From a virus: DNA of 40,912 nt. Each line of letters begins with the position of its first letter. Position 1 is the first letter of the stretch. Of this stretch, positions 1 to 40,912 are shown piece by piece. The translations under genes and the position numbers were made by a program. The notes under the pieces are model-generated. The model did not search any database. It saw only the letters and a list, made by a program, of their open reading frames with translations, and was not told the DNA's origin. The stretch lies in IMG/VR virus record IMGVR_UViG_3300013021_000005, positions 1 to 40,912 of that record; one strand, 5' to 3'.

Positions 1-1
1 A

Positions 2-895
2 GCATTAGCTATAATGGACAATATGAGGCTTGTAGATGGTAAGTTTATAACTAAAGCACAGTTTGATAGACGTACTAAGAAAGACCCTCGTAAATGGTCT
101 GAATTTAGAGATAGAAGCTTGTATAATGCTTACGAGTATAAAGGTGGTAAATTAGTAGTCAAACCTCAATTTAAACAATATGTTACTGCTGATGTAGAGA
201 ACAGAGTTACTAATATCATTAGGGAACGTGGTAGTGTAATTACAGGTATGGCTAGTAGATTCGATCGTACGGGTATTTATAGAGGTGCTTTTGGTAGAAT
301 GGTAATGCTACACAGGGGTTGGATGCCTGTAATGGCGGCTGAAAGGTTTAAGAAAGCTGGTATCAATTATCAAACTGGTGAAGTAGAAGAAGGTTATTAT
401 CGTACTATAGCTACTGCTGTAAAAAATTTCATTACTACAAGAGGGTCTTTAAAAGCTAGATTTGCTACATATAATAATCTTAGTGAGTATGAGAAGCGCA
501 ATCTTCGTAAGGCTATGACTGATATATTATTTACAGCGGGGTCTATGATATTAGCCTCTATATTCCAAGGTATCGCAGATGATGATGAGGAAGATGAATG
601 GGTAAAACAATATCTTGCTTATCAGTTTAATAGATTAGAGCTTGAACAAGGTGCTTATATGAATCCAAAAGAGATTCCTAATATACTTAATTCTCCTTCA
701 GCTGCACTAAGTACTTATGAAGACATACAGAACTTAATGTTTAGTATATTTGATAATGATGAAGTTGAATATGGTGCTTATGAAGGTATGACACAACGTG
801 AGAAGTTCCTAATAAAGCGTTCATTAATTAAAAACCTTTGGGAGTTACCACATATTAAGGATAAGAACAAGTATATTAAGACTCAGATTTTATAA
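2..895 (+). CDS. C-terminal end of a large phage protein (partial)
   Basis: The reading frame is open to the left edge, with Ala-Leu-Ala-Ile before the first visible ATG at 14, so this is probably the tail of a longer gene. The 297 visible residues are rich in Arg and Tyr, include a hydrophobic stretch (ILFTAGSMILASIF, about residue 180) followed by an acidic patch (DDDEEDEW), and end in a basic tail. It is the only + strand gene and converges on the minus-strand block. In crAss-like phages the replication block is often opposed to a block of very large virion or RNA-polymerase-associated proteins, so it is inferred to be the end of one of those. No catalytic motif is visible in this fragment. 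Confidence 0.7.
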   Translation, partial: ALAIMDNMRLVDGKFITKAQFDRRTKKDPRKWSEFRDRSLYNAYEYKGGKLVVKPQFKQYVTADVENRVTNIIRERGSVITGMASRFDRTGIYRGAFGRMVMLHRGWMPVMAAERFKKAGINYQTGEVEEGYYRTIATAVKNFITTRGSLKARFATYNNLSEYEKRNLRKAMTDILFTAGSMILASIFQGIADDDEEDEWVKQYLAYQFNRLELEQGAYMNPKEIPNILNSPSAALSTYEDIQNLMFSIFDNDEVEYGAYEGMTQREKFLIKRSLIKNLWELPHIKDKNKYIKTQIL

Positions 896-953
896 ATAAA
901 TCGTGTATCCGTAGTGTAAGTTCCAAAAATAATAGTGATATGTAGCAATAAAT

Positions 954-979
954 AAGGGGAGTCTCGAAAGATTCCCCTT
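954..979. terminator. Bidirectional intrinsic terminator
   Basis: An 11-bp stem (AAGGGGAGTCT against AGATTCCCCTT, one G-T pair) closes on the tetraloop CGAA. It lies between the convergent gene ends at 895 and 983 and has T-rich sequence on both outer sides. It should stop the late transcript from the left and the early transcript from the right. Confidence 0.85.
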
Positions 980-982
980 TTG

Positions 983-1246
983 TTATGTTATACGCAGTAG
1001 GTCTGGGTTAAAATATAACGATATGTAGTAAGGAACATCGTGAGGTGTTATTTCTTTATATCGCAATTCTAGTATCTTGTCATCTACTAACCAAGAAATA
1101 AATTTTAATTTATCTGAATTATTAGTATCTCTCAAATCATAGCCATATTTCTCAGCAAACCTATCATTAGCTTTATTAAAATTATCTCTAGCTAATCTTG
1201 TTATTAAATTTTCTAGAAATATATTTTTATTAACTACATCACTCAT
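983..1246 (-). CDS. Hypothetical protein, 87 aa
   Basis: Last gene of the minus-strand block; its stop lies 4 nt from the terminator hairpin. The product is soluble and charged (WLVDDKILELRYKEI, ISLYFNPDLLRIT at the C-terminus), with no recognised motif. The ATG at 1246 follows the upstream gene by 16 nt. Function unknown. Confidence 0.65.
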   Translation of the reverse strand: MSDVVNKNIFLENLITRLARDNFNKANDRFAEKYGYDLRDTNNSDKLKFISWLVDDKILELRYKEITPHDVPYYISLYFNPDLLRIT

Positions 1247-1262
1247 GTCTAAATTGTTTTTA

Positions 1263-1847
1263 TTATGGTATATAAAGAATTGTTGGATTATCTTTATGGA
1301 TATCTAAATCAGGATATTCTTTTTTAAAATCCTGTAGATTAAAAGGTTCCGTAATGATGTGCCACCCATTCTTAGTAGGTATATAATCTTCTACCTTTAA
1401 ACCAATAGGTTGTTGATCATTAATATATTTACTAATCTTATTTAAACCACTTAAATCTAACTTCTCATCAACGTCAATAATCCACTTCTTATTAGTCTCG
1501 TTAGAATATTTTCCACAACAACTATTATATGCTTTTCTTACAGACCTATAATCTCTGTTCATTAATTGGTCTGCAATTTTCTTCTGAGTATGAAAAGCCA
1601 TTTTCTCAAAACTACGTCTATTTAGATTAATTTGTACTCTAGCATTATGGTGTGTAGCTAGTAATATTATTTCATCTCTGTAGTAATCAAGCTCTTCAAT
1701 CTTTTTAATATAGTATGTCTTTACAATATAACTATTAGAGCCTAGTTCAGGATGCTCTTTCTTACGCTTAATGATCTGACAATGGTAGAAATCATCATCA
1801 GATCTGAATTCAAGCATATCTTTAATTCTGTTGAAATTATCAATCAT
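1263..1847 (-). CDS. Possible archaeo-eukaryotic primase (AEP)-like protein
   Basis: 194 aa from the ATG at 1847; a TTG one codon upstream is less likely. Visible motifs are HHNARVQINLNRR, then WIIDVDE (a hydrophobic-DxD pattern like AEP motif I), then PTKNGWHIITEPF (a G-x-H pattern like AEP motif II). The order fits a minimal AEP catalytic domain, but the third acidic motif is not obvious and the protein is short. The window also has a clear DnaG-type primase, so a second priming enzyme is not needed for replication. The gene overlaps the upstream stop by 8 nt, suggesting translational coupling. The assignment is tentative. Confidence 0.4.
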   Translation of the reverse strand: MIDNFNRIKDMLEFRSDDDFYHCQIIKRKKEHPELGSNSYIVKTYYIKKIEELDYYRDEIILLATHHNARVQINLNRRSFEKMAFHTQKKIADQLMNRDYRSVRKAYNSCCGKYSNETNKKWIIDVDEKLDLSGLNKISKYINDQQPIGLKVEDYIPTKNGWHIITEPFNLQDFKKEYPDLDIHKDNPTILYIP

Positions 1848-2160
1848 CAATACTAATTTTAATATCTACATTCTTAATAGGACAATTATCTGGTACTGGA
1901 ATATCAGGCTCTTCCTCGCAAGTACATAAGTCTCCATCGTAATATAGTTCCATATCTTCACCTGTGGCTAGACTATCATATTCAGCTTCGTTACAATGGT
2001 CACATGATTCTAGGCTGTCATAAGTATCTAAAATATGTATTCTAAAGCCCAAATATTTCATTAAATTACAATATAGTAGTGTATCATCACCTGTGCTATG
2101 ATCGTTATAATCTACTACCTTAAATGGACAATTATTGCATTTAGTTGGTTTTATCTCCAT
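1840..2160 (-). CDS. Cys-rich acidic small protein, 106 aa
   Basis: Contains CNNC near the N-terminus, CDHC in the middle and CTC further on, with many Asp and Glu, which suggests metal binding, probably zinc. It overlaps the genes on both sides (2141-2160 and 1840-1847), so it belongs to a tightly packed operon. No family recognised. Confidence 0.65.
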   Translation of the reverse strand: MEIKPTKCNNCPFKVVDYNDHSTGDDTLLYCNLMKYLGFRIHILDTYDSLESCDHCNEAEYDSLATGEDMELYYDGDLCTCEEEPDIPVPDNCPIKNVDIKISIDD

Positions 2161-2476
2161 TTCTATATTTTAAAACTTTATCCTTAATTCTTCCTGAGGT
2201 TATTAGTTCAAATGGTATCCAGTAGAAGTATATGTTATCTTTATCTTGTAATTCAGTACAGATATAATATTTAGGTATGTTTATTTCTGGTATAGTTAAA
2301 GCTGATTGTGCCCATTTGTCTGACATCCCTCCGATAAAATAGTTTTGATCATCAGAGCGAAAATATTCTACCCACTTATGGTGCGTAGTTATATTTAACT
2401 CTATTATGCCTGAATCATGCTTTTTAATATTATACCCACTAATTACTTCGTCGTTCTTAAGTAATACTAAACTCAT
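2141..2476 (-). CDS. Hypothetical protein, 111 aa
   Basis: Soluble, aromatic-rich protein (YFIGGMSDKWAQSAL, IYFYWIPFELI) with a basic C-terminus. Its start overlaps the upstream stop by 4 nt (ATGA type), consistent with coupling. Function unknown. Confidence 0.65.
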   Translation of the reverse strand: MSLVLLKNDEVISGYNIKKHDSGIIELNITTHHKWVEYFRSDDQNYFIGGMSDKWAQSALTIPEINIPKYYICTELQDKDNIYFYWIPFELITSGRIKDKVLKYRNGDKTN

Positions 2477-2742
2477 ACTACAGTTATTTTATAACAATTA
2501 GGTTTACCCTCTGTTATACAGGGTTTAATATCTACAATTACACGCTCGTCACTACCATACAAAGGCTGACCCTTTGCAATAAAAGGGCCCCCTTCGTAGT
2601 CTATAAAATCATCCCCAAATCTCAAGTAGTTAGAATTGCCATATATTAGATAATTATTAGCATCTAATACTTCAATATATCTAGGCGTTCCTTCTCTACT
2701 AAACATCATATCTATTTGTTTACTCCAAACATCGTCTCTCAT
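2473..2742 (-). CDS. Hypothetical protein, 89 aa
   Basis: Small predicted beta-rich protein (YIEVLDANNYLIYGNSNYLRF) starting at ATG 2742, 5 nt after the upstream stop. No recognised motif; identified by operon position and coding character. Confidence 0.6.
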   Translation of the reverse strand: MRDDVWSKQIDMMFSREGTPRYIEVLDANNYLIYGNSNYLRFGDDFIDYEGGPFIAKGQPLYGSDERVIVDIKPCITEGKPNCYKITVV

Positions 2743-2747
2743 ACTTC

Positions 2748-3011
2748 TTAACTTTGATTAAATAATATAATATTAATATCATCTACAATTCTTTCTATAA
2801 GTTCATCTGGTATCTGTATACCTTTACAGTAAAATCTACAGTAACCAAATTTAACTTTAATCTGACTATATTTAAAACCAGGTATATGAATTAGCTTCTC
2901 TTCAAATACTCTGTCTAAATAATTAATAACTTCTTCATTATTAATAGCTAACCCATAATGACCTGTTTCTAAATAGTCAGAATACTTCTTATTAAAATCT
3001 TCAGTTGTCAT
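2748..3011 (-). CDS. Hypothetical protein, 87 aa
   Basis: ATG at 3011 lies inside the tail of the small broken gene at 3001-3144 (11-nt overlap), so its translation may be coupled to that gene. Single Cys residues are present but no CxxC pair. Function unknown. Confidence 0.6.
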   Translation of the reverse strand: MTTEDFNKKYSDYLETGHYGLAINNEEVINYLDRVFEEKLIHIPGFKYSQIKVKFGYCRFYCKGIQIPDELIERIVDDINIILFNQS

Positions 3012-3144
3012 CTTCGTCTATAATTTCGTTATTGGGTAACGGCTCTTTGTCTAAATCTAAATTTTCTATACAATTCCCCCAAGCTTCTTACGGGGTTTCT
3101 CCCCATCCAACTGGGTTTATTGTGAATTCATATAATTTACTCAT
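3001..3144 (-). pseudogene. Small gene interrupted by an in-frame TAA
   Basis: ATG at 3144 opens a 48-codon frame that reads MSKLYEFTINPVGWGETP, then TAA (3088-3090), then EAWGNCIENLDLDKEPL and on to a proper TGA at 3001 that overlaps the next gene's start. The sequence after the stop has the same coding character, and GETP-E-EAW would be natural, so a single GAA to TAA change explains it. It could be a real nonsense mutation, a sequence error or stop readthrough. Confidence 0.6.
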
Positions 3145-3146
3145 AA

Positions 3147-3398
3147 CTATTTCTTTAATTTAAGTATAGATTGGTCATATACATATGGGTACCCCCCTGT
3201 ATCTACTTCTACATAAGCACTTCCTACTGCATCATCTAAAGCTTCATTATAAGCATCTATTTGTGCTTGTTTAATAATATTAATAATAGGATGAACTGTA
3301 CCGTCGTATATAAAATAACTAGAGTCTAAATAAGGTTCATTTTTACCTTTGCAATTATTTACAAGATTTTTTAAATATTCTTCAGGATTCTTCATCAT
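3147..3398 (-). CDS. Hypothetical protein, 83 aa
   Basis: Starts with two consecutive ATG codons at 3398 and overlaps the upstream stop by 17 nt. Contains AQIDAYNEALDDAV and a Gly/Tyr-rich end (VDTGGYPYVYDQS). The stop is 2 nt from the start of the interrupted small gene. Unknown function. Confidence 0.6.
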   Translation of the reverse strand: MMKNPEEYLKNLVNNCKGKNEPYLDSSYFIYDGTVHPIINIIKQAQIDAYNEALDDAVGSAYVEVDTGGYPYVYDQSILKLKK

Positions 3399-3636
3399 CT
3401 ATATTTTTAAGAAAATTATCTAATTTTAATTGAAATATCATATCTAAGCACTCCCCATCTGTAAATTCATCTCCATCTAAATTTATAATATTATCAATTC
3501 TTCTAAGTAGATCTAAAGATGTCCTTTGACAATCTGTACACAATAAGTCATCTGTAAAATCTTCTACTATAGTCTTTCTACATGATTTACATAAAGTAGC
3601 TTTATTACCACTATTAAATTTATGAGTAGGATTCAT
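3382..3636 (-). CDS. Small zinc-ribbon-like protein, 84 aa
   Basis: CKSC followed about 15 residues later by CTDC suggests a four-Cys zinc site in the N-terminal half. The acidic C-terminal half is probably helical. Overlaps both neighbours. Such small zinc proteins in phage early operons often bind nucleic acid or a host protein, but nothing here shows which. Confidence 0.6.
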   Translation of the reverse strand: MNPTHKFNSGNKATLCKSCRKTIVEDFTDDLLCTDCQRTSLDLLRRIDNIINLDGDEFTDGECLDMIFQLKLDNFLKNIDDEES

Positions 3637-3817
3637 CTATAAGTTTATTTTGTAGTTCTAAATTATCGGCAATTTCTCTTAAATTATTAATAAACTCTGG
3701 GTCTATCTTAGAATCTATATCAGTAATATCTTCTTTAATAGTAGTAGTATTACTTTCTATACAAAATTCTATTATCCTAGCTGGATTACCATCTATGTAT
3801 CTTAAACTAATATCCAT
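3620..3817 (-). CDS. Hypothetical protein, 65 aa
   Basis: Acidic small protein with the helical stretch PEFINNLREIADNLELQNKL. First gene after the structured RNA at 3834-3959; its ATG lies 16 nt beyond the RNA's closing stem, so the RNA forms its upstream leader. Unknown function. Confidence 0.6.
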   Translation of the reverse strand: MDISLRYIDGNPARIIEFCIESNTTTIKEDITDIDSKIDPEFINNLREIADNLELQNKLIDESYS

Positions 3818-3833
3818 TTTACTATTTTTAAAA

Positions 3834-3959
3834 AATTAGTACCTCTCGCAGGGTTACTGGTTTGTACGGCATTACTACTAACCCTTTTTCATTAACCTAA
3901 GTTGTTTCCAATACCTAACAGCTCTCCTTATTTCTAGTGAGTTTTGAGAGGTACTAATT
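3834..3959 (-). ncRNA. Structured RNA candidate with 14-bp closing stem
   Basis: Perfect 14-bp inverted ends (AATTAGTACCTCTC against GAGAGGTACTAATT) enclose about 98 nt. Read on the minus strand, the interior has a GGGTTA/TAACCC arm and a CTC/GAG arm. The 5' CTCTC can alternatively pair with a nearby GAGAG about 19 nt away, so two mutually exclusive folds are possible. It begins 4 nt after the RNA ligase stop and ends 16 nt before the next ATG. TTTTAAAAA follows it, so a complex terminator is also possible. It is not a canonical tRNA. Confidence 0.55.
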
Positions 3960-3963
3960 AATA

Positions 3964-4602
3964 TTATTTAAAATCTTTATGCTTGATCTTAGTAATAACT
4001 CTATCACCTTTACGATCAAACAATTCTACATCTGGTTTGCAAATAAGACCTTCAGCAAGATAATCTTTATTCTGTGCGATGGTAGATTTAAAACCCTGTT
4101 TAACTAATTCTATGGCTTTTTCTAACGGTCCTATATCAATAATTGGTACTACATTAATGCCAAGATCTCTAGCCATTATTTCTACAGTAGACCTTTCTAT
4201 CCACCAATTACCTATCCTTACATCAAATAATATAAAATCTACATCATTCTGTATATAATTACCACCTTTTTGAATCTTGCGACCATAACCTTCACCATAC
4301 AGGCACACATTCATTTCACCATGTCCAAAATATGCTTCTAGTTTGTCTACAGTAAATAATTCACGTAGCTTTTTAGCCAAATGAGCAGGTAAATTTGCAC
4401 GATCTGTCTTACCCTTGAATATTACATTACCACCATCCCAAATGACTCTAATATTAGTCCCATCTATCTTTTCTGTCCAGGTCCAATTTATATCTTTAAG
4501 TACCTCAAATTCAGGTTTAGCAAAACTACCTTCAATAAAAGTCTTAAAGTTATCTTCTGGATCTCTATTAAATACCGATTGTATTTTATGATATTGATTC
4601 AT
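3964..4602 (-). CDS. ATP-dependent RNA ligase (Rnl2/RNA_ligase family-like)
   Basis: 212 aa with the nucleotidyltransferase motifs in order: motif I EKIDGTNIR with predicted AMP-accepting Lys45, LYGEGYG, motif III-like DFILFDVR, motif IV AEGLICKP and motif V ITKIKHKDF at the C-terminus. The length fits a catalytic domain without an extra C-terminal domain. Enzymes of this family seal 3'-OH/5'-phosphate nicks in RNA, and in phages they can repair tRNAs cut by host anticodon nucleases. RtcB, with a different end chemistry, is also encoded at 15756-16940. A structured RNA follows the stop directly. Confidence 0.88.
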   Translation of the reverse strand: MNQYHKIQSVFNRDPEDNFKTFIEGSFAKPEFEVLKDINWTWTEKIDGTNIRVIWDGGNVIFKGKTDRANLPAHLAKKLRELFTVDKLEAYFGHGEMNVCLYGEGYGRKIQKGGNYIQNDVDFILFDVRIGNWWIERSTVEIMARDLGINVVPIIDIGPLEKAIELVKQGFKSTIAQNKDYLAEGLICKPDVELFDRKGDRVITKIKHKDFK

Positions 4603-4612
4603 TGCTATATGA

Positions 4613-4711
4613 TTAAATAATTATACTTAAAGCTGCTAATGTAATTATTATAAATAATACAACCAAGCAGCCTTGCGCCTCGTGTTCATCATTTCTAGGA
4701 GTTTCAATCAT
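4613..4711 (-). CDS. Small single-span membrane peptide, 32 aa
   Basis: The ATG at 4711 overlaps the ThyX stop by 8 nt (ATGATTGA arrangement), typical of coupled genes. The peptide has a charged N-terminus (MIETPRNDEHEAQG) and then about 17 hydrophobic residues (CLVVLFIIITLAALS), predicting one transmembrane helix. Identified from frame, overlap and composition only; function unknown. Confidence 0.55.
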   Translation of the reverse strand: MIETPRNDEHEAQGCLVVLFIIITLAALSIII

Positions 4712-5792
4712 AATTATTTTCTACTAAATATCTATAAGAAACAAATCCTCTAAAGTTCCTGCATATTCCAAAGATGTCTTTTCCATTATCATCAAAAGGA
4801 TCATTATTACCTTGGGTTAAATGAAATCCCAGATATTCTTCTTCAGTCATAACCCTAGCACAGTGTTCAAATGGGCTCATGTGTTTAGATTCCAGTAATC
4901 TATCATGTAGTTTTATATCTGCCTCATAATCTATCCTAGGATTATCTCCTAGTGTAGTATAACTGATTCTTGCGGCTCTCGCTGTTGCTATTTTAACTGC
5001 TACTTCATTATAATAGTCAAATCCGTTATCAGATTTATTACTGTACGGTTGAGACTTAAAACAATCCTCCGCAGTAATATTATCTCCAAAAGGAATGTGC
5101 CACTCCCCTGGTTTAAGTTCTTTAGGGACAGATTCATTCATAGCATCCCACATACTTTCAGCTAATACTTGAATATGTATTTCTGCTTGAGAATTATTAA
5201 TTTGTAACCACTGAATGTCGTTCCAGTCTCTACAGTCTTCCCAGCCATTTTTCAAATTATTTTCTTCTACATAATTAATGACTTCTTTTCTACTATGAAA
5301 TATTTCAGTTCTATTCTTTTGAGAAGTATACCAATTAACTATATATTTAGGACACCTCAATTCAAAGAAATTATCATATTCAGTAGCTGTAACTAATACA
5401 GTGTGCCACATAAAAGGTTCAAGAAGTCTATTACATAATTGTTTAGTTACATTATCAGAATGAAGAACATTAGCCATTAGTATCGCTTGTCTTGATGCAT
5501 GTAGCCATTGTTTTGTAATATCAGCTAACTCATTAAAATCAGTAATATATTTGCTACCTTGCATTCCTTTATGATCTTTTTGCCAAGCAATAGGAATGAA
5601 AGGGTCTTCTTCTACCATTTTGACCATCTTATTAAATGGAATAGCTCTACTACTAGCTGAATTACGACTAAACATCCGGTGTGTCATTATTTCACCATGA
5701 ATAAATCTGGGATAAGTTAGCAGAAATGAGGTTATTCGATTGCCTCTTGGATCAATACTATCTGCTACTATTTCTGCACTAATCTTCTTCAT
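4704..5792 (-). CDS. thyX: Flavin-dependent thymidylate synthase, circularly permuted type
   Basis: 362 aa. The ThyX signature appears near the N-terminus (HRMFSRNSASSR, residues 38-49). The segment that normally starts a ThyX (ARAARISY, then a helix, then SPFEH at 306-310) is instead at the C-terminus. In classical ThyX, SPFEH comes before the RHR-type motif, so the domain order is permuted. It converts dUMP to dTMP with FAD and methylenetetrahydrofolate, fitting the dUTPase, UDG and RNR in the same block. Tail overlaps a tiny membrane peptide gene; start overlaps the upstream gene by 14 nt. Confidence 0.88.
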   Translation of the reverse strand: MKKISAEIVADSIDPRGNRITSFLLTYPRFIHGEIMTHRMFSRNSASSRAIPFNKMVKMVEEDPFIPIAWQKDHKGMQGSKYITDFNELADITKQWLHASRQAILMANVLHSDNVTKQLCNRLLEPFMWHTVLVTATEYDNFFELRCPKYIVNWYTSQKNRTEIFHSRKEVINYVEENNLKNGWEDCRDWNDIQWLQINNSQAEIHIQVLAESMWDAMNESVPKELKPGEWHIPFGDNITAEDCFKSQPYSNKSDNGFDYYNEVAVKIATARAARISYTTLGDNPRIDYEADIKLHDRLLESKHMSPFEHCARVMTEEEYLGFHLTQGNNDPFDDNGKDIFGICRNFRGFVSYRYLVENNYD

Positions 5793-6087
5793 ATAACTCC
5801 TTCTCTAAAAATTTATCAATTTCTTCAAAAAACTCACCATCCCACGACCTATCTTTATTCTTTAACTCAAATTTATCAGTAAGTCCTTTAGCTAGTTCAT
5901 ATAAACCACATCTACCTTGACTATTATATCTCTTATTACACTCCTTATATAGAGGATGTATAAAATCATTATTCTCCATTATATAGGTTATAGTATCTAC
6001 TACTTCATAAAAAGTTTCATACCAGCTAGGAAATCCATTTGGAAAATAATCATCTATTTTAAATGGTTGTATATCTTCAAAACTCAT
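5779..6087 (-). CDS. Hypothetical protein, 102 aa
   Basis: Acidic, aromatic-rich soluble protein (YFPNGFPSWYETFYEVVD) with a strongly charged C-terminus (FFEEIDKFLEKELYEED). First gene after the terminator at 6107-6132, and it overlaps the start of thyX by 14 nt, so it probably heads that sub-operon. No motif recognised. Confidence 0.65.
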   Translation of the reverse strand: MSFEDIQPFKIDDYFPNGFPSWYETFYEVVDTITYIMENNDFIHPLYKECNKRYNSQGRCGLYELAKGLTDKFELKNKDRSWDGEFFEEIDKFLEKELYEED

Positions 6088-6106
6088 ACTTGTTTTTTAA
6101 AAATAA

Positions 6107-6132
6107 AGGGGAGCTACTTTAATAACTCCCCT
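6107..6132 (-). terminator. Intrinsic terminator after the lysis-type group
   Basis: Stem AGGGGAG/CTCCCCT with a 12-nt loop. On the minus strand it is followed by TTTATTTTT. It sits between the stop of the small membrane gene at 6152 and the ATG at 6087. Confidence 0.75.
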
Positions 6133-6151
6133 AATACTTACATTATATTAA

Positions 6152-6364
6152 CTAATCAAACGGATCTATTTCAATATTCATATCTAGGTAATTATCAGCC
6201 AAACTAATTAAACCATTAGCTATAAAATAAATACCCCACATAATAATTATCCAATTTGGAACTGTTTCTGGTAGGATTATAAACCATAATCCTGCTAGTA
6301 TACCAGCAGTACCTATAATGTAACCAGTATTTTTCTTATACCACTTATTCAATCTTTTAAACAT
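6152..6364 (-). CDS. Small two-span membrane protein (holin candidate)
   Basis: 70 aa: basic N-terminus (MFKRLNKWYKKN), two hydrophobic segments (about residues 14-31 and 37-54) and an acidic C-terminus (MNIEIDPFD). The start overlaps the end of the peptidoglycan-degrading enzyme gene by 8 nt. Size, topology and this linkage are what one expects of a holin or holin partner, but no family was recognised, so this is inference from context. Confidence 0.55.
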   Translation of the reverse strand: MFKRLNKWYKKNTGYIIGTAGILAGLWFIILPETVPNWIIIMWGIYFIANGLISLADNYLDMNIEIDPFD

Positions 6365-6965
6365 ACTTTAAATTTATTTTATGATGTTGAAAATCTTTTA
6401 AATAATTAGTAAGTTTAGTACCATACCCATCAGCAGGATTATATTTACCATTAGATTTTAGAAATCTTTTAACGCCACCAGCACCTGCCAAATGTGCAGC
6501 AGCTAATAGTCCAGCTTCTGTAATTTCTACACCATTAATAGTTTTACCTTTATAAGTATCTACTAACTTACCAATACGTTCTCTGTTAATTTTCATTAAC
6601 TTAATAACTGCTTCATCCTGTACTTCTTCAGGAAATACACTAGGGTCTTTAATAAATTTAGTCACAGTAACTGAATCACAACCTACTTCTTTTAGCGCTG
6701 CTCTTCCAAACTGATACTTTCCAATATAACCATAAGTATTTACAATAGTAGGGTTATTGGAAGATTCTCTTTTAGCTAGATGGTCTAGAAACTCCTCTAA
6801 TCCTTTTGCATACATCTTCTTCATCTCTGCTAATTCAATCCTATATTTGAATCTTTCAAGAGATCTTTCATCATCTGCCTGTGTAAATTCAATTAATCTA
6901 GTAGAAGTACTAGTTGTTGCTGTAAAAGTTACTAATAAAATAAGTAGTGTAATCAGCTTTCTCAT
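6357..6965 (-). CDS. Exported lysozyme-like peptidoglycan hydrolase
   Basis: 202 aa with a signal-like N-terminus (MRKLITLLILLVTFTATT), then a helical segment and a lysozyme/lytic-transglycosylase-like domain. KRESSNN (predicted catalytic Glu67), GYIGKYQFG and AAAHLAGAGG follow the E-SxN ... GxxGxYQF ... AxHxxG pattern of such muramidases. The end DGYGTKLTNYLKDF also fits. It likely cuts the peptidoglycan glycan strand at lysis and reaches the periplasm by its own signal, as in signal-arrest or signal-peptide endolysins. Small membrane protein genes lie on both sides. Confidence 0.75.
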   Translation of the reverse strand: MRKLITLLILLVTFTATTSTSTRLIEFTQADDERSLERFKYRIELAEMKKMYAKGLEEFLDHLAKRESSNNPTIVNTYGYIGKYQFGRAALKEVGCDSVTVTKFIKDPSVFPEEVQDEAVIKLMKINRERIGKLVDTYKGKTINGVEITEAGLLAAAHLAGAGGVKRFLKSNGKYNPADGYGTKLTNYLKDFQHHKINLKYV

Positions 6966-6983
6966 ATAATATAATTTAAGTTA

Positions 6984-7211
6984 TTATCGTCGTCGATGAT
7001 GAACATATAGTTCAATATCGTCCATGCTTATATATTTTTCAATTAACATATATAGTATATACAATGGTCCACTAGTAATATGTACTAGTAGTGCAAATAC
7101 ATCTTCCATTGTTACTACCAAGTAGTCTGTTTCATATAATGTTATGAAAAAAGTCGACAAACTTACAATAAATCCTATTGATAACCAAATAATTAATAGT
7201 AATTCTAACAT
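6984..7211 (-). CDS. Small membrane protein, 75 aa
   Basis: Two strongly hydrophobic segments (LELLLIIWLSIGFIVSLSTFF and VFALLVHITSGPLYILYML) and a basic C-terminus ending HHRRR. Lies 18 nt upstream of the exported hydrolase gene, so it is another candidate holin, antiholin or spanin-like partner. No family recognised. Confidence 0.55.
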   Translation of the reverse strand: MLELLLIIWLSIGFIVSLSTFFITLYETDYLVVTMEDVFALLVHITSGPLYILYMLIEKYISMDDIELYVHHRRR

Positions 7212-7255
7212 AATTTATATATTTTTAACTAAATACTAGTATAATTTAACATTAA

Positions 7256-7552
7256 TTAATCTAAATGATTGTTTTTACGATAATGGTATTCTTCCCAAAT
7301 AGTTCTTAATATTAGATCGTAGTTATTATTATTATCATAATCTGTATCTAAAAGAATATTATGTAGATGACTAGTATCCATTTCAGAAATAACATGCATT
7401 TTAGGCTCATTTAAGACCTTTTTATTTTCATCCAATACTTGTTTCCATTCAAGTTCTTTTCGACGTAATTTGAAGGGATAAAAGCTCAATGTATCATTAA
7501 GCACTTCCCTTAGTTTATCAGTAATTTCATCTCGTTCTGAATCTGTAAGCAT
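7256..7552 (-). CDS. Hypothetical protein, 98 aa
   Basis: Contains the run MHVISEMDTSHLHNILL and ends in an E-YHYR segment. This M-D-T-x-HL-x-N layout recurs in small phage proteins of unknown function. Charged and soluble. The stop is 45 nt upstream of the next gene's ATG. Confidence 0.65.
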   Translation of the reverse strand: MLTDSERDEITDKLREVLNDTLSFYPFKLRRKELEWKQVLDENKKVLNEPKMHVISEMDTSHLHNILLDTDYDNNNNYDLILRTIWEEYHYRKNNHLD

Positions 7553-7562
7553 ACTTAATTAA

Positions 7563-8000
7563 TTATTTCTTATATTTAATACTTATACCTAGATCATTAT
7601 TTGGAAAATTATTTCCTGCTTTCTGTAAATATCCATATATTTGAGATTTACTAAACTTTAGTAACTCTTCTGCACAACTTTTATTTTTAAATTCAGCTAT
7701 TTTATTACCTAATATATCATATATTTCTATAGGCGTAGCATTGTATTTTGTATTATACTTTTTCAATAGTGGATTATGATGTATTTTAAATATTCTTTTT
7801 ACCTCGTCTCTACCCAATCTTTCTAAGGTTGCAACTGTATTATCTGGTAATACATGGTAATTTTTACTAATAAATAAAGGTGTTTTTCCTTTGTGTTTAT
7901 TAAAATATTTTCTTCTCAACTCTGAAACAGAATTATATTTACCTAAATATTTTCCATTGCTATCGTATTGATAACATTTAATTTTTTCTCTACCTGCCAT
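7563..8000 (-). CDS. Protein with two NUMOD1-like repeats
   Basis: 145 aa. Two segments share the NUMOD1-like pattern (Y-x-G-x3-x-F/Y-x-S-x-x-A/E): CYQYDSNGKYLGKYNSVSEL near the N-terminus and EIYDILGNKIAEFKNKSCAE near residue 95. NUMOD1 modules are DNA-binding helices found on homing endonucleases, including the intron endonuclease in this window. No HNH or GIY-YIG nuclease motif is visible, so it may be a stand-alone regulator or the remnant of a homing endonuclease. Confidence 0.55.
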   Translation of the reverse strand: MAGREKIKCYQYDSNGKYLGKYNSVSELRRKYFNKHKGKTPLFISKNYHVLPDNTVATLERLGRDEVKRIFKIHHNPLLKKYNTKYNATPIEIYDILGNKIAEFKNKSCAEELLKFSKSQIYGYLQKAGNNFPNNDLGISIKYKK

Positions 8001-8002
8001 AT

Positions 8003-8557
8003 CTAATCAATTAAATCATCAAAATTAGTCCAACCTTTATCTTTACAAATTAATACTAACCCCCCTATTAAATCTGCTACATCATTTTTACGTAACTCGG
8101 TTGAGTTCTGCACCCTTGCTAACTTTTCATCCAACCTAGCACCATAATTATGATGCTTAGCAAATATATCTAACGGCTTTAATGCACTATTACCATAAGC
8201 TTTATCTTTAGCTTCTTGCATACGTAACAAGCTGTTGTATATGCTTTTAAAGTCATTATAGGGTTCTTTATAGTCTCTACAATTAATGTCTGATAACCCG
8301 AAATTAAAATGCTTAGGTGCAGGCCCTATATTTGTGCTAAAAGATAGTTGGTCGTGTTCATTCCAGTATATTTCATCAATGGTAATATATTTTCGACCCA
8401 TCATATATTTATCTAGTACTATTTTATCTCCTAAACTAAATATTTTACCATCACTCATTCTCATTACACTCTTAATATCTAATACATCTTTAGGAGTATA
8501 ACCTATAAACCTTCTACCTGGAACATATTCTGATTCCAATATCTTATAATTTACCAT
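8003..8557 (-). CDS. DUF1599/nucleotide-modification-associated (Nmad1-like) protein
   Basis: 184 aa. The C-terminal half carries AKDKAYGNSALKPLDIF, then ARLDEKLARVQN and LRKNDVADLIG. This KxxxYGxS ... RLxxKLxRI ... RKND-DL pattern is found in phage proteins grouped with nucleotide or DNA modification genes. The N-terminal 100 residues look beta-rich and unrelated. A role in controlling base composition would suit the neighbouring polymerase and thymidylate genes, but the biochemistry of the family is unclear. ATG 8557 preferred over a TTG one codon upstream. Confidence 0.5.
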   Translation of the reverse strand: MVNYKILESEYVPGRRFIGYTPKDVLDIKSVMRMSDGKIFSLGDKIVLDKYMMGRKYITIDEIYWNEHDQLSFSTNIGPAPKHFNFGLSDINCRDYKEPYNDFKSIYNSLLRMQEAKDKAYGNSALKPLDIFAKHHNYGARLDEKLARVQNSTELRKNDVADLIGGLVLICKDKGWTNFDDLID

Positions 8558-8735
8558 CAATAATATCTTTTAATTTATTAATACAGGCCAAATAACCATC
8601 TTTATAGCCTCTACTGAACAGTAACTGCTCTTTCTCTGATTTATGCCTTAAATCAAGCTCTTTTACATTATTTTGGGGTATATCCTCATACTCTCTTACT
8701 AATCTATATATCTTACCTATAGTTTTAATGTCCAT
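8544..8735 (-). CDS. Hypothetical protein, 63 aa
   Basis: Basic, probably helical protein (IYRLVREYEDIPQNN, KEQLLFSRGYKDGYLACINKL). Overlaps the end of the polymerase gene by 11 nt and the next gene by 14 nt, so it is translated as part of the polymerase operon. Function unknown. Confidence 0.6.
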   Translation of the reverse strand: MDIKTIGKIYRLVREYEDIPQNNVKELDLRHKSEKEQLLFSRGYKDGYLACINKLKDIIDGKL

Positions 8736-9612
8736 TGTTTATTACATCAATTATTTTATAACATTCTCTAATATAATAATCTTTATTAATATTATTACTA
8801 TGATAGTCTATATCTTTAATTATATTAAGTAATTCACACTTGTATCCAACTTCTAAATTTGTTTCACGATCTTTTTCAACTAGTACATCTTCTATAAAGT
8901 GAAACATATCTAGCTGATTAGGATTTTGCTTACGATATTTTTCTAATCTATCAGCCTTGTATGTACCATCTGAATTTTTTAATGCTGGCATTACTTTAAT
9001 TAAATCAATACCATCTTTAGCAATATAATATCTATTATTCTTCTGTAATGGTTTATCTACATTATTCTTTCTTGCTACTAATTTGTTTTTACCAGTAGCT
9101 CTACCTCTTTTACAGAAGTCTAATATACCATAGTTTTTAATTGGTTTATCTGGATTATTAGTAGTGTAGTTTTTACCTGACAAATGATTAGATATAGTAT
9201 TTACAATAGGTTTATTATTAATATAATATTCAGATAATGCTAATGGTACAATTCGCATTGAATGATTTTTATGCCATGCTCTATCTATTTCAAATGCACC
9301 TTTGTATTTAATCTTACCATTATCGTATACTGCTAAATAATTATTTACATCTCTAATAACCATTTTACTATATTCAGCAAACTCCATTTCTAAATGAGTA
9401 TATTCCTCCCATTCTTTAGTAAGTTTTTGAATTACATCAACATCCGATCTATTACATTGTAATGTAAATCCATCAGTGTTACCTTGTAAAAATATTACAG
9501 GTACTGTAAGATATATGGTTTCCAATAACATTGATAATGATAACTGTCCATTTAGTGTAATTCTAAGTAATGATTCAGGGTCATACAAGAAACTATTTTC
9601 ATCATTCATTTT
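8725..9612 (-). CDS. Family B DNA polymerase, exon 2 (C-terminal half)
   Basis: Continues exon 1 in frame: after the predicted splice the first codons are AAA ATG AAT (K-M-N), completing motif B as NGSFG-K. About 44 residues into the exon is NTDG, equivalent to the DTDS motif C with Asp and Ser replaced, flanked by beta-strand-like VPVIFLQG and FTLQ. The rest is the thumb region, with Lys/Arg-rich segments. The spliced protein would be 658 aa, compact for family B. The ATG at 9609 is an internal codon, not a true start. The end overlaps the next gene by 11 nt. Confidence 0.85.
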   Translation of the reverse strand, partial: KMNDENSFLYDPESLLRITLNGQLSLSMLLETIYLTVPVIFLQGNTDGFTLQCNRSDVDVIQKLTKEWEEYTHLEMEFAEYSKMVIRDVNNYLAVYDNGKIKYKGAFEIDRAWHKNHSMRIVPLALSEYYINNKPIVNTISNHLSGKNYTTNNPDKPIKNYGILDFCKRGRATGKNKLVARKNNVDKPLQKNNRYYIAKDGIDLIKVMPALKNSDGTYKADRLEKYRKQNPNQLDMFHFIEDVLVEKDRETNLEVGYKCELLNIIKDIDYHSNNINKDYYIRECYKIIDVINNGH

Positions 9613-9886
9613 CAGTTTGTTAATATGGCTTTTTTAATTACCATTTCTACACTTTCGTTTTTAAGTTATATGTGTAGCTCAGACTATATCATCATCCCAT
9701 TAGGATGTCGGATGTTCGTGGATATATTATATTCTAAACAAGGAAAGTGGTATAACACATCATTTTCCTTAGATGATGGACAATTCTAATCCCACATCCC
9801 ACTTTTACATATTAGTTTACTTATTTACTAATATAACTTATTTAGTTTCAATATCTAGTCGTTGAACCTTCTAGCTTTTTTAAGGG

Positions 9887-10711
9887 CTAGCTTGGCTGCT
9901 GATTGTCCTCTTCAGGGTTTTCCAGCAATTTATCCGATTCCTCTCTAATATTGCTACTAGGAGGGGCTATAAGTTTAAAATAGAGATTTTTATAAGGTTT
10001 TCCAGAGTTATTACTTTTTATAATCCATTGAGATAATAACTGTTTTTCTGAACAACCTTTTAAAGACCCTTTACGAGCAATAATTGGTAAATTATTTTCA
10101 TTAGTTTTAGACCAGTCCTCTAAGTCTTTAGCTGAATTCCATCGACCTAAAAAATTCATATTAATATCATATACGTCAACTTCGGGAAGAGCAGACCTTT
10201 TAGTTGCATTGTCTTTAGATCTATCCCCTTTCCTCTTTTTAGGAACTTTTAAATGATCTGTTGATTTATACTTCTTACCTTTATTCCAAGGTATTTTTCC
10301 TTTTAGCTTTTCCGTACCATTATCTTTCCAGAATCTCTTTATAGCTTCTGTACGTCTAATTATAACTTCTTTAGATACTTTAGGTATTTCTTTAGCTAAA
10401 GGATTAATATTGTACAAATTTTCAATACTATATTTATCAATATAATATTGTTCTCTGTCTAAAACTTTTGACTTATCTTCTATTACTTCAAGTATTTCAA
10501 ACACCATATTATCTTCACCGTGTTTATTCCAACTTCTCTGGAGGTGAATATTATCATGCTTATTATTTTTAAGCATCGAATGATGATGTCTAAATCTTAC
10601 AATAAAAGATTGTCTAGTACTTCCTATGTAGAACATACCAGTAACTAAATTGGTTATTTTATAAATACCAATCTTCTTTAAATTTACCACACTATTACTA
10701 TCAATATTCAT
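9887..10711 (-). CDS. GIY-YIG homing endonuclease of the PolB intron
   Basis: 274 aa. The N-terminal nuclease domain carries GIYKITN and FYIGST (GIY-YIG), an Arg in RFRHH and a catalytic-type Glu in DREQYYIDKY. The C-terminal DNA-binding part contains a NUMOD3-like element (GKIPWNKGKKY) and a NUMOD1-like element (VDVYDINMNFLGRWNSAKDL). It would cut intronless PolB alleles and promote spread of the intron. The TAG stop lies inside an inverted CTAGC/GCTAG just before the P7 strand, so the gene end is embedded in the ribozyme core. A possible own promoter lies 16 nt upstream. Confidence 0.88.
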   Translation of the reverse strand: MNIDSNSVVNLKKIGIYKITNLVTGMFYIGSTRQSFIVRFRHHHSMLKNNKHDNIHLQRSWNKHGEDNMVFEILEVIEDKSKVLDREQYYIDKYSIENLYNINPLAKEIPKVSKEVIIRRTEAIKRFWKDNGTEKLKGKIPWNKGKKYKSTDHLKVPKKRKGDRSKDNATKRSALPEVDVYDINMNFLGRWNSAKDLEDWSKTNENNLPIIARKGSLKGCSEKQLLSQWIIKSNNSGKPYKNLYFKLIAPPSSNIREESDKLLENPEEDNQQPS

Positions 10712-10726
10712 ATTAAAATTTTAATA

Positions 10727-10757
10727 CAAATATAATAAATAATAATGTAAAACGCAA
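10727..10757 (-). promoter_or_regulatory. Possible Bacteroides-type promoter for the intron endonuclease
   Basis: On the minus strand TATATTTG (10727-10734) matches the -7 element TAnnTTTG, and CTTG lies 19 nt upstream, close to the -33 TTTG. It would allow the endonuclease to be made independently of PolB transcription. The match is short and the area is AT-rich. Confidence 0.4.
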
Positions 10758-10799
10758 GTAAATGCGACTTTAATTTAATCTATTATAAACTTTATCTTA

Positions 10800-11888
10800 A
10801 CCAAATGAACCGTTTAATGCTATCTTTAATCCATAGTTCCTAGAATCAGATTTAGGTATAGATTTACGTTTAAAATACATATCTTTATATATATTACTAA
10901 ATGCTTCTCCTAAATGTCTAGGTCTAATATTATTTACAATTGCAAGATTTGGATAAAAACTAGCTACATCAAGATCTAAAATTACTTTATTTTCATCAGA
11001 TTCATATACTCCAGGTTCAATACAACCATGCAGTCCGCCTTGACCATAGTCTATTGTAAAATCACCTAATTTAGCTGAATAATGAAAACTACCTTTAGTA
11101 TCTGTAGTAGTAAATGATTTAATTTTATTTAATAAAGTATTTAGTTCTGGAGTTTGAAACTTAATAATATCCAGTATATACTTGTTAAACTCTAGTTTAT
11201 CTACATAAGTACGCATTTTTTTAAGATCCCACTTATTTATATTCATTTCAGTAGCTAATTTGCTAAGAAATATTTGTTCACCTATTTTAGGATCGTTAGC
11301 ATTTATTAAATCGAGATCGTGTTCTTTTGATAAATCTTGACGTAATATAATCTCATTTTTAGACTCTAGATAAAATTTATGTGTAGCATCCACATCATTT
11401 ATACAGTAATTAATAACATCATTAAAATATTCTAACGGTACTTCTTCTTTATTACCAAATGGTAAATCTTGTACAGTTTCCATTCGCATAGCAATTTCAA
11501 GTGCTTTGAGAGATGTTGCTTTAGCCTTATTATCAAAATGCCATATTTTATATAAATCTAATTGTGGTATTTTTACATCTCTATCTCGTACAGTTGAATA
11601 CTCTAAACTAATTATATAATTGGCATAGTTATGTATTGCTAATATAAGTTCATCAGTATTTTTATATTTATAATAGTTATTAAGTAACCAATGTATTACA
11701 GGATAATCAAATGCAAGATTATTATAACCTATATGTTTTAAACCAGGGGATGATAGGTATTTAATCAACCTATCAACCTGGTTTAATCTATAACTTATTT
11801 CAAATGTATGTATCTGTTTAGTATTAATATCTTTGGCTACTAAACAGAATATGTTGGGAAGTGTTTCTATGTCATATACGTGAATCAT
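10800..11888 (-). CDS. Family B DNA polymerase, exon 1 (exonuclease and palm)
   Basis: 363 codons before the intron. The 3'-5' exonuclease motifs are intact: Exo I YDIE (Asp6, Glu8), Exo II NNLAFD (56-61), Exo III YCIND (161-165). Polymerase motif A is LDLDVASFYPN (about 304-314) and motif B begins KIALNGSFG at the very end, where the intron interrupts it. Read without splicing, the frame meets TAA at 10797-10799, giving a truncated protein. This is the main replicative polymerase of the phage. dUTPase lies 10 nt upstream in the operon. Confidence 0.9.
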
Positions 11889-11898
11889 ATTAAATTAA

Positions 11899-12333
11899 TT
11901 ATTTACCTGTACTACCAAATCCTCCAGAACCTCTATTAGTATCTGATAGTATATTAACAAGATCCCAATTAAATGGTTCAACTTTTTCAAAATAAATCTG
12001 GGCTACTCTGTCTCCCACTTGATATGGGAAGTCATTATCTCCTACATCAATCATATATAGAAATTTAATTTTCCAATTACCTCTATAATCAGAATCAATT
12101 TGAGCAGGACTATTTTGCATAATAAGTTCTGTCTTAGTAATACTACTTCTAGGTACAATAACACCTTTATATCCTTCTGGAATTTCAGTAGCAAACCCTA
12201 GATCTACTTCATACTTACCAAAATCTATTCGTTTAATATCAGCAGCATATACATCCCAACAGGCAGCATATTCGCTACCTTTAGTTGGGGGTATAAAATT
12301 AGTATGTGTTGGTTTAATCTTAATATTTAGCAT
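11899..12333 (-). CDS. dut: dUTPase
   Basis: 144 aa, the usual length of a trimeric dUTPase. All five motifs are present: AACWDVYA (motif 1, Asp27), PRSSI (2), QIDSDYRGNW (3), GDRVAQIYF (4) and the C-terminal RGSGGFGSTG (5). It hydrolyses dUTP to dUMP and pyrophosphate, keeping uracil out of phage DNA and feeding ThyX. It shares the start context AAAACTAATTTATG with the small gene at 12343-12513. Located directly upstream of PolB. Confidence 0.95.
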   Translation of the reverse strand: MLNIKIKPTHTNFIPPTKGSEYAACWDVYAADIKRIDFGKYEVDLGFATEIPEGYKGVIVPRSSITKTELIMQNSPAQIDSDYRGNWKIKFLYMIDVGDNDFPYQVGDRVAQIYFEKVEPFNWDLVNILSDTNRGSGGFGSTGK

Positions 12334-12342
12334 AAATTAGTT

Positions 12343-12513
12343 TTAGTTAACCCTATAATAATCTACTTTACAGTAATGGTCATCATAGCCACAATCCTCT
12401 GCTATAACCCTCTCTATAATTTCCTCTCTAGTAGGTTCTTTATCAAAATCATAGTGAAGTACCATATTTTCTTCGGGCAATCCACTTCTATCTACTTCTA
12501 TACAATATAACAT
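12343..12513 (-). CDS. Small acidic protein, 56 aa
   Basis: A complete frame from ATG 12513 to TAA 12343 with coding character (MLYCIEVDRSGLPEEN, REEIIERVIAEDCGY). It fills the space between dUTPase and the next small gene with 9-nt gaps. Its start is preceded by the same AAAACTAATTT as dUTPase. Function unknown. Confidence 0.6.
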   Translation of the reverse strand: MLYCIEVDRSGLPEENMVLHYDFDKEPTREEIIERVIAEDCGYDDHYCKVDYYRVN

Positions 12514-12522
12514 AAATTAGTT

Positions 12523-12687
12523 TTATAAGTTACCAGTATAATATTCTTCTGTATGATGCTTTTCAATCATAATACGTCTTAATCGTTCTTTTAATACATA
12601 ATCATTTGTCTTATCAATTAAATCTGTAATTGTTTGCCACTCTGTATAAGGTGTATTAATAGCTTCTAGTAATAAATTTTCTTCCAT
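12523..12687 (-). CDS. Small basic/helical protein, 54 aa
   Basis: Complete frame from ATG 12687, 3 nt after the ribonucleotide reductase stop, to TAA 12523. The sequence (MEENLLLEAINTPYTEW, LKERLRRIMIEKHHTEE) looks helical. Function unknown; supported by tight packing in the operon. Confidence 0.6.
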   Translation of the reverse strand: MEENLLLEAINTPYTEWQTITDLIDKTNDYVLKERLRRIMIEKHHTEEYYTGNL

Positions 12688-12690
12688 ATA

Positions 12691-14562
12691 TTAAGATATT
12701 TCGCAATTACCTCCAGAACAAGCTAGTTCCCCTTGCAAATCTGTATTGTCATAAGTTTCTACTACTTTACTTAAATCAATATTATTTAAACTCTCAATAG
12801 CATTATTATATTCCTCTTCTGTACATGATTCAAAGGGTGCTTGTTTATAGCTATGATCTGAATGAGGTAATACAGATATCCCACTATACAAATCCCTATT
12901 AATCCACATCCAATTAGCTACTTCGTCCCATTCATTATCTCGTATAGAAACTGTACAACTTACATTATGCTGATTGTAACCAGTATTAAAACCGGGTTTA
13001 ACCCATTTATCTGTAATAGAATGAACTCTATTTAGTAAATCTAAGGCAGATTCTTCTCTAGTTACAGAGCCCTCTGGTGCTTTTTGAGGTACAGATATAA
13101 CAGCTGTAGTATCTGGATTAAAATAATCATCTTCTAATAATTCAGGGTGATATATACTAAGATAAGTATAAATAGCTTCATTTTTATTAATTCTCATTCT
13201 ACGCCAGTAATACTTATCATGCCAAGCATGTATACCAGATGATGTTCCTAATACTAGACTTGTTGTACCCGCTGGCTTAACAGTTGTTACTCTAGCAGCT
13301 GGTTTAATACCTATCTTGTTAGCAAACTCTTTATTGATTTTAACGGCCAAATCAGCTGCTTCTGAAATATTATAATCAAATACATTCATTGATGCAATAC
13401 CTGTCATAGAAACACCTAATAATGCGTCTTTTTCGCAATTCTTGCGCCAACTGTCCCTCAAGTAATGAAAATCTGTATAGCTTGCTTGTAATGTACCAAT
13501 AATAGTTGCTGCTTTGACTCTGTCATTAAGATCTTTCTGTGATTCTATATTAGAAACGTTGACCTCGGTCAAATTACACATTTGTTCTGATTGTAAACTA
13601 ATTTCATGACACGGATTGAATCCATATTCAGGGTTATTAGTCCACGATATACCCGGCTCTCCACTACCAGAGTTTTTAATATAATCCCATAACTTATAAA
13701 AGTCATCTTTAGTAACTCTAGATCTAACAACTACCGCACTATTATTAGCTCTACCTCTCTGGGGATTAAGCTCCCACCAATTGCCAGTTTTACATGAAAG
13801 CATCTCCCTATTGTCTATTGAGAACAATGCGATTAGCGCTGCACGCCTTATTCCACCCGACAATACTGCATCTGCAATATGACACATTATATCATGTACT
13901 TCCAGTGGAGTTAGTTTAGTACCTTCTTCTTTTGAATCTAGTACTCCCCTAACCTTAATTAGACATTCCTTTAATGGCTGAGGACCAGGCGCTTTACCTC
14001 CACTAGTAATAAGTAGACTCCCTTTAGGTCTAATATCACTGAAATCAAATTGTATAGTAGAACTTATTTTGCCAAAGTAAGATTTCATTAATACTTTAAT
14101 AGAGTCAGCCCAACCTACTATACTATCGCCTATTACATATCTCCTGACCCTATTAGGATTAGGCTTACGTATATCAGGTAATTGCTCTACGTGATGGTCT
14201 TGTACAGAATATCCTACCCCACTCCCACTTAATAATAGAAACATAGTTTCCTGAAAAGCTCTATAGTCATTAATTGCCATAAAACTACAATTATATAACC
14301 TAGCGGGGTTAATTTCTGAAGCTTGTCCAGCAAATTGCATACTCCTCATTGATGGAAGTATTTTTTTATCATATACAAATTGATATGCCCATTTAATATC
14401 ATCTTCTAATTCAGGAAACTTAGATAAATGCATTGACATATTTCTATCTACAATTTCAGACCATGTTTCCCTACGCTCCTCATTAGGCAAATATCTTGCA
14501 TACTTGTTAAAAATAGTAATCTCACTTAAAATCTCTCTACTTCTATCCATATTACTATTCAT
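12691..14562 (-). CDS. Class II (adenosylcobalamin-dependent) ribonucleotide reductase
   Basis: 623 aa. The Cys layout matches the monomeric class II ribonucleoside-triphosphate reductase: YNCSF (Cys92); NPCHE followed by Cys329, giving Cys318, Glu320, Cys329 with the same spacing as the family's 408/410/419; and a C-terminal CSGGNC pair (Cys615, Cys620) with the same 5-residue spacing as 731/736. KPAGTTS and GTSSGIH fit the reductase barrel. It reduces NTPs to dNTPs using a B12 radical, without a small subunit or oxygen. At 623 aa it is shorter than the 739-aa Lactobacillus enzyme. No thioredoxin or glutaredoxin gene is visible nearby. Confidence 0.88.
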   Translation of the reverse strand: MNSNMDRSREILSEITIFNKYARYLPNEERRETWSEIVDRNMSMHLSKFPELEDDIKWAYQFVYDKKILPSMRSMQFAGQASEINPARLYNCSFMAINDYRAFQETMFLLLSGSGVGYSVQDHHVEQLPDIRKPNPNRVRRYVIGDSIVGWADSIKVLMKSYFGKISSTIQFDFSDIRPKGSLLITSGGKAPGPQPLKECLIKVRGVLDSKEEGTKLTPLEVHDIMCHIADAVLSGGIRRAALIALFSIDNREMLSCKTGNWWELNPQRGRANNSAVVVRSRVTKDDFYKLWDYIKNSGSGEPGISWTNNPEYGFNPCHEISLQSEQMCNLTEVNVSNIESQKDLNDRVKAATIIGTLQASYTDFHYLRDSWRKNCEKDALLGVSMTGIASMNVFDYNISEAADLAVKINKEFANKIGIKPAARVTTVKPAGTTSLVLGTSSGIHAWHDKYYWRRMRINKNEAIYTYLSIYHPELLEDDYFNPDTTAVISVPQKAPEGSVTREESALDLLNRVHSITDKWVKPGFNTGYNQHNVSCTVSIRDNEWDEVANWMWINRDLYSGISVLPHSDHSYKQAPFESCTEEEYNNAIESLNNIDLSKVVETYDNTDLQGELACSGGNCEIS

Positions 14563-14586
14563 GTATAAAATTTAGTTTAATTAATA

Positions 14587-15240
14587 TTAATACTCATTTA
14601 GTAATTCTTCAATAATAGGGTGCCTCCAATTAGTAGTCAACTCATAAATATTTATATCATTTATAAGTTTAGATGTTTCACATAATCTCTCGAAACCAGA
14701 GTCTCTCCTATCAATTATACATTGATTTGTATCCCCACAGAATATCATTTGAGAGTTCTTACCAAGTCTAGTAAATAATGCCCTAGTATCATCTCTAGTA
14801 AGATTTTGGGCTTCATCAATAATTACAATTGAATTACTAAATGTTCTTCCTTGTACAAACATTAGAGGTACGATCTCTAAATCACGTTCTTTGATAAGTT
14901 TTTCATAATTTTCAGCACCTTCTATATCAATAATTATTTCTGATATAGGCCGAACCCACGGATCGTATTTTTCTGCTATATCGCCAGGCAAAAAGCCTAC
15001 GTTATGCTCTTTTTTAAAAGCAGTTGGCCTAGTTATAATTATTTTATCAATACCACCATTCTTACGCCCCAGAGCATATTGCTCCAGAGCATAGGTTACA
15101 GCTATTCTAGTTTTACCTGACCCAGCTTTACCTTTTAAACAGCTGATATCACTGGTTTTAATGACTTTCTTAGCCTCATGCTGATCAGGGCTGAGGCTTT
15201 CGTTATACTTTAGAATTGGACCTTTAGGAGTTCTAGCCAT
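14587..15240 (-). CDS. phoH: PhoH-like ATPase
   Basis: 217 aa. Walker A GKAGSGKT (about residues 37-44), TRPTAFKKEHNVGFLPGD (the PhoH-specific segment), Walker B with IVIIDEAQN, FCGDTNQ and a final NWRHP. This arrangement is that of PhoH-family helicase-like ATPases, common in phages. Its role is not settled, but RNA handling is likely in view of RtcB and RNA ligase here. The start overlaps the upstream gene by 8 nt. Confidence 0.92.
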   Translation of the reverse strand: MARTPKGPILKYNESLSPDQHEAKKVIKTSDISCLKGKAGSGKTRIAVTYALEQYALGRKNGGIDKIIITRPTAFKKEHNVGFLPGDIAEKYDPWVRPISEIIIDIEGAENYEKLIKERDLEIVPLMFVQGRTFSNSIVIIDEAQNLTRDDTRALFTRLGKNSQMIFCGDTNQCIIDRRDSGFERLCETSKLINDINIYELTTNWRHPIIEELLNEY

Positions 15241-15727
15241 AAGTTTCTTTAATTAAGTCAATTTTACTACTTAGTTCTACATCTTCTGGGAATTCTGTAA
15301 GATTAAGATATTCTATCCATTCCTTAATTAATTGTGGATCTCTATATACTACCTTACTTATAGTATCATATAGTTGTAATGGGTAATATTTGTAAGTAAA
15401 CTTAATAATCTTTTCCTTACTTGATTCACTAATCTTACTGTATTTACCAGCAATAAACTTATCGTAATCTTCTAGAGACTCTTCTGGTACACTTAATACT
15501 AAGATATATTTAGTATCTGTTTCGGAAAAGTCGGCAAAGATAGGTAAGTTTTTATAGTAATCAAAAAACTCTAGTGTTAAATTATCTTTAAATAAAGTTA
15601 ATACCAATACATAGTCTTTTTCCTTGTACCTTATAAATGTATTTTCTATATTATCCAGAAGTTTTTGCACATTTTCTTGATAATCATATAGAACTAGTGG
15701 TAAAATATAACTCTTTGATTTATTCAT
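15233..15727 (-). CDS. Hypothetical protein, 164 aa
   Basis: Soluble protein alternating beta-like segments (DYVLVLTLFKDNLTLEFF, KYILVLSVPEE) and charged helices. It lies between RtcB and PhoH and overlaps PhoH, so a shared RNA-related function is possible but not shown by any motif. Confidence 0.65.
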   Translation of the reverse strand: MNKSKSYILPLVLYDYQENVQKLLDNIENTFIRYKEKDYVLVLTLFKDNLTLEFFDYYKNLPIFADFSETDTKYILVLSVPEESLEDYDKFIAGKYSKISESSKEKIIKFTYKYYPLQLYDTISKVVYRDPQLIKEWIEYLNLTEFPEDVELSSKIDLIKETYG

Positions 15728-15755
15728 ACGCCTCTTCCAACTTCACAATTAAATA

Positions 15756-16940
15756 TTAATGAGCTTTAAAATTATACACTGGCTTTAGTATATCAATTAT
15801 ATCAACAGTATCTTTGATTGCAGGTATGATTTCTTCAATTGATTTATACGCCTGAGGGGCTTCATCTAAAGTAGATTGTCCTACAGAAGAACTATAAATA
15901 CCTTTCATTAATTCTGTGAATTCATTTAGATCAATATTATCTTTAGCTTTACTTCTGCTCATCAGCCTACCTGCACCATGAGGAGCTGAGTAATTCCAAT
16001 CCTCATTTCCTTTCCCCTTACAAAGGAGTGAACCGTCTCTCATGTTAATTGGTATTAATAGTGTTTCTCCCAATTCAGCAGATACAGCTCCTTTACGTAA
16101 AATCATACGATTAAAGTCAATATAATTGTGGATTGTTTCAAACCTATTCAATTCTTCAAGCCCATATTCGTTAATAATTATATCAGCAATAGCCTTTCTG
16201 TTTATCATCGCAAATTCTTGTACAATTCTCATATCATTCATGTAGTCCTTAAAATCACTATCTTCTAAGAATGCCAATTCTTTATCTGCGCTAGGCTTCT
16301 TGAGTTTTTTAATCTCTGAGTCTATATATTTTTCACGGCCTTCAGACTTCAATTTATTAATAAGATTATTTTTAACTTCCTTCATCTCATTGACATTCTT
16401 AAAGGCTTTGTTTTGATAATATTTACATGTATCTCCACCTAGCTTCCTGCTACCAGTGTGAATAATTAGATAAAGGCTGCCATCATTTTTTGATTGACTC
16501 AGTTCTATAAAGTGATTACCACCGCCTAATGAACCGATAGATAACATTGCCCTACCTAAATCTACATGTTCTTTACATCTAAGATTGTCAAAATTAAAAT
16601 GGCCTTTGCTAGATTGGTGCACAGAAAAACCACTAGGCACTTTAGTATTTATAACTTCATCTAGTTTTTCAAAATCTACACTATTATCTTTTAATTTAAC
16701 TGTAAGCATTCCACATCCAATATCCACACCTACTAAATTAGGTGTAACTTTATCTGTAATTGTCATGGTAGTACCTACTGTACATCCTTTACCAGCATGG
16801 GCATCAGGCATTATCCTGATCTTAGAGTTTTGATATGGTTCAAAGTTAGCCAGCTTTTTGATTTGATCATAAGCTTCATATTCAAAAGTTTCTGCAAATA
16901 TTTTAACTTCATTACCAATATTATTTTTAATTACTTTCAT
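15756..16940 (-). CDS. rtcB: RtcB-type RNA ligase
   Basis: 394 aa, typical for the compact branch of the family. Clear RtcB signatures: PDAHAGKGCTVGTTM, GVDIGCGM (metal-binding Cys), GGGNHFIEL, IIHTGSR, SAPHGAGRLMSR (GMP-accepting His region) and EAPQAYKSIEEI. RtcB joins 2',3'-cyclic phosphate or 3'-phosphate ends to 5'-OH using GTP and Mn2+, the ends left by many tRNA-cutting toxins. It complements the ATP-dependent ligase at 3964-4602. The start overlaps the upstream PDDEXK gene by 4 nt. Confidence 0.95.
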   Translation of the reverse strand: MKVIKNNIGNEVKIFAETFEYEAYDQIKKLANFEPYQNSKIRIMPDAHAGKGCTVGTTMTITDKVTPNLVGVDIGCGMLTVKLKDNSVDFEKLDEVINTKVPSGFSVHQSSKGHFNFDNLRCKEHVDLGRAMLSIGSLGGGNHFIELSQSKNDGSLYLIIHTGSRKLGGDTCKYYQNKAFKNVNEMKEVKNNLINKLKSEGREKYIDSEIKKLKKPSADKELAFLEDSDFKDYMNDMRIVQEFAMINRKAIADIIINEYGLEELNRFETIHNYIDFNRMILRKGAVSAELGETLLIPINMRDGSLLCKGKGNEDWNYSAPHGAGRLMSRSKAKDNIDLNEFTELMKGIYSSSVGQSTLDEAPQAYKSIEEIIPAIKDTVDIIDILKPVYNFKAH

Positions 16941-17944
16941 ACAATAGGTTCTTTAATTCTAATTAAACCATTATTCTCTACAATTTCTTTAGTCAAATCA
17001 TATTCATCATTTTCTAAATACCACTTATAATCATCAACTAGTTCAAGTATTCCTTTATATTTCCTACCACCAATAGTAGTCCAACCAGTAAGACCATATT
17101 CAATAAATTTCTTAGGCATTTCATACACTAATGGTAGGTCTGGTCTTTCTCTAGAAATATATACAAATCTAAAGGGTTCTACTGTATAACCGGAAAACTC
17201 TAGGTGGTTCTCTATAATATAATATATAGCAGCAGTGTACATACCTCCTTGTAAATAATACTTATATTTCCAGAAGTTTTGCATAAAGTCATAAAATGCA
17301 CCAGTTTTTAGATCATATGGATATATAATCTTTTTATCATGGTCTACTAATACACGATCGAGCATTCCTTTGACTGGAAGTCCTTTAAGAGTAAATAAAA
17401 TTATAGCTTGATTAACGGCTTCTAAGTCAAATCCATCATTAAATATATCTTTAGTATATTCATGTGATTTAAGAGTTTCAGCCATCTGCATAGCAAGCTC
17501 ATATTCTCTCTGATTAAGATACTTCTTACCATTAAGCATACCTTTAATCATATTCAATTGAGCTTCAAACTTGCTGTCAGTTAATGACGGGTTCTTCTTA
17601 AACCCTAACCTCTTACACGCATCTTTTAGATAATCTTCATCTGGGTCTTTAATCTGAGCATCATATACATCTTTAAGTAACTTACTATGGTGGGTATTAC
17701 CAGACAAATCAGGTGCAATATTAGTAAGCTTATACTCTTCCAATGGATCGTATCCAGGTTGCGTAATTAGATTATCTACAATACTACCTAGAGTTAATCC
17801 TCTACTTATTTTAAACTCAGTACCATCTCTAATTATAGAAGGCCCCTTATCATCCAGATCTTTAAAGAAAGAGTAAGAGGGCCTCTCTATAGCCCTATAC
17901 TCTTCTTCAGTAATATTCTCACAAAAATCTTTAAATTTTACCAT
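16937..17944 (-). CDS. PDDEXK/Cas4-RecB-like nuclease
   Basis: 335 aa. The middle has GMLDRVLV, then YPYDLKTGA and YYLQGGMYTAAI. This D-x(n)-(D/E)xK followed by a Q-x3-Y helix pattern fits the RecB/Cas4-like PDDEXK nuclease core (Asp, then Asp-Leu-Lys). The N-terminal part includes YSFFKDLDDKGPS and RGLTLGSIVDNLI, like phage recombination exonucleases of this type. With Sak4-like ATPase and SSB elsewhere, it could supply resection for recombination. Next to RtcB with a 4-nt overlap. Confidence 0.7.
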   Translation of the reverse strand: MVKFKDFCENITEEEYRAIERPSYSFFKDLDDKGPSIIRDGTEFKISRGLTLGSIVDNLITQPGYDPLEEYKLTNIAPDLSGNTHHSKLLKDVYDAQIKDPDEDYLKDACKRLGFKKNPSLTDSKFEAQLNMIKGMLNGKKYLNQREYELAMQMAETLKSHEYTKDIFNDGFDLEAVNQAIILFTLKGLPVKGMLDRVLVDHDKKIIYPYDLKTGAFYDFMQNFWKYKYYLQGGMYTAAIYYIIENHLEFSGYTVEPFRFVYISRERPDLPLVYEMPKKFIEYGLTGWTTIGGRKYKGILELVDDYKWYLENDEYDLTKEIVENNGLIRIKEPIV

Positions 17945-17947
17945 ATA

Positions 17948-18088
17948 TTAATCATTATTTCTGTTTCTTGTCATAATTGAATAATCTTCATAATCTCTAA
18001 AATGGTCACCAGTTTCTTTATGAAATCCATTTTCGTCGAATTCATCTTCACTGGGCATATTGTCCTCTAAATATTTTTCTAAGTCCAT
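17948..18088 (-). CDS. Small acidic protein, 46 aa
   Basis: Complete frame from ATG 18088 to TAA 17948, with 1-nt and 3-nt gaps to its neighbours. Very acidic, aromatic-rich sequence (MDLEKYLEDNMPSEDEFDENG). Too short for a family call; function unknown. Confidence 0.55.
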   Translation of the reverse strand: MDLEKYLEDNMPSEDEFDENGFHKETGDHFRDYEDYSIMTRNRNND

Positions 18089-18089
18089 A

Positions 18090-18302
18090 TTATCCAAAAT
18101 TATAATATTCCATTACCATTGTATCTAATTCAGCAAATCTTTTACTACGTGGATGCCTTTCACAAAGTCCTTCTGATATAATCCTAGCACTATGACCTTG
18201 ATTTCTATCATTATGGACTACTTGGACAAAAGCATTTTTAACCTCTACATCACGAATATATTTCTTAGCGTGTTTAATAATATCTAATTTAGTATATTGC
18301 AT
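18090..18302 (-). CDS. Hypothetical protein, 70 aa
   Basis: Basic, probably helical (LDIIKHAKKYIRDVEVKNAF, CERHPRSKRFAELD). Could bind nucleic acid, but there is no definite motif. Part of the closely spaced run of small genes before the PDDEXK nuclease gene. Confidence 0.6.
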   Translation of the reverse strand: MQYTKLDIIKHAKKYIRDVEVKNAFVQVVHNDRNQGHSARIISEGLCERHPRSKRFAELDTMVMEYYNFG

Positions 18303-18313
18303 TTATTTAGACT

Positions 18314-18547
18314 TTATTTAAAAACTCTTTTAAAAGGTACGAAATAACCAGAATCATCAGTCAACACAGCTTCTTCATCAAACCATTCTTCTTCCATATA
18401 ATCTTGTACATCTGGCCATTGAATTAGACAATATGATGATTCTACACAGTCAATAAAATTATTGACTTTTTCACTTGTTTTTTTATCAGCCTGTCCAAAT
18501 TCAAGACCATCACCAATAATTTCTTTTATTTCATCTAATTTATTCAT
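18314..18547 (-). CDS. Hypothetical acidic protein, 77 aa
   Basis: Acidic sequence with VQDYMEEEWFDEEAVLTDD. Its start overlaps the end of the upstream nuclease-like gene by 8 nt. No family recognised. Confidence 0.6.
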   Translation of the reverse strand: MNKLDEIKEIIGDGLEFGQADKKTSEKVNNFIDCVESSYCLIQWPDVQDYMEEEWFDEEAVLTDDSGYFVPFKRVFK

Positions 18548-19145
18548 ATAAAAATTGATTTAATGTCTTATAATTATATTTCAATTTAGAATCACCTTTT
18601 CTACCATATTTACAATCTCTAGCATATCTCTCAATGTCAATCACTTTCTTAGGAGTAAATGTTGATTGAAATAATATACCTGACTTAGTTTTAGGTGCGA
18701 ATGGCTTAATTTTTTGAATATAAATATCATCTTTATCATACAGCCACTTTTGCTTGTAAGGAAACGATATACTACTGCTAGTATTAGCTTCATGCGAGCC
18801 TTTAACTTCAATATAAGAAGTCGGCGCTCCCATATTGTTAATTCTAAATGGTATATCTTTTGCATTACAATCAATAGGCTCCCCTCTATCCAAGTAGAAG
18901 ATATTTTTAGCCTTATCTGTCCAAACTACAGTAAAATCAGCAGTTATACTAGCTTTATGAAGTAAGTGCTCGGCCTTTTCTAATACCTTATATTTACCTT
19001 GTTGTAAGTAAGGCTCAGATACTGATTCACTTAAATCAAATGTATCACTTTCATATGACCATTCCCTAATATAACCAGTTTCTTGTAGCTCTTCTAAATA
19101 ATAGCTAAAATATTCTTCTACTTGACTCTTAAATTTATTTGTCAT
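18540..19145 (-). CDS. Putative PDDEXK nuclease, 201 aa
   Basis: The centre reads ITADFTVVW and, about 45 residues on, SYIEVKGSHE, matching the D ... ExK active-site spacing of restriction-endonuclease-fold enzymes. It then has basic segments (RDCKYGRKGDSKLKYNYK). It may be a resolvase or structure-specific nuclease. Overlaps the ATP-grasp gene by 11 nt and the next gene by 8 nt, so it is tightly co-translated. Confidence 0.6.
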   Translation of the reverse strand: MTNKFKSQVEEYFSYYLEELQETGYIREWSYESDTFDLSESVSEPYLQQGKYKVLEKAEHLLHKASITADFTVVWTDKAKNIFYLDRGEPIDCNAKDIPFRINNMGAPTSYIEVKGSHEANTSSSISFPYKQKWLYDKDDIYIQKIKPFAPKTKSGILFQSTFTPKKVIDIERYARDCKYGRKGDSKLKYNYKTLNQFLYE

Positions 19146-20007
19146 CTCTATTGTTTAATTCAATTACATCTAAACCGTACCTGTCTTTATAGTCTTTTGC
19201 AGTATATGGTATACCCATAAATCCACTAATCGCTTTTATATAAGAGTAATGGGTTGACGAAGGTCTCTTTTGTCCCGGTGCGGTATTGATTTCCAGTACT
19301 TTACACTCGTTAGTTTCAGAATTATAAGCAATGTCTACTGCGCCAAAATCTAATCCAAGAGCATCTACGGCTTTAATAGCTGTTTCTTTAACAATATCTT
19401 CCGCTTCTACACCTTGTCTACAAAACGACCACGCCTTCTTTAAATTGCGAATATAGTCAGAATCCTCGGTCCTAGTTATGCCTTTCTGTGCCATTCTCTC
19501 ACTAGACATAGATTTCTTTTGAACTTCATCAATTACTTTACCATTAAATACGTGAATACGATACTCCTTATCATTTTTAAAATATTCGGTATATAACCTA
19601 GCATCTACTATCTCATCAGGTGTTTTAGCAAGAATAATACCTTTTCCTTCTCTACCCCTGGTAATAGTTCTGCAATAAATAATATTACCCTCTCCACAAG
19701 ACTTAATAGCGTCGTCTTTATTTAAAAAGAATTTAACATGAGCTACATTATTTTGTTTAAGTAATCTAAGAGTAGCAATTTTATCAGAAGCTCTATCAAC
19801 AGCAATAGGCTTATTTAGTAGAGTGAAATTACTGCTACTATTTTCTAACACAGGTGCGACTCCTCTAAACCCCCAATTAAGAACTACATCCCCATCTTTA
19901 GGCCTATAATTACGGTTAGGGTAGACACGTTTAGTATTAAAATGTTTAGAAATAGCTTTTGAAGATAAACTATTCATTGCGTATGGAAGAATTCTTAATC
20001 TAGTCAT
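19135..20007 (-). CDS. ATP-grasp (RimK-like) ligase
   Basis: 290 aa. The C-terminal ATP-grasp core shows GREGKGIILA (nucleotide loop), YTEYFKNDKEYRIHVFNGKV, and metal-binding FGAVDIAY followed by VLEINTAPG. ATP-grasp enzymes of this group form amide bonds between a carboxylate and an amine through an acyl-phosphate. A PDDEXK-like gene overlaps it downstream. Upstream in the operon lie an amidoligase, a glutamine amidotransferase and a COOH-NH2 ligase, pointing to a joint peptide or amide-forming pathway. The substrate cannot be read from sequence. Confidence 0.85.
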   Translation of the reverse strand: MTRLRILPYAMNSLSSKAISKHFNTKRVYPNRNYRPKDGDVVLNWGFRGVAPVLENSSSNFTLLNKPIAVDRASDKIATLRLLKQNNVAHVKFFLNKDDAIKSCGEGNIIYCRTITRGREGKGIILAKTPDEIVDARLYTEYFKNDKEYRIHVFNGKVIDEVQKKSMSSERMAQKGITRTEDSDYIRNLKKAWSFCRQGVEAEDIVKETAIKAVDALGLDFGAVDIAYNSETNECKVLEINTAPGQKRPSSTHYSYIKAISGFMGIPYTAKDYKDRYGLDVIELNNRDDK

Positions 20008-20025
20008 AATTAATTAGTTACAAAA

Positions 20026-20421
20026 TTATTTAAATATTTTATTTCTATCGAGAACTACAAGTACAAGCATCATTTTACTACCATTAGTACTTATATAACG
20101 CTTAATATTTTGTTTCTTAGAAAAGGGTTTGAGATTTTTTAGAATAGCATATGAATCATATTCTGTAATATCTAGTAGCATTTGATGTTTATTAACTTTC
20201 CTACAAACAGCTTTTAAGATGTCTTTCATATCTTTTTTACCGTAAGCAGTAAACTCATCTGCATATGCTATCCCGAAAGTTTGGCAATTACCATTGGGAT
20301 CTTCGTGTACTACAAAATTTACACAATTTCCAATATCACTAACACTATCGGTGGCAATATCTGTAAATTTATATTCAGTATTATAAAAACCTTTAATCTT
20401 TTCAATTTCTAAATCAATCAT
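20026..20421 (-). CDS. Hypothetical protein, 131 aa
   Basis: ATG at 20421 overlaps the UDG stop (ATGA-type); an upstream TTG is less likely. Mixed alpha/beta composition (NCVNFVVHEDPNG, KMMLVLVVLDRNKIF). Lies between ATP-grasp and UDG. It might be part of the amide-bond cluster, but there is no recognised motif. Confidence 0.6.
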   Translation of the reverse strand: MIDLEIEKIKGFYNTEYKFTDIATDSVSDIGNCVNFVVHEDPNGNCQTFGIAYADEFTAYGKKDMKDILKAVCRKVNKHQMLLDITEYDSYAILKNLKPFSKKQNIKRYISTNGSKMMLVLVVLDRNKIFK

Positions 20422-21092
20422 AACCAATTTATATTAGTATCATAATTATCTTTTATTAACTGATCTAATTCTTTAAAATTAAAATTCCATATTCTACCTT
20501 GTCTAGCAGCAAATGATGGATGTTCTGCTTCTAATATATAATTAGAATTAGTATTAATGTATTGCTTATAGCTTTGAGCATGTTTACCCCACAAACAATA
20601 TATTATACCTGAATTATATTCTGATAATCTTATTAATAATTGTTTAGTAAATTCTCTCCATAGTTTATAGTGACTACCAGGTTTACCTTTTTCTACCGTT
20701 AATATAGTATTATATAAAAATATACCCTGTTTAGCCCATAATGTTAAATCTTTATCTAGGGGATTTGTTTGATTAAAACCAAGTTCAACCCTTTCCTTAA
20801 TCTTTCTAAGAGATGGGCTAAGGCCATTTGATTCCAAACTATTAGAAAAAGCTAGCCCTGTAGCCCTATTGTTTGGGTAGGGGTCTTGTCCAATAATAAA
20901 TACTTTTAAATCTTCATAATTAGTTAATTGAAATGCTTTAAATACATTTTTCTTATCTGGATATATTTCTTTACTCAAATATTCATTATCTAATGTTTTC
21001 AGTAACTTATAAAAGTAGTCAGATAGTAGTATAGGTCTTAACAACCTATACCAACTACCTACTAATTTCTTTGCAAATTCTTCATGTACCAT
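20418..21092 (-). CDS. ung: Uracil-DNA glycosylase (family 1)
   Basis: 224 aa, the expected size. Motifs: GQDPYPNNRATGLAFSN (water-activating Asp), FLYNTILTVEKGKPGSH, and AEHPSFAARQG (the HPS loop with catalytic His). It removes uracil from DNA; with dUTPase and ThyX it implies that this phage excludes uracil. Encoded inside the amide-bond gene cluster rather than next to the other nucleotide genes. Confidence 0.93.
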   Translation of the reverse strand: MVHEEFAKKLVGSWYRLLRPILLSDYFYKLLKTLDNEYLSKEIYPDKKNVFKAFQLTNYEDLKVFIIGQDPYPNNRATGLAFSNSLESNGLSPSLRKIKERVELGFNQTNPLDKDLTLWAKQGIFLYNTILTVEKGKPGSHYKLWREFTKQLLIRLSEYNSGIIYCLWGKHAQSYKQYINTNSNYILEAEHPSFAARQGRIWNFNFKELDQLIKDNYDTNINWL

Positions 21093-22514
21093 TCATACCA
21101 ATTCTTTTATAGGAAATTTAAAATTATTTAGATTATCATTCATTACATCTAATACACCGATAAAATCTTTATGAACATTTTGGTTATATTTCATAAGATC
21201 TTTACGATACTGAATATATGCCTTTAAATAGCCTTTTAAGACCTTATTTTGATAACATTGGGTAATAATACTACTAAGGTCAATTTTAGTGTTAAAATAA
21301 GGCTCATTTTTAATTTTATTAGCATACTCAACTATAGATGTAATAATAAACAACCATGCTGCTATTTTATCTTTATTGAAAGTATTAGTATGTATTCTAA
21401 ACTCAATAGTACCAGTACCTTTAAATGCAAAGTGATTTAGATTACATATAGAGTATCTAGACCTACTATTCCACTTATGATACCCGTCTGGATCTACTGG
21501 GTTAGCCATTCCTAAGCTAAAATCTTCATAATGTAAATTACCATCAGATAAGTATCTAATTATATAACTTAAATCATGTTTAAAATCTTTATATGTAATT
21601 CTATTTTTAGGTAAAGGCTTACAATAGTTCTTTTGGCTTCTTTTAAATATGCTTGTCTTCTTAATAAATAGTGGGAACATTTCATATAGTTCTTTCTGTA
21701 ATACAGATACAGTTCTATATAATGCTACCAACATTTCAACAGACCTTTCATAGCCTCCTATATGAATATGTAGGCTCTCATTAACACTTTTAGTACAATA
21801 CCTATCCAGTAAGTTACAATGCTCTTTAACAGCATGAAGTACATTATTTTTATTCAATATTATAGTTGCATACTCAAAAGATATCCCTGTAGATCTACGT
21901 AAGCTACCATCTTTTACAGGAACCATACCAGTTTTCATACATTTATTCTCTGGTATTCTCCCTGCATTAGTTTCATATTCTATACCATAGGTAGCATTAT
22001 TAGGTAATTCTTTGTAAAAGTTCTTAATTATAGGTGCTTCAAAATGATTATTAAAAGTCTTTGTAAACTCATCTAATCTATAATTAACACTATAATCAGT
22101 CTCTCTACTATATCTGCCACCTACTCTTTTTTTATAAAAACCTTTATCAACATATGCTTTTGTGTAATATTTACCTGAAGATAACTCCTCTACGTAGTCA
22201 TTGGTGATAATATCTTCATTTAGTACAGGACCTCTATTAAATATGTAAGCATTCTTAAATTTATTAGGTTTAAAATAACCGTATATTAGCTCTTTTTTAT
22301 TGAAACCTACTATACCTTTAATATAGTCATCAGTCTTTAATACATGTTTTTTAGTATCATGATCATAAATAATCTTATTTGTATCAATACGATAGTAGCG
22401 TCCATTATTCATTTTAAAACATTGTCTACCTATTTCATAATATTTACCATCATATTTTCTACAATTAGACTTTAAAGCTTTGCTACCATCGTATGTAATT
22501 ACTTCTTTAATCAT
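21093..22514 (-). CDS. Putative amidoligase (Amidoligase_2 type)
   Basis: 473 aa from ATG 22514; a GTG two codons upstream is possible. After a beta-rich N-terminal third comes the glutamine-synthetase-like core: YGIEYETNAG, KDGSLRRS with SFEYAT, SLHIHIGG, RTVSVLQKELYEMFP, and GTIEFRIHTN near the end. The order (GxExE, DGS, HxHxG, EFR) is that of the amidoligase fold, related to glutamate-cysteine ligase and predicted to join amines to carboxylates using ATP. It overlaps the glutamine amidotransferase gene by 8 nt. Confidence 0.75.
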   Translation of the reverse strand: MIKEVITYDGSKALKSNCRKYDGKYYEIGRQCFKMNNGRYYRIDTNKIIYDHDTKKHVLKTDDYIKGIVGFNKKELIYGYFKPNKFKNAYIFNRGPVLNEDIITNDYVEELSSGKYYTKAYVDKGFYKKRVGGRYSRETDYSVNYRLDEFTKTFNNHFEAPIIKNFYKELPNNATYGIEYETNAGRIPENKCMKTGMVPVKDGSLRRSTGISFEYATIILNKNNVLHAVKEHCNLLDRYCTKSVNESLHIHIGGYERSVEMLVALYRTVSVLQKELYEMFPLFIKKTSIFKRSQKNYCKPLPKNRITYKDFKHDLSYIIRYLSDGNLHYEDFSLGMANPVDPDGYHKWNSRSRYSICNLNHFAFKGTGTIEFRIHTNTFNKDKIAAWLFIITSIVEYANKIKNEPYFNTKIDLSSIITQCYQNKVLKGYLKAYIQYRKDLMKYNQNVHKDFIGVLDVMNDNLNNFKFPIKELV

Positions 22515-24291
22515 TATCACCTATTTCAGAAAGTTTATTTTCAATTTCTTCTAATACTGCAATAGCTTTATTACCGGGTTTACTACCTTCATAAACTTGT
22601 ATTACATTAATACAATCTTGAATATTTTTCAAAGCATTTGCGACTTCATTAACAACCTCTCTCTTAATCATTTGGTCTTCAGGAGACTCATAATCATCAT
22701 CAAAAGGTAGTTTTTCTAAAAATGGATTGGATTTATTATACTTTTCATACTCTTGGTAAGCTTGTTCATATGCTTCCGCTGATTCATCTTCTTTAGAATC
22801 AGTAATCCATTCCCCTTCTGATATATCAGAATGATCTGCAAACTTCCAAGTACCAGTATTGGTTGTTTTAAGACTACCTCTTATGTACTCGTACTCTTTA
22901 CTACTAAATAGGGGGGTAATTTCCCCTGTAAAATACCACCAATCTTTTCTATCTTTGTTCCAACAACACATTGTACCATCAGTACCATATTTATGTACTG
23001 GGTATACCGATACTCTACATAGTTCTTTCATAATGAAACTTTGTTTAGCATCATTACCGGTATCTTTAAACTTCTTCATGTACTCTTGGAAGCTAATATG
23101 GTCAGTAATCATACAGCCGTCTATAAAGTAATATGGTTTAGTTTTAACCCATTCTGAAGCAAATTCCCCACTTGGTTTATCATGAATCTTACCGGTTTTG
23201 TCTAAATGATAAATACCATGTGCTTTTTTACCTTTATTATCCCAATATCTACCCTTTGCATAAGCAATTGATTCATGTAATATAGGTAAAGTTTCTTCCT
23301 CTATTTTATTGGCTTTACTAGTAGCAGTATTTGCGGGTAAGGAGTTCCTTTTAGCATCATAATTATTATATGCTTTGTTTTTAAAGTAATCCCATCCAGT
23401 ATTATAATTACTACTATAAGTAGATTTTTTATACTGACCAGCTTTTCTAGTAATTTTAATGGTATCAATTAATTTACCTTCTTCAAATACATGAATCTCA
23501 TTACTACTTAAATTATTTATTTCAGGATATTGCTTCTGAGTAATAACCCATAAAGGAGTTTCTTCTGAAGAAAACCATATATTATCCCTCTCTTTCAGTA
23601 GATATAAAGGTCTTTCTTCTACTTCATTTAGGGCTTTTTCATAAGATTTGCTACTACCTTTAAATAGATACAACCTATCCTCCCTAAAATCAAACCAAGC
23701 CAAAGCAGCGCTCCCCTGGTATTTTTCAAGAATAGAATAGTCTTCTTTAACCAATAGAGTCCAAAATAATATTTGTGAATCATTAGGAGAGTGTTCTATA
23801 ATTTCTTCTCCATCAATATACTCCAACTTATCAGGCACTCCATACTCTTCTTTCAAGTCACTATCATTATATAAAGTACCATTATGCATACCCATACCTA
23901 TAATAGTACCTGTAATATCTCTTACCGGGTAAGGCTGAGTAAATTCTATACCACCAGTTCCTTTAGCAAATGCTGAGGTTTTTCTGGTATGACCAAACAT
24001 TACAGTTTCCTCTTTATAAGCAGGATTTAAATTATCTCTAATAATCTCAGTATAAGTATTACAATTCTTGCTATTATAGTGTTCATAACTGCCACCAATC
24101 ATTCTACCAGCAGCATCACCGCCTCTTTTATCATTAAGAACTCCTAACATATTGAAGTCCTTCCAATTAAATCTTTTATTATCCTTTCCAAAATAACCCC
24201 AAATACCACACGAAAGTGCAGTATAAGGGGTTTTAGTGATGTAATGGATAAATAAATTTACTATTAATATACTAAGAATAATATTTATCAT
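22507..24291 (-). CDS. Class II glutamine amidotransferase with N-terminal leader
   Basis: 594 aa. The Ntn-hydrolase signature CGIWGYFG begins at about residue 28, followed by DKRGGDAAGR, FGHTRKTSAFAKGTG, GMHNGTLYND, SQILFWTLL and AALAWFD, the pattern of GATase class II domains that release ammonia from glutamine. The predicted nucleophile Cys28 is preceded by a hydrophobic leader (MINIILSILIVNLFIHYI), so it needs processing to become N-terminal. The C-terminal half (about 300-594) is unfamiliar, Lys- and Tyr-rich, with an acidic end. It may supply ammonia or transfer an amide in the adjacent amidoligase pathway. Confidence 0.8.
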   Translation of the reverse strand: MINIILSILIVNLFIHYITKTPYTALSCGIWGYFGKDNKRFNWKDFNMLGVLNDKRGGDAAGRMIGGSYEHYNSKNCNTYTEIIRDNLNPAYKEETVMFGHTRKTSAFAKGTGGIEFTQPYPVRDITGTIIGMGMHNGTLYNDSDLKEEYGVPDKLEYIDGEEIIEHSPNDSQILFWTLLVKEDYSILEKYQGSAALAWFDFREDRLYLFKGSSKSYEKALNEVEERPLYLLKERDNIWFSSEETPLWVITQKQYPEINNLSSNEIHVFEEGKLIDTIKITRKAGQYKKSTYSSNYNTGWDYFKNKAYNNYDAKRNSLPANTATSKANKIEEETLPILHESIAYAKGRYWDNKGKKAHGIYHLDKTGKIHDKPSGEFASEWVKTKPYYFIDGCMITDHISFQEYMKKFKDTGNDAKQSFIMKELCRVSVYPVHKYGTDGTMCCWNKDRKDWWYFTGEITPLFSSKEYEYIRGSLKTTNTGTWKFADHSDISEGEWITDSKEDESAEAYEQAYQEYEKYNKSNPFLEKLPFDDDYESPEDQMIKREVVNEVANALKNIQDCINVIQVYEGSKPGNKAIAVLEEIENKLSEIGDND

Positions 24292-24297
24292 CTAATT

Positions 24298-24915
24298 TTA
24301 TTTAATTAAGATTTTGTACTCTTCTCCTTCATATCTACCAATTAATCTAAATTCTAATCCTTTTGGTAAAAATTGTTTTCTTAAATGCCTTACTACCCCT
24401 TTTAACGTTTTAATATGAGCAGTATTAGTATATGTGGGGTAATATATACTATGAGCTGTCCAAGTTCTACTTTCGTCATTGTAACTCCAGTCTAAAGATT
24501 TAGCTTGTAGCCACCAAGACATTTTACCACCAAAAGGTTTATTATGTATAAAATAGGAGTTATCTTTTAAAGGTTTAATTATAACCTTCCTATTCTGCTT
24601 AAAATCATCCGGTAATTTAGGTGGGAATTCTAATCCTTGAAACTCACTAAAGGTTTTACTACTATAAACTTCCTTCATTCTTTCTAATATGAAATCACTT
24701 TTACAGTTTTGTATCAAGTAGATATCAATCCATGTAGGGGTATTCATAATAGGTATCTCGCCATTTTCAAAGTCTTGTTTATTATACTGCCATACCCAAT
24801 CTCCTATACATTCCTTATGTCCGTTAAAAAATGTAACTATTTGACTGTCAGCCCAACTTTTAAATTCCTTATAATTATCATAAGAATCAGTATATGTTTT
24901 ATCAATTCCAGCCAT
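24298..24915 (-). CDS. Unknown protein of the amide-bond cluster, 205 aa
   Basis: Trp- and Tyr-rich soluble protein (CIGDWVWQY, KMSWWLQAKSLDWSYN) ending in HLRKQFLPKGLEFRLIGRYEG. It lies between the COOH-NH2 ligase-like gene and the amidotransferase gene, with a 6-nt gap to the latter. Its conserved position could mean a substrate or partner role in the cluster; no family recognised. Confidence 0.65.
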   Translation of the reverse strand: MAGIDKTYTDSYDNYKEFKSWADSQIVTFFNGHKECIGDWVWQYNKQDFENGEIPIMNTPTWIDIYLIQNCKSDFILERMKEVYSSKTFSEFQGLEFPPKLPDDFKQNRKVIIKPLKDNSYFIHNKPFGGKMSWWLQAKSLDWSYNDESRTWTAHSIYYPTYTNTAHIKTLKGVVRHLRKQFLPKGLEFRLIGRYEGEEYKILIK

Positions 24916-24935
24916 TGTATTAATTATAGTTTATT

Positions 24936-25817
24936 TTAAATACTTACCACTCTTGGTCGGTATGATAACGCCATTTCTTCCATTTCTTCCAAAATACCTC
25001 TTAGATTCCTTCTAATAGGTTCCTCTATAGAGATATTTGTATCTACAGGAACCTGTTCTAACAAGTCAATGCCTAAGAATTCATAATTATCGTATGAAGC
25101 TTCTGTTAGCGAATGCAGTTTTTCACAGTTTTCTATAGATGTGCAAAAATTTATTGTTTTGCGAGTTTGTTGATAAATCCATTCTAAGAATTGCCTTTGT
25201 AGGAAATAACCACCTAATGCTCTAAATTCCACCCCATATGCAGTATCTCGATAAGAACCATACGCACCATAGTTATTTCTACGTTCTTTTGTGAAATGAA
25301 TAGTATCAGCTGGTAGGCTTACAAAATAATCAAAAGCTCTGGCTAACCACTCATTCATTTGCATAGGATCTATATCATCTCTAAGCATTTTATAACCTAC
25401 ATGAATATGGGCACCTACAGGTCTAAATAAACTTTTACCTAAATCAGGAGATGCTTTGGTTTTTCTAGACCAAGCGTCGTTATAACTGCTACAACCAAAC
25501 TCTTGGCCATCTTCTGTTACAATGAACCGTTTATTATATTTAACTAGATCTTGATAATAAATATATGTATTATCTACATTTACAACAGAGTTTATTAAGT
25601 TCTGTAGGAATAGCATATTTCTATAAAACTCCTCGAAGTTTTTAGAAGGTGGTATATTACCTTCAACTAATAAGTTATCTTTAAGTATAGCAAACCCATC
25701 CCCTTTATCTTCAGGATGATGTTTAGTACCTATAAAATATTGATAAGAAGGTACATTAATATTACCTTTTCTTAATGCAAATTCTGGGTCAGAACCTATT
25801 GTTTGGAACTCAATCAT
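24936..25817 (-). CDS. Phage COOH-NH2 ligase-type 2 (phiEco32-like)
   Basis: 293 aa. Starts with GSDPEFAL (acidic metal site), then GDGFAILKDNLLVEGNIPP, GCSSYNDAW, RPVGAHIHVGY, and YGVEFRALGG. These are the ordered motifs of the glutamine-synthetase-like COOH-NH2 ligase family described from phage phiEco32-type systems, which associate with ATP-grasp, GATase II and GGCT genes. It is predicted to form amide bonds using ATP. The start overlaps the upstream gene by 4 nt. Confidence 0.82.
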   Translation of the reverse strand: MIEFQTIGSDPEFALRKGNINVPSYQYFIGTKHHPEDKGDGFAILKDNLLVEGNIPPSKNFEEFYRNMLFLQNLINSVVNVDNTYIYYQDLVKYNKRFIVTEDGQEFGCSSYNDAWSRKTKASPDLGKSLFRPVGAHIHVGYKMLRDDIDPMQMNEWLARAFDYFVSLPADTIHFTKERRNNYGAYGSYRDTAYGVEFRALGGYFLQRQFLEWIYQQTRKTINFCTSIENCEKLHSLTEASYDNYEFLGIDLLEQVPVDTNISIEEPIRRNLRGILEEMEEMALSYRPRVVSI

Positions 25818-26191
25818 ATTAGTCTAATTTTTTGAAATTGTTTATAAAGATAATCAACTGGATGTATTTTTGTAAAGTCATAATTACAAATATCCCATAA
25901 AAACCCATATTCTTCCATTAGCTTTTCAGAATGTCCAATAGTTTTTGGTCTACTTGCCTGGATATTGGGATATAGTTTTACTATGCAGAATTCAAACCAA
26001 TGTATATTAAAATGACTTTCACTGTTTTTATCATATATGGCAAATACATTATTAAAATCTGACTTTAAAACCCTGCCATACATATCGTATTCCCATGAAA
26101 ATTTACTTTTAGGAAATAACTTTGTAGCCATCTCTAATAACTTATCTTTATGATCTTCTGTTAATTCAATAGGTGTCATACCAAAATCCAT
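25814..26191 (-). CDS. Hypothetical protein, 125 aa
   Basis: Soluble; includes FNIHWFEFCIVKLYPNI and ends HPVDYLYKQFQKIRLI. Overlaps the GGCT-like gene by 26 nt and the COOH-NH2 ligase gene by 4 nt, so it is firmly within the amide-bond cluster. No recognised catalytic motif. Confidence 0.65.
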   Translation of the reverse strand: MDFGMTPIELTEDHKDKLLEMATKLFPKSKFSWEYDMYGRVLKSDFNNVFAIYDKNSESHFNIHWFEFCIVKLYPNIQASRPKTIGHSEKLMEEYGFLWDICNYDFTKIHPVDYLYKQFQKIRLI

Positions 26192-26510
26192 TTTTAATTA
26201 GCTTATCATTATCTCTTAGTTCTCTATTGTATATATACAATAGTACTTCACCCCATTTAGTAATCAATGTTGTTTTATCATATAAATAAGGATACCCTTC
26301 TAAACTATCTAGTCTATCTAAACCCTCTTGATCATTAACTTCATATATTTCAATAAATACTTGATTATCACCTGGTTTAATACCGGGAAATGGTCCTAAA
26401 TCATATAAGTCAAAACCTTTTACTAGTTCTGTACCAATAAATGTATAATTTTCTAGCAACCTATGATTACTATAACCTTTTTTCAATGTACCGTATACTC
26501 CTACAAACAT
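26166..26510 (-). CDS. Gamma-glutamylcyclotransferase (GGCT/AIG2)-like protein
   Basis: 114 aa. The N-terminus VGVYGTLKKGYSNHRLL is the classic GGCT substrate-loop motif (YGSLxxG). It continues with FPGIKPGDNQVFIEIYEV, then LDRLDSLEGYP, containing the predicted catalytic Glu of the family (LDxLEGYP). GGCTs cleave gamma-glutamyl-amines to pyroglutamate and the free amine; in amidoligase gene clusters they are thought to remove or recycle gamma-glutamyl groups. A second, more divergent copy is at 31047-31751. Confidence 0.85.
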   Translation of the reverse strand: MFVGVYGTLKKGYSNHRLLENYTFIGTELVKGFDLYDLGPFPGIKPGDNQVFIEIYEVNDQEGLDRLDSLEGYPYLYDKTTLITKWGEVLLYIYNRELRDNDKLIKNGFWYDTY

Positions 26511-26521
26511 ATTATAGTTAT

Positions 26522-27217
26522 TTAAGCGTGTTGTTTAATATATTTTTTATACTCTTCATTTATATTATACCAATAGTCATGTCCAGATTTTGTTTCAGAC
26601 CAAGTTAAACTATAGTTAATCCATTCATTTGGTTCCTCTGCATTATAATTCATAAACCTTTCAAGACCATTTCTGTCACCCCCCTTAGCTGATTTAAACT
26701 CTCCCATATATTCATCATAGATACCTTTTTCTTCTAAAAATTGAATGAATATACCTTTAGCTTTTTTAATATAAGACTCTTTATCAATTAACTTATATTT
26801 ATCTATTAATTCAAAGCTTTTACTGGCTGTAGCCCATTTAGTTAAATCTCGCCATTGTGGCCCCTTTATAATAATTTCAGAGCGGTCAAATATATTACTA
26901 TTAGTATAATGACCCCATGATTTAAACTCTTTATTATAAAAAGTCATTTGATGCACATCTGGACAAGCTACACACCCTATATCATTACTATTCTCTTCAT
27001 CTAATAAAATCCTAGCTAAGTCACCTTTGGTAGCAGTTTTGAACTTAGATTTTAATAATAGAAATAAATCATTAAATGTTCTTGCTCTATGTGGCCTACA
27101 TTGTATAAAATCATTTTCTATAAAATAAGTAGTAGGAGTATTTAAATTAAGATAAGTTAGGATATATTCTTTCTTGTTATTAATATGTACACCCTCTTTA
27201 TAATAAATCTTTTTCAT
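26522..27217 (-). CDS. Tandem paralogue A, unknown function
   Basis: 231 aa. The first ~110 residues match those of the next gene upstream: YYKEGxHI, KEYIL, NDFIQC, ARxFxDL and LxKSKFKTATKG are shared. This copy has an additional C-terminal part of ~70 residues (YMGEFKSAKGGDRNGLERF, WSETKSGHDYWYNINEEY) absent from the other. The start overlaps the paralogue's end by 20 nt. No known fold recognised. Confidence 0.7.
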   Translation of the reverse strand: MKKIYYKEGVHINNKKEYILTYLNLNTPTTYFIENDFIQCRPHRARTFNDLFLLLKSKFKTATKGDLARILLDEENSNDIGCVACPDVHQMTFYNKEFKSWGHYTNSNIFDRSEIIIKGPQWRDLTKWATASKSFELIDKYKLIDKESYIKKAKGIFIQFLEEKGIYDEYMGEFKSAKGGDRNGLERFMNYNAEEPNEWINYSLTWSETKSGHDYWYNINEEYKKYIKQHA

Positions 27218-27683
27218 AATCTTTAATAGGATTTAAATTTATATCGCTAAGTGAAAACTTTTTACTTCTTAATGCATATTTGAGTAACTTATCAAAGTTA
27301 GGACCTTCTTTTACAAAGGATTCTGTCATATAATGGGTTCTTCTACCTGCAAGATAATTATTTATAAAACCCATAGCTACAACTTTATCTTTAGATATAA
27401 CCATTTTGTAGATACCATCACAATAATATACCCCTACATCTGATTTATTTTTATTTAAAATAATCCTAGCTAGTTCCCCTTTGGTTGCTGTTTTAAATTT
27501 ACTTTTAAATAACCAATATAAGTCATCAAAACTTCTTGCATATTTTTCGTGACATTGTATAAAATCATTATCCCTGTAATATGTTTTTGGGTAATATATA
27601 CCTTCTCCTGATTTAAAGAAGTTTAATATATATTTTTCTTTATCCCTAATATGCTCACCTTCCTTATAATATATTTCTCTCAT
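27198..27683 (-). CDS. Tandem paralogue B, unknown function
   Basis: 161 aa from ATG 27683 (MREIYYKEGEHI); a TTG two codons earlier is less likely. Its N-terminal two thirds parallel the downstream paralogue (KSKFKTATKGELARI against KSKFKTATKGDLARI). The two have diverged elsewhere, so duplication is not recent. It overlaps the primase gene by 20 nt. Confidence 0.7.
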   Translation of the reverse strand: MREIYYKEGEHIRDKEKYILNFFKSGEGIYYPKTYYRDNDFIQCHEKYARSFDDLYWLFKSKFKTATKGELARIILNKNKSDVGVYYCDGIYKMVISKDKVVAMGFINNYLAGRRTHYMTESFVKEGPNFDKLLKYALRSKKFSLSDINLNPIKDYEKDLL

Positions 27684-28677
27684 GTTCAATTAGTTTAATA
27701 CAAGTATCTCTTCCGTTTATTAAATAATAATCAGATATATCTTTTAACATATTACCTGTATTGATATAAGGTAATCCAAATTGTTCCTCTAGTTTTTTAG
27801 CAGCATTAATACCTGCATCATCAAAATCATAAAATGTTATTATTTGATTAAACCTAGATTTTAACTCATTAATAAGACTTTGCTTGAAAGTATAATTCTC
27901 TGTCTGCGGAGCTATAAAATTGTATCCTAGATCGTGGAGACACATACCGTCTTTTAATGAGGAGGCTATGAATAGTAGTTCCGATTCCTCTGGTAATTGG
28001 ATATACCCGCTTAGGGTATTTGGAAGAAAGTTGTTTATCCATTTTAAATACTCATTTTCAGGTTGATATATTTTAAATCTCGTTAGATTATTCTTAAACT
28101 CTGTATAACCATAAGCTAACTTATCAGCTTTAAAAATCTTATTATTAATAAATATATATTGTAGAGGTTTAACTTTATACTTATTTAAAGTATTTAAGCT
28201 TACTCCATAGGAATTCCAATATTCAATGTCCCAAGGTTTCCACACTCTACTCTTAATATTTAAGTCAATTGTCTTTTTAAGCTGCTTTAAGTCTACTTTA
28301 TGAGTAACAGGTGGCCTAGGACCACTTTTAGATAGATTGTGCCTTAAATGGAATCTATTTGACAAATTAAAGTCAATTACAACTTGTTCTAAGGCTTCTT
28401 TATATGATAAATTTAATTTATTCTGTACAAATGTAATTGCTCCACCTTTCTCACCAGTTCTTAAATCCTTATACAATATTCTATCAGTGTATCTATCTGA
28501 AATATATACTGCAAATGACGGGTGATTATCTTTTCTAAAGGGAGAACTAATTACACTATTCAATTTAAATTCTGGTAAATAATGTCTAAATATATCGTAA
28601 TCAGATATGTAATTTAATATATTATCTTCTGTGACTAATAACTTTTGTTGAAATCTCTCATCGTTTAGATTTATCAT
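27664..28677 (-). CDS. DnaG-type primase
   Basis: 337 aa. The N-terminal part resembles the primase zinc-binding/CHC2-like region without its cysteines: SPFRKDNHPSFAVY, YKDLRTGEKGGAITFVQ. The TOPRIM part follows: ELLFIASSLKDGMCL, FIAPQTEN, and FYDFDDAGINAAKKL (the DxD). The arrangement is that of small phage primases. The first twelve residues (MINLNDERFQQK) nearly repeat the start of the SSB-like protein at 30215. Its start lies inside the end of a small TAA-interrupted gene. Confidence 0.82.
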   Translation of the reverse strand: MINLNDERFQQKLLVTEDNILNYISDYDIFRHYLPEFKLNSVISSPFRKDNHPSFAVYISDRYTDRILYKDLRTGEKGGAITFVQNKLNLSYKEALEQVVIDFNLSNRFHLRHNLSKSGPRPPVTHKVDLKQLKKTIDLNIKSRVWKPWDIEYWNSYGVSLNTLNKYKVKPLQYIFINNKIFKADKLAYGYTEFKNNLTRFKIYQPENEYLKWINNFLPNTLSGYIQLPEESELLFIASSLKDGMCLHDLGYNFIAPQTENYTFKQSLINELKSRFNQIITFYDFDDAGINAAKKLEEQFGLPYINTGNMLKDISDYYLINGRDTCIKLIEHERNIL

Positions 28678-28807
28678 TATTTAATAATTCAATTGCTTTT
28701 AAAATTGCAAATTCTCTACATTCATTAAAGTTGTCATTTTCTTTAACGTACTTGTCTAAATTTACTTAAAGTCTTCTTTCAAACTCTTTATCTGTAAGAC
28801 TTTTCAT
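28658..28807 (-). pseudogene. Second small gene interrupted by an in-frame TAA
   Basis: ATG 28807 reads MKSLTDKEFERRL, then TAA (28766-28768), then VNLDKYVKENDNFNECREF and on for 35 residues to TGA at 28658, overlapping the primase start by 20 nt. Composition continues unchanged across the stop. A single substitution in an AAA, GAA or CAA codon would explain it. Its ATG lies at the edge of the cassette-like foreign segment. Confidence 0.55.
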
Positions 28808-28859
28808 GTAGTTCAATTTATTGAATTAACGTTACAATTACGTTGGAAGAGCAGTTTGC

Positions 28860-29099
28860 CTACCAATCCGTTTCGCACCACGTACAGTAAGCTTTACCGT
28901 TTTTAAGGTAAAGCTTGTTTCCACATTTGCGGCAAACCGACTCTCCAACATCAGGTATAGTTAAATTTTTAACTTGCCTTAGTGCTATTTCTGTACGTTT
29001 CTGCATTGGCTGTTCTTCTCCACTACCCATTTCTACATCTTTCAAACCTTCGTTAAAGTAAGTCCGTATGTCTATTAATTCTTCTTTTAAGTTTTTCAT
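28860..29099 (-). CDS. Cassette-borne zinc-ribbon protein, 79 aa
   Basis: N-terminal helix (MKNLKEELIDIRTYFNEG) followed by a four-Cys ribbon, CRKC and CTWC 15 residues apart, at the C-terminus. Codon choice and GC content differ from the surrounding phage genes (AAGC, GCGG and ACGTGG are present). Not overlapping its neighbours, unlike typical genes of this block. Function unknown, likely acquired. Confidence 0.65.
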   Translation of the reverse strand: MKNLKEELIDIRTYFNEGLKDVEMGSGEEQPMQKRTEIALRQVKNLTIPDVGESVCRKCGNKLYLKNGKAYCTWCETDW

Positions 29100-29152
29100 A
29101 TTCGTGCTTTTAATCCGTTAAAAATCAAACCATACCTGAATCACGTTATGCG

Positions 29153-29407
29153 CTATTTAACCTTGTAGCCCATTTTAATTAGTTCTTGCTTCATTTCATC
29201 TGTAAGCGTTTCTATGTTTTCAGATTTCCACGAGTCTTTGCCTGTACTTGTGTTAAGCTTCAGGCAATAACTAATTAAAACCGCGCCTGCGTGATCATAA
29301 CACACCGCTTTACTTTTCCAATCCCATTGGTTTATAACTTCAAGTTTATACCAAGGATGCTCACGCTCAGTTTTGTTTACATATGTTGTACTTCTGTATA
29401 TTTTCAT
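29153..29407 (-). CDS. Cassette-borne hypothetical protein, 84 aa
   Basis: Starts MKIYRSTTYVNKTEREHPWYKLEV and includes WDWKSKAVCYDHAGAVLISYC. GC-richer than neighbours; bounded by GTTATGCGC upstream of the ATG and GCGCATAACG just after the stop, as in a single-gene cassette. No recognised family. Confidence 0.65.
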   Translation of the reverse strand: MKIYRSTTYVNKTEREHPWYKLEVINQWDWKSKAVCYDHAGAVLISYCLKLNTSTGKDSWKSENIETLTDEMKQELIKMGYKVK

Positions 29408-29423
29408 AATTCAATAATAAACA

Positions 29424-29551
29424 GCGCATAACAATGTATAAAATTAATGCGCTATGTATTGATTATTAACTATTTATCTTTTAATTAACTCTTTCTATTT
29501 GCGAAGTTCAGCGTTTCAAATCGCCTACTATTCTTATACTTAACGTTAGCG
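29424..29551 (-). repeat. attC-like imperfect palindrome
   Basis: The outer arms GCGCATAACAATGTATAA (29424-29441) and TTATACTTAACGTTAGCG (29534-29551) are imperfect inverted repeats with GTTAGCG/GCATAAC cores like the R boxes of integron attC sites. Between them is a long single-strand-foldable spacer with AGCGCAT/ATGCGCT (29423-29453). It lies upstream of the cassette gene at 29153-29407. Confidence 0.45.
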
Positions 29552-29587
29552 TTCATTTATTTTTTCATTATATTATTTCAAATAAAA

Positions 29588-29615
29588 AATAGGTGAGGAT
29601 AATTCCCCACCTATT
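29588..29615 (-). terminator. Intrinsic terminator after the SSB-like gene
   Basis: A 12-bp stem (AATAGGTGAGGA against TCCCCACCTATT, one G-T pair) closes on a 4-nt loop and is followed on the minus strand by TTTTTTATTT. It lies 28 nt past the stop at 29643 and isolates the SSB transcript from the cassette-like segment. Confidence 0.85.
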
Positions 29616-29642
29616 AGATTCAGTTTAAATTTAACTGTTTAT

Positions 29643-30215
29643 TTATGCCCAATCATCAGCTACTCCTGAATCTTCTGATCCACCTCCAATAGTAATATCT
29701 GGACCATCAGAATCAGGTTCAGGACGTTCTGTAAGTGCTTTACGACTCAAGCGTGGTACACCATCTTCTACATTCTGAATACCCCAGAACCCATCAAGCT
29801 CTAGAAAACGACGTGGGTAATCAACTGTACCATAACATACAGCTACGTTAACTTTTACATTAGCCTGGTTCTTATTACACAATTTCATGGTAACATCCAT
29901 AAGTTCTTCGTAAGATGCTACTTGAGCAGGCATTTTATCGTCTACCTTAAATACTTTAGACAAATGCTTCATTTCTCGTACAAAGAATTGCTCTTGTTTG
30001 TCTGACATATCATTGAGGTTATCTTTAAAGTAACCTTTATTTAGTTCTGCACCTGTTTCATCAATTACAAATAGCTTGTAATCAGGAGCATTTTCTGCAT
30101 CATCAGCAGACTTTTTTTCTACACGTACATTGCAATTTTTTACTACACCAGCTTCTCCACCGTTGAAAATTTTAATCTCCTTCTGCTCAAACTTCTCGTC
30201 ATTCAAATTAATCAT
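29643..30215 (-). CDS. SSB-like single-stranded DNA-binding protein
   Basis: 190 aa. Beta-rich core (GVVKNCNVRVEKK, DYKLFVIDETGAELNKGYF, VKVNVAVCYGTVDYPRRFLEL) followed by an acidic, Gly-rich tail ending DDWA, the kind of tail SSBs use to recruit partners. It has its own promoter and terminator and GC-richer, favoured-looking codons, suggesting high expression. Located directly after the Sak4-like ATPase; Sak4-type annealing systems work with a cognate SSB. No sequence motif proves ssDNA binding. Confidence 0.65.
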   Translation of the reverse strand: MINLNDEKFEQKEIKIFNGGEAGVVKNCNVRVEKKSADDAENAPDYKLFVIDETGAELNKGYFKDNLNDMSDKQEQFFVREMKHLSKVFKVDDKMPAQVASYEELMDVTMKLCNKNQANVKVNVAVCYGTVDYPRRFLELDGFWGIQNVEDGVPRLSRKALTERPEPDSDGPDITIGGGSEDSGVADDWA

Positions 30216-30283
30216 AAAATAAGTTTTAAATTGTTTTAAAAATACTATTGTTTAACGTCTAAATGTCTAATTTGGTTAGGGTA

Positions 30284-30315
30284 CAAAGATAATTAATTAT
30301 TATTTATTATACAAA
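30284..30315 (-). promoter_or_regulatory. Bacteroides-type promoter of the SSB-like gene
   Basis: On the minus strand TTTG (30312-30315), a 20-nt spacer and TATCTTTG (30284-30291) match the Bacteroidetes primary sigma consensus TTTG-N19-21-TAnnTTTG. It lies just after the stop of the Sak4-like gene, with about 65 nt of leader before ATG 30215. Confidence 0.8.
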
Positions 30316-31020
30316 CTATCCATTATTATATTTATCAACTTTTTCAGCTACATATCCTAGGTCATTAGGAATTTTAATACTATCAAACATACCTACAGGG
30401 GATTTACTTGGGTAATCTGCTGTTCTATTTGTAATAAAATGATAACTACCTTTTTCTTCCTTATCATCCCATTCTGTATGAGTATATAGTAGTACAGTAA
30501 ATAGACCTTCCAGGGTAATTTTATCATCAATCATTTTACCTAAGGTCTTCATTTTACGAACTACTTCAAAATCTTTATGTACTTCATCAGAATGAGTTAG
30601 AATAAATACTTTAAGGTCATCTCTTAGTTGCCTACCAGTATCAAATATATCAAAATATTTTTTACCTAGCACATTAAACTTATCAAACCCTTTTTCTAGT
30701 GCTTTAGCCATGAAATCAAAGGCCATCACATATTGAGCATCATCTACTACAAGAGATGTAATTTCAGGCCGTTTTTCACTAATAAACTTCATAGCCTTAA
30801 TAATAGTCATAGAGTCGTTAGTAGCTAGATAATTACCTTCTGCACCCTTGAATTCTGTATAAATCTTTTTCCATCCTTTAAACGGTAGAGGTTTACCTGC
30901 TACATTAATAATAACAGTAGACTTAGGATCTAATCCTTGAATACCTAATTGTTCATTACCATGAATAGCAGTTGATTTACCTGTACCACTTGATCCTACA
31001 ACACCAATAAGTTCACTCAT
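30316..31020 (-). CDS. Sak4-like RecA-fold ATPase
   Basis: 234 aa. Walker A GSSGTGKST (9-17), Walker B TSLVVDDAQY (about 90), FILTHSDEV (sensor-like Gln/His/Asp strand) and FHFITN/SYHFITNRTADYPSKSP near the end. The pattern (AAA_24) is that of phage Sak4 recombinases, single-strand annealing proteins that depend on SSB. The SSB-like gene follows at once. It ends with TAG. Confidence 0.82.
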   Translation of the reverse strand: MSELIGVVGSSGTGKSTAIHGNEQLGIQGLDPKSTVIINVAGKPLPFKGWKKIYTEFKGAEGNYLATNDSMTIIKAMKFISEKRPEITSLVVDDAQYVMAFDFMAKALEKGFDKFNVLGKKYFDIFDTGRQLRDDLKVFILTHSDEVHKDFEVVRKMKTLGKMIDDKITLEGLFTVLLYTHTEWDDKEEKGSYHFITNRTADYPSKSPVGMFDSIKIPNDLGYVAEKVDKYNNG

Positions 31021-31046
31021 TAATTAATATAATTTATTTGTTAATA

Positions 31047-31751
31047 CTATCGAGAACTATAATCATTTACTTTTAGATAATTTTCTAAATCTAGACTATT
31101 TAGCCAATGTTTTACTGGAATATAATCTTTAGTCTTATTACTATAACACAATGTTTCGTTTAGAAATTGCTGTACCCCTAGCCAACCTCCTACTTCTTTC
31201 ATACCTGTAAGGCATAGATGTAGATAATTAAGTTGAGGCTCTACTCCGATACTTTGGTTGATAATATGTCGATCTCCTACTACGGTAAGCACTGGATTAG
31301 GTTCTAGTACATCTTCCCAAGTATCATGATATTGGTTTTTCTCTAATACTTCTACATCGTACCAACCTTCTCTGAGAATATATTCTGGTAGATCTTCATA
31401 ACTAATGTCAATAAAGTTACATATTACCATACCTTCACTATCAGGTTGAATATTAAGTACACAACCTCTACCTAAACTACCCATATTAAATATCCTAGTA
31501 AATCCATAGATATGGCCCATTCTGAAGTCACTAGCAGTAGGCATAGTTCTAAAGATGTCGCTAGTATTTAATAGACTACCATAAGCTGCAATTGTATATA
31601 CAGGGCTTTCTGGAATACTATCAATAGTATCCAATAGATTCTGTACCTTAGCTGACTTTAGGTCTACATTAGCCCCAAATAGCCTCTTAAGATACTCTTT
31701 AGATTTCCAGTACTCTCGATGATTAGCGTAGTCACTTTTAATTTTAATCAT
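31047..31751 (-). CDS. GGCT/ChaC-like gamma-glutamylcyclotransferase homologue
   Basis: 234 aa. The core is YTIAAYGSLLNTSDIFRTMP (YGSL substrate loop) with GHIYGFTRIFNM, GCVLNIQPDSEGMVICNFIDI and YILREGWYDVEVLE, which follow the order of GGCT/ChaC-like folds (YGSL ... FN ... L-RE-YD). Residues 1-50 and 150-234 are unfamiliar. It could cleave gamma-glutamyl bonds like the small GGCT at 26166, but it sits in the replication block, so its target may differ. Confidence 0.65.
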   Translation of the reverse strand: MIKIKSDYANHREYWKSKEYLKRLFGANVDLKSAKVQNLLDTIDSIPESPVYTIAAYGSLLNTSDIFRTMPTASDFRMGHIYGFTRIFNMGSLGRGCVLNIQPDSEGMVICNFIDISYEDLPEYILREGWYDVEVLEKNQYHDTWEDVLEPNPVLTVVGDRHIINQSIGVEPQLNYLHLCLTGMKEVGGWLGVQQFLNETLCYSNKTKDYIPVKHWLNSLDLENYLKVNDYSSR

Positions 31752-31763
31752 AAATTAGTCAGT

Positions 31764-32042
31764 TTACTTAGTTTTATATTGTTTTAAATACTTACGACGT
31801 TCTGATCGAGACATATTAGCAATTCTTTCACCTAACCTATCTTCGACTCGTAATAAAATGCGTCTAATTTGTTTAAATAAAGTACGGGATAAATCTAATT
31901 CACCGTATACATTTAAGTATTTATATCTTGTATCTATGTCTAAATCTAAAAGTAATTTATCACCTTTTTTAGAGTTAGCTAATTTAACTAGCTCATCATA
32001 TTCTTTACGTTTAACTATAACACAGTTATCATTATCATCCAT
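31764..32042 (-). CDS. Hypothetical protein, 92 aa
   Basis: Highly charged, basic C-terminal half (FKQIRRILLRVEDRLGERI, RSERRKYLKQYKTK) that is probably helical. Overlaps the helicase gene by 8 nt, so it is likely co-translated and could act with the helicase. No known domain. Confidence 0.65.
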   Translation of the reverse strand: MDDNDNCVIVKRKEYDELVKLANSKKGDKLLLDLDIDTRYKYLNVYGELDLSRTLFKQIRRILLRVEDRLGERIANMSRSERRKYLKQYKTK

Positions 32043-33159
32043 AAGATTCTTCTTTTTGTCTAAGTTTATCTACAAATTGATATACATCATTAATAGGTTC
32101 TCTAGGAAGCTCTTTAAATAAGTTTATAGCCCCATTAAAGTAAGCTTGAACAGTTGCATTAGCTTTACCACTTCTATTAAGCATAATAGATATTTCTCTA
32201 TGATAATCTCTAATTCTAGTTAAATCCCAGCCTTCATATTCCTCTTCCTTATACTTATAAGGACTAAATATACCTAACATTAATGTTGCGTCTTGTGCAG
32301 TATCTTTACAGTTAGCTAGTCCTTCTCTATCAGGTCTAACTTTATCTAATACTGTATCACCTCTATTAGTAAATTGTTGTTTAGTACTGTCTGATGATTG
32401 CTGTTGTACTAGAACAGGTGAATACCCGTATCTATTTTTAAATTTAATAAAATAGTCACTAGATAGTGATTTAATGCATTCATATACAGATTTACCACGT
32501 TCCGACATTAATGAAGCATGATCTACTATGGGTACGACTATTTGTTCTGGATTGTTTGGTTCATAATAATCGAATGCTTTGCGTTTTTTACCAGGATTTT
32601 CCCAATCATCTACTTCTTTATAGTGGCTTATACCATTTTCTTTGGCATATTCTTCTACACGTATAGATATACCAGAAGGATGCCTAACACTATCAATTAT
32701 CTCTACTTTTGATTCAAAAAATACCATCCATTCCTTAAATTCATCTGAATCTAGTATTGATAATATTTCTTCCTCTACAGTATACCCCTCAAACACTGAT
32801 TGAAGGTGGTCGGGATTAATTAGAATATTATATTTAGTATACAACCTATAACAAATGGCTTGTAATATTTTCATATCTTTAGATAACTCCAATGAGAAGT
32901 ATAACACTTTATAATCAATATCTACTTTTGGATTATCTAATAACCAGTCAAGTGGTTGATATATAAATAAACTGTCAGTCAATTGGGTTTTTGACTCTTT
33001 TGTGCCTGACGAGATAATTGTGTACTGACCTTTACGCACTCCAGGAAGTACTTTAGATAGCCTAGGAAACTGTTTTGACCATGGTATAGCAATTATACCT
33101 CCAGACTCTTTTACACGCTTATTCTCCTTAATACTATGTAATACTCTATCATATATCAT
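32035..33159 (-). CDS. DnaB-like replicative helicase (degenerate P-loop)
   Basis: 374 aa. SF4/DnaB-type layout: KGQYTIISSGTKESKTQ (Walker A position), VLYFSLELS, IVVPIVDHASLM (Walker B/DEAD-like strand), YGYSPVLVQQQS (Gln motif), LANCKDTAQDATLMLG and an Arg-rich end. The expected GxxxxGK(S/T) reads GTKESKT, so the second Gly is missing while Lys and Thr are kept, and there is no N-terminal primase-interaction domain. Likely the replication fork helicase. Its start overlaps the loader-like gene by 4 nt. Confidence 0.78.
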   Translation of the reverse strand: MIYDRVLHSIKENKRVKESGGIIAIPWSKQFPRLSKVLPGVRKGQYTIISSGTKESKTQLTDSLFIYQPLDWLLDNPKVDIDYKVLYFSLELSKDMKILQAICYRLYTKYNILINPDHLQSVFEGYTVEEEILSILDSDEFKEWMVFFESKVEIIDSVRHPSGISIRVEEYAKENGISHYKEVDDWENPGKKRKAFDYYEPNNPEQIVVPIVDHASLMSERGKSVYECIKSLSSDYFIKFKNRYGYSPVLVQQQSSDSTKQQFTNRGDTVLDKVRPDREGLANCKDTAQDATLMLGIFSPYKYKEEEYEGWDLTRIRDYHREISIMLNRSGKANATVQAYFNGAINLFKELPREPINDVYQFVDKLRQKEESYG

Positions 33160-33710
33160 AATCGTTCTACATTTTCTCCACCACTATATGGTACATCATC
33201 AATAATTTGATCTACATAAGGCTCCCAACCATTCTGGTTGATATATGTTTCTAATTTTTTCAAATAATCTAATGCTCCACGTCTTTTATAATCTTTAAGC
33301 ATTAAATTAGTAGCTTGGATAATAGTATTGTGTAATTCAATATTCTTAACTTTTCTAAGATATTTTTCTGATAATAACTTATAATCCCTAGTCAATTTAC
33401 CTAACTGCTCTTTATTTTTAGTACGTAATATTCTACCAGTAGGTGTTTTATAGGGATATAAGTCAAATAACTCGTTAAAGTTAACTTTCTCTTTACCAAC
33501 TATTTTAAGAGCTTTATTTGTAAGATATACAATACTATTGTCCTCACTGAATTCTATTAGCTTCTTTTCAACTAAACTATTAATTACTTCTCTACTACTT
33601 GTAAAGGGAATATCATAATTATCTTTCTCTTCAATTTTAAGTAACGTTAAATATTCATTGATATTGAGTTCCCACCTAATCAACTTCACTAAATCAATCT
33701 CAATAATCAT
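33156..33710 (-). CDS. Winged-helix helicase-loader-like protein
   Basis: 184 aa. N-terminal winged-helix-like part (INEYLTLLKI, SREVINSLVEKKLIEFSE, IVYLTNKALKI), then FNELFDLYPYKTPTGRILR and a helical, basic domain. The combination and its position directly before the helicase resemble phage replication organizers/loaders of the DnaD type. No ATPase motif is visible. Assignment rests on architecture and neighbourhood. Confidence 0.55.
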   Translation of the reverse strand: MIIEIDLVKLIRWELNINEYLTLLKIEEKDNYDIPFTSSREVINSLVEKKLIEFSEDNSIVYLTNKALKIVGKEKVNFNELFDLYPYKTPTGRILRTKNKEQLGKLTRDYKLLSEKYLRKVKNIELHNTIIQATNLMLKDYKRRGALDYLKKLETYINQNGWEPYVDQIIDDVPYSGGENVERL

Positions 33711-33720
33711 TTAATATGTT

Positions 33721-33900
33721 TTAATTAGTTAACGAATATGCAATTTGAATTGCAGTTGCTGATACTAATACGGTTAAAATTAATGTAATCAATTCATATG
33801 GCCATTCAATTTTAGATTCTAGATATATAGCCAGCCTTACTACTCCAAATGCTAGTGCTGTTAATATAATAAAGAATCCTACTACTAATAAAAATACCAT
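33721..33900 (-). CDS. Small two-span membrane protein, 59 aa
   Basis: Frame from ATG 33900 to TAA 33721, with 1 nt between it and the upstream stop and 10 nt before the next gene. Two hydrophobic segments (VFLLVVGFFIILTALAFGVV and ITLILTVLVSATAIQIAY) separated by a charged loop (RLAIYLESKIEW). Function unknown. Confidence 0.6.
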   Translation of the reverse strand: MVFLLVVGFFIILTALAFGVVRLAIYLESKIEWPYELITLILTVLVSATAIQIAYSLTN

Positions 33901-33901
33901 T

Positions 33902-34138
33902 TTAATCCAATTTAATACTGTTTAAATTAACCAAACAATTACCTATTTCTACTGTAGGTTCTTGTTGATATTTCCTCTCAAATTCAGTTGTAACCTCATC
34001 AATCATAGCTAATAGCTCTTCTTTAGATTTAGTTATAACTTCTTTATGAGTAGTTACATCGGGTTTAGACTTCTTTTTAACAGATTCCTTACCAGTATAA
34101 CTACTCATGTTTTTAGCCCAACTAATATTACTGCTCAT
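33902..34138 (-). CDS. Hypothetical protein, 78 aa
   Basis: N-terminal half is Ser/Lys-rich and probably disordered (KNMSSYTGKESVKKKSKPD); the rest is a helix (KEELLAMIDEVTTEFERKYQQ). Start overlaps a tiny frame upstream by 11 nt. Unknown function. Confidence 0.6.
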   Translation of the reverse strand: MSSNISWAKNMSSYTGKESVKKKSKPDVTTHKEVITKSKEELLAMIDEVTTEFERKYQQEPTVEIGNCLVNLNSIKLD

Positions 34139-34220
34139 AAATATCTTCTAATAGTTCAACATCTCCTACATCTGGAATAAGTGTATCAATTATCCCTGAT
34201 TCTACTAAACTTATTTCCAT
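34128..34220 (-). CDS. Tiny acidic peptide, 30 aa
   Basis: ATG 34220 to TAA 34128 encodes MEISLVESGIIDTLIPD and a Glu/Asp-rich end, overlapping the next gene's start (ATGAGCAG region). The arrangement suits a coupled leader peptide, but the frame is very short. Confidence 0.4.
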   Translation of the reverse strand: MEISLVESGIIDTLIPDVGDVELLEDIYEQ

Positions 34221-34251
34221 AATACTTATTGCTTTTAATTAAGATTAGTTA

Positions 34252-34803
34252 TTATTTAAATGAACCAACCCACATATAACCTGTAATAGTATTATTTTTC
34301 TCATCATAATAAATTATCTTATAATAAGAATCATTAATTTTTTTTATTATATTCACTTTAGTACTTACTTCACAAATGACATCACCATCCATGTCAGGTG
34401 TTTTATATATTTTAGAAAACGTATAGGTTTTTACTTCTCCTTTAAAAATACATTTATAGGGATAATCATCAATATTACCGCTAGCACTAGCAATAACATA
34501 ATCACCTCTGCTGTTAGCTTCTTCAACAACATGATCACAACATAATATTTTAACACTTATATTAGAATTTTCTTCTTCTGTTTGTGCTGAAACATAAACA
34601 AAATTAGTTCTAGGTGATATATATTCCACACTCCATTTATTAGAATACACTGTTTTCTGTTCGGTATTACCGTCAGAATTTACATATGTGATAAAAAATG
34701 GACTATTTGATTCAACAACATATTTAATTATTTTCTGTGCTTGTGCATTCATTGAGGTAATACCTAGGAAGGCAATCATCAATACTAAAATAATTTTCTT
34801 CAT
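34252..34803 (-). CDS. Exported protein with C-terminal SH3-like segment
   Basis: 183 aa from ATG 34803; a TTG three codons upstream is disfavoured. Signal peptide MKKIILVLMIAFLGITSMNA ends in NAQAQ, a Bacteroidetes-like cleavage region. The mature part is a beta-rich domain (IKYVVESNSPFFITYVNS, VSVKILCCDHVV-like strands), then a segment CEVSTKVNIIKKINDSYYKI with GYMWVGSF that resembles bacterial SH3 domains. It probably acts in the periplasm or on the cell surface, for example in superinfection exclusion; that is inference. Confidence 0.6.
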   Translation of the reverse strand: MKKIILVLMIAFLGITSMNAQAQKIIKYVVESNSPFFITYVNSDGNTEQKTVYSNKWSVEYISPRTNFVYVSAQTEEENSNISVKILCCDHVVEEANSRGDYVIASASGNIDDYPYKCIFKGEVKTYTFSKIYKTPDMDGDVICEVSTKVNIIKKINDSYYKIIYYDEKNNTITGYMWVGSFK

Positions 34804-34805
34804 AA

Positions 34806-34958
34806 TTAACAATATTTAGATAATTGATTTAATTCTTCTTGTGTATAAGTAGATTTAGGATTATAAAATTTAATAAATGTTTCAGTATATAAATACTTAT
34901 CATTTAAAAAGACTCTACAATTAATTACCTTATAAGGCAATAATTTTAATTCTTCCAT
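34806..34958 (-). CDS. Small protein, 50 aa
   Basis: ATG 34958 to TAA 34806, 2 nt before the exported protein's ATG. Sequence (MEELKLLPYKVINCRVFLN, PKSTYTQEELNQLSKY) is plausible coding and the frame overlaps the upstream gene by 13 nt. Function unknown. Confidence 0.5.
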   Translation of the reverse strand: MEELKLLPYKVINCRVFLNDKYLYTETFIKFYNPKSTYTQEELNQLSKYC

Positions 34959-35089
34959 AATAGATATTTTACACCTGATTCAGTTTGTTTAGCTTCTACC
35001 TTACCTGCATTATAAGCAGCATTAATATCTTTTTGTTGTTCATTAGACATTAATTGTACTGTAGTCATCATTATAATGGTTCCCTTCAT
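34946..35089 (-). CDS. Small protein, 47 aa
   Basis: ATG 35089 lies 1 nt after the upstream TAA. MKGTIIMMTTVQLMSNEQQ continues to DINAAYNAGKVEAKQ, a helical, plausible product; an internal ATG at the seventh or eighth codon could also be used. Unknown function. Confidence 0.5.
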   Translation of the reverse strand: MKGTIIMMTTVQLMSNEQQKDINAAYNAGKVEAKQTESGVKYLLWKN

Positions 35090-35090
35090 G

Positions 35091-35450
35091 TTAAATAAGT
35101 TTTAATGCGTGTTTTAAACCTACTTCAAGAGCTTCTTTGTAGATGCATGACTCGGTTTGTTTAAAAATTATTTCTTTACAATAGCTGTTATTTTGTAATA
35201 CTTGATAAATAGAGTAAGCATATGTACTATCTATTAATGATTGTACTTCTACTCTTAAATTATGTTCTTCTCTTAACCACTTCTGAAGTAAGCTTTGAGT
35301 TGGAGCTTGCCAATAATCTTTATTAATAGTTCCATAATTTTGAATAAGGTCTACGTCTTTATCTCCAATATAAATACAATTACCTTTAATATCACAACCT
35401 TTTTCTTTTGCTAACTTCGCTGTACCAAAGCTTATTAATTCTTCTTCCAT
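35091..35450 (-). CDS. Hypothetical phage protein, 119 aa
   Basis: Contains YWQAPTQSLLQKWLREEHNLRVEV and ends in KEALEVGLKHALKLI. This QAPTQSLLQKWLREEH segment recurs in small proteins of Bacteroidetes phages and prophages with no known function. A compact hairpin element lies directly upstream (35465-35518). Confidence 0.65.
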   Translation of the reverse strand: MEEELISFGTAKLAKEKGCDIKGNCIYIGDKDVDLIQNYGTINKDYWQAPTQSLLQKWLREEHNLRVEVQSLIDSTYAYSIYQVLQNNSYCKEIIFKQTESCIYKEALEVGLKHALKLI

Positions 35451-35464
35451 AATTACAGTATTAA

Positions 35465-35518
35465 ATAGGGCAGTCAGTATATTACTGAACGCTCTAATAG
35501 GTCAGAACTCTACCCTAT
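35465..35518 (-). ncRNA. Compact structured element with two hairpins
   Basis: 54 nt closed by ATAGGG/CCCTAT, with an internal TCAGTA-ATA-TACTGA hairpin. ATAGG can alternatively pair with a closer CCTAT, giving two competing folds. It starts 5 nt after a stop codon and ends 15 nt before the next ATG, so it may act as a terminator, attenuator or leader switch. Smaller than the other closing-stem elements. Confidence 0.4.
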
Positions 35519-35523
35519 ATTAA

Positions 35524-36201
35524 TTATTTGTTATCAAAATATTCTACTATTTGTTCTAATTCTTTTCTAGAAACATAATAGTCGTCAATTTCGATGTTAG
35601 AAACACCTATTTTAAGTAGTTCTCTAATGGTTTTTACAAATATGACTTTACAGCCATAGGCTACCTTACCATCTTGTAAATCTTCTCCTTTGTATCCTTC
35701 AATAATAGGTAATTCCCTCTCTTCTTCATAGACAGGTTCAAACCAAAGATCAAGGACTCCGGCATCGGTTAGTTTTTTCAAAGATCTTTCGTGATCATAC
35801 CCTTGACCAAAAGGTATAGCAGTTCTACTATGTATTGACCTTGAACCAAAACAATTACATCCTTCTATACTTATTGCAGCCTTATGAACTGGGATATTAT
35901 CTTTAAATTCATCTTTCAACTTATACCCAACAATCTTCTTGTCTTTCATACCTAATACATATTTTTTAAATTGTTCAAATGTTATTTCTGTATGACTTAG
36001 AGGAACACTCAGAAACCAGGCTCCTGTATATTTATCCAGCCTTTCACTTATACCTGTATTTGATATATATCCATGTACTTTAGTTATTCTATCTCCGCAT
36101 GGATATCTTTGTGATACTCTCCAATCTGATAATGTATCAATATTTTCTTCTGTAACTTTAATGCACCATTTGTCAGGTAATTTATCATCCTTCATATACA
36201 T
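35524..36201 (-). CDS. Hypothetical protein, 225 aa
   Basis: Start chosen at ATG 36201 (MYMKDDKLPDKW) rather than the TTG further upstream. Soluble; includes DRITKVHGYISNTG, GCNCFGSRSIHSRTAIPF and LWFEPVYEEE, with a C-terminal helix. This layout recurs in small Bacteroidetes phage proteins, but I recognise no fold. Confidence 0.6.
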   Translation of the reverse strand: MYMKDDKLPDKWCIKVTEENIDTLSDWRVSQRYPCGDRITKVHGYISNTGISERLDKYTGAWFLSVPLSHTEITFEQFKKYVLGMKDKKIVGYKLKDEFKDNIPVHKAAISIEGCNCFGSRSIHSRTAIPFGQGYDHERSLKKLTDAGVLDLWFEPVYEEERELPIIEGYKGEDLQDGKVAYGCKVIFVKTIRELLKIGVSNIEIDDYYVSRKELEQIVEYFDNK

Positions 36202-36212
36202 TTGTTTAACTA

Positions 36213-36455
36213 TTACCAATAAGTTTCTTTAAAGAAGTTATCATGTTTTAATAACATGGTATTCATACCTTCTTCAGACATATCTACAATAGCATCTCTT
36301 TTAGCCTTATGCTTGCTATTATACTTCTGATCATAACCAGGTTCATCAAGATCTTCTGGTTCAATATTGAAGCTATCTGACCAGTCTCTGACATCTTCTC
36401 TAATCATTACAAAGAAGAATACTATTAGTAATCCAAGAAATATAAACTGTATCAT
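36213..36455 (-). CDS. Membrane-anchored small protein, 80 aa
   Basis: N-terminal hydrophobic helix (MIQFIFLGLLIVFFFVMI) followed by a charged cytoplasm- or periplasm-facing tail (REDVRDWSDSFNIEPEDLDE). 2 nt separate it from the upstream membrane gene. Function unknown. Confidence 0.6.
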   Translation of the reverse strand: MIQFIFLGLLIVFFFVMIREDVRDWSDSFNIEPEDLDEPGYDQKYNSKHKAKRDAIVDMSEEGMNTMLLKHDNFFKETYW

Positions 36456-36457
36456 AG

Positions 36458-36793
36458 TTAATTGTATTCTAAATTGTTAATATTTATATTGTTTTTAAAC
36501 CACCTCTTATATTTAAGTAACCAATATAATGAATATGGGTCCATATATGTTGGAAAGTAATTATGTAAGTAATTATTTCCTGGGAACCTAATTGACCCAT
36601 CGCTGAAATAAATTATTGACTCACACTTTGACTCAATTGTAGGTTGAAAGAAAGGCCATTTATACCACTCATATGTAGGTAGTAACTTATAGTACTTTCT
36701 ATAGTATTTGTAGTTACTACTGTGTACAATTACTGCGGATAAACTCATTATTACTAGTAATACTAATAATATAAGTAAAATAATGTATAGCAT
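36458..36793 (-). CDS. Membrane-anchored protein, 111 aa
   Basis: N-terminal span (LYIILLILLVLLVIMSLSAVIV), then a Tyr/Trp-rich segment (YYRKYYKLLPTYEWYKWPFF, YSLYWLLKYKRWF). Directly downstream of the terminator at 36810, so it may begin a transcript. Function unknown. Confidence 0.6.
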   Translation of the reverse strand: MLYIILLILLVLLVIMSLSAVIVHSSNYKYYRKYYKLLPTYEWYKWPFFQPTIESKCESIIYFSDGSIRFPGNNYLHNYFPTYMDPYSLYWLLKYKRWFKNNININNLEYN

Positions 36794-36809
36794 AATTAAT
36801 TAGTTTAAA

Positions 36810-36837
36810 ATAGAGCCAGGTTTTATCCTGACTCTAT
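36810..36837 (-). terminator. Intrinsic terminator
   Basis: 11-bp stem (ATAGAGCCAGG against CCTGACTCTAT with one G-T pair), 6-nt loop, followed on the minus strand by TTTTAAAC. It directly follows the cloverleaf-like RNA at 36861-36949. Confidence 0.82.
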
Positions 36838-36860
36838 GTTGGTTAGTTTAATTTATTAAA

Positions 36861-36949
36861 AAACTAGTGGTGGGTAGGATTTTAACTAGCATACCTACAT
36901 TCGCTCTATTTCATGCGACTTGACACTTAGGATTCTACACCACTAGTTT
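36861..36949 (-). ncRNA. Cloverleaf-like RNA with 12-bp closing stem
   Basis: 89 nt. Ends AAACTAGTGGTG and CACCACTAGTTT pair perfectly. Inside are a short TAG/CTA arm, a TCGC/GCGA arm with a 10-nt loop containing TGAAA (like a Phe-type anticodon loop, enlarged), and GTAGG/CCTAC closing a 15-nt loop that includes TTAAAAT. The last resembles a T-arm with 8 extra nt. No D-loop GG, so not a normal tRNA. It follows the gene at 36960 and precedes the terminator. Confidence 0.5.
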
Positions 36950-36959
36950 AATATTATTA

Positions 36960-37397
36960 TTACAATAATTCCCAAGATTTAACAGTCCCACCAAGACTTT
37001 GTGCTAATTCTTCCAAATGTACTTGGAGTTTCTGCTCATCAGACTTGTGCTTCCAATCTTGGAATAGTTTACCAATAGGAGTTTTAATCCAATGATAGAA
37101 CCCTTTTCTGGGTCTACTTGGTCTTGTCAATGCATTTTGAATGAAGTGATAACCAAGATTAACTACTTGGGTTGATTCTTTGTACTCCGGTTGATGAATT
37201 GTTTGTATTGGTTTGTGAATAATTACTTCTTCCCCATCTTCTGAACGAAAATGACTTGAATTCAGCTGTCTCCATCTACCACTTTTAGTAGTAAATGGAT
37301 TCTTAACAGTTACGTCTGCTTCTTTGTAAGCACCTACCTTAGTAAGTGACTTGCCTCTGCTAACAGTCAGCAAGATTTTTGATGTGTTGTCAATCAT
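36960..37397 (-). CDS. Hypothetical protein, 145 aa
   Basis: Basic soluble protein; includes GRWRQLNSSHFRSEDGEEV, RPSRPRKGFYHWIKTPIGK and a C-terminal helix (EQKLQVHLEELAQSLGG). Codon use is less AT-rich than neighbours, hinting at strong expression. No known fold. Confidence 0.65.
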   Translation of the reverse strand: MIDNTSKILLTVSRGKSLTKVGAYKEADVTVKNPFTTKSGRWRQLNSSHFRSEDGEEVIIHKPIQTIHQPEYKESTQVVNLGYHFIQNALTRPSRPRKGFYHWIKTPIGKLFQDWKHKSDEQKLQVHLEELAQSLGGTVKSWELL

Positions 37398-37418
37398 TGT
37401 ATTAAATATAGTCTTAAG

Positions 37419-38246
37419 CTACTTATTTAATCGTTGTAGTTCTTTGTGAGCTTTGTGTGCGAAACTACCAGATTTTGAAAGTTTTTTAAAGAATAAATTA
37501 AAATTATTTCTTTGATATTCAGATATAATATCCCCTCTTAATGCCGTACGAATACTAGCTGTTAACATCTCAAAATCAACTAATTCTTTATTATTTCCCA
37601 TAGCTTTATCAACAAAATCTTTGTGGTATTGTCTCCAAATAATTTCAACTTCTCTTCCTGTAAGAGATGATGGTATCCTTCCATGAAGTTTACAGATATC
37701 ATTATAATGTATGCATAAATCTATTTTATAATCTTCATCTTGTTTATTCCACCACTTCATTGCTTGTTTTCTAGTAGATTTTTCTTTATCTACAACAGTA
37801 ACAAAGCCGTTAGTTAATTTTGGTCTAAATTCATTTGGAAAAGAACAAAGTGCTTTTCTTGGGGGTATTCCAACTTTAGCAAATCTCGAATAATTTTCCA
37901 TCTCAATCTCAAAATCTTTCATACCCCCATTATTATATTCATCAACTAATTGTTGTACTAGTTCTGGAGATAGTTGATCTTGGGTTGCTATTACTTTTCT
38001 CCATCCACAACTAAACCAGTTGGCTGTTTTACTCATATTTTTTAATACTTTGGTAGATAATCTATAAGCTAAATTTCCAACTTCAATCTTCTCATCTTCT
38101 AATGAGATTAGGATTAATTGTTGATATATATCCGAAGATTTTGGTTTCATAGGTGGAGTTATAAATAACGTTCCAAATCCACTAAGTAATATATTAGTAG
38201 GTTTTTTACTTTTAACCAATACAGGTCTTACTTTCTTTGTTTTCAT
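37419..38246 (-). CDS. Hypothetical protein, 275 aa
   Basis: ATG 38246 (MKTKKVRPVLVKSKKPT) is preferred; a frame opening at 38312 would overlap the tRNA-like element. Basic N-terminus, SCGWRKVIATQDQLSPELV, then RIPSSLTGREVEIIWRQYHKDF and a basic helical C-terminus (FFKKLSKSGSFAHKAHKEL). Possibly DNA-binding; no recognised domain. Confidence 0.6.
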   Translation of the reverse strand: MKTKKVRPVLVKSKKPTNILLSGFGTLFITPPMKPKSSDIYQQLILISLEDEKIEVGNLAYRLSTKVLKNMSKTANWFSCGWRKVIATQDQLSPELVQQLVDEYNNGGMKDFEIEMENYSRFAKVGIPPRKALCSFPNEFRPKLTNGFVTVVDKEKSTRKQAMKWWNKQDEDYKIDLCIHYNDICKLHGRIPSSLTGREVEIIWRQYHKDFVDKAMGNNKELVDFEMLTASIRTALRGDIISEYQRNNFNLFFKKLSKSGSFAHKAHKELQRLNK

Positions 38247-38287
38247 AACTTTAACTTTTAATGAAGTTTTACAATAGTTAATTAGTG

Positions 38288-38371
38288 TAGCGAGAATGAG
38301 ACTCGAACTCATATGTTTAGTCTTGTTACCGTGCGCACCTAAACGTTTTACCTATTCAAACTATCTCGCTA
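38288..38371 (-). tRNA. tRNA-like gene with an 18-nt anticodon loop
   Basis: Read on the minus strand: acceptor AGCGAGA/TCTCGCT (extended by one further pair), TA at positions 8-9, D-arm GTTT/AAAC with GG in its loop, a GTTTAG/CTAAAC anticodon stem, and a canonical T-arm ATGAG-TTCGAGT-CTCAT. The loop between the anticodon stem strands is 18 nt (GTGCGCACGGTAACAAGA) instead of 7, so no anticodon can be assigned with confidence (GCG or AAC are conceivable). No encoded CCA. It could be a diverged tRNA, a decoy or a damaged copy. Confidence 0.6.
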
Positions 38372-38373
38372 TA

Positions 38374-38461
38374 TAATCTACTCCTAAACTAATTGCAATT
38401 GCTGGGTGTTATTGAGCAATACTTTAATAGCTTCCGTTTACAATAGAACTCTTGTAGATTA
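38374..38461 (-). ncRNA. tRNA-sized RNA candidate, possible pseudoknot
   Basis: Ends TAATCTAC and GTAGATTA pair (8 bp) around 72 nt, adjacent to the tRNA-like gene. An ATTGC/GCAAT arm lies inside. An upstream AACTCT can pair with AGAGTT across the 5' closing strand, so TAATCTAC would then be in a hairpin loop; pairing it with GTAGATTA makes a pseudoknot or an alternative fold. No T-loop consensus. Confidence 0.4.
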
Positions 38462-38481
38462 GAGAGTTTTTAATAAGCTAA

Positions 38482-38793
38482 TTAATCAGTAAATAACCAA
38501 GTAAAGAATATTAGTATAAATCCTATTGATAGCATTACAGTCATGAACAAGAAGAATGAATTTATAGACGTTGTATCTACATTCATTAATTCAGCCTGAT
38601 ACTCAACAGTATTGTTATCGTTAAATATATAGACTTTAGTACCATCAACAGATACAACTACGGTATCTTTAGGTAGGTTCTGCATTTCAACTGTTGTGAA
38701 TTTATCTGAATCTTCTACACTATTTTCTAATGTAGGCTTAGTGCAACCAGCTAATGTAAATAATGCTAGTAATATAAATATTAGTTTCTTCAT
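38482..38793 (-). CDS. Phage lipoprotein with C-terminal membrane span
   Basis: 103 aa. MKKLIFILLALFTLAGC is a lipoprotein signal with lipobox LAGC (Cys17). The mature part is charged and beta-rich (TVVVSVDGTKVYIFNDNN), followed by a hydrophobic segment (SFFLFMTVMLSIGFILIFFTWLF) at the end. Lipid anchor plus C-terminal span suggests it bridges or sits in the envelope. It might act in superinfection exclusion or as a spanin-like protein; function not proven. Confidence 0.65.
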   Translation of the reverse strand: MKKLIFILLALFTLAGCTKPTLENSVEDSDKFTTVEMQNLPKDTVVVSVDGTKVYIFNDNNTVEYQAELMNVDTTSINSFFLFMTVMLSIGFILIFFTWLFTD

Positions 38794-38800
38794 GATTTAA

Positions 38801-39010
38801 TTATTCAAAAGGTGATTGTTTAAATGGGCTATTTACAAATGTATTACTTTGACAATTCCAAGGATTATTAGGATTATCATGACCATTGTGATTTCCATCA
38901 TTCCCATGACCATTATAATTACCGTTTCCTGGATGCTCTGAACACATATGTAAGTTAATTAAACTATCTAATGATATTATATTGATAGTTGGCTTAGTGT
39001 ATTGCTTCAT
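38801..39010 (-). CDS. Small Bacteroidetes-type KPxI peptide with Gly/Asn/His repeats
   Basis: 69 aa. The N-terminus MKQYTKPTINIISLDSLINL matches the start of a common Bacteroides/Prevotella small-protein type (MKxYxKPxIxVIxL). The C-terminal part is GNYNGHGNDGNHNGHDNPNN with CSEH before and NPWNCQS after it. His, Asn and Gly-rich repeats with two Cys could bind metal or be modified; similar short proteins are candidates for peptide precursors. Start overlaps the preceding gene's stop as TAATG. Confidence 0.55.
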   Translation of the reverse strand: MKQYTKPTINIISLDSLINLHMCSEHPGNGNYNGHGNDGNHNGHDNPNNPWNCQSNTFVNSPFKQSPFE

Positions 39011-39186
39011 TATTGCATTACTAATATTTGCATAACTACGATAACTACCATTATGAATGGATATGAAACTACAACTGGTTGTTTAGACCATTCTTTAATT
39101 CCCCCTGCGTTATCAATATGTATTGCTGTAAATAGTATACCAATTATGATTGTTATGCAAATTAAAAATATTCCCAATGGTTCCAT
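39010..39186 (-). CDS. Small two-span membrane protein, 58 aa
   Basis: ATG 39186 to TAA 39010-39012, overlapping the next ATG (TAATG). Hydrophobic segments PLGIFLICITIIIGILFTAI and VSYPFIMVVIVVMQILV flank NAGGIKEWSKQPV. Fills the gap between two genes. Function unknown. Confidence 0.55.
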   Translation of the reverse strand: MEPLGIFLICITIIIGILFTAIHIDNAGGIKEWSKQPVVVSYPFIMVVIVVMQILVMQ

Positions 39187-39188
39187 AG

Positions 39189-39446
39189 CTATTTGAGTTT
39201 ATTAATTAACCATATTATAGGCTTGTCTAATAGGTAAAATATACCTTTAAATAGGTATTTACCTATCAGGAATATTATATATAGCCCCCAAAAGAATGGC
39301 CAGAATACTACCACAGCCCAGGGAATAGGATCTTCATAATAATATGTATAATACATATCATTTTTATGCTCAAGGTAATCAATTCTAAGTATAATAATAC
39401 CTATGAATATACCTGTTGTGTATATTATTAGTAATAGTTGCTCCAT
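39189..39446 (-). CDS. Membrane protein, 85 aa
   Basis: ATG 39446 (MEQLLLIIYTTGIFIGIIIL) is chosen; a longer frame starting at 39536 would run through the structured RNA. Hydrophobic segments IYTTGIFIGIIIL, PWAVVVFWPFFWGLYIIFLI and a Lys-rich end (KPIIWLINKLK). Unknown function. Confidence 0.55.
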   Translation of the reverse strand: MEQLLLIIYTTGIFIGIIILRIDYLEHKNDMYYTYYYEDPIPWAVVVFWPFFWGLYIIFLIGKYLFKGIFYLLDKPIIWLINKLK

Positions 39447-39460
39447 AATTAGATTATTTA

Positions 39461-39554
39461 AATAAACTCTCACAACCCTGCTTATAGTTAATATGCACAG
39501 CCTACCCATGCTTAGCGTAGTATAACATACCAGCAAATTGGATGAGAGTTTATT
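39461..39554 (-). ncRNA. Cloverleaf-like RNA with 12-bp closing stem
   Basis: 94 nt. AATAAACTCTCA and TGAGAGTTTATT are perfect inverted ends. Inside, read on the minus strand, are GTAT-GTT-ATAC, CTAC/GTAG with an 11-nt loop, and a weak CTG/CAG (TGC/GCA) arm, making a four-way-junction shape. It starts 6 nt after the stop at 39561 and ends 14 nt before ATG 39446. No tRNA consensus residues. Confidence 0.5.
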
Positions 39555-39560
39555 GTTTAA

Positions 39561-39716
39561 TTAATGTTTAATACACTTGAATTTACCAGGAATAGGTATA
39601 TTATTACCAGCTTTGTCGGTGATTGGCTTACCATTATCATCACGTTTGATAACTTGAACAAATTGAGTATTTCTACCTGCTGATGATTTGCGATTGTTGT
39701 TGCGAATATTTTTCAT
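39561..39716 (-). CDS. Small basic protein, 51 aa
   Basis: ATG 39716 to TAA 39561: MKNIRNNNRKSSAGRNTQF then VIKRDDNGKPITDKAGNNIP. Arg/Asn/Lys-rich and probably disordered, likely nucleic-acid-binding. Codons include many CGC/CGT, unusual here. Function unknown. Confidence 0.55.
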   Translation of the reverse strand: MKNIRNNNRKSSAGRNTQFVQVIKRDDNGKPITDKAGNNIPIPGKFKCIKH

Positions 39717-39761
39717 AATATATTGTGGTTACAAATGTGTATTTGATTAAATTAGGTAATA

Positions 39762-39794
39762 AAGCCCCAACAGCCTAATAGACTGCTAAGACTT
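39762..39794 (-). terminator. Intrinsic terminator
   Basis: 12-bp stem with several G-T pairs (AAGCCCCAACAG against CTGCTAAGACTT), 9-nt loop, T-rich after it on the minus strand (TATTACC). Lies just after the stop at 39799. Confidence 0.65.
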
Positions 39795-39798
39795 GTTA

Positions 39799-40050
39799 TT
39801 ATTGTTCAGGATCAAATCTTATACCTGACTTCACTTTATAAGAGCAATACCAAGTATCTTCAGAAGATTGTCTTCCACCACCTTTACGAATATGAGCCAA
39901 GAATAATATTTGATCGTCATCTAGTTCTTCAAGTGTTTTATTATAGAAGAATTTAGATAGCTCTGATAATGACGGAGTACTCTCAAATGCACCTTCAAAA
40001 TATTCTCCGTATTGATCATATGCATTTTCTGATCTAGTTATTATAAACAT
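39799..40050 (-). CDS. Hypothetical protein, 83 aa
   Basis: ATG 40050 preferred over an upstream TTG. Includes FIITRSENAYDQYGEYF, ELDDDQILFLAHIRKGGG and WYCSYKVKSG. Bounded by terminators on both sides, so it is a single-gene transcript unless readthrough occurs; no promoter was recognised. Unknown function. Confidence 0.6.
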   Translation of the reverse strand: MFIITRSENAYDQYGEYFEGAFESTPSLSELSKFFYNKTLEELDDDQILFLAHIRKGGGRQSSEDTWYCSYKVKSGIRFDPEQ

Positions 40051-40084
40051 ATACAAACTGTTATTTGTTAATAAAAGTATAATA

Positions 40085-40115
40085 GGTCCTAGTAACCGTA
40101 TTAGCTACCAGGACC
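40085..40115 (-). terminator. Intrinsic terminator
   Basis: 12-bp stem (GGTCCTAGTAAC against GCTACCAGGACC with two G-T pairs), 7-nt loop, then TATTATACTTTT on the minus strand. Lies 22 nt after the stop at 40138. Confidence 0.8.
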
Positions 40116-40137
40116 ATATTATAATTATCAGTTAAAC

Positions 40138-40779
40138 TTAGGCTTGACCACCTAAAAGGTTGTTGACTGAGGAAGAAGGTGTACCACCCACATTATCAGC
40201 TTGTTGACCCTGATTACCTACAGTATTACCTACAGGTTGACCAACATTAGCTCCAACTGGTTGTTGTTGCTGTTGTTGTTGATTAACAGGCTGTTGGCTC
40301 CTACTGGGAACTTTCTCTGTAACTTCGAGGGTAAAGTGACCACTTTCGGCCAATTCCTCATGAGTACATATCTCTGTACTCCTGTAAATAGGTTGGTTGT
40401 TATGTAACAAATGATTACCATCTCTGTCAATACGACTTGTCTGGTTATCAAATGCTTTTTCAGTACTATCAACTACTCTAACAGTACCTGGAAGAGCACT
40501 ACCAATAGGCAGTTGATTAGCCACAGCCGTACTTGCATTCTGAATACTACGCATATAGATATCAGAGTTATTCCAGCCAAGTAATTGAGCTGCAAGGCTA
40601 CTTACACCAGTATTACTACTGGCTAACCCCTCTACCTTACCAATAAAGTATAGGTTAGTATACTCCGGGTTAGAGGTTGCTACCTTGTCAATAATGACAA
40701 TCTTGCCATTATCAATAGCTTGCTTAACCTCATTAATAGCAAGCAATTCATCATTAGTCATGTTTCTGTTAAGTTCCAT
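40138..40779 (-). CDS. Abundant-looking protein with Gln/Gly/Asn-rich tail, 213 aa
   Basis: The first ~155 residues look folded (DELLAINEVKQAIDNGKIV, NLYFIGKVEGLAS, SAAQLLGWNNSDIYM, TEICTHEELAESGHFTLEV). The end is low complexity: a run of seven Gln, then PVGANVGQPVGNTVGNQGQ and GGTPSSSVNNLLGGQ. A folded body with a flexible Gln/Gly tail, GC-richer codons and the first position in the block suggest an abundant early protein, perhaps nucleic-acid-binding. Family not recognised. Confidence 0.6.
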   Translation of the reverse strand: MELNRNMTNDELLAINEVKQAIDNGKIVIIDKVATSNPEYTNLYFIGKVEGLASSNTGVSSLAAQLLGWNNSDIYMRSIQNASTAVANQLPIGSALPGTVRVVDSTEKAFDNQTSRIDRDGNHLLHNNQPIYRSTEICTHEELAESGHFTLEVTEKVPSRSQQPVNQQQQQQQPVGANVGQPVGNTVGNQGQQADNVGGTPSSSVNNLLGGQA

Positions 40780-40912
40780 AATAAAACCGTTTAAATTAAT
40801 TAATAATTAGTTATATACTACTACAATGTGCAGCAGCAGAGTTTAGGAAAGGAGGCGGAGCGGTGAGGTGGATGTAGTAATAGAACTACAACTATGTATT
40901 ACTATATATAAT
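40780..40912. other. Upstream non-coding region with purine tract and hairpin
   Basis: No gene seen. On the + strand 40841-40873 is a G/A-rich tract with seven GG pairs (GGAAAGGAGGCGGAGCGG, then GTGAGGTGG), striking in such AT-rich DNA. On the minus (transcribed) strand it contains CCTCCTTTCC. Next to it, 40872-40882 and 40897-40907 form an 11-bp stem (ATGTAGTAATA/TATTACTATAT). It may hold the first early promoter, an origin or a packaging signal; no TAnnTTTG promoter was seen. Confidence 0.5.

Follow-up and report, generated by a model that had tools for sequence, protein, structure and literature searches.

A five-enzyme amide-bond-forming cassette with a predicted membrane-anchored glutamine amidotransferase in a crAss-like phage

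The stretch of viral DNA analysed here in full (40,912 nucleotides; IMG/VR record IMGVR_UViG_3300013021_000005; hereafter the window) belongs to a phage of bacteria that is related to crAss-like phages. Five enzyme genes from five families form one co-directional block on the minus strand, at the positions given to them in the initial annotation: a RimK-type ATP-grasp ligase, a PF14395 (phiEco32-type COOH-NH2) ligase, a PF12224 (Amidoligase_2) ligase, a class II glutamine amidotransferase (GATase) and a gamma-glutamyl cyclotransferase-like protein (GGCT). Gaps or overlaps between neighbouring open reading frames (ORFs) are at most about 26 bp, and the block lies beside primase and replication genes. 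The earlier description of five tightly packed amide-bond enzymes on one strand was borne out by the ORF coordinates and family matches. All window features given with coordinates below are on the minus strand.

RimK (protein A, 19135..20007; PF08443, 2.9e-5; PHROG 2599, 2e-61) has its invariant residues K76, E148, R150, D225, E239 and N241 intact. Amidoligase_2 (D, 21093..22520; PF12224, 4e-10) bears a crAss-type N-terminal extension of ~170 aa, is related to the podovirus form (hhalign, 1e-18) and retains E181, E183, D204, E216, H251, H253, E373 and R375, which are at least 99% conserved. The COOH-NH2 ligase (G, 24936..25817; PF14395, 1.1e-7; PHROG 3815, 1e-39) has D10, E12, D47, E52, H137, H139, R179, E197 and R199 (at least 98% conserved), and the GGCT (I, 26166..26510; PF06094, 5e-20) has conserved Y6, G7 and L9 together with the presumed catalytic E71. 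The GATase (E, 22507..24291) was matched by PF13522 at 1.4e-5, just under the Pfam cut-off, and by profile against solved PurF at ~1e-17. It consists of an Ntn domain, whose fold matches ASNS, GFAT, PurF and EgtC, and a C-terminal domain without a fold match in the PDB, on which ground a known synthase domain there was rejected; comparison of that domain with the neighbouring proteins J and K using hhalign gave nothing. C28, R103, N137, G138 and D171 are invariant and correspond to the catalytic Cys followed by the Arg, Asn-Gly and Asp residues that bind the gamma-glutamyl group. Judged by conserved alignment columns, all five enzymes keep their family-invariant, probably catalytic residues, among them the presumed metal- and ATP-site residues whose loss from the ligases had been named as a counter-argument; the cassette is complete and probably active.

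The three unknown proteins reported to be interleaved with the enzymes are present, and a uracil-DNA glycosylase gene (UDG, 20418..21092; PF03167, 1.7e-15), left out of an otherwise correct list of enzymes, sits between the ATP-grasp and amidoligase genes. UDG occurs near the cassette in 26/54 loci, none of them podovirus-type, and is separated from the amidoligase gene by 150 bp or less in 23 of the 26. Protein B (20026..20427), whose 'SNGSKM' region is also found in Leptolyngbya phage proteins (hhalign to proteins of locus L005, 2e-6), is accessory: it was rejected as a core component because it also occurs far from the cassette, often ~8-10 kb away in other loci. Proteins F (24298..24915) and H (25814..26191) are not core either. 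F was found only in the window, in L002/L092 (same contig) and in L013, where it lies ~6 kb upstream of the COOH-NH2 ligase gene, away from the cassette; H occurs in few loci and in most of these beside GGCT (adjoining in L015, L054 and, twice, L084; one gene away in L016; not in L034). Beyond GGCT follow the paralogues J (26522..27217) and K (27198..27689; phmmer, ~1e-31 to J). The J/K family is present in 29/104 loci, with J a frequent GGCT neighbour in crAss-type loci and several family members directly beside it; a match of J to the Vp_R1 ATP-grasp protein was limited to a short motif. A DNA primase gene (27664..28677; PHROG 12622, 1.7e-49) forms the upstream flank. A thymidylate synthase match in the window is of the Thy1/ThyX type.

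Linkage was assessed in 54 loci whose COOH-NH2 ligases were non-redundant at 80% identity and which had 5 kb or more of sequence to either side. In 51/54, the genes for RimK, GATase II and Amidoligase_2 were all located on the same strand within 8 kb of the COOH-NH2 ligase gene, a count to be read with the caveat that similarity to members of the cassette was the basis on which the loci had been retrieved. The alternative envisaged at the outset, that these genes are never linked in related genomes, is contrary to this result, and since 51/54 non-redundant loci keep the core genes together, the linkage is more than chance. GGCT and/or a class I (C26-type) hydrolase-like gene is added in 52 of the 54 loci; the C26-type GATase itself is present in 37 and was not found within the 41-kb window, possibly a genome fragment. 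In 40 of 42 crAss-type loci the GATase gene directly adjoins that of Amidoligase_2, always on one strand and with a median gap of 2 bp. The whole or nearly whole set was recovered from Crassvirales, Zobellviridae, Gordonclarkvirinae, Grimontviridae, LUZ24-like phages and one cyanophage, and the COOH-NH2 ligase matches ~300 records in one phage collection. What the sequences show is a class II GATase, a GGCT-like protein and three ATP-dependent carboxylate-amine ligases, each of a different family, linked across unrelated phages. Replication genes surround the cassette in most phages examined, and primase is also near it in cr108_1, phi14:2, CW02, SU10, O4, CVT22 and tf. A bacterial chromosomal ancestor was sought and rejected: the genome collection gave only 12 loci, mostly the same cassette on MAG contigs that are probably phage. 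A CCA-enzyme-like nucleotidyltransferase (in tf, SU10 and CW02) was dropped as a further partner, having no match in the fetched loci.

The window set is the one published as the 'peptidoglycan modification cassette' for phages phiEco32, LUZ24, HP1 and CW02, and its membership of the known phiEco32/LUZ24-type amidoligase cassettes is close to certain. Homology and gene content confirm the resemblance first noticed: the E. coli phage SU10 (Kuravirus, Gordonclarkvirinae) encodes all five families in a single co-directional block with primase adjacent. SU10 differs in having a 200-aa unknown gene between its two amidoligases, no UDG at its cassette, a longer ATP-grasp protein (400 aa) and a GATase that lacks the membrane segment and has MCG at its start. 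The 200-aa podovirus gene was considered as a counterpart of the crAss amidoligase extension and showed no similarity to it. RIO-1/PSA-HP1, CW02, PA11, LUZ24, PaP3 and tf likewise carry an ATP-grasp ligase, two amidoligases, a GATase and GGCT amid replication genes (PMC5498523); these are podoviruses, whereas the window derives from a crAss-like phage. It also differs in its UDG, longer amidoligase and predicted membrane-anchored GATase, and no class I GATase was found in its 41 kb. Among Crassvirales (Steigviridae), phi14:2 and cr108_1 have the same cassette between primase and UDG/exonuclease genes, with no GGCT found in the cr108_1 stretch, and the phi14:2 GATase also has a membrane-like extension. 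In both, RimK falls within the crAss clade and its gene lies upstream of that for the COOH-NH2 ligase, the order found in most crAss-type loci; the window RimK gene lies outside this usual slot, downstream of UDG, and its product groups with podovirus-type RimK (100/99). Because of this position in the podovirus clade, the gene is a probable xenologous replacement. Its probable foreign origin had been overlooked in the initial annotation, as had UDG and the unusual N-terminus of the GATase.

This N-terminus (MINIILSILIVNLFIHYITKTPYTALS, 24211..24291) is a membrane-helix-like segment directly before the catalytic Cys28, a feature previously unreported and new in this analysis. Residues 2-19 form a helix in the AlphaFold model, and similar starts ending just before the Cys are found in ~24 crAss-type relatives; KD17 is at least 2 in 21/24 distinct extensions, as against 3% of other ORF N-termini. 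Lys and Arg residues around the helix number 3 before and 50 after it, a distribution that predicts a cytoplasmic GATase. The window extension contains no ATG, GTG or TTG before Cys28 and must, for this reason, be translated; with the Cys at residue 28 and no adjacent start codon, only removal of a propeptide, of the kind seen in PurF, could make this Cys N-terminal. The extension should need cleavage. Cys28 corresponds to residue 1 of mature PurF, and homologues without an extension start MCG. In profile comparison PurF of Bacillus subtilis ranks with the closest solved relatives of the Ntn domain; it is made with a short propeptide whose removal exposes Cys1. This propeptide differs from the phage segment in being short and not membrane-like, and PurF has a phosphoribosyltransferase domain in place of the unmatched C-terminal domain. 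A lipoprotein signal was rejected: a lipobox, L-[AST]-[GA]-C, would follow immediately on the hydrophobic stretch, but the extension consensus has L at -2 and N/S/T/Y at -1, and ~8-10 residues, most of them polar, separate the helix from the Cys. The extension is absent from about half of the crAss-type homologues and from the podovirus-type homologues examined, and comes and goes ~18 times on the tree, so that membrane anchoring is not obligatory. Both anchoring and cleavage are predicted features of the window enzyme.

No substrate, product or phenotype of the cassette, or identified substrate of any member, was found in the literature for any phage, as the initial annotation had supposed, nor was a paper on the cassette in crAss-like phages. 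The initial annotation's reading of a multi-step product is a reasonable inference. We propose that the enzymes carry out amide-bond chemistry in successive steps at the inner membrane, on its inner face. RimK and the COOH-NH2 ligase would add amino acids to a carboxylate acceptor; the GATase would free ammonia from glutamine, or remove a gamma-glutamyl group, for its neighbour Amidoligase_2; and GGCT, in other phages also the C26-type hydrolase, may remove gamma-glutamyl groups. Given the N-terminal helix and the positive charges on its C-terminal side, the GATase would be made as a pro-enzyme anchored to the inner membrane from the cytoplasmic side and cut before Cys28 in order to work, as is the PurF propeptide. 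Predicted anchoring makes a membrane-associated envelope precursor the most likely acceptor, with the peptidoglycan peptide stem as leading candidate, and its change early in infection could alter the wall or block superinfection. In the MurT-GatD peptidoglycan amidation system of Gram-positive hosts, the enzymes come from families other than those of the cassette, GatD from the class I GATases and MurT from the Mur ligases. A glutaminase and a ligase that amidate a wall precursor, as in that system (PMC3267633), would be a working analogue. A change in peptidoglycan peptide side chains that blocks superinfection has already been proposed as the role of the cassette (PMC5498523, PMC10580990), by analogy; the HP1 cassette is 'expressed immediately' (PMC7082346), and peptides of the ATP-grasp ligase, GATase and GGCT were detected in SU10 lysate (PMC4281155). 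It counts against this reading that the cassette sits in the replication module, a location that gives no hint of a role at the cell wall. Taken as a whole, with active cassette, membrane-anchored pro-enzyme and wall-precursor acceptor, the proposal is tentative, at somewhat less than an even chance.

Modification of a phage or host protein appears unlikely: RimK and the two amidoligases would add amino acids, in parallel to RimK adding glutamates to ribosomal protein S6, and GGCT and hydrolases would trim gamma-glutamyl groups. PHROG 2599 files the ATP-grasp ligase with S6-modification enzymes, and other phage ATP-grasp ligases (R2K clade) are predicted to modify host proteins (PMC4431377, PMC7824862). 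Against this, a conserved substrate protein was looked for and none was found. The C-terminal tails LENE and LEENV, shared by small ORFs of CVT22 (~19) and CW02 (~9) and absent from the window, were dropped as ligation substrates because their near-identical TTGGAGAATGAATRATG-type codons are an embedded ribosome-binding site that serves the following gene. In the GCS superfamily, relatives of the two amidoligases mostly act on small molecules.

A soluble product, such as a gamma-glutamyl-protected small peptide or amine serving as counter-defence, inhibitor or nitrogen salvage, is about as unlikely. It would follow the logic of butirosin BtrJ/BtrG or ergothioneine EgtA/EgtC, and accords with the presence of a gamma-glutamyl-cleaving enzyme type beside the ligases in 52/54 loci, the EgtC match of the GATase Ntn fold and the BtrG-like annotation of the tf GGCT; yet the conserved parts of the cassette were seen to include no exporter, carrier protein or non-amide biosynthetic enzyme, and the predicted membrane anchoring would be left unexplained.

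Least probable, and very doubtful, is protection of phage DNA by ligases that link amino acids or amides to bases or their nucleotide precursors. In its favour, the replication genes around most cassettes, the frequent UDG in crAss-type loci and the unusual resistance of cassette-bearing Gordonclarkvirinae to restriction-modification, with no known mechanism (PMC11990801), can be cited. DNA of the cassette-bearing phage tf, on the other hand, is cut by RsaI, HpaI, EcoRV, SmaI and HaeIII (PMC3517423), against wholesale base modification; no base hydroxylase, hydroxymethylase or hypermodification enzyme was identified beside the ligases in the window or the reference cassettes, and a membrane anchor would be odd. 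It is just as improbable that a new amide-linked decoration, built from glutamine or gamma-glutamyl units on phage DNA or nucleotide precursors, explains that restriction resistance.

The five-enzyme set has been kept near-intact across several unrelated phage groups of Gram-negative hosts, and the membrane-anchor-like pro-segment narrows the probable site of its chemistry and gives a direct experimental handle. The substrate question is testable now in cultured laboratory carriers, such as phi14:2, HP1, LUZ24-like phages and the Kuravirus-type members of the BASEL collection. Should the wall be what is modified, the cassette would represent a common early takeover of the host envelope by phages; a product on DNA would represent a new class of DNA modification.

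The viral contig (40.9 kb) carries a crAss-like replication module with genes for DnaB, Sak4, primase, the cassette, uracil-DNA glycosylase (UDG), an exonuclease, RtcB, PhoH, ribonucleotide reductase, DNA polymerase and Thy1. From the primase gene (27664-28677, minus strand) down to position 18540, all substantial genes share this strand and are separated by tiny gaps. The five enzymes named in the initial annotation (RimK-type ATP-grasp ligase, Amidoligase_2, class II glutamine amidotransferase (GATase), COOH-NH2 ligase and GGCT; 19135-26510) were recovered, and UDG (20418-21092) was added to its incomplete gene list. The DNA polymerase gene (8725-11888) is divided into two ORFs (8725-9609 and 10797-11888) flanking a homing endonuclease ORF (9887-10711), which suggests an intron.

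Profiles of COOH-NH2 ligase and amidoligase were used to scan 2.9 million viral contigs, yielding 505 and 16 relatives, respectively. Among 54 loci that were non-redundant at 80% COOH-NH2 ligase identity, with at least 5 kb on both sides, 51 carried RimK, class II GATase and Amidoligase_2 genes all within 8 kb of the COOH-NH2 ligase gene and on its strand; the linkage is strong among these loci, which were retrieved through similarity to cassette members. GGCT was present in 43/54 loci, a C26-type class I GATase in 37/54 and at least one of the two in 52/54. In 40 of 42 crAss-type loci, the GATase gene adjoins the amidoligase gene, always in the same orientation and with a median gap of 2 bp. 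Named genomes with the whole or nearly whole set belong to Steigviridae, Zobellviridae, Gordonclarkvirinae, Grimontviridae, LUZ24-like phages and a Leptolyngbya phage, and all hosts given in the listed phage records are Gram-negative bacteria. None of the ORFs B (20026-20427), F (24298-24915), H (25814-26191), J (26522-27217) and K (27198-27689) is a core member: H occurs in few loci and adjoins GGCT in most of these, J and K are often GGCT neighbours in crAss-type loci, and B and F also occur away from the cassette.

Several loci showed further variation. Two or more C26-type genes, one of them long (326-347 aa), surround the COOH-NH2 ligase gene in L028, L029, L054 and L084. A sublineage (L032, L034, L039, L049, L052, L070, L074 and L091) has, directly after Amidoligase_2, an additional class II GATase-like (Ntn) gene that differs from the first and whose product mostly starts with MC. 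A Ca. Stahlbacteria MAG contig (L118) encodes COOH-NH2 ligase, two C26-type hydrolases and GGCT near an SLT/LysM protein, and its stretch lacks RimK and Amidoligase_2. In the Leptolyngbya phage (L005, 1-3705), genes for nicotinate phosphoribosyltransferase (PncB) and for PRPP synthetase, possibly a NAD-salvage pair, lie ahead of the cassette. A C-terminal peptide common to short ORFs of CVT22 (about 19; L012, 28002-43249) and CW02 (about 9; L011, 2-7801) was rejected as a candidate ligation substrate, being the next gene's ribosome-binding site read in frame (TTGGAGAATGAATRATG); it represents a striking translational coupling.

To judge conservation, between 67 and 85 homologues were aligned for each family. 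The window proteins retain the invariant residues of the ATP-grasp ligase (K76, E148, R150, D225, E239, N241), COOH-NH2 ligase (D10, E12, E52, H137, H139, R179, E197, R199), Amidoligase_2 (E181, E183, D204, E216, H251, H253, E373, R375), GATase (C28, R103, N137, G138, D171) and GGCT (E71), so that, as far as alignments indicate, the catalytic sites whose loss would have spoken against the initial reading appear to be preserved. The nearest homologues of the window amidoligase, GATase and COOH-NH2 ligase are from crAss-type loci and the Leptolyngbya phage. The window ATP-grasp, together with those of two relatives (L013, L020), falls inside the podovirus-type RimK clade (support 100/99), the remaining crAss-type RimKs making up the opposite side of the tree, and in these three loci RimK lies outside its usual slot. 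Some long branches are flagged, leaving its precise sister group uncertain. The window RimK is probably a xenologous replacement, and this points to interchangeability of the two RimK types.

A new feature of the cassette is a membrane-like GATase pro-segment. The window GATase ORF starts with MINIILSILIVNLFIHYITKTPYTALS, followed by the nucleophile Cys28, the counterpart of residue 1 in mature PurF chains by alignment. In the AlphaFold model of the GATase, a helix spans residues 2-19, the Ntn domain (~29-280) is modelled with confidence and another domain occupies residues ~330-480; no fold match to the C-terminal domain was found in the PDB. Of 24 distinct extensions of this type, window included, 21 contain a 17-residue segment with hydropathy of at least 2.0, compared with 3% of other ORFs' first 30 residues and 7% of composition-matched random translations. 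Summed over these 24, 3 Lys/Arg residues precede the helix and 50 follow it. The window extension lacks internal ATG, GTG or TTG codons, and enzyme production therefore requires its translation. We infer that the GATase is cytoplasmic, with a propeptide that tethers it to the inner membrane and needs to be removed. On the GATase tree, the extension was gained or lost about 18 times, supported branches force at least 13 of these changes, and some close pairs differ in having it; because the trait is this labile, tethering is favoured rather than obligatory.

The window set corresponds to a published 'peptidoglycan modification cassette' (PMC5498523), proposed there, citing Hardies 2013 and Iyer, to change peptidoglycan side chains and prevent superinfection. 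The suggestion was restated for phiEco32 (PMC10580990); in both papers it is a proposal, and neither demonstrates a substrate. A full-text search of the open-licence literature for 'crAss-like' together with 'amidoligase' returned no paper. Expression is real in other phages: in HP1, the predicted cassette genes are described as 'expressed immediately' (PMC7082346), and SU10 lysate contained peptides of at least three cassette proteins (PMC4281155).

The enzyme set fits successive amide-bond formation plus a protection or recycling step: three carboxylate-amine ligases would act in turn, supplied by an ammonia or gamma-glutamyl source, and one or two gamma-glutamyl-cleaving enzymes would provide the latter step. 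A protein or a metabolite is a possible substrate. The location among replication genes counts against a peptidoglycan precursor and, with the unexplained restriction resistance of cassette-carrying Gordonclarkvirinae (PMC11990801), keeps DNA modification alive, although this is given low weight and five restriction enzymes cut the DNA of the cassette carrier phage tf (PMC3517423). Because of the membrane-like GATase tether, a membrane-associated acceptor is favoured, for which a peptidoglycan precursor would be the leading candidate.
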